From assembly GCA_018701055.1 (NCBI GenBank), contig JABIUH010000214.1, forward strand, positions 1 to 33,268: 33,268 nucleotides of DNA, written 5' to 3'. Of this stretch, positions 1 to 33,268 are shown piece by piece. The stretch is from Woeseia sp. (GTDB lineage: Bacteria; Pseudomonadota; Gammaproteobacteria; Steroidobacterales; Woeseiaceae). The notes beneath the pieces are model-generated. The model had not been told where the DNA came from. It saw only the letters and a program-made list of their open reading frames with translations, and ran no database searches. Made by a program: the position numbers and the translations under genes. The number at the start of each line of letters is the position of its first letter. Position 1 is the first letter of the stretch.

Positions 1-288
1 GCAGACGTGATTCTACAGGCAGAAGCGGGATATTCAGTGGCGTCGACTAATTCGCTAGTCGGCCATAGAAACGCAGGTGACCACGGTTGGGCTCGGGACG
101 ATAAAGACATGCATGGAATTTTTCTAGCAACAGGCCCACGGCTACCGAAAGGAAAGCGCATATCCAAACTCAATAACATCGATGTGTATCCGTTGATGAT
201 GGAGGTGCTGGGCTTGCCGATAACGACGCCCATCGACGGAAACGCCAAATTGTTACCTAATTTGCTTACGCCCAAGGTCGAGTTCTAA
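1..288 (+). CDS. C-terminal fragment of an alkaline phosphatase-superfamily type I phosphodiesterase/nucleotide pyrophosphatase, 5' truncated by the window edge
   Basis: Frame open from base 1 (ADVILQAEAGYSV...); NSLVGHRNAGDHGWARDDKDMHGIFLATGP...NIDVYPLMMEVLGLP resembles the C-terminal metal-site region of the ENPP/PhoD-like alkaline phosphatase superfamily; stop at 286-288. Confidence 0.7.
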   Translation, partial: ADVILQAEAGYSVASTNSLVGHRNAGDHGWARDDKDMHGIFLATGPRLPKGKRISKLNNIDVYPLMMEVLGLPITTPIDGNAKLLPNLLTPKVEF

Positions 289-368
289 TAAATTTTGCAC
301 CCACCCGAATCCGGACCGATGAAGCGTAAGGCTGGCTGTCTCGTTCCGCTCAAAATTTACTTTGCTGA

Positions 369-413
369 AAAAACTGGGTCAGAGCCCAATTAAAGGGCTC
401 TGACCCAGTTTTT
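369..413. repeat. REP-like palindrome downstream of the RAYT gene: 19-nt perfect arms AAAAACTGGGTCAGAGCCC / GGGCTCTGACCCAGTTTTT, 7-nt loop; probable bidirectional terminator
   Basis: Arms 369-387 and 395-413 are exact reverse complements; A-run on one side and T-run on the other; the RAYT stop codon (412-414) overlaps the last bases. Confidence 0.93.
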
Positions 414-1104
414 ATCGAACTGTTCGCGGTCGACCCGGGATGCCAGATCCCAATGACACATCAAGTGTTACCTCGATTTTTTCTCGAAATTGAGTAGATC
501 CGACTGGCAGGCCTTTGTTCGTCCCGAAACGTATTGCATCGAAATCATCTTCAGTGGTTCCCGAAGAAAAGATGCGTCGATACCGCTCCGATCGCAAATT
601 CGGGTCTTTACTGAGTTGTAAGAGTTCTTGTCGCGGTTTGACAAGTGCACTCTTCGATCCGAGAGCGTTTACACGATAACTTGACCACCTATAGTCGTCA
701 GGAACATTAACCATGTGCGCGCGAACCGGATTCAATTCTATGTATCTATAGCAAGCGAAGAGATAAGTTTCTGAGTCAATCAGCGTGGATCGGAAACGAC
801 CTTCCCAAAAAGTGCCAGATCTTTGGTTGTACTTATTGAATAGCTGTACATACTTCCGACCAACTTGCTGCATCATTCGTGATGCCCCATCAATGGTGGT
901 AGGTGTCACCAGCAAATGCACATGGTTCGTCATAAGTACGAAAGCGTGAATGTCGACTTCGTACTTTGTCGACATTTCAGCGAGTGAATTGAGATACATG
1001 ACGTAATCTTGATTACGATGGAAACACGGCAGCCTATTGTTGCCACGCTGCACAATGTGCATTGGGTAACCAGGAATACAAAGGCGTTTCATTCTAGGCA
1101 TCAT
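412..1104 (-). mobile_element. REP-associated tyrosine transposase (RAYT, Y1_Tnp/HUH superfamily), coding sequence
   Basis: 230 aa; HUH motif NHVHLLVTP, YRYIELNPVRA catalytic-Tyr context, N-terminal PGYPMHIVQRGNNR; flanked by matching palindromes. Confidence 0.93.
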
Positions 1105-1160
1105 CTGAACGATGAACCTACATCGACTTCCGATCTACACGTGTTTGTGGCGTGAACACC

Positions 1161-1206
1161 AAAAAACTGGGTCAGAGCCGTTTATTAGGCTCTGACCCAG
1201 TTTTTT
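1161..1206. terminator. REP-like palindrome / intrinsic terminator of the atp operon: AAAAAACTGGGTCAGAGCC / GGCTCTGACCCAGTTTTTT, 8-nt loop
   Basis: Perfect 19-nt arms 1161-1179 and 1188-1206 followed by T6 on the minus strand, starting 9 nt past the atpC stop; core matches 369-413. Confidence 0.92.
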
Positions 1207-1214
1207 AGTCGGGG

Positions 1215-1628
1215 TTAGCGGCCCTTTAGTCTTTGCGCCGCTATATAGCGGGCACGGGCCTCGGCCAGCTCTTCCTGAGCGCGGGCCAGATCTGTTTCTT
1301 CGGAGATCCCTGCCAGTGCCTCTTCAGCGTCTTGTTGCGCCTGCAATGCAGCCGCTTCATCCAGTTCATCGCCACGCAACGCAGTATCCGCCAGTACAGT
1401 CACAATATGCGGCTGAATCTCAAGGATGCCACCGGTTATATAGAAAAAATGTTCCTTTCCTTCAGTGTCCTCAATGCGGACCTCACCTGGTTTCAACGCC
1501 GTCAACAATGGCGCATGACGAGGTGAGATTCCGACCTCGCCCATTTTTGCTGGCGCGTAGACCATGCTGGCGTCGCCAGAATAAATCTCGCCCTCTGCGG
1601 ATACGATATCAACCTGAATCGTTGCCAT
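1215..1628 (-). CDS. atpC: F0F1 ATP synthase subunit epsilon
   Basis: 137 aa, MATIQVDIVSAEGEIYSGDASMVYAPAKMGEVGISPRHAPLLTALKPGEVRI; last gene of the atp operon. Confidence 0.97.
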   Translation of the reverse strand: MATIQVDIVSAEGEIYSGDASMVYAPAKMGEVGISPRHAPLLTALKPGEVRIEDTEGKEHFFYITGGILEIQPHIVTVLADTALRGDELDEAAALQAQQDAEEALAGISEETDLARAQEELAEARARYIAAQRLKGR

Positions 1629-1632
1629 GCTC

Positions 1633-3039
<1,407 letters not shown>

Positions 3040-3069
3040 TTAATCGCCACAATGTTTTAAATTCTGTAA

Positions 3070-3942
3070 CTAACCTGAAACTGCCGCGGCACCGCCGACG
3101 ATCTCTGAAATTTCTTGGGTGATCGACGCTTGACGCGCCTTGTTATACGCAAGTTGTAGCTCGTCAATAATGTCGCCCGCATTGTCAGTCGCTGACTTCA
3201 TCGCCACCATCTTGGCAGCCATCTCACATGCAAAATTTTCAACCGCGCCACGATAGACTTGCGATTCGATATAACGCATCAGCACGTCGTCGAGCAGTTC
3301 TGTCGCTTCGGGCTCGTAAATATAATCCCAGTGGTCCTGGAGCGTTTCTTCGCCGAGGTCGATCGCGCTTACCGGTAGTAGCGACTTCACCTGCGGCACC
3401 TGGCTCATCGTGTTCACAAAGTCATTGTGAACCAGAAACAATCGATCGATAGTTCCTTCGCTGTACGAGTCCAACATGATTTTAATTGCGCCGATCAGGT
3501 CGTTGACGTGGGGCTTGTCACCGAGATGGGTTGCCGTACCAACAACGCTGCCACCCAGCCGACGGAAAAACTGCACTGCCTTGGCGCCAACCAATACCAG
3601 ATCAACTTCAACGTCTTGTTCTTTCCTTTTCGACAGTTCGTTGATAACCGTCTTGAACATATTGATGTTCAAGCCGCCACAAAGTCCGCGGTCGGTAGAT
3701 ATGACGATGTAGCCGACGCGTTTAACTTCGCGTTCAACTAGCCAGGGATGTTTGTAGTCGGGGTTCGCGTTGCCAAGATGTCCAATCACGCGACGGATGC
3801 GCTCGGCATAGGGACGTGATGCTTCCATCTGATTCTGCGCTTTGCGAATCTTGGAAGCAGCAACCATTTCCATTGCCTTAGTGATCTTCTGCATGTTTTT
3901 CACGCTGCGGATCTTTGTGCGTATCTCTTTTTCGTTTGCCAC
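3070..3942 (-). CDS. atpG: F0F1 ATP synthase subunit gamma
   Basis: 290 aa; [47 protein letters not shown]. Confidence 0.98.
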
Positions 3943-3988
3943 GCTTATAGTTACTCTTATCTAATCGATTGGTTAATTGACCAACCCT

Positions 3989-4005
3989 GATAGCCAAGCG
4001 CTATC
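3989..4005. repeat. Hairpin repeat copy 1, GATAGC-CAAGC-GCTATC, in the atpA-atpG spacer
   Basis: Exact 17-mer GATAGCCAAGCGCTATC, repeated at 4098-4114; 6-bp arms. Confidence 0.85.
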
Positions 4006-4097
4006 CACTTTTGTGCACTCACGACGCCGCGACCAGCTCGTCCCAACGCCTGTCTCTGTTACGCTCTATTGCCGCCTTACAAACCCACCCAATCCTT

Positions 4098-4114
4098 GAT
4101 AGCCAAGCGCTATC
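4098..4114. repeat. Hairpin repeat copy 2, GATAGC-CAAGC-GCTATC, in the atpA-atpG spacer
   Basis: Identical 17-mer to 3989-4005; followed by a further CGCGG/CCGCG hairpin (4122-4138). Confidence 0.85.
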
Positions 4115-4152
4115 ATTGATTCGCGGTAAGATGCCGCGCCTACATATTTTCT

Positions 4153-5694
4153 TTAAAAGGCACCGTTCTCGGCGAAACCTTCACAAACGGCCTTCAAACC
4201 ATCCTGAATGTCATTGCTGAAATCACCAGTCGAATCAATTTTTTCCAAGAGATCAGCATTGTTTGAACGAGCGTAGTCATGCAACGCCGCTTCGTAATCA
4301 CCAACCTTGGCGACGTCGATGCCATCAATGAAACCTTCGTTCGCCGCATACAGCGAAAGACCCATTTCGGACACTGACAAGGGTGAATACTGCTTCTGTT
4401 TCATGAGCTCCGTTACACGCTGTCCACGCTCGAGCTGTTTGCGCGTCGTTTCATCAAGGTCTGATGCAAACTGCGCAAATGCCGCGAGTTCACGATACTG
4501 CGCAAGCGCTAGTCGAATACCGCCGCCGAGTTTCTTAATAATTTTGGTTTGCGCTGCGCCACCTACACGTGACACCGACAAACCGGCGTTGATGGCGGGG
4601 CGAACACCCGCGTTGAATAAATCTGTTTCCAGGAAGATCTGACCGTCCGTAATTGAGATCACGTTAGTCGGCACGAAAGCGGATACATCACCGGCTTGCG
4701 TCTCAATAATAGGCAGGGCCGTGAGTGAACCCGTCTTTCCCTTCACTTTGCCGCCAGAGACTTTTTCAACGTACTCCGCATTGACGCGGGATGCGCGTTC
4801 CAACAGGCGCGAGTGAAGATAGAAAACATCACCGGGGTACGCTTCGCGACCCGGCGGACGACGCAGCAACAACGATACCTGTCGATAGGCCCATGCTTGC
4901 TTGGTTAAATCATCAAAAACGATGAGTGCATCTTCGCCCTTATCGAGGAAGTACTCGCCCATCGACGTACCAGAGTAGGGAGAGATGTATTGCATCGCTG
5001 CACTATCAGCAGCCGATGCGGCGACGACAATGGTATGCGCCATTGCGCCCGTCTCTTCCAGCTTTCGTACCACGCCAGCAACCGATGACGTTTTTTGGCC
5101 GATCGCGACATAAATACATTTAATGCCGGTTCCGATCTGATTGATAATTGCGTCAACAGCGACCGCGGTCTTCCCGGTCTGGCGATCACCAATAATCAGT
5201 TCTCGCTGGCCACGACCAATTGGCACCATTGCGTCAATGGCCTTCAGACCCGTTTGGACGGGCTGATCAACAGACTTACGCTCGATGACACCCGGTGCAA
5301 CCTTCTCAATCGGTGCAGACAAATCAGTATCGATTGGGCCCTTACCGTCAATTGGATTACCCAAAGCATCAACGACACGACCAAGTAACGCTTCACCAAT
5401 GGGCACTTCAAGAATACGGCCGGTCGTTTTGACCGTGTCGCCTTCCGAAATGTGCTTGTAGTCACCAAGAACAACTGCACCGACCGAGTCCTGCTCGAGG
5501 TTCAGTGCCATACCGAATGTGTTGCCCGGAAACTCGAGCATTTCACCGTAACGAGAGTCTGCCAATCCGTGAATACGAACGATTCCGTCGGTCACACCAA
5601 TAACAGTGCCGACATCGCGCGCTTCCGCGGATGATTCGAATTTCTCGATTCGCTCTTTAATCAGATCGCTGATTTCAGAAGCTTTGAGTGCCAT
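4153..5694 (-). CDS. atpA: F0F1 ATP synthase subunit alpha
   Basis: 513 aa; [41 protein letters not shown]. Confidence 0.99.
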
Positions 5695-5708
5695 TTTTAT
5701 CTTCCTCT

Positions 5709-6272
5709 TTAGGAGATCAACGCGTTAGTCAGGCTAGTTAGCCGTGCACGCAGTGATCCATCAATAACAACATCACCGGCACGAATAACGGCGCCTCCGA
5801 TGAGGTTTTCATCTATTTCTGTCGACAGGTTGACGTTACTGCCTAAGCGCGCTTTCAAAGCTGCGGCTATGATGGCCTGCTGCTCAGCGCTTATCGGCGC
5901 TGCCGACGTCACGGTTACGTCGACCGTATTCTCCACTGCTGCTTTCAACGCATCGAAATGCTCCGCAATTTCGGGCAACACATTCACTCGCCCATACTCG
6001 AGCAGCAACTTCAAAAAATTAGTGCCGTGTTCGTCATCACCCGATAACACGCCGACATCGCTTCCCGCCGAACCAAGAAGGTCCGCCAGGAACTTCAATT
6101 TCTGTGCATCCGACAATGTCGGATTCGCCAGAAACGTAACGACGTCTCCATTCGCCAAAAGACTTCTCGCCACTTCAAGTGCATTTGACCAGCCATCTAG
6201 GTTGCTGTTCTCTTGCGCAAAGTCGAACGCCGCTCTGGCATAAGGCCGTGCAATTGTATTGTTATCAGCCAT
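5709..6272 (-). CDS. atpH: F0F1 ATP synthase subunit delta
   Basis: 187 aa; [28 protein letters not shown]; operon position. Confidence 0.96.
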
Positions 6273-6281
6273 TCGTTGCTC

Positions 6282-6752
6282 TTACAGCTCGTTTGCCAGG
6301 TCGCTCAAGATATCTGCATGAGCTTTCGGATCTATTTCTCGGCGTAGAATTTTTTCTGCGCTCGCCACAGCGATAGCAGAAACCTGCCCGCGCAGTTCTT
6401 CTCGTGCACGATTAGTTTCCTGCTCAACGTCAGCCGTCGCCGCCGCAAGTTGGCGTTCACGTTCTTTCACGCCACTCGACTTGCCTTCGGCAATAATTTC
6501 GTTGGCACGCGCGTGCGCCTGATCAAGAATCGTTGTGGCTTGTTTGCGCGCATTATCGACAATATCGCCGGATTCAGCTTGCGCCTTGTCCAGACTTTGT
6601 TGACCACGTTCTGCTGCCGCCAAGCCTTCTGTAATTTGCGCTTGACGTTCTTCGATCGCGGCCATAATTGGCGGCCAGATCTTCTTCATACAGAACCAGA
6701 CGAACACGAGCATCGCGATCGACTGGCCCAGCAGGGTCATATTAATATCCAC
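6282..6752 (-). CDS. atpF: F0F1 ATP synthase subunit b
   Basis: 156 aa; MDINMTLLGQSIAMLVFVWFCMKKIWPPIMAAIEERQ; GTG start with upstream AAGGA. Confidence 0.96.
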   Translation of the reverse strand: MDINMTLLGQSIAMLVFVWFCMKKIWPPIMAAIEERQAQITEGLAAAERGQQSLDKAQAESGDIVDNARKQATTILDQAHARANEIIAEGKSSGVKERERQLAAATADVEQETNRAREELRGQVSAIAVASAEKILRREIDPKAHADILSDLANEL

Positions 6753-6764
6753 GTTTTTTCCTTT

Positions 6765-6795
6765 GAAAAAGCCGCTATGTTCGCGACGCTTTTTC
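6765..6795 (-). promoter_or_regulatory. Candidate hairpin in the atpE-atpF spacer (GAAAAAGC ... GCTTTTTC)
   Basis: 8-nt arms 6765-6772 and 6788-6795 are reverse complements; just 5' of the atpF Shine-Dalgarno. Confidence 0.45.
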
Positions 6796-6833
6796 CAACT
6801 TCAGTAGATTACAAAGCATCTATTGAAAAGCCG

Positions 6834-7127
<294 letters not shown>

Positions 7128-7141
7128 TTAATCAAAATAAT

Positions 7142-8510
<1,369 letters not shown>

Positions 8511-8518
8511 ATCTAAAT

Positions 8519-8538
8519 CCCCTATTCGCAGGGGTTTT
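8519..8538. promoter_or_regulatory. Small symmetric hairpin CCCCT-ATTCGC-AGGGG followed by TTTT in the divergent atpI/EAL spacer
   Basis: Arms 8519-8523 and 8530-8534 read directly; A and T runs on opposite flanks. Confidence 0.5.
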
Positions 8539-8730
8539 ATGAGGGTTCGAATTGGACTTTCAAGTGAATTCTGTGATTTTGGACAAGAATTCTGCGAAAT
8601 GCGACTTAGTGCGAATTGTGGTCATATTTTCCCATTTATAAGGGGAGTCTGCGCCGATTCCAACGCAACTTTCGACGAGCTCAAGTTGATCTTGATTCTT
8701 CCGATTCCCACGTGAGGGAACCTTATGTAA

Positions 8731-9888
8731 TTGGTTGTTAGTGAATCTTTAGGCCGTTCTCAAGCCGTGATCGACGTTGCTCGAGAGCTCAGCCTAACAG
8801 TGAGCTTTTTTGGTGATATCGAAACCCTGGGGCAATTGATGGTCGGAGAATCGCGCCGGCTGGTCGTGCTCGGAGAGCAGGATATAAGCAACCAAATCGT
8901 AGATACACTGGTCCGCGCCAATCGGCACACCAAATTCGGCCTTGTTGTGAGTGCCAGTGAAGATGAACTGCGCGCCAGCAATCGGGGCCGAGCAGCAAAG
9001 ACTTTGGCGACTTACCCGATTGTCGAGTGGATCGCCGCAGAGCACGATATCGACATTCTGGGTGCTGCACTCAAAAAATGTCGCCGCCGCATGTTGAAAC
9101 TGGGCAAAAACGAGCTGGAAGAGGCACTGGTGCGCCGCGAGTTCGTTTTGCAATATCAGCCCAAAGTCGAGCACTGTGATTCAACCGAATGGAAGACCCG
9201 TGAAGTTGAAGCACTCATTCGCTGGCGGCACCCGCAGCACGGGCTGCTTGGTCCACTGGATTTTTTACCTGAAGCAGAGGCTTTTGAGCTAATTACGCCA
9301 ATTAGCGAATTCGTCCTGCATGAAGCGGGGGCGCAGCTAAATCGCTGGGCGGAACAGGGACTTGAGCTTAGTGTCTGTATCAATCTTGCATCCAGTCAAC
9401 TGAACAACCCGGTGCTTGCACATACCTACCAGAGAATTGCAAAAAAACGGGGCCTGGCTTGTTCCCGCTTTACTTTTGAAGTGACTGAACAGGACGTCGC
9501 AAATTACAATGCGCCACATTTAATGGTGTTAAACGAAATGCGTGAACTCGGCTTTCGCATCTCTCTCGATGATTTCGGCGTCGCTGTGTCATCGCTTGGT
9601 ACATTCGAACAATTGCCTTTTGATGAAATCAAAATTCACGCGTCTGCACTAAAACGCGCTCGTCAAAACCCAGTCAATCTAAAGGTTCTCGCGGCGGTAA
9701 TCGGTCTTGCGCATAATCTGGGCATTTCCGTCTGCGCGGAAGGCGTTGAAGATCAAGAAACCTATGAATTCTTGAGTACTATTCAATGCGACAAGATGCA
9801 GGGCTACCTTATTTCAGAGGCGGTCATGCCAAACATCATTCGACGCGTTTATAGCGCAACGTCCGACAGCCCAGTGAAGGTCACGTAG
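8731..9888 (+). CDS. EAL-domain (c-di-GMP phosphodiesterase-type) protein with an N-terminal degenerate receiver-like domain
   Basis: 385 aa, TTG start. EALIRW, CINLASSQL, FEVTEQD, SLDDFG, EIKIH, AEGVED and KMQGYLIS align with EAL catalytic positions; N-terminal ~125 aa resembles a REC fold without a clear phospho-acceptor Asp. Confidence 0.85.
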   Translation: MVVSESLGRSQAVIDVARELSLTVSFFGDIETLGQLMVGESRRLVVLGEQDISNQIVDTLVRANRHTKFGLVVSASEDELRASNRGRAAKTLATYPIVEWIAAEHDIDILGAALKKCRRRMLKLGKNELEEALVRREFVLQYQPKVEHCDSTEWKTREVEALIRWRHPQHGLLGPLDFLPEAEAFELITPISEFVLHEAGAQLNRWAEQGLELSVCINLASSQLNNPVLAHTYQRIAKKRGLACSRFTFEVTEQDVANYNAPHLMVLNEMRELGFRISLDDFGVAVSSLGTFEQLPFDEIKIHASALKRARQNPVNLKVLAAVIGLAHNLGISVCAEGVEDQETYEFLSTIQCDKMQGYLISEAVMPNIIRRVYSATSDSPVKVT

Positions 9889-9902
9889 CATTCTAAAAGC
9901 TG

Positions 9903-10145
9903 GTGGCGAAACGAATCTCAGTTGATATGGCGAAGAAGGACGCGGAAATTGAGGTCGAACGAGCAAGAAGAATTGCCGAGGCTAATAGCATCATTAATGA
10001 CAGCCTGACAGCGCATTACCGGCAAGATAAAATTAATGTTGCGTTGCAAAGCTTCGCCGAGAATAAAGGTCAGCTGGTCGTCATGCAGGGCTTTGATGTG
10101 ACCTTGGATACGCAACGATTTCTGACTAATCACGGCTATCAATAG
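9903..10145 (+). CDS. Small protein (80 aa) resembling the C-terminal tail of SPFH/prohibitin-family proteins
   Basis: GTG start; AEIEVERARRIAEANSIINDSLTAHYRQDKINVALQSF resembles prohibitin/SPFH tails (AERxRxIAEANxxIxxSLTxxY); followed by an intrinsic terminator. Confidence 0.55.
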   Translation: MAKRISVDMAKKDAEIEVERARRIAEANSIINDSLTAHYRQDKINVALQSFAENKGQLVVMQGFDVTLDTQRFLTNHGYQ

Positions 10146-10171
10146 CCCATGGGAAATTTAGAGTATGGAAC

Positions 10172-10195
10172 GCTCCGCAAGGGGCTTTATTTTTT
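10172..10195 (+). terminator. Intrinsic terminator, GCTCC-GCAA-GGGGC then TTTATTTTTT
   Basis: Stem 10172-10176/10181-10185 (one G-U), GCAA tetraloop, T-rich tract; 26 nt past the stop of 9903..10145. Confidence 0.8.
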
Positions 10196-10198
10196 CGC

Positions 10199-10219
10199 GG
10201 TCAGAGTAATACTCTGACC
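10199..10219. repeat. REP-like palindrome GGTCAGAGTA-A-TACTCTGACC
   Basis: 10-nt perfect arms around a single A; between the convergent ends of 9903..10145 and parB. Confidence 0.9.
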
Positions 10220-10232
10220 CGGATTTAAGGGG

Positions 10233-11114
10233 TTACTTGATGTGCTTGAGGATACCGTCGAGTTCATCCAGCGAGTTGTAGCCAATAATTAGTTTACCGT
10301 TACCTTTTTTCGAATGATCGATGCGTACTTTTGCGCCTAGTTTGTCGGTCATATCTTTCTCTAAGCGTTGAATATCCGCATTGGCACCTACTTGGGTCGT
10401 TGCGGGCTTTTTGGTGCCCTCTTGCATACGACGAACCAATTTCTCGGTCTCTCGTACAGAAAGACTGTTCCTAATTACCTGCCGCGCAGCGTCGTATTGT
10501 TGCGTCGTATTTGTGATTGCCAGCAATGCCCGCGCGTGGCCCATTTCTATTTGTCGGGCTTCGAGCAACGGTTTAACTTTATCCGACAATTCCTGAAGCC
10601 GCAGCAAGTTGCTAACCGAGGCGCGAGACCGACCGACAGCATCCGCGGCTTCAGCGTGAGTCAAATCGAACTCACGAATTAAACGATCCAACGCACGAGA
10701 TTCTTCTAAGGGATTAAGGTCTTCGCGTTGGATATTTTCAATAAGCGCCATCGCAATCGCGGCATCGTCCGGCACATCCCGAACGATCGCTGGTATCTCT
10801 TGTAGGCCGGCCAATTGCGCTGCTCGCCAACGTCGCTCACCGGCGATAATTTCATAGCGCTGCGAGTTACCGCCTCGTCCAATTGGGCGCACAACGATGG
10901 GTTGAACCACCCCTTGTGCGGTGATGGACTTCGCAAGTTCTTCCAGGGAGTCTTGCCGCATATCAACACGTGGCTGATATTGGCCGCGTTCAAGCAAATC
11001 CACCGGAATGTTCAACAATCCGTCGACGTTTGTCGCGCCGTCAGCGGGTGCCCTGGAAACGGACTTACTTAAGAGTGCGTCGAGGCCACGGCCTAATCTT
11101 TTTTTCTTCGTCAT
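10233..11114 (-). CDS. parB: Chromosome partitioning protein ParB
   Basis: 293 aa; MTKKKRLGRGLDALLSKS, YEIIAGERRWRAAQLAGL, ALIENIQREDLNPLEEA-type motif, HTH VGRSRASVSNLLRL. Confidence 0.98.
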   Translation of the reverse strand: MTKKKRLGRGLDALLSKSVSRAPADGATNVDGLLNIPVDLLERGQYQPRVDMRQDSLEELAKSITAQGVVQPIVVRPIGRGGNSQRYEIIAGERRWRAAQLAGLQEIPAIVRDVPDDAAIAMALIENIQREDLNPLEESRALDRLIREFDLTHAEAADAVGRSRASVSNLLRLQELSDKVKPLLEARQIEMGHARALLAITNTTQQYDAARQVIRNSLSVRETEKLVRRMQEGTKKPATTQVGANADIQRLEKDMTDKLGAKVRIDHSKKGNGKLIIGYNSLDELDGILKHIK

Positions 11115-11151
11115 GCTGAGTCTATGTCTTTACGGTCATTGGTTATGTTTT

Positions 11152-11937
11152 CTAGTGAACGACAGCTTGTCGCTCATCTTCTCTGCGTAGCACTTCACCC
11201 GCAAGCGCCAGATAGGCTAACGCACCTCGCGAATTTCGGTCGTGGTATAGCACGGGTCTCCCAAAGCTGGGGGCTTCGGCAAGACGCACATTACGCGGCA
11301 CAACAGTACGAAAAACCTTATCGCGGAAATGGCTGACCAGTTGATCAGATACTTCATTGGAAAGATTAATACGTGGATCGACCATGGTACGCAATAAACC
11401 GTACACCTCGAGTTTGGGGTTAACTGAATCTCTGACCTGCTCTATCGTATTAAGAAGCGAACTCAGCCCTTCCAAGGCATAATATTCGCACTGCATCGGT
11501 ATCAAAACACCGTCCGCAGCGGTTAATGCATTGACGGTCAGCATGTTTATTGAGGGCGGGCAATCAATAAGAATAAAATCGTACAGACCAGCGACAGGTG
11601 CGAGGGCCTTGCGTAATTTCATTTCGCGACCTATTTCCTGCAATAGCCGAACTTCCGCCAAGGTGAGGTCTTCATTACCTGGCATGACCGCGAAGTTTCC
11701 CTCTGGTGCCGATACGATTGTTTCGGCCGCGGTTGCGTCACCGAGTAAAACATCACAGGTCGAATTCTCGACCTCTGCTTTGTTGATCCCGCAACCCATC
11801 GTCGCGTTACCCTGTGGGTCGGTATCAATCAAAAGCACACGCCGCTGCGTCGCCGCCAGCGAGGCAGCGAGGTTCACGCAGGTGGTCGTCTTTCCTACGC
11901 CTCCCTTTTGGTTCGCAATGGCAATTATTCGTGTCAC
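11152..11937 (-). CDS. parA: Chromosome partitioning ATPase ParA/Soj
   Basis: 261 aa; TRIIAIANQKGGVGKTTTCVNLAASLA (deviant Walker A), LIDTDPQGNATMG; GTG start at 11937. Confidence 0.98.
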   Translation of the reverse strand: MTRIIAIANQKGGVGKTTTCVNLAASLAATQRRVLLIDTDPQGNATMGCGINKAEVENSTCDVLLGDATAAETIVSAPEGNFAVMPGNEDLTLAEVRLLQEIGREMKLRKALAPVAGLYDFILIDCPPSINMLTVNALTAADGVLIPMQCEYYALEGLSSLLNTIEQVRDSVNPKLEVYGLLRTMVDPRINLSNEVSDQLVSHFRDKVFRTVVPRNVRLAEAPSFGRPVLYHDRNSRGALAYLALAGEVLRREDERQAVVH

Positions 11938-11987
11938 AGTATTTCTAAACTTCCCTTTTGGTTTGCAATGTCAATTATTCGGGTCAT
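11901..11987 (-). repeat. Tandem partial duplication (50-nt period) of the first ~12 codons of parA
   Basis: 11901-11936 ctcccttttggttcgcaatggcaattattcgtgtca versus 11951-11986 ttcccttttggtttgcaatgtcaattattcgggtca: 32/36 identical. Confidence 0.93.
11934..11987 (-). CDS. Candidate 17-aa leader ORF MTRIIDIANQKGSLEIL upstream of parA, stop overlapping the parA start as GTGA
   Basis: ATG 11987-11985, TGA 11936-11934; parA GTG 11937-11935. Encoded by the upstream copy of the duplication. Translation unproven. Confidence 0.4.
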   Translation of the reverse strand: MTRIIDIANQKGSLEIL

Positions 11988-11998
11988 CGGGATCTACA

Positions 11999-12640
11999 CT
12001 ATTTCCTGCGAAGGCTGACAACGTGCCGAGCATGCGCCTCGAGGAAAGGCACCGTCAATTTTGAAACGCTGTATTCCCATTCGGGAAATGCGGTGAGGTC
12101 CTCCAGCTCTGCGGCTGGATGTTTCCCTTTGAGCGCTAACAACTGTCCGTCCTCTCGAACCAGATGAGCCGATATCTCAACCAGTCGCGGTACCGTCGCT
12201 AAAGCTCGGGCGATCACCGTATCAAAGGGATTGGCGGGTGCATAGTCCTCTGCGCGAGCTTTTATAGCGATGGCATTGGATAGACCCAACGTGGCGATCA
12301 TGTGATTGACGAAACTAATCTTTTTGCCATTACCGTCCAGCAACGTAAATTGACGCTGAGGATTGATAATGGCGAGCGGTAAACCAGGAAATCCAGCGCC
12401 GGTACCGATATCGAGTGTTTGATCACCGGCCAGATGGGGTGCGGCCGTCAGACTGTCCAGCAGGTGGGTCTTAACAATTTCGTCGCTTTCCAGGACCGAG
12501 GTCAGGTTAATCCGCTTGCCCCATCGTTGCAGCTCCGAGACAAGCGTTTCGAACTGCGAAAATGCCTGATCTGAGAGAGTCAGGCCGAGGGTCGCAGCAC
12601 CGCTTGCAAGACGCTGTCTTATGCTGACATCGCTCACCAA
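11999..12640 (-). CDS. rsmG: 16S rRNA (guanine(527)-N7)-methyltransferase
   Basis: 213 aa; KRINLTSV, THLLDSLTAAPHL, LDIGTGAGFPGLPLAI; adjacent to parAB. Confidence 0.97.
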   Translation of the reverse strand: MVSDVSIRQRLASGAATLGLTLSDQAFSQFETLVSELQRWGKRINLTSVLESDEIVKTHLLDSLTAAPHLAGDQTLDIGTGAGFPGLPLAIINPQRQFTLLDGNGKKISFVNHMIATLGLSNAIAIKARAEDYAPANPFDTVIARALATVPRLVEISAHLVREDGQLLALKGKHPAAELEDLTAFPEWEYSVSKLTVPFLEAHARHVVSLRRK

Positions 12641-12667
12641 TCAATCCATTTGCAACGCACCTGGCGC

Positions 12668-14644
12668 TTACTCCCCGACCAGATGTTCCTGGAAAAACCG
12701 GACGGTTGCCTGTTGGTATATGTCCCGGTTTTCCTTTTTGCGATAACCATGACCTTCATTGAGCGCATTCATATACCAGACCGTCAGGCCTTGTTCGCGC
12801 AATGCGGTAACCACTTGTGCGGACTCAGTGACCGGCACACGCGGGTCGTTTTCTCCTTGAACGATTAACATTGGGATGTCTATTTTGTCCACATTGTTTA
12901 GTGGCGCGATTTCTTCAAGGTATGCGCGCATCGCAGGATCCCTTTCATCACCATATTCAGCCCTTCTGAGATCGCGACGGTAGTCTTGCGTATTTTCAAG
13001 GAAAGTAACGAAATTGCTGATACCGACGATATCAACAGCGGCTTTCAGCTTGTCGCTAAAATGAAATGCACTCGCGAGCACCATGTAGCCGCCATAGCTA
13101 CCGCCAAAGACTGCGATGCGATCAGCATCAAGATCGTCTTGCGTACCTATCCAGTCGAGCAATGCACCAATGTCTTTGACCGTATCTTCGCGATTGAAAC
13201 CGTTATCAAGTGATAAGTAGTTTTTGCCATAGCCGGAAGAACCGCGAACATTCGGCAATACAACCGCGACGCCCAACTTATCCATCCACATTTGATAGGT
13301 GCTGGAAAACCTGGGTCGCGTTTGACCCTCGGGCCCGCCATGAATTGAAACAACAACGGGAAACGGCCCTTTGCCAGGCGGCTTGTACACCCAGGCTGGA
13401 ATGTGCCGACGCTTACCCTCGACTTCATCAAACGTTGGAAAATTCACGAGCTCCGGCGCGCGAAATTGAGTGGTATCAAGACCGCCAACCTCGCTCGTAG
13501 TCCAGCGGGTCAACTCGCCATGATCGAGCGGTGCTACACCCAGATCCAACACGAATGCATCGCTCGGCGTTTTCGCCGAATTGACTGTCATGGCAAGCTT
13601 GCTGTCATCAGGACTGAACGTTAGGCCGAAGACGAGACCCGTCGGAATAACATCTACAGAACGGTATTCCCGAGTTTCTGTATCAAAAAGATAAACACGC
13701 GACGTGCCACCTTCGTTGACCGTGAACGCAATGCGACTACGATCATTGCTTAGCTCCGCGCCGCCCACGTCCCACGCGATGCCAGTGGTCACTATTTCGG
13801 CGCTAGCGCCTGCCTCGGCTGATTGCCAGGCCAGTTGTCGAAATTCACTGCCCTGATCCGTGATGTACCAAATACCATCATTTTCTTCGTCAAACGCAAA
13901 CGGGTAGTTCGCGCTGCGGTTATCAATACCGCCCGCAAGCAAAGTGACAGCACCTGTATCCAGATCGAGAAGATTAATGCGCGAATCAGCAATACTGACG
14001 TAGTTGGAAATAAGAACCTTACTGCCGCTCGCTGAAAACTCTGTCGGGTTCCAGTAGGTACCGTCAGGCGCTTCCAGCACAACCTTCGCACTATCAGGGT
14101 CTTCGGGGTCCATTAACCAAACGTCGTTAGAGGCGCCGTTACGACGCGTGCTCGAATAGGCGATACGTCTACCATCGCGATCCCAAGTCGCACCGCCGTT
14201 ACGCGACTCACCGTCCGTCAGCATTGTCGTGGCCCCGTCAATGGGGTCAAGAAGGAAAATTTGCGAGAACTCGCTGCCGCCAGCATCGCGCGTAAATATT
14301 ACGTTGGTACCGCCAGGCTCGCGATTGACACCACCAACAGGCTCGTCAAAGAACGTAATCTGGTGTCTCGCTCCGCCCGGCATATCGACGCGGTGAATCT
14401 GACTAACGTCACCGAAGCGCGTCGACACATACATACTTTGGCCGTCTTTGCTCCACTCCCGAAAACCGGCCGATCGCACATTCTGATAGCGCCGTAGGTC
14501 TTCCACAATCTGTGCCGAAATCAGCGGCACGTCTTCCATCACCAGGTTGCCGTTGTTCGCCGTTCGCACAACGGTTTCTGCGGCCGAGATGTGGGAGATA
14601 AATAGAAAAACTACACCGCTAAAAATGAGTTGGATTGGCCGCAT
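12668..14644 (-). CDS. S9 prolyl oligopeptidase-family serine peptidase, exported
   Basis: Start MRPIQLIFSGVVFLFISHISAAET (signal peptide; ATG 14642-14644, AGGAG upstream); beta-propeller repeats and GGSYGGYM nucleophile motif, ENDPRVPV, NEGHGYRKKEN. Confidence 0.93.
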   Translation of the reverse strand: MRPIQLIFSGVVFLFISHISAAETVVRTANNGNLVMEDVPLISAQIVEDLRRYQNVRSAGFREWSKDGQSMYVSTRFGDVSQIHRVDMPGGARHQITFFDEPVGGVNREPGGTNVIFTRDAGGSEFSQIFLLDPIDGATTMLTDGESRNGGATWDRDGRRIAYSSTRRNGASNDVWLMDPEDPDSAKVVLEAPDGTYWNPTEFSASGSKVLISNYVSIADSRINLLDLDTGAVTLLAGGIDNRSANYPFAFDEENDGIWYITDQGSEFRQLAWQSAEAGASAEIVTTGIAWDVGGAELSNDRSRIAFTVNEGGTSRVYLFDTETREYRSVDVIPTGLVFGLTFSPDDSKLAMTVNSAKTPSDAFVLDLGVAPLDHGELTRWTTSEVGGLDTTQFRAPELVNFPTFDEVEGKRRHIPAWVYKPPGKGPFPVVVSIHGGPEGQTRPRFSSTYQMWMDKLGVAVVLPNVRGSSGYGKNYLSLDNGFNREDTVKDIGALLDWIGTQDDLDADRIAVFGGSYGGYMVLASAFHFSDKLKAAVDIVGISNFVTFLENTQDYRRDLRRAEYGDERDPAMRAYLEEIAPLNNVDKIDIPMLIVQGENDPRVPVTESAQVVTALREQGLTVWYMNALNEGHGYRKKENRDIYQQATVRFFQEHLVGE

Positions 14645-14651
14645 TTTTTTC

Positions 14652-14820
14652 TCCTGGGAGTTTGCGCGATAGGGATTTCCGTAGCGAGAAGGTGCCACAG
14701 CGAGGACAGTTTTTCGATCTTTTGAGGAACATAGTAGGTCTATGTGACGAAAAAGATCGAAAAAATGGACCGCTGTGGTGCATTCGCAGTAGGACTAATT
14801 CCTACCGCGCAAGCTCCTGG
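14652..14820. repeat. Long imperfect inverted repeat (MITE-like) filling the S9 peptidase/prpD spacer
   Basis: Segments: CCTGGGAGTTTGCGCGATAGG vs CCTACCGCGCAAGCTCCTGG; CCACAGCG (14695-14702) vs CGCTGTGG (14771-14778); TTTTTCGATCTTTT (14710-14723) vs AAAAGATCGAAAAA (14751-14764); ACATAG (14729-14734) vs CTATGT (14740-14745). Confidence 0.88.
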
Positions 14821-14822
14821 CG

Positions 14823-16271
14823 TTAGACCACGAGAAGCGCCATGAAATCATCGACCGGCATACCACTAAGCGTCGCTCGGTCCGCGCAAACGGCGTCGAG
14901 TTTTTCCCATTGCGCGCTTCTTAGTTTTCCGGACACGCTACCTTTGAATTTCTGTATGAGCACAGGAATACCCTCTTCTCTGCGCTGGCGATGGCCGATG
15001 GGATAGTCGACCGCGACTTTCTCGGTACTCGAGCCATCCCTAAAAAATACTTGGATTGCGTTGCCAATATAGCGCTTATCCGCCGCAAAATAGTCTTTGG
15101 TATAGTTTTCGTTTTCACGAACCTGCATTTTTTCGCGCAGTATATCGATTCTGGAATCATTGGCTATATCGTCTTCATAGTCCGCAGCCGTTAAATGACC
15201 GAAAATCATCGGCACTGCGATCATGTATTGAAGGCAATGATCTCTATCCGCGGGATTATCTAGCGGGCCTGTCTTATCAATGATGCGAACGCCCGGCTCC
15301 TGCGTTTCGATTTCAATTCGCTCAATATCATCGATCTTATCTTTTACTTCTGCATGCAAAGTCATTGCAGCTTCTACCGCCGTCTGCGCATGGAACTCCG
15401 CTGGGTAGGAAATTTTGAAGAGAATATTCTCCATCACATAACTGCCATAGGGTTGCGTGAACGAAAATTCATTCCCTTTGAACATGACGTCGTAGTAACC
15501 CCAGGTCTTGGCGGTTAATGCCGATGGGTAACCCATTTCTCCGGTCATTGCGATGAAAGCGAGTCGAACTCCACGACTAGTTGCGTCACCAGCAGCCCAA
15601 CTCTTTCGTGAGCCTGTATTCGGTGCGTGGCGATAGGTTCGTAACGAACACCCATCGATCCATGCGTGCGAAACAGCATTAATGACCTGTTCCCGATCGC
15701 CGCCAAGCATGCGGGTCACTACGGCTGTGGTCGCGACGCGAACGAGAAGTACGTGATCTAGCCCCACACGGTTGTAGCTGTTCTCCAGCGCCAGCACACC
15801 CTGAATCTCGTGCGCTTTGATCATTGCAGTCAATACATCCTGCATCGTAAGCGGCGCTTTGCCTTCTGCTTTATTCAAACGGCTCAGATAATCAGCAACG
15901 GCAAGAATTCCGCCCAGATTATCGGATGGATGCCCCCATTCGGCAGCAAGCCAGGTGTCATTGAAATCGAGCCACCGAATCATCGCGCCAATATTGAAAG
16001 CGGCCATAACGGGTTCGAGTTCGTAGGAGGTACCGGGTACGCGAGCGCCGCCTGGCAACGTTGCACCAGGCACGATTGGGCCGAGAAGCTTGGTACACGC
16101 GGGGTAATCGAGCGCTTGAAAACCGCACGCCAGTGTATCCATTAGACAGTAATGTGCCGTTTCAAAGGCCAGTTCGCTACTGACATCGGCATTGCAAACG
16201 TAGTCTGCGATGTCGACCAGAACCTGATCATGCGTCGGCCGCTCGGCCGAACGAATATCGTGTGATGACAT
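14823..16271 (-). CDS. prpD: MmgE/PrpD family protein, probable 2-methylcitrate dehydratase
   Basis: 482 aa; [51 protein letters not shown]; downstream of prpC. Confidence 0.93.
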
Positions 16272-16296
16272 GGGGGTTTCCTGTAAAAAATTGAAT

Positions 16297-16323
16297 CGGG
16301 GTCAGAGTAGTACTCTGATCCCG
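16297..16323. repeat. REP-like palindrome CGGGGTCAGAGTA-G-TACTCTGATCCCG
   Basis: 13-nt arms with one G-T pair; between prpC and prpD. Confidence 0.88.
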
Positions 16324-16327
16324 AAAT

Positions 16328-17449
16328 TTATCGTGCGTCGATCGGTACGTACGTCTGCAAGTCCGGACCGACATAGTCGGCGGCAGGACGAATCAACTTA
16401 TTGTCCGCACGTTGCTCCATGATATGGGCAGCCCATCCGGTTATACGAGAACAAACGAAAATGGGTGTGAACAAATACGTGGGTATACCCATGAAGTGAT
16501 ACACACTCGCCGCGAAGAAGTCTGCGTTGGCGAAGAGTTTCTTTTCGTCCCACATCACTTTTTCAACGGCCTCTGACACTGCATAGAGCGTCATGTCGCC
16601 CGCTTCTTCAGCAAGCGTTTTAGACATACGTTTGTTGACAGAATTTCGCGGATCGGATGTCGTGTAAACGCGGTGCCCGAACCCCATAATTAAATCTTTG
16701 CGCTCTAGCATGCCGTGAACACCAGCGGTCGCTTCTTCAGCGGTTTGATATTTTTCGATAAGCGCCATTGCCGCTTCATTCGCGCCCCCATGTAGCGGAC
16801 CACGTAGCGCGCCAATAGCGCCAGTTACTGCGGAATGAATATCAGAAAGTGTTCCGGTAATAACACGGCCCGTGAATGTTGAGGCATTGAACTCATGTTC
16901 TGCATACAAAATAAGTGTTGTGTCCAGACATTGTCGATGCAGGTCACTAGGCGGCGCATCGTGGAGCATGTGCAAGAAATGGCCCGCTACACTGTCGTCA
17001 TCTTTTTCGGTATCAATGCGTGTGCCATCAGTGTGAAAGCGATGCCAGTACAAAAGCATTGAAGGCAAGCATGCGAGTAATCGGTCAGCGGTGTCCGCTT
17101 GATTTTCGAAACCGTTTTCCGGTTCGATATTACCGAGAAAAGAGACTCCCGTGCGTTGTACGTCCATCGGATGTGCATCAGCCGGAATCATTTCTAACAC
17201 TTGTTTGAGCCCGTCAGGCAAACCGCGTAACGATTTAAGTTTTTGGATATAGGCATCAAGCTCTGCGCGCGTTGGTAGCGCCCCATACAACAGCAAGTAC
17301 GCAACTTCCTCGAAGCTCGCGTTGTCCGCGAGATCGTAAATGTCGTAACCGCGATAAGTGAGTCCCGCACCCTCTTTACCCACCGTGCACAACGCTGTCT
17401 TGCCTGCGGTGACGCCTGCTAAACCACCTGATTTCTTACTTGATGTCAT
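16328..17449 (-). CDS. prpC: 2-methylcitrate synthase / citrate synthase family
   Basis: 373 aa; GLAGVTAGKTALCTVGKEGAGLTYRGYDIYDLA, GPLHGGANEAAM, MGFGHRVYTTSDPR. Confidence 0.95.
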   Translation of the reverse strand: MTSSKKSGGLAGVTAGKTALCTVGKEGAGLTYRGYDIYDLADNASFEEVAYLLLYGALPTRAELDAYIQKLKSLRGLPDGLKQVLEMIPADAHPMDVQRTGVSFLGNIEPENGFENQADTADRLLACLPSMLLYWHRFHTDGTRIDTEKDDDSVAGHFLHMLHDAPPSDLHRQCLDTTLILYAEHEFNASTFTGRVITGTLSDIHSAVTGAIGALRGPLHGGANEAAMALIEKYQTAEEATAGVHGMLERKDLIMGFGHRVYTTSDPRNSVNKRMSKTLAEEAGDMTLYAVSEAVEKVMWDEKKLFANADFFAASVYHFMGIPTYLFTPIFVCSRITGWAAHIMEQRADNKLIRPAADYVGPDLQTYVPIDAR

Positions 17450-17465
17450 TCTTAGTGATCCCTCG

Positions 17466-18350
17466 TTATTTGTCCGTCAATCCTTTATCGACAAACAATT
17501 GATCCAGCTTCTTTTCGTATTTGTGGTAACCCAGAACGTCGTACAACTCGTCGCGAGTTTGCATCGTATCGATCGCACCAAGCTGGGTGCCATCGGTGCG
17601 GATGGTTTGATAGACGTGTAACGCTGCCTTCGACATGGCGCGAAACGCTGACAGTGGATAGAGCGCCATGCTCACGCCGACCTTTTCCAACTCCTCAGTG
17701 GTAAACGTGGGCGTCTTACCAAACTCCGTTAGATTCGCCAACACCGGGGCATTGATCGTGTCTGTGAACTGTTGATACTCAGGCAAGGTGGTCAACGCTT
17801 CGGCAAAAATCATGTCCGCGCCCGCCTCAACGTAGGCAGCCGATCGATCCAACGCTGCTCGCTGGCCTTCAACCGCGTGAGCGTCCGTACGCGCCATAAT
17901 GGCAAACCGATCATCCGTACGAGCGTCAACAGCAGCTTTGATGCGATCCACCATTTCGCCGGTCTCGACCAACGCTTTACCGGGTCGATGACCGCATCGC
18001 TTAACGCTGACCTGATCTTCGAAATGGCAGCCGGCCGCGCCAGCCCGGGTCATTTCATGAACCGTTCGTCCAATCATGAATGCGCCACCCCAACCCGTAT
18101 CAGCATCCACCAATAAAGGCAGTTTGGTGACAGCGCTGATACGACGAACGTCCTCGCACACATCGTTTAACGTCGTCATTGCGAGATCGGGCAGCCCAAA
18201 TGATGCGTTGGCGACACCAGCACCGGACAAATAGATAGCCTTAAAGCCAGCATCTTCGGCTAAAAGCGCCGAAAATGCGTTTATCGTGCCTGCAATTTGC
18301 AACGGCCGCTCTTGCTCCAATGCCTGCCAAAATCGTGCACCTGCACTCAT
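17466..18350 (-). CDS. prpB: Methylisocitrate lyase
   Basis: 294 aa; [18 protein letters not shown]-type N-terminus, [27 protein letters not shown]. Confidence 0.96.
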
Positions 18351-18380
18351 ACCAATCGTTCTCCAATAATGGTTTCAGGC

Positions 18381-18408
18381 GAAAATTTTAATCTGTATTC
18401 AAATTTTC
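18381..18408. promoter_or_regulatory. Candidate operator: GAAAATTT-N12-AAATTTTC, ~30 nt upstream of prpB
   Basis: 8-nt perfect arms 18381-18388/18401-18408 in the prpB 5' region. Confidence 0.35.
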
Positions 18409-18649
18409 TGAACGGGAATTCTAAACCACCAGAGGACCAATCCCCAAATTGCCTGGTTGCTATCGGCAGCACAGCGGCCAGCCTGAAGGCCGGCAGGGTT
18501 TATTCGAGAACAGCGCTGGGAGTACTGGTGCCTAAGGGTTCTGTATTTTATCCACAGGACCTGCTCGACCGGTCAATACTGCTTTTAAGATGGCATCTTT
18601 ACATCAATGACGGGATCAGATCCCTTTTCCACTCATTCTGGACCACCCA

Positions 18650-19459
18650 ATGACCTCAAAACGAATAAGTTTTCTTTCCTTAGCCGCTTTTTCTCTCGTG
18701 CTGATTGGATGCGGGCAAGCCGCAGACGAAGCCGAAAAAGTTGCAGTAACGCCTGGCGTAGAAGTACCGGTCGCCAGCAAGCCTGGTTTGGCCGCGCTTC
18801 TTGCCAACGATTCTCGTGCCGCAGAAGATCGTGACCGCGATGCGGCCCGTAAACAGACCGACGTAATCGGTTTTCTTGGCATTACGCCGGGAATGTCAGT
18901 AATTGATGTGATCGCGGCGGGTGGCTACTACACAGAGGTTTTGTCGTTAGCGGTTGGATCTGAAGGACACGTTGTCGCACAGAATCCGGCAATGGTCTTG
19001 CAGTTCAGCGATGGCGCCAACGAAAAAGCCATTAGTGCGCGACTTGCCGGTGACCGTCTGCCGAATGTCTCTCGTTTGAATATAGAGTTAACAGAACTCA
19101 CTGGCAGCGACACTCAATACGATGCAGCCATAACGGCACTAAATTATCACGACATTTACAACGGCTTCGGCGAAAAAGCGGCGGTAGGCGCATTGAAGGT
19201 GGCATTCAACAGCCTGAAACCGGGTGGTGTATTCGGCATCATTGATCATGAAGGTGTCGCAGGCAATGATAACGAAGCGATGCATCGAGGCGTTAACGCA
19301 GATGCAGTCCGCGTCGCGGAGGCAGCCGGCTTTATCGTTGAGGGCGATAGCGACATTTTGCAGTTGCACGACGACGACATGAGCCTTCCGGTTTTCGATG
19401 CTGCGGTACGCGGCAAAACAAACCGCTTCTTGCTCAAACTTCGTAAGCCGTCGGAATAG
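18650..19459 (+). CDS. Lipoprotein with class I SAM-dependent methyltransferase fold (COG4798-like)
   Basis: 269 aa; lipobox-like LVLIGC; ITPGMSVIDVIAAGGYYTEVLSLAVGSEGHVVAQNP; LKPGGVFGIIDHEG. Confidence 0.8.
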   Translation: MTSKRISFLSLAAFSLVLIGCGQAADEAEKVAVTPGVEVPVASKPGLAALLANDSRAAEDRDRDAARKQTDVIGFLGITPGMSVIDVIAAGGYYTEVLSLAVGSEGHVVAQNPAMVLQFSDGANEKAISARLAGDRLPNVSRLNIELTELTGSDTQYDAAITALNYHDIYNGFGEKAAVGALKVAFNSLKPGGVFGIIDHEGVAGNDNEAMHRGVNADAVRVAEAAGFIVEGDSDILQLHDDDMSLPVFDAAVRGKTNRFLLKLRKPSE

Positions 19460-19466
19460 ATGCCTT

Positions 19467-19491
19467 GGGGTCAGAGTAATACTCTGACCCC
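19467..19491. repeat. REP-like palindrome GGGGTCAGAGTA-A-TACTCTGACCCC
   Basis: 12-nt perfect arms, between convergent gene ends at 19459 and 19514. Confidence 0.93.
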
Positions 19492-19513
19492 TTTGATTTA
19501 GGGCGCTTTAATT

Positions 19514-20377
19514 TTAAGGAACGAGGTCGACGTGCAACGACCCCATTCCAGTGAATTCGATTGTGGCGTTATCACCGGTGCTGACGATCAATGGATCGCA
19601 GACGGTTCCCGATACAACAAACTCTCCGGCTCGGAGATGCATCCCCCATTTAGGTAATTCGTTAGCGGCCCAAAGCAGTCCGGCAATCGGGTCTTCTCCC
19701 ATAATGCTCGTGGTTGAACCATGATTTGTTTCATCACCATTGACGGTTACACGTCCATCGATGTCCACAAAATTTAAGTCGGCTAAGTTATAGCGCTTAT
19801 CAGCCAAGACAACTCCGACAGCAATACCGTTGTCTACGATAGCGTGCTCCCGCGACGCCGGGAGTGTCGCGCGAAAGCCGACGAACTCCATCGCAATGCC
19901 GACCGAGTCGATGGCGGCAATGAGTTCATCACGCGTGACCACCGGACCCGGCAGGTCATGCTTTAAATAAAATACAATTTCCGGCTCTGCTCTAGCTTCG
20001 TCATAAGTGAAATAGCGAGTCGATACGGGTGTCCCTTCTTTGTACACGCGTTCGGACATGTAGTGACCGACGATAGGATCTAAGACTTCATCCGACGAGG
20101 CTTTGCGCGTCCAGCCCAGTTTCCACCCTACGTGCTCGTCCGTCTTACGACTTTCGATGAGTCGGCTTCGCTGAACCGCATATGCGCGCTCCCGACCGAG
20201 GTCTGGAAAGTGCTCGGCCAAAGCGCCGGTTTGCGTCCCATTCAATTCATGGTGCAGCATATGGTTCCGAATCGCCTCATTGCTGGAATCTGGCGTCAAC
20301 ACAGGCGACTCAGCGCCGTCCTGCCCATTTACCGGGTAAGCCATAAGGCTAAATATTAATATTGCAGCGCTGCGCAT
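19514..20377 (-). CDS. 2-keto-4-pentenoate hydratase-like (FAH superfamily) protein with N-terminal signal peptide
   Basis: Start MRSAAILIFSLMAYPVNGQDG (ATG 20375-20377, GAGGA upstream); HVGWKLGWTRKASSDEV, EPEIVFYLKHDLPGP, GLLWAANELPKWGMHLRAGEFVVSGT. Confidence 0.83.
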   Translation of the reverse strand: MRSAAILIFSLMAYPVNGQDGAESPVLTPDSSNEAIRNHMLHHELNGTQTGALAEHFPDLGRERAYAVQRSRLIESRKTDEHVGWKLGWTRKASSDEVLDPIVGHYMSERVYKEGTPVSTRYFTYDEARAEPEIVFYLKHDLPGPVVTRDELIAAIDSVGIAMEFVGFRATLPASREHAIVDNGIAVGVVLADKRYNLADLNFVDIDGRVTVNGDETNHGSTTSIMGEDPIAGLLWAANELPKWGMHLRAGEFVVSGTVCDPLIVSTGDNATIEFTGMGSLHVDLVP

Positions 20378-20444
20378 CGTCAATTCCTCAATGAAATTCC
20401 AGAGTTGATTCTGCAGTCTAGCTTGAAGGCGGCCATCTTTTGGA

Positions 20445-20470
20445 GTCAAAATAGGTGCTGACCTTTTGAC
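20445..20470. promoter_or_regulatory. Candidate operator in a divergent promoter: GTCAAAA-N12-TTTTGAC (outer TGGa/aCCA)
   Basis: Arms 20445-20451/20464-20470, between divergent starts at 20377 and 20505. Confidence 0.4.
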
Positions 20471-20504
20471 ACCACCACAATCGTTATTGGGCTGAGGAAA
20501 TATC

Positions 20505-22388
20505 GTGAAAAAATCTGATCGTCTTCTGGGTATGGATCGCGACATTAGTCGTCGCGATTTTCTTAATGGCGTCAGTGTTGCGGTTGGCGCGTCAGTCTTA
20601 CCCGGAACGACTTCCGCTCAGGATGTCGGCGCTCAGGATGTGCCCGGCTACTACCCACCAGGACTAAGCGGGCTGCGCGGTTCCCATCCTGGGTCTTTCG
20701 AAGCGGCGCATAGTATGCGTGATGGCGCGTCATTCTCCGCTCAAGATTTGGGCGAACAATATGACCTTGTCGTGGTTGGCGCAGGTATCAGTGGACTGTC
20801 GGCCGCGTATTTTTACCAGCAGGAAATGGGTCACGATGCCAAAATTTTGATTTTGGATAATCACGACGATTTCGGCGGCCACGCAAAACGAAATGAATTC
20901 GAGATTGACGGCAAAAACATCATTGGCTACGGCGGTACCATGCTCATTGAAGCGCCGAGCGGATATCCGGAAAACGCAAAACGTCTAATCAAAGAATTAG
21001 GCATCGACACAGACCGTTTCTACGACTATTTCGATCAGGAACTATTCGCTTCTCTGGGTCTTCAGCGCGGCCTGTTTTTCGACAAAGAAACATTTGGTGC
21101 AGATCATTTGGCCGTCGGCAGCATGATCGACCCGGAGATGTTTGCAGAGTCGCCCCTATCTGCTGAGGGCAAAGCGGACTTACTACGTTTGTTCAAAGAC
21201 GAACGCCATTATTTGGACGATGTGCCGCCAGCGAAGCGCGCTGCCTTTCTTGCCAACATGGACTATCAAACTTACTTATCTGAACGCGCCGGCATGGGTG
21301 ATGAAGCATTAAAGGTCATGTTGTCGGCCGCACGCGGCGTATGGGCAGTGAATATCGATGCGTATCCGGCAGACGCAGCCTGGAGTGGTGGCTATCCCGG
21401 TTTTGGTGATCTGAATCTTAGGGCCGAATCGTATCGCCGCGAAAGCGATCATGAAGAACCCAATATTTTTCACTTCCCGGATGGCAACGCCACGATTGCG
21501 CGCTTACTCGTTCGGAAGATGATCCCGGCCGTGGCAGCGGGTAGCACGATGGAAGACGTCGTCGCTGCGCGATTCGATTACCGTCAGTTGGACCAGCCAA
21601 AATCACCGGTACGGGTGCGCCTGAATAGCACCGTCGTGCGCGCACAACACGCAAATGACGATCTTTCAAAGCCGGTAACTGTCTCGTACTTTCGTGACGG
21701 TAAGGTGCGTAGCGTACAGGCCGCTAAAGTTGTTATGGCTTGCTACAACGCAATCATTCCGCACATATGCCCGGAGATGCCAGTGAAGCAAAAAACAGCC
21801 CTTTCGAATTGCGTACGCGCACCGCTTGTTTACACTAATGTTTTGATTCGAAATTGGCGTAGTTTTGCGAAATTGGGCGTCAGTCGCATTAACTGTCCAG
21901 GCGGCTATCACAGTGGAGTGACACTCGACTACCCGGTCAGCCTTGGTGGCTATGATTTTGCCAAAACGCCGGATGACCCGATCGTATTACACCTCACTCG
22001 AGTACCAGGCCAGCCGGGACTGAGTGCAAACGAACAATTTACGGCGGGTAAGCGTGATCTGCTTGCGACGTCTTTCGAAACATTTGAAAGGAATATTCGC
22101 GACCAGTTGTCGCGAATTCTAGCCCCGGGCGGTTTTGACGCTGCACGTGATATTGCAGGCATCACAGTGAATCGCTGGCCGCATGGTTACGCCTATGGCT
22201 ACGATCCGGAATCGGATCGCGTCGCGTTCGAGCCCAGCCGCTGGCCAGCAGAAAAACGACACTGGGAATTGGGCAGTCGACCGTTCGGCAACATTAGCAT
22301 CGCATCAACCGATGCCGCTTCGAACGCGATGACTGAATCGGCAATCGAAGAGGCGCACCGGGCCGTTAACGACCTGAGGAACCTCTGA
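20505..22388 (+). CDS. Tat-exported FAD-dependent oxidoreductase, spermidine dehydrogenase (SpdH)-like
   Basis: 627 aa; GTG start with GAGGAAA; GMDRDISRRDFLNGVSVAVGASVLP twin-arginine signal; DLVVVGAGISGLSAAYFYQQE dinucleotide-binding motif. Confidence 0.85.
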   Translation: MKKSDRLLGMDRDISRRDFLNGVSVAVGASVLPGTTSAQDVGAQDVPGYYPPGLSGLRGSHPGSFEAAHSMRDGASFSAQDLGEQYDLVVVGAGISGLSAAYFYQQEMGHDAKILILDNHDDFGGHAKRNEFEIDGKNIIGYGGTMLIEAPSGYPENAKRLIKELGIDTDRFYDYFDQELFASLGLQRGLFFDKETFGADHLAVGSMIDPEMFAESPLSAEGKADLLRLFKDERHYLDDVPPAKRAAFLANMDYQTYLSERAGMGDEALKVMLSAARGVWAVNIDAYPADAAWSGGYPGFGDLNLRAESYRRESDHEEPNIFHFPDGNATIARLLVRKMIPAVAAGSTMEDVVAARFDYRQLDQPKSPVRVRLNSTVVRAQHANDDLSKPVTVSYFRDGKVRSVQAAKVVMACYNAIIPHICPEMPVKQKTALSNCVRAPLVYTNVLIRNWRSFAKLGVSRINCPGGYHSGVTLDYPVSLGGYDFAKTPDDPIVLHLTRVPGQPGLSANEQFTAGKRDLLATSFETFERNIRDQLSRILAPGGFDAARDIAGITVNRWPHGYAYGYDPESDRVAFEPSRWPAEKRHWELGSRPFGNISIASTDAASNAMTESAIEEAHRAVNDLRNL

Positions 22389-22392
22389 TCCG

Positions 22393-23658
22393 CTATTCCA
22401 ACGCCTGATAAACCAGTGTTTTAAACCGTGCAGTAATATCGCTTTCGGTCGGTCTAATCTGAGTCATGATGACACCAATTAATTGTTCGCTCGGGTCTAT
22501 CCAATAGGAAGTATTGAACGCGCCGCCCCAGGTATAAACACCTTGCGAACCGAGCTCTCCATTCGCACCAATATCATCGATGACTTGAAACCCTAGTCCG
22601 AATTCCGCAACACCATCACCATCCATATCGATTCTTGGTGTACGCATCAGTTCGACAGACTTTCGTCCTACCAGCCGGTTTCCATCAAGCTCTCCATCGT
22701 TGAGGAGCATTTCAACGAAGCGTGCATAGTCTGATGTTGTTGACGACAAACCCGCACCGCCTGAAAAGTACGTCATGGCACCGGCGACTGGATAATTGGT
22801 GTTGCCAAGATCGGTGAACGCATCATCAGTATAGGGAACCAATTCTCCGTCTACTTCAGCATACAAAGCGACCAATCGATCGTGTTTATCAGCGGGCAAG
22901 TAGAAGTGAGTATCATGCATCTCAAGGGGTAAGAAAATTTCGTTACGAAAATATTCGTTCAACGGGCGGCCGGATACCACTTCAATCAGATAGCCCAGAA
23001 GGTCGGTGCTAAGGCCGTAATTCCACCGGCTACCCGGATCAAACAACAACGGCAACTTGGCAAGTTTCGCCATTTGTAACGCCAAACGCTCGTCCTGATC
23101 CGTAAGCCCGTCGATGATTCCGTTCGCGACGTAGGTTTTTTGAATCGGCGAGGGAATAAACGGATATCCGAGTCCCGAAGAATGCGTCAGCAAATCAACA
23201 ATGCGAATTTCTCGGCTCGCCGCGCGAGATTCTGTCACCACCCCTTCGTCGTCGACCGTCACCATGACCTGGGGATCTGCAAAAGCTGGGATGTATTTCG
23301 ATATCGGATCATTTAATTGAAACAGACCCTGTTCGTAAAGCTGCATAACGCCAACGGTGGTAATCGCTTTGGTCATTGAGGCGATGCGAAAAATTGATTC
23401 ATTTCGCATTGGCTCTTGCGCTTCTATATCGGCAAAGCCGAAACTTTTGTGATAAATCGTCTCGCCTTTTCTGGAGACCAATGCGACTGCACCCGGAATT
23501 CTTCCCGCTTCGACCTCAGCAATAATTGCTGTATCAATTCTGTCCAGGCGCTCAGCAACGAAGCCCGGCGTGCTGAGCCCGTCGAAATTGAAGTCTGTCT
23601 GCACTGCACACCCGGCGATAAGCCACATTGCAGCCAAATACGACATTGTTTTTTTCAT
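22393..23658 (-). CDS. Serine hydrolase, beta-lactamase (class C-like) family, putative lipoprotein
   Basis: 421 aa; lipobox LIAGC; FRIASMTKAITTVGVMQLYEQG (SxxK), YGLSTDLLGYLIEVVSGRPL (YxL variant). Confidence 0.9.
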   Translation of the reverse strand: MKKTMSYLAAMWLIAGCAVQTDFNFDGLSTPGFVAERLDRIDTAIIAEVEAGRIPGAVALVSRKGETIYHKSFGFADIEAQEPMRNESIFRIASMTKAITTVGVMQLYEQGLFQLNDPISKYIPAFADPQVMVTVDDEGVVTESRAASREIRIVDLLTHSSGLGYPFIPSPIQKTYVANGIIDGLTDQDERLALQMAKLAKLPLLFDPGSRWNYGLSTDLLGYLIEVVSGRPLNEYFRNEIFLPLEMHDTHFYLPADKHDRLVALYAEVDGELVPYTDDAFTDLGNTNYPVAGAMTYFSGGAGLSSTTSDYARFVEMLLNDGELDGNRLVGRKSVELMRTPRIDMDGDGVAEFGLGFQVIDDIGANGELGSQGVYTWGGAFNTSYWIDPSEQLIGVIMTQIRPTESDITARFKTLVYQALE

Positions 23659-23678
23659 TGCGCGTACCTGTTGGTCAT

Positions 23679-24671
23679 TTATTTGCTAATTTCGACCACT
23701 GTTCTACCGACGACGCCACCGTCAATATACGCTTGAAAAGCATCAGGCAAGTCCGCGAACCCAATTGTGTTACCAGCGATCTTATCCAGATGGCGGGGTT
23801 TTAAGTCTGCACCTATGCGCTTCCATACCTGAAGTCGCAAGTGGCGTGGTGTATCCACTGAATTAATCCCGAGCAAACAAACGGCGCGAAGAATGAACGG
23901 CAGCACGGTCGTGTTGAGTTCATGGCTTGCAGCAAGTCCAATGCTGGCGATATTGCCGCCATAATCAGTTGTGCGGGTGAGCCAGGTCAGTACGTCGCCG
24001 CCCAGGTTATCTATCGCACCGGCCCAGGTGGCTTTTTCCATTGGGCGCTTACCAAGATCGAGCTCGCTGCGAACCAAAACACTCCGCGCACCAATCGATT
24101 GTAAGTAGTCAGCTTGTTCTGCTTTGCCGGTCAAGGCGACCGCTTCGTAGCCACGAGCATCGAGCATATCCAGCGCGATACTGCCAACGCCGCCTGTTGC
24201 ACCCGTCACCACAATCGGACCGCTTTCAGGAAGCTGGCTGTTTTGTTCCATACGATGGATCGCCAGAGCGGCCGTATAGCCAGCCGTGCCAATTTGCATC
24301 GCCTCTTTGGCCGTCATGCCCTCAGGTACTGGAACCACGGAATCAGCTGCCACTCGAGCAACTTCTGAGTATCCACCATCGCGCGTCTCGCTGAGGCCAC
24401 AGCCGTTCACCAACACCGTGTCGCCAGCCGAAAACTCGTCACTTTCAGAACTAACGACGGTCCCCGCCAGATCGATACCGCCGACGAGCGGAAAGCTGCG
24501 TAAAATTCGTCCGGCACCAGTAGCCGCCAACGCATCTTTATAGTTGATCGTGGAATGCGAGACGTCAATGACAACCTCGCCCGGGGTCAAATCATCCAAA
24601 CTTAGGTCGGTAAAATCGGCAACGATGCCGGCGTCAGTTTGGTCAATACGATATGCACGAAATTTACTCAT
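23679..24671 (-). CDS. acuI: MDR-family quinone oxidoreductase, AcuI/YhdH-type acrylyl-CoA reductase
   Basis: 330 aa; VSHSTINYKDALAATGAGRILRSFPLVGGIDLAGTV, VTGATGGVGSIALDMLDARGYEAVALTGK. Confidence 0.88.
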   Translation of the reverse strand: MSKFRAYRIDQTDAGIVADFTDLSLDDLTPGEVVIDVSHSTINYKDALAATGAGRILRSFPLVGGIDLAGTVVSSESDEFSAGDTVLVNGCGLSETRDGGYSEVARVAADSVVPVPEGMTAKEAMQIGTAGYTAALAIHRMEQNSQLPESGPIVVTGATGGVGSIALDMLDARGYEAVALTGKAEQADYLQSIGARSVLVRSELDLGKRPMEKATWAGAIDNLGGDVLTWLTRTTDYGGNIASIGLAASHELNTTVLPFILRAVCLLGINSVDTPRHLRLQVWKRIGADLKPRHLDKIAGNTIGFADLPDAFQAYIDGGVVGRTVVEISK

Positions 24672-24684
24672 TAGTACTCCGGGT

Positions 24685-25638
24685 TTACAGATGATCGAGC
24701 CAAAACTCGAGTCCCATAGTGTTCAATACAACATCGATCTCTACGATATGGTTGATCTGTTCAACGCTACCACTGAAACCGTGCAGGTCGAGTTCGCTTT
24801 GAAAATAAGCATACAGGCTCGCATGCATGTTTTCCGTACGAGAATCGTCATTGGCATGGTTTTTGGCAATCGCGACGAAATCATCGATACGCTTATGCAT
24901 ATCCTCGGCCAGTTTCGGTAAGCCGCAAACCTCACTGTAGTGCGTTAAATAAAGCTTGTCGGGTGACAGTCCCATAATGCGATCGATTGCTTTATGCGCT
25001 TCGGGCGGATCAAAATTAATCGGTGTAGTGGTTGGGTAAATAAACTCACCGGCTGCCGTGTCAAATTCGCGATACGACAAACCAAAACTGTCGCCGGTGA
25101 ACACGCCTGCGGATTGCGGATCGTTCAATACGTAGTGGTGTCGAGCATGGCCTTCGACGAATAAACATTGCATTTCACGTCCCGCGAAATCGATGCTTTG
25201 CTCATCGTCTACAACAACAATGCGGTCAGCATCGATTGGAACAATTTCACCGTAAAGTTCGGCGAATCTTTTCTCGCCATAAACGGCCCGTGCACCACGG
25301 ACTAACTTTTTCGGGTCAACCATGTGTGGCGCACCGCGTGGATGCAGGACCGCTTTCGCGTTCGGTAGTTTCTGCATAAGCAGGCCCGCACCGCCAGCAT
25401 GATCAAGATGTACATGGGTTAGGAAAACATAGTCGACGCTCGCCACATCGACATTGTTTTTTTCAAGAACTGCAAGCAGGTTGGGGATGGAGTCATTCGC
25501 ACCGGTATCGACGAATGCTGCGCGATCATTTTCGACAATCAAATGACTGGCATCAAATAACGGTCGAAGATGATCAGTATCGATTGCGGTAATACCACCT
25601 TCCAAGCGAGTCGTTCTTGGTTGTTCGCCGAGTGTCAT
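24685..25638 (-). CDS. MBL-fold metallo-hydrolase
   Basis: ORF 24685..25743; likely start MTLGEQPRTTRLEGG (ATG 25636-25638). THVHLDHAGGA, VEGHARHHYVL, GVFTGDSFG. Confidence 0.9.
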   Translation of the reverse strand: MTLGEQPRTTRLEGGITAIDTDHLRPLFDASHLIVENDRAAFVDTGANDSIPNLLAVLEKNNVDVASVDYVFLTHVHLDHAGGAGLLMQKLPNAKAVLHPRGAPHMVDPKKLVRGARAVYGEKRFAELYGEIVPIDADRIVVVDDEQSIDFAGREMQCLFVEGHARHHYVLNDPQSAGVFTGDSFGLSYREFDTAAGEFIYPTTTPINFDPPEAHKAIDRIMGLSPDKLYLTHYSEVCGLPKLAEDMHKRIDDFVAIAKNHANDDSRTENMHASLYAYFQSELDLHGFSGSVEQINHIVEIDVVLNTMGLEFWLDHL

Positions 25639-25641
25639 CGC

Positions 25642-25835
25642 TGCTGGTCCAACAAGGTAGATTTGATGGGCGCAGAGCCACCCGGGTGGCTCCCTTCGGG
25701 CGCGTCGCGAAGCGGTCGTCCGCGGTGTTGCACCTCGTGGCAAGGACTAGCCATTACCGGCAAGACGCGCTTAGCAGTCAACCGCTTCACAACTCGCTGA
25801 ACCCCCATCAAACCTACCGTGGTGGACCACTAGCA
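25642..25835. repeat. MITE-like element, ~194 bp, with ~30-bp imperfect terminal inverted repeats and internal palindromes
   Basis: GGTAGATTTGATGGG (25656-25670) vs CCCATCAAACCTACC (25804-25818), 14/15; extends to TGCTGGTCCAACAA.../...GTGGTGGACCACTAGCA; internal GAGCCACCCGGGTGGCTC (25675-25692) and GAAGCGGT/ACCGCTTC (25709-25716/25781-25788). Confidence 0.85.
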
Positions 25836-25836
25836 A

Positions 25837-26433
25837 CTACTCAAGTGTTTCTAATCCATCCATAGACGCATAGAAGTCCGCAATCGCCTCGATATCCGCA
25901 TCGCTCAAAGTTGCCGCAAATGCTGTCATGACATTTCCGCTGCGAGTGCCATCTTTGTATTGATGTAGTGTGTGTTGCAGATAATCGGAATGTTGCCCCG
26001 CCAACGTTGGTGGTTTCGGCGCTACGCCCTCGCCATCCGCGCCGTGACAAGTCACACAGACCCCAGCGGCCGCAGATCCCGCAACCATCTCGGCCGTTGC
26101 TGAATCGTTAACAGGCTCATTTAGGTCGAGCCAGTTCAAAATATCGGCGATATTCAGATCGGTTAAGGAGCTTGCCTGTGCCTGCATCGTCGGGTGCGGC
26201 CGAGAACCCTCCCTATACGCCCTGAGAGCGGCTTCGACATAGCTCCGGCTTTGCCCGCCGAGCTTAGGGACTCGATAGGATGGATACGCGTTGCGTTGCC
26301 CCTCAATGCCATGGCAACCGAGACAGGTAAAACCAAGTTGTCGGCCTTGCTCAATGCTGCCCTCGGCTAAACCGGTCCGTGGCCAGGCGACTATAGCGGC
26401 GACAAGAATCCCCACAGCGAAACGACGAGTCAT
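25837..26433 (-). CDS. Diheme cytochrome c (c4-like), exported
   Basis: 198 aa; signal peptide; FTCLGCHGIEGQ and GVCVTCHGADGEG (two CxxCH). Confidence 0.92.
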   Translation of the reverse strand: MTRRFAVGILVAAIVAWPRTGLAEGSIEQGRQLGFTCLGCHGIEGQRNAYPSYRVPKLGGQSRSYVEAALRAYREGSRPHPTMQAQASSLTDLNIADILNWLDLNEPVNDSATAEMVAGSAAAGVCVTCHGADGEGVAPKPPTLAGQHSDYLQHTLHQYKDGTRSGNVMTAFAATLSDADIEAIADFYASMDGLETLE

Positions 26434-26465
26434 AGTGTGTCCGAACTAAACAAGGTGATGATATA

Positions 26466-26485
26466 GCCGTGGTGCTAGCCACGGC
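26466..26485. other. Hairpin GCCGTGG-TGCTAG-CCACGGC in the cytochrome c/DUF945 divergent spacer
   Basis: 7-nt perfect GC-rich arms. Confidence 0.6.
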
Positions 26486-26597
26486 CTCCTGAAGTGGTAA
26501 TGGTAGTGACTGTCGTCGTGTATTTCCACATTGAACGGCATCATTTGTGAGGTGCGTGCTAGGATCTTTACCCTGTTCTTTTTGAAGATTCCTATAA

Positions 26598-27923
26598 ATG
26601 AAGCGCTGGCTTGTGATTCTGCTCGTAATTCTAGCTTTGGTTATATTGATATCACCGGGCATTGTCGGTCGACTCGCCGAAGAAAAACTTGCAGACGGCA
26701 TCGCCTGGACGGAGTTGGATAGCCCCGGCTTTAAGATCGCAACGGAAACTTTCGAGCGTGGCTGGTTTACGTCTGAAGGGCGCCATCGCGTGGTTTTCGA
26801 AGACGGCCAATTTCAAGAAGCCACTGAAATGTTTTCTGCCGCTACCGGTAGCGACTCTTTGCCATCCTTGATAATTGATACCCGACTCGATCACGGGCTT
26901 CTACCTGTCACATCGTTGGGTCGCGATCAGGGAAGCTTAGCGCCGGGCCTGGCAAGATCCGTTTCGACCCTTCGGCTTGACGTTGGCGATGGCGGTATCA
27001 TTGAGATTCCAGGCGCTTTGTATAGCAATGTAGGGCTGGCGGGGGCAAGCGATGCGCGCCTACTGCTCGATCCGGTGAAGTTCGATCTCGACGGCGCAAT
27101 CATTGAGTGGCAAGGCGCTGATTTGAACGTCCACACCCATTCGGGAGCACGCAAGCGTTCGTTCGAGGGGGTGGTTGAATCCATCAGCCTGGCTGCCGTG
27201 GGAATAAACGCTGGGATCGAGTCTTTTACCATCGATGCGGATCAATCGGCAACGCCATACGGGTTCCGTCTGGGAAACGCTGATATAACCCTGACCAATC
27301 TGGTGTTCGGAGCCGATGGCGCTGCCATCTCGGTCGACAGCGTTGCTGTGAAAGCAAACACGGGGATTGAGGATGAGCGGGTATCGGGCTCCACGATGTT
27401 GAGCGTCAATACTCTGACCGGCCCAACTGGCGATGTCGATATTGACCTGAAAATGACGTTTAGTGAGTTTGATGCGGCGTCGTTAGGCGTTATTTCGACG
27501 GCACTACGCGAAGCACAAGGTGCGACTGACCCCCAAACAGCATTAATGGAGATTTATCCAGCCATTGAAGACGACGTCCAAACGTTGCTGCAAAAGGGGC
27601 TCAAATTTAGCGTCGATCAGTTGGACGTGTCACTGCCGCAAGGTGTGCTGACAACCAATATAGCCTTTGATGTTCCGGAAACCGACCCGAGCGATAACTT
27701 CTCCTGGCCGGGCGTGATTTTGAGTATGACAGCGTCAATCGACGTAAAGATACCGATCGCACTGTTCGACAGGGTCGCAATGATGAACCCTGAAGCAGGC
27801 ACCCTTGTCGCGATGGGATTCTTGCAAAAAGAGGGCACGGATTACGTAATGGACGCGGACTACGCGAAGGGTCTGATCAACGTAAACGGTGCGCCAATGC
27901 CGATTCCCATCCCGGGTCTTTGA
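26598..27923 (+). CDS. DUF945/YdgA-like family protein
   Basis: 441 aa; N-terminal TM anchor MKRWLVILLVILALVILISPGIVGRLAEEKL; ...FERGWFTSEGRHRVVF typical of the family. Confidence 0.75.
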   Translation: MKRWLVILLVILALVILISPGIVGRLAEEKLADGIAWTELDSPGFKIATETFERGWFTSEGRHRVVFEDGQFQEATEMFSAATGSDSLPSLIIDTRLDHGLLPVTSLGRDQGSLAPGLARSVSTLRLDVGDGGIIEIPGALYSNVGLAGASDARLLLDPVKFDLDGAIIEWQGADLNVHTHSGARKRSFEGVVESISLAAVGINAGIESFTIDADQSATPYGFRLGNADITLTNLVFGADGAAISVDSVAVKANTGIEDERVSGSTMLSVNTLTGPTGDVDIDLKMTFSEFDAASLGVISTALREAQGATDPQTALMEIYPAIEDDVQTLLQKGLKFSVDQLDVSLPQGVLTTNIAFDVPETDPSDNFSWPGVILSMTASIDVKIPIALFDRVAMMNPEAGTLVAMGFLQKEGTDYVMDADYAKGLINVNGAPMPIPIPGL

Positions 27924-27928
27924 AAGTG

Positions 27929-28413
27929 AAAAAGGCGTCAGATTACTGCTGTCCCATAAACTCGCTGATTACAGTTTAGTTTCGAGTATCTCCAATTGAA
28001 TCAACCGTAGGAGCGGCATCCTGCGGCGATTCAATGCTTCATCGCGCCTGGGTCGCTCTCGGTCGTGGCTGTGTGAAAATCTAACATTACGTCTTTGCGA
28101 GGAGGCAGAGCCGATGAAGCAATCCAGTTATTCAATGATTGATGGATTGCTTCGCTGCGCTCGCAAAGACGTAATGTTAGATTTTCACACAGCCTCGGCT
28201 ATCCATGGCCTGCGCGACGTTCGGACTCCTGTCCATCAAGGGGTTCCTACGGTTCTTCGCACTAAATCGATGTCTACTTTACATTCGGTGTGGCGGCGGG
28301 CCTGGTTGGATAACGCTAATCAACAATTTGACCACAACTTTATGGGACAGCAATGGCGTCAGATCTATGTATCGGTTCAGCAAGAAATTGATCAATAGAT
28401 CTGACCCCTTTTT
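27929..28413. repeat. ~485-bp nested inverted-repeat element with 15-bp imperfect TIRs (AAAAAGGCGTCAGAT / ATCTGACCCCTTTTT)
   Basis: Four concentric inverted repeats: 27929-27943/28399-28413 (14/15), 27947-27960/28339-28352 (14/14), 28003-28012/28245-28254 (10/10), 28067-28100/28161-28194 (34/34). Confidence 0.88.
28067..28194. repeat. 128-bp palindromic repeat with 34-bp perfect arms (GGCTGTGTGAAAATCTAACATTACGTCTTTGCGA)
   Basis: Arms exact; inner GAAGCAATCCA (28116-28126)/TGGATTGCTTC (28143-28153) also pairs. Resembles the widespread GTC-TTTGCGAGGAGGC...GAAGCAATCC type of bacterial repeat. Confidence 0.95.
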
Positions 28414-28415
28414 AG

Positions 28416-30179
28416 TTAGTAACCTAGATCCAATTCGTCTGCACGGTGGCAAGCTACCGAACCAAACGGCTCCTCTCGGAAGTCTGGCAATCTGTCACTG
28501 CACATAACAATGGCATGCTCACAGCGTGGATGAAACGGGCAACCACTGGGTGGCGACAGAATCGACCCTACCTCGCCAATGAGTGATCGATGTGTCGATT
28601 GGATGTCTGGATCTGGCACGGGCACGGCGTCAAGCAGCGCTCGGGTGTAAGGATGGCGTGGGCGCGAAAACAGCGCATCGTTGTCTGCAACCTCGCAAAG
28701 CCTGCCCATGTACATCACTGCAACTCTATGCCCAAGCTGGCGCACCACGGCGAGATCATGGGTAATAAATACTATTGCCACGCCACTTTGAGCTTGTTCG
28801 GCTTGCAACAGGTTCAGAATCTCTTCTTGTACCGTCCCATCGAGAGCGGCAACCGCTTCGTCACAAATTAGAACGGCCGGTTTGAGAATCAACGCCCGTG
28901 CAATGGCAACCCGCTGTGCCTGACCACCGGATAACTCATGCGGAAAGCGATATAGATATTCACTGCTAATGCCGACGCGTGCCAACATCGCCGTTGCTGT
29001 AGCTTGCGCCTGAGTATTTTCGCCATGGACAATCAATGGCTCTGCAACAATATTGACTATCCGCATTGCAGGGTTCAACGAGGCAAGTGGATCCTGAAAT
29101 ATCATTTGTAAATTCCGATGCTGCAGTGCGGTTCGCGCGCCAACGGTGGCTGCTAATCGATCACCGAGAAACGACACTACGCCCGTTGTTGGTATGAGCC
29201 CTACTAACGCGCGCACCAAACTGGTTTTTCCGGACCCTGACTCGCCCACGATCGCGAGCGTTTCTCCACGTCGCAATGAGATATCGGTTGAACGCACTGC
29301 ATGGAGATTTTTATGACCACCAAGACGCCTTTCTTTGAACCCGACGGAGATATCACGAGCATCGAGAACAACATCGTCACCCGCTTGCGTCGTCGGCGCG
29401 TTGCGATCGATGCGTGGCGCGACCGCTAACAACGCTTTCATTTTATCACTCGAAGGCGAAGCAAAAATCTTAGCTGTTTTACCCTCTTCCACCAGCCGCC
29501 CACGATCCATAACCAGCAAGCGGTCGCAATGTCCGGCGACAACGCTGAGGTCATGAGTAATTAACAGGAGTGCCGCATCGGTTTCTTCACGAATAGAGGC
29601 TAACAACGTTAAAACCTGAGCCTGAACAGTAACGTCAAGCGCCGTTGTAGGTTCGTCGGCGATCAACAAGTCGGGCGCGCCAAGAAGGGCGGCACCGATC
29701 ATGACGCGTTGTCGCATACCGCCCGATAGTTGATGCGGAAAGACTCGAAACTGCCGGTCGGGATCAGGCAACCCAACCTTGGTAAGCATCGCCAACACTC
29801 GTTGTACCGCTTCATTGGGGGGACAAAACTTATGTTCCAACAGAATTCGCTGCAGTTGGGAACCGATGCAAATATAGGGATTAAGCGCGGACAGAGGATC
29901 CTGAAATACCATCGCGATGCGACGCGCACGAATCTGGTTTAGCGTTGCAGTGCTTGCGCCCAAAATTTCCGTCTGCTCGATTAATACGCTGCCGCCTATT
30001 TTTGCATTCGTCGGCAGCAAACCCATGATTGCCATTGCTGTTTGCGTTTTGCCGGACCCTGATTCACCAACCAAGCCAAGGCACTCACCTTTCTGTATTG
30101 AAAAGCTCAAATTCTCAACTACAGCGCCGTCACTCCGTGGGTATCTAACCTGCAGGTTTTGCACTTTCAGTAACGACAT
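28416..30179 (-). CDS. Fused dual ATP-binding subunit of a peptide ABC transporter (OppD-OppF/YejF-like)
   Basis: Likely start MSLLKVQNLQVRYP (ATG 30177-30179); two Walker A (GESGSGKT) and two LSGG signatures; C-terminal GCPFHPRCEHA. Confidence 0.95.
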   Translation of the reverse strand: MSLLKVQNLQVRYPRSDGAVVENLSFSIQKGECLGLVGESGSGKTQTAMAIMGLLPTNAKIGGSVLIEQTEILGASTATLNQIRARRIAMVFQDPLSALNPYICIGSQLQRILLEHKFCPPNEAVQRVLAMLTKVGLPDPDRQFRVFPHQLSGGMRQRVMIGAALLGAPDLLIADEPTTALDVTVQAQVLTLLASIREETDAALLLITHDLSVVAGHCDRLLVMDRGRLVEEGKTAKIFASPSSDKMKALLAVAPRIDRNAPTTQAGDDVVLDARDISVGFKERRLGGHKNLHAVRSTDISLRRGETLAIVGESGSGKTSLVRALVGLIPTTGVVSFLGDRLAATVGARTALQHRNLQMIFQDPLASLNPAMRIVNIVAEPLIVHGENTQAQATATAMLARVGISSEYLYRFPHELSGGQAQRVAIARALILKPAVLICDEAVAALDGTVQEEILNLLQAEQAQSGVAIVFITHDLAVVRQLGHRVAVMYMGRLCEVADNDALFSRPRHPYTRALLDAVPVPDPDIQSTHRSLIGEVGSILSPPSGCPFHPRCEHAIVMCSDRLPDFREEPFGSVACHRADELDLGY

Positions 30180-31024
30180 CAGGTTGTGCTTTTTGGATCG
30201 ACAAGATCGCGCAATCCATCGCCCAGGTAATTGAAGCAGACCAGGATTAACGCCAGCGCAGTAGCGGGTATCACCATCAACCACGGTGCGCTTTCCATGT
30301 AATTGACGCCCCCATTAACCAATGAGCCCAGAGAGGTCTGTGGCTCCTGAATTCCCAATCCAAGAAAACTCAAAAATGACTCAACTAAAATAGCCTGTGG
30401 AATTGTCAGGGTCATGTAGACAACCACAATTCCGAGCAGGTTTGGCGTTATATGGCGCCAGATAATGCCGCCACTCGAAACGCCGATGAGTCTGGCCGCA
30501 TCAACGAAACCACGCTGTTTAAGACTGATGGTTTGCCCACGAACAATTCGGGCCATATCGAGCCAGTTGATTGCGCCGATTGCAATAAAGATGAGCACCA
30601 TGCTTTGCTCAAAAACTACCATGAGAAGAATGACCAGAAAAATAAACGGCAGCGCATAGAGCGCGTCAACGCTTCGCATCATGATGGCGTCGACCTTTCC
30701 TCCCAGGTAACCGGCAATCGCGCCGTATAACACGCCGATAAAAAGACTGACCAAGCTGGCGATAACCGCAACAAATAGGGTGACTCGAACACCCATTAGC
30801 GTTCTGGAGAAAAGATCCCGACCAAGATCGTCTGTTCCAAAGTAGCTTTGCGCAGCCATGGCAGGAGACGAGAAGCGGTTGTAGAGATCGATACTCAAAT
30901 AATCGTTCCCAGTGAGATACGGACCTACAACAGAAATGAGACCAATAATTCCGAGGATGAATAAGGAAAGCGACACTGCGCGACTACGACGAAACGATGC
31001 TGGAAAAAAGGTATTACCGCTCAT
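30179..31024 (-). CDS. oppC: Peptide ABC transporter permease, OppC-like
   Basis: 281 aa; YFGTDDLGRDLFSRTLMGVRVTLFVAV; TGATG overlap with the downstream ATPase. Confidence 0.93.
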   Translation of the reverse strand: MSGNTFFPASFRRSRAVSLSLFILGIIGLISVVGPYLTGNDYLSIDLYNRFSSPAMAAQSYFGTDDLGRDLFSRTLMGVRVTLFVAVIASLVSLFIGVLYGAIAGYLGGKVDAIMMRSVDALYALPFIFLVILLMVVFEQSMVLIFIAIGAINWLDMARIVRGQTISLKQRGFVDAARLIGVSSGGIIWRHITPNLLGIVVVYMTLTIPQAILVESFLSFLGLGIQEPQTSLGSLVNGGVNYMESAPWLMVIPATALALILVCFNYLGDGLRDLVDPKSTT

Positions 31025-31959
31025 CGAGCACGCGTCCTTGGATCGAGATATCCGTACAGCAGGTCAACAACCAGGTTGAGCGCAATAACAATTGCGGCAT
31101 AGAAAATGGTAATGCCCAGTGCCAGCGTGTAGTCGCGATTGACTGCTCCGCTTATGAAGAACTGACCAACACCCGGTATACCGAAAACCTGCTCGACGAC
31201 GACCGAACCGGTCAATACTGCGGCAATCGCTGGCCCCAGGTAAGAAAGCAGTGGCAGCATGGCCGGCTTGATTGCGTGATAGCGGATGATCGACGCCGAC
31301 TTCAATCCTTGCGCGCGAGCCGTTCTAATGTAGTCGCTTTGCAAAACCTCAATCAGACTCGCTCGCGTCAGGCGCGTGATATAGGCAATTTGCGGCAACG
31401 CCAATGCGATGACTGGCAGGATGAATCTCGACGCACCATTGCCACTCGCAAAGCTCGCCGGCAACCAATCGAGCAGCACGGCGAACACCAACACCATCAA
31501 CGGCGCAACAACGAAAATGGGTACGGAGATACCAATCATTGCGACACCGGAAATGAGACGATCGAATAAAGTGTTTTTACGAAGCGCTGCCGCGATACCT
31601 AAAGACACGCCGACGACGAAGGCCAACAACATCGATAACGCACCCAGCCGCATAGATTGCGGAAAAGCGTCGCCGATAATGTCCGACACGCGGTAGTCGC
31701 GATACCGAAACGATGGCCCTAAATCGCCCTGGACAAGACCTTGCAGATAACGGAAAAACTGTTGTGACAAAGGTTCATCAAGGTGATACGCGCGTTCGAT
31801 GTTTGCCGCAATGTCAGGGGGAAGTACGCGTTCGGAGTCAAAGGGACCACCGGGCGCTGCATGCACCATTAGAAAAGCAATCGCGATAACCAACAAAAGC
31901 GTGGGAATCGCTCCAAGCACACGTAGGCAGGCGTAACGCAACACTCTATTTAGACCCAC
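31021..31959 (-). CDS. oppB: Peptide ABC transporter permease, OppB-like
   Basis: 312 aa; MVHAAPGGPFDSERVLPPDIAANIERAYHLDEPL, LTRASLIEVLQSDYIRTARAQGL; ATGA overlap with the next gene. Confidence 0.95.
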   Translation of the reverse strand: MGLNRVLRYACLRVLGAIPTLLLVIAIAFLMVHAAPGGPFDSERVLPPDIAANIERAYHLDEPLSQQFFRYLQGLVQGDLGPSFRYRDYRVSDIIGDAFPQSMRLGALSMLLAFVVGVSLGIAAALRKNTLFDRLISGVAMIGISVPIFVVAPLMVLVFAVLLDWLPASFASGNGASRFILPVIALALPQIAYITRLTRASLIEVLQSDYIRTARAQGLKSASIIRYHAIKPAMLPLLSYLGPAIAAVLTGSVVVEQVFGIPGVGQFFISGAVNRDYTLALGITIFYAAIVIALNLVVDLLYGYLDPRTRAR

Positions 31960-32001
31960 TCATGCGTTGTCGTGACCGTCCGATATTGGGCGGTGAGCAC
32001 T

Positions 32002-33231
32002 CTACTGCCCAGAAAGACTCAATTGCTGACTGTAGTGGTAATTCAATACGTTGTCTCCCCAACCTTCGACTCGTTGGCTCACCATGCTCTTGTTAACGTG
32101 AAAATAGATTGGAATCACGGGGTGATCCGCTAGCATGACGCTCTCGGCCTCGCCCAGAATAATCTCACGGCGCTTAAAGTCGATCTGCTCGGCCGCCCGA
32201 TCCATTAAGGAATCGTAATGAGGGTTCTGATAACCCACGAGATTCGACGGATTACCACTTTCGAGGATGCTCAAGAAGGCATGTGCGTCATTATAATCGC
32301 CCGACCAACTCAAGCGAAAAACATCAACACCAACCTTCTGACCGATATTCGCGAGCATCACGCGTAGATCTTCATTGACCAGCGTGACTTCGACGCCCAG
32401 CGCTTCAAGCCACATCGATTGCACGGCGAGCGCGATTCTCTGCTGCGCATTAGATGTGTTGTAACGAACCTCCAATTTAAACGGCTTGTTGGGTCCGAAA
32501 CCGGCCGCTCGATACAACTGACGAGCTTTTTCGTTCCGTTCGACTTGTGTCATCGACGTATAAGAAAGGCGGCGTGGTTGGTATCCTGCTACGCCTTCCG
32601 GCACCCAACTATAGGCTGGCGACTCACCGCGGCCGACAACATTGGTCGCGATAGCTTCGCGATCAATTGCCAGCGAGAGTGCCTGGCGCAGTTTTGAGTT
32701 CCTGGAAAACTTAGGATTGCTTAAATTGAATCCGTAGTAATACACACCGAGTGATGGCGAGGTGCGCACCTCGTCCGGTCTTTCCTTGAGCATTTGCGCA
32801 AATGCTGCCGTCGGTATGCTTTGCGTGATATCCAACTCACCCGCACGATAACGATTGAGCTCTGTCATCGGTTGCGGTATCACATAGAAACGCACACGGT
32901 CGATCGCAGTATGGGTGTTGTCCCAGTAGTGTTCATTGCGCACTAATTCAATGTAAGAACCAACCTCCCAGGCATGCAGTTTGTATGCCCCACTGCTAAC
33001 CAGGTTTCCGGGATGCGAGTACGCGTCGCCGTGTTGCTCAATCGAACCTCGATGAACGGGAAATGTGCTCGGGTGCGTAAGCAAACTGAGAAAATACGGT
33101 ACCGGCCGTTGCAATCGAATTTGCAATTTATAGGGGTTGATTGCGACGACGCCGAGTTGATCGGTGAAACCGCCCAGTGGATGTTGTTCGCCGAGGGCAC
33201 CACGAACACGGCCTCGGCGGCCCGCCTCCAC
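32002..33231 (-). CDS. oppA: Peptide ABC transporter substrate-binding protein (SBP family 5, OppA-like), N-terminus missing or disrupted at the window edge
   Basis: LGVVAINPYKLQIRLQRPVPYFLSLLTHPSTFPVHR...GEHYWDN-type motifs match SBP_bac_5 proteins; residues before ~33160 do not look like the family and a TAG precedes the GTG in frame. Confidence 0.8.
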   Translation of the reverse strand: MEAGRRGRVRGALGEQHPLGGFTDQLGVVAINPYKLQIRLQRPVPYFLSLLTHPSTFPVHRGSIEQHGDAYSHPGNLVSSGAYKLHAWEVGSYIELVRNEHYWDNTHTAIDRVRFYVIPQPMTELNRYRAGELDITQSIPTAAFAQMLKERPDEVRTSPSLGVYYYGFNLSNPKFSRNSKLRQALSLAIDREAIATNVVGRGESPAYSWVPEGVAGYQPRRLSYTSMTQVERNEKARQLYRAAGFGPNKPFKLEVRYNTSNAQQRIALAVQSMWLEALGVEVTLVNEDLRVMLANIGQKVGVDVFRLSWSGDYNDAHAFLSILESGNPSNLVGYQNPHYDSLMDRAAEQIDFKRREIILGEAESVMLADHPVIPIYFHVNKSMVSQRVEGWGDNVLNYHYSQQLSLSGQ

Positions 33232-33268
33232 GTCAATCTAGGCTACGACTTCGACCTCGCGGCCTGCC

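Follow-up and report, generated by a model that had tools for sequence, protein, structure and literature searches.

An apparent nest of five small palindromic mobile elements in a convergent gene gap of Woeseia

The convergent gap between a DUF945 gene and an oligopeptide-type ABC ATPase gene in a draft genome of Woeseia sp. (518 contigs, 85% complete) spans 492 nt and is filled with concentric inverted repeats. We consider it very probable that the gap holds a nest of five small palindromic non-autonomous mobile elements, in which a composite IS4-family MITE is inserted in a hairpin. The layers, numbered from the inside outwards, are listed in Table 1; all positions refer to the window, that is, the whole stretch of 33,268 nt that was analysed.

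Table 1. Features of the nest and its surroundings (window coordinates)
Feature	Position	Strand	Remarks
Y1_Tnp/RAYT gene, outside the nest	412-1104	-	PF01797, 47.7 bits; hairpins on both sides
DUF945 gene	26598-27923	+	PF06097, E 1.6e-49
Whole inserted region	27924-28415		entire DUF945(+)/ABC ATPase(-) convergent gap
Layer 5, left half-arm	27929-27943		AAAAA plus first copy of the 10-bp GGCGTCAGAT (27934-27943)
Layer 4, IS4-family MITE	27944-28354		TIR ACTGCTGTCCCATAAA, 27945-27960 / 28339-28354; 10-bp duplication GGCGTCAGAT
Layer 3, GTAG-type REP dimer, one loop enlarged	28006-28251		CGTAGGAGC...CTCCTACG; standalone copies
Layer 2, minimal IS1182-family MITE, 132 bp	28065-28196		ends G(A/T)GGCTGTGTGAAAA
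Layer 1, CGTC-type REP dimer, 82 bp	28090-28171		CGTC tags outward, CCA tails
Layer 5, hairpin GGCGTCAGATCTAT...ATAGATCTGACCCCTTTTT with second target-duplication copy	28355-28413		joined empty site refolds
Oligopeptide-type ABC ATPase gene	28416-30284	-	stop codon 28416-28418

Results

The four inverted repeats described in the first-pass annotation are all present in the sequence. The outer arms (27929-27943 / 28399-28413) pair at 14 of 15 positions, the second pair (27947-27960 / 28339-28352) pairs at 14/14 and extends to ACTGCTGTCCCATAAA / ATTGCTGTCCCATAAA, the third (28003-28012 / 28245-28254) pairs at 10/10, and the inner stem (28064-28101 / 28160-28197) pairs at 37 of 38 positions, with a perfect run of 35 bp rather than the 34 bp originally given. 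These repeats are not due to chance because 500 shuffles yielded no perfect inverted 14-mer (0.000 per shuffle, maximum 0) compared to the 23 observed. Perfect inverted 10-mers are also in excess (37 observed vs 0.11 per shuffle); the 10-bp layer is weak by count alone, with about 0.1 expected, and is confirmed by homology to standalone copies. As annotated, 6 nt separate the DUF945 stop from the first base of the element; the other border of the element lies 2 nt, not 3 nt, before the ABC ATPase stop. The count of layers changed as well: five rather than four were resolved, the one previously missed being the CGTC REP dimer within the innermost stem.

Comparison with relatives identifies the gap as an insertion. 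The order of the two genes is retained across the genus and the family, and both are intact in the window, given that their proteins align end to end with those of the relatives. The orthologous gaps measure −4, 9, 19, 27, 86, 105 and 139 nt in the same genus and −19, 4, 9, 39, 57 and 204 nt in other genera of the family. They are mostly in the range of −4 to +139 nt, and the insert is absent in the relatives. The 204-nt gap, from another genus (L045), contains a fragment of another MITE that shares the IS4-type end (TGCTGTCCTATAAA); this is an independent insertion into the orthologous gap. This separate remnant (L045 / L124) suggests that the gap is a recurrent landing place. In another member of the same genus (L044), a bare hairpin, AAAGGGGTCAGGCCCCGGCCCTGACCCTTT, lies directly 3' of the DUF945 gene, and no adjoining ABC gene was found. 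A tblastn search of the genome contigs with the DUF945 protein found no relative, and blastn against plasmids gave no match.

Both strands of the region fold far more stably than expected (z-scores of −14.0 for the plus strand and −12.0 for the minus strand). Together with the location at two convergent 3' ends, and with a pre-insertion hairpin (AAAAAGG..CCTTTTT) that would resemble a terminator for both genes, these folds would fit a single structured non-coding RNA or bidirectional terminator under selection, the nested symmetry being its fold. Nevertheless, we regard this explanation as very improbable: the structure is missing at the orthologous junction of same-genus relatives, its layers are found separately, Rfam gave nothing plausible (its two best hits, to plant microRNA models, fall far under the cut-offs and are taken as chance), and a simple scan, counting loops of up to 8 nt only, gave no promoter-like or terminator-like site. 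The earlier proposal of a single large structured RNA or non-autonomous element survives in its second half, in that the inner four layers moved together as a composite; of its RNA half, the folding is all that was found.

The outermost pair had been taken for the terminal inverted repeats of an element. We found that GGCGTCAGAT is directly repeated, at 27934-27943 and 28355-28364 (10/10), and that excision of the insert along with one copy of this repeat rebuilds a single hairpin, AAAAAGGCGTCAGATCTAT...ATAGATCTGACCCCTTTTT, with a folding energy of −28.7 kcal/mol (z −3.8 with flanks). Therefore, the outer pair consists of a hairpin arm and a target-site duplicate. The resemblance of this layer to RAYT hairpins, also pointed out in the annotation, holds. 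Layer 5 is a probable RAYT/TIRtron-type hairpin, AAAAAGGnGTCAGATC...GATCTGACCCCTTTTT, split by layer 4; its GGGGTCAG agrees with GGGGWSAS, the motif typical of TIRtron repeats (PMC3733652), and GTCAGA..TCTGAC inverted pairs occur 70 times in the genome vs 0 in the control. A single Y1_Tnp/RAYT gene was found in the draft genome. It lies in the window, scores 74.5 bits against REP_Tyr_transpos (NCBIfam), under the 80-bit cut-off of that model, and forms a TIRtron-like unit with hairpins centred on 378-404 and 1171-1196 (AAAAACTGGGTCAGAGCC...). These hairpins (AAAAACTGGGTCAGAG) are related, not identical, to the layer 5 repeat. The window contains two more GTCAGAGTAATACTCTGACCC hairpins, at 10195-10222 and 19466-19494.

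Layer 4 shares its TIR (TGCTGTCCCATAAA) with full-length IS4-family elements of 1269 bp (L105) and 1098 bp (L106) in relatives, whose DUF4372 and DDE_Tnp_1 transposases score 181.6 and 252.8 bits, above the cut-off of NCBIfam transpos_IS4_1. The same TIR bounds MITEs of about 220 bp in one relative and is widespread, mainly in gammaproteobacterial genomes. Among two-ended elements with this TIR from many genomes, 30 of 43 are flanked by target duplications of 8-11 bp, compared to 0.9% for mismatched flanks, and the perfect 10-bp repeat around layer 4 conforms to this pattern. When symmetrised, the target profile shows weak palindromy. The idea that the MITE always lands in RAYT hairpins was rejected, as just 4 of the 16 rebuilt targets reached a folding z below −2; accordingly, we limit the claim to a weakly symmetric 10-bp target, a description that some hairpin arms fit. 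No DUF4372 transposase (PF14294) was found in the 85% complete host draft, which lowers the claim of present mobility, not that of origin; such genes are present in relatives. A literature search with the TIR string gave no match, and one with GTCATTGCGAG returned unrelated papers only. In two relatives (L107, L121), IS4-type MITEs are flanked by inverted, not direct, repeats (AAAAAGGTGTCAGATCAC...GTGATCTGACACCTTTTTT), so that hairpin arms extend the TIR and there is no target duplication. In a distant genome, that of an uncultured Pseudohongiella, MITEs of 207 bp that share this TIR (L275, L282) reside within the same kind of hairpin-type target, GGGTCAGAGT.

Layer 3 (CGTAGGAGCGGCATCC.../...CTCCTACG) combines a GTAG tag and hairpin, an inverted dimer arrangement and dispersed copies, as in GTAG-type REPs, with one of its two units long-looped. 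At four other loci of the host genome, C203, C64, C374 and C159 (L020, L024, L026 and L028), it occurs alone, with the inner layers absent. Across the point of insertion, the sequence of these empty sites is GGCCGAGA or GGCTGAGA. As to a RAYT cognate to these repeats, the sole Y1_Tnp gene found in the draft genome is bordered by GTCAGA hairpins, not by GTAG REPs.

The ends of layer 2 (GAGGCTGTGTGAAAA) interrupt layer 3 in a GGCC and enclose layer 1. In the window, the target duplication has probably decayed to GGTC (28061-28064) and GGCT (28197-28200); at the empty sites, the sequence is GGCC or GGCT. A full-length, 1598-bp IS1182 element of the host genome at C445 (L212) has these same ends, along with GGCC duplications and a transposase scoring 421.8 bits to transpos_IS1182. 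Exact GGCC duplications flank four elements, L212 and three others, and many sites of IS1182 ends resemble the palindrome CTGCTTTYGGCCRAAAGCAG.

Layer 1 shows the CGTC tag, short stem, CCA tail, outward dimer arrangement and multiple copies of CGTC-type REPs. Among the host-genome loci read, there are 30 CGTC dimer entries, 16 without IS1182 ends and 8 with both; because entries may overlap where tags cluster, these are not exact copy numbers. At three other loci of the genome (L002, L008 and L009), a 203-bp IS1182-CGTC unit carries an extra, hairpin-rich stretch of 71 bp (GACCGGCAACATCG...GCCCTTCGGGCGAGC) inside the CGTC dimer, which may represent a sixth layer.

The inner stem is unusually perfect. 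In the window copy only, the right IS1182 arm (28160-28196) is the exact complement of the left arm (28065-28101), whereas other copies carry a different right arm. This difference suggests quasipalindrome correction, and the near-perfect stem was probably homogenised afterwards. The same observation could be taken to mean that the whole palindrome-rich region arose locally, by duplication, inversion and arm homogenisation, with no serial insertion. We consider such an origin extremely improbable, given that homogenisation accounts for only about 20 bp of one arm, that every layer has genomic relatives with their own boundaries and duplications, and that it is contradicted by the layer 3 copies lacking layer 2.

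Layers 1, 2+1 and 3 are present as independent units at other places, and so are other IS4 MITEs. At C89, C167 and C362, the composite of layers 4+3+2+1 has its internal junctions in common but is set in different flanks. The C167 copy contains all four layers with the same internal junctions, is 94% identical over the first 205 bp and has lost one end; C362 retains the right half, with the layer-2-in-layer-3 junction in common with the window copy. Thus, both these copies have one damaged end. The genome is a draft in 518 contigs; even so, the C167 copy is in agreement at 94%. Because 4+3+2+1 is found at two other loci, it moved as one composite MITE. The shared junctions at C167 and C362 yield the order of events: layer 1 together with layer 2 entered layer 3 as a unit, layer 3 is within layer 4, and the composite entered hairpin 5. 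No copy of the IS4 MITE of the window's interior lacking the GTAG dimer was found, and accordingly the insertion of layer 3 into layer 4 is put forward only as an inference.

The composite could instead have been assembled with the help of recombination between copies, for example, exchange between homologous hairpins, rather than by a transposase at every step. The window copy and C362 have similar hairpin-arm flanks, AAAAAGG(C/G)G(T/C)CAGATTAC, and the MITEs of two other species mentioned above (L107, L121) have inverted flanks. In contrast, the window copy is bounded by a perfect 10-bp direct duplication and the flanks of C167 differ, so we consider recombination unlikely. The serial insertion of distinct palindromic elements that was proposed at the outset is upheld by independent layers, empty sites, target-site duplications at two of the insertions (one apparently decayed) and relatives without the insert.

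Discussion

Taken together, these observations translate into a model under which a CGTC REP dimer lies between IS1182-family ends of about 25 bp, making up the 132-bp MITE. This MITE then inserted at a GGCC within the long loop of a GTAG REP dimer, itself inside an IS4-family MITE; the dimer probably entered an existing MITE, as opposed to having had the MITE form around it. The resulting composite transposed as a unit, with an IS4 (DUF4372-type) transposase presumably acting in trans, and one copy landed in the left arm of the RAYT/TIRtron-type hairpin between the DUF945 and ABC ATPase genes, duplicating 10 bp. Movement by DDE transposases in trans appears most likely. The concentric appearance follows from inverted ends, carried palindromes and frequent insertion into palindromic or symmetric targets.

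The insertion may have affected transcription termination. On the plus strand (the DUF945 side), the split hairpin retains its stem and U-tract because the target duplication restored the arm. On the minus strand, a TIR sequence, no longer a run of U, now follows the hairpin stem. Judging from the sequence, if the hairpin once served as a terminator in both directions, its action may have become weaker in one of them.

All the layers belong to described classes, and insertion of repeats into one another is already known. GTAG- and CGTC-tagged REPs, REPtrons and TIRtrons have been described by Di Nocera et al. 2013 (PMC3733652), who found no dedicated transposase for the CGTC REPs and reported some REP dimers inside longer palindromes as well as a preference for convergent gaps. 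The nest resembles these repeats in its GTAG-tagged layer 3, its CGTC dimer with CCA tails, its TIRtron-like layer 5 with the GGGGWSAS motif and its convergent location; it differs in its stacking of several classes and in its CGTC dimers, which are framed by IS1182 ends accompanied by GGCC duplications. REPs are also known as IS targets, including those of ISRm22 of the IS4 family (Tobes and Pareja 2006, PMC1525189). As with ISRm22, the case analysed here involves IS4-family insertion into bacterial palindromes with GC-ended symmetric duplications; however, what was inserted is a MITE instead of a complete IS, the transposase belongs to the DUF4372 type, and strong hairpins are found in only 4/16 rebuilt targets. 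In pneumococcus, the BOX, RUP and SPRITE repeats are mutually inserted (PMC3049150), similarly small palindromic repeats nested in each other, whereas the nest comprises five layers of different families, with the order and the parents identified and the composite present in multiple copies. Like other IS1182- and IS4-family MITEs, those in the nest have the TIRs and target duplications of full-length elements, the duplication of the IS1182 MITE having apparently decayed; unlike the usual ones, the IS1182 MITE consists of hardly more than two ends enclosing a REP dimer, and the IS4 MITE carries three other elements. What is new is the depth of the nest, the resolved order with parent elements, the multi-copy movement of the composite and the CGTC dimers framed by IS1182 ends. 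A nest this deep and readable is unusual.

A broader, tentative proposal, to which we assign slightly less than even chances, is that CGTC REPs are cargo mobilised between IS1182-family ends and that the process is recursive, because IS4- and IS1182-type transposases would prefer palindromic targets while MITEs pick up palindromic REPs. If so, composites would keep enlarging from within and then move as units.

The nest can be read as a stratigraphic column that records the relative order in which five repeat families were active within a single lineage. Carriage of REPs by DDE-type MITEs would be a spreading route beside RAYTs. The nest hints at a way in which some orphan repeats are moved, and the mobility of CGTC REPs becomes a testable question. 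It also calls for caution: what looks like a very stable "structured RNA" in a convergent gap can be a stack of insertions.
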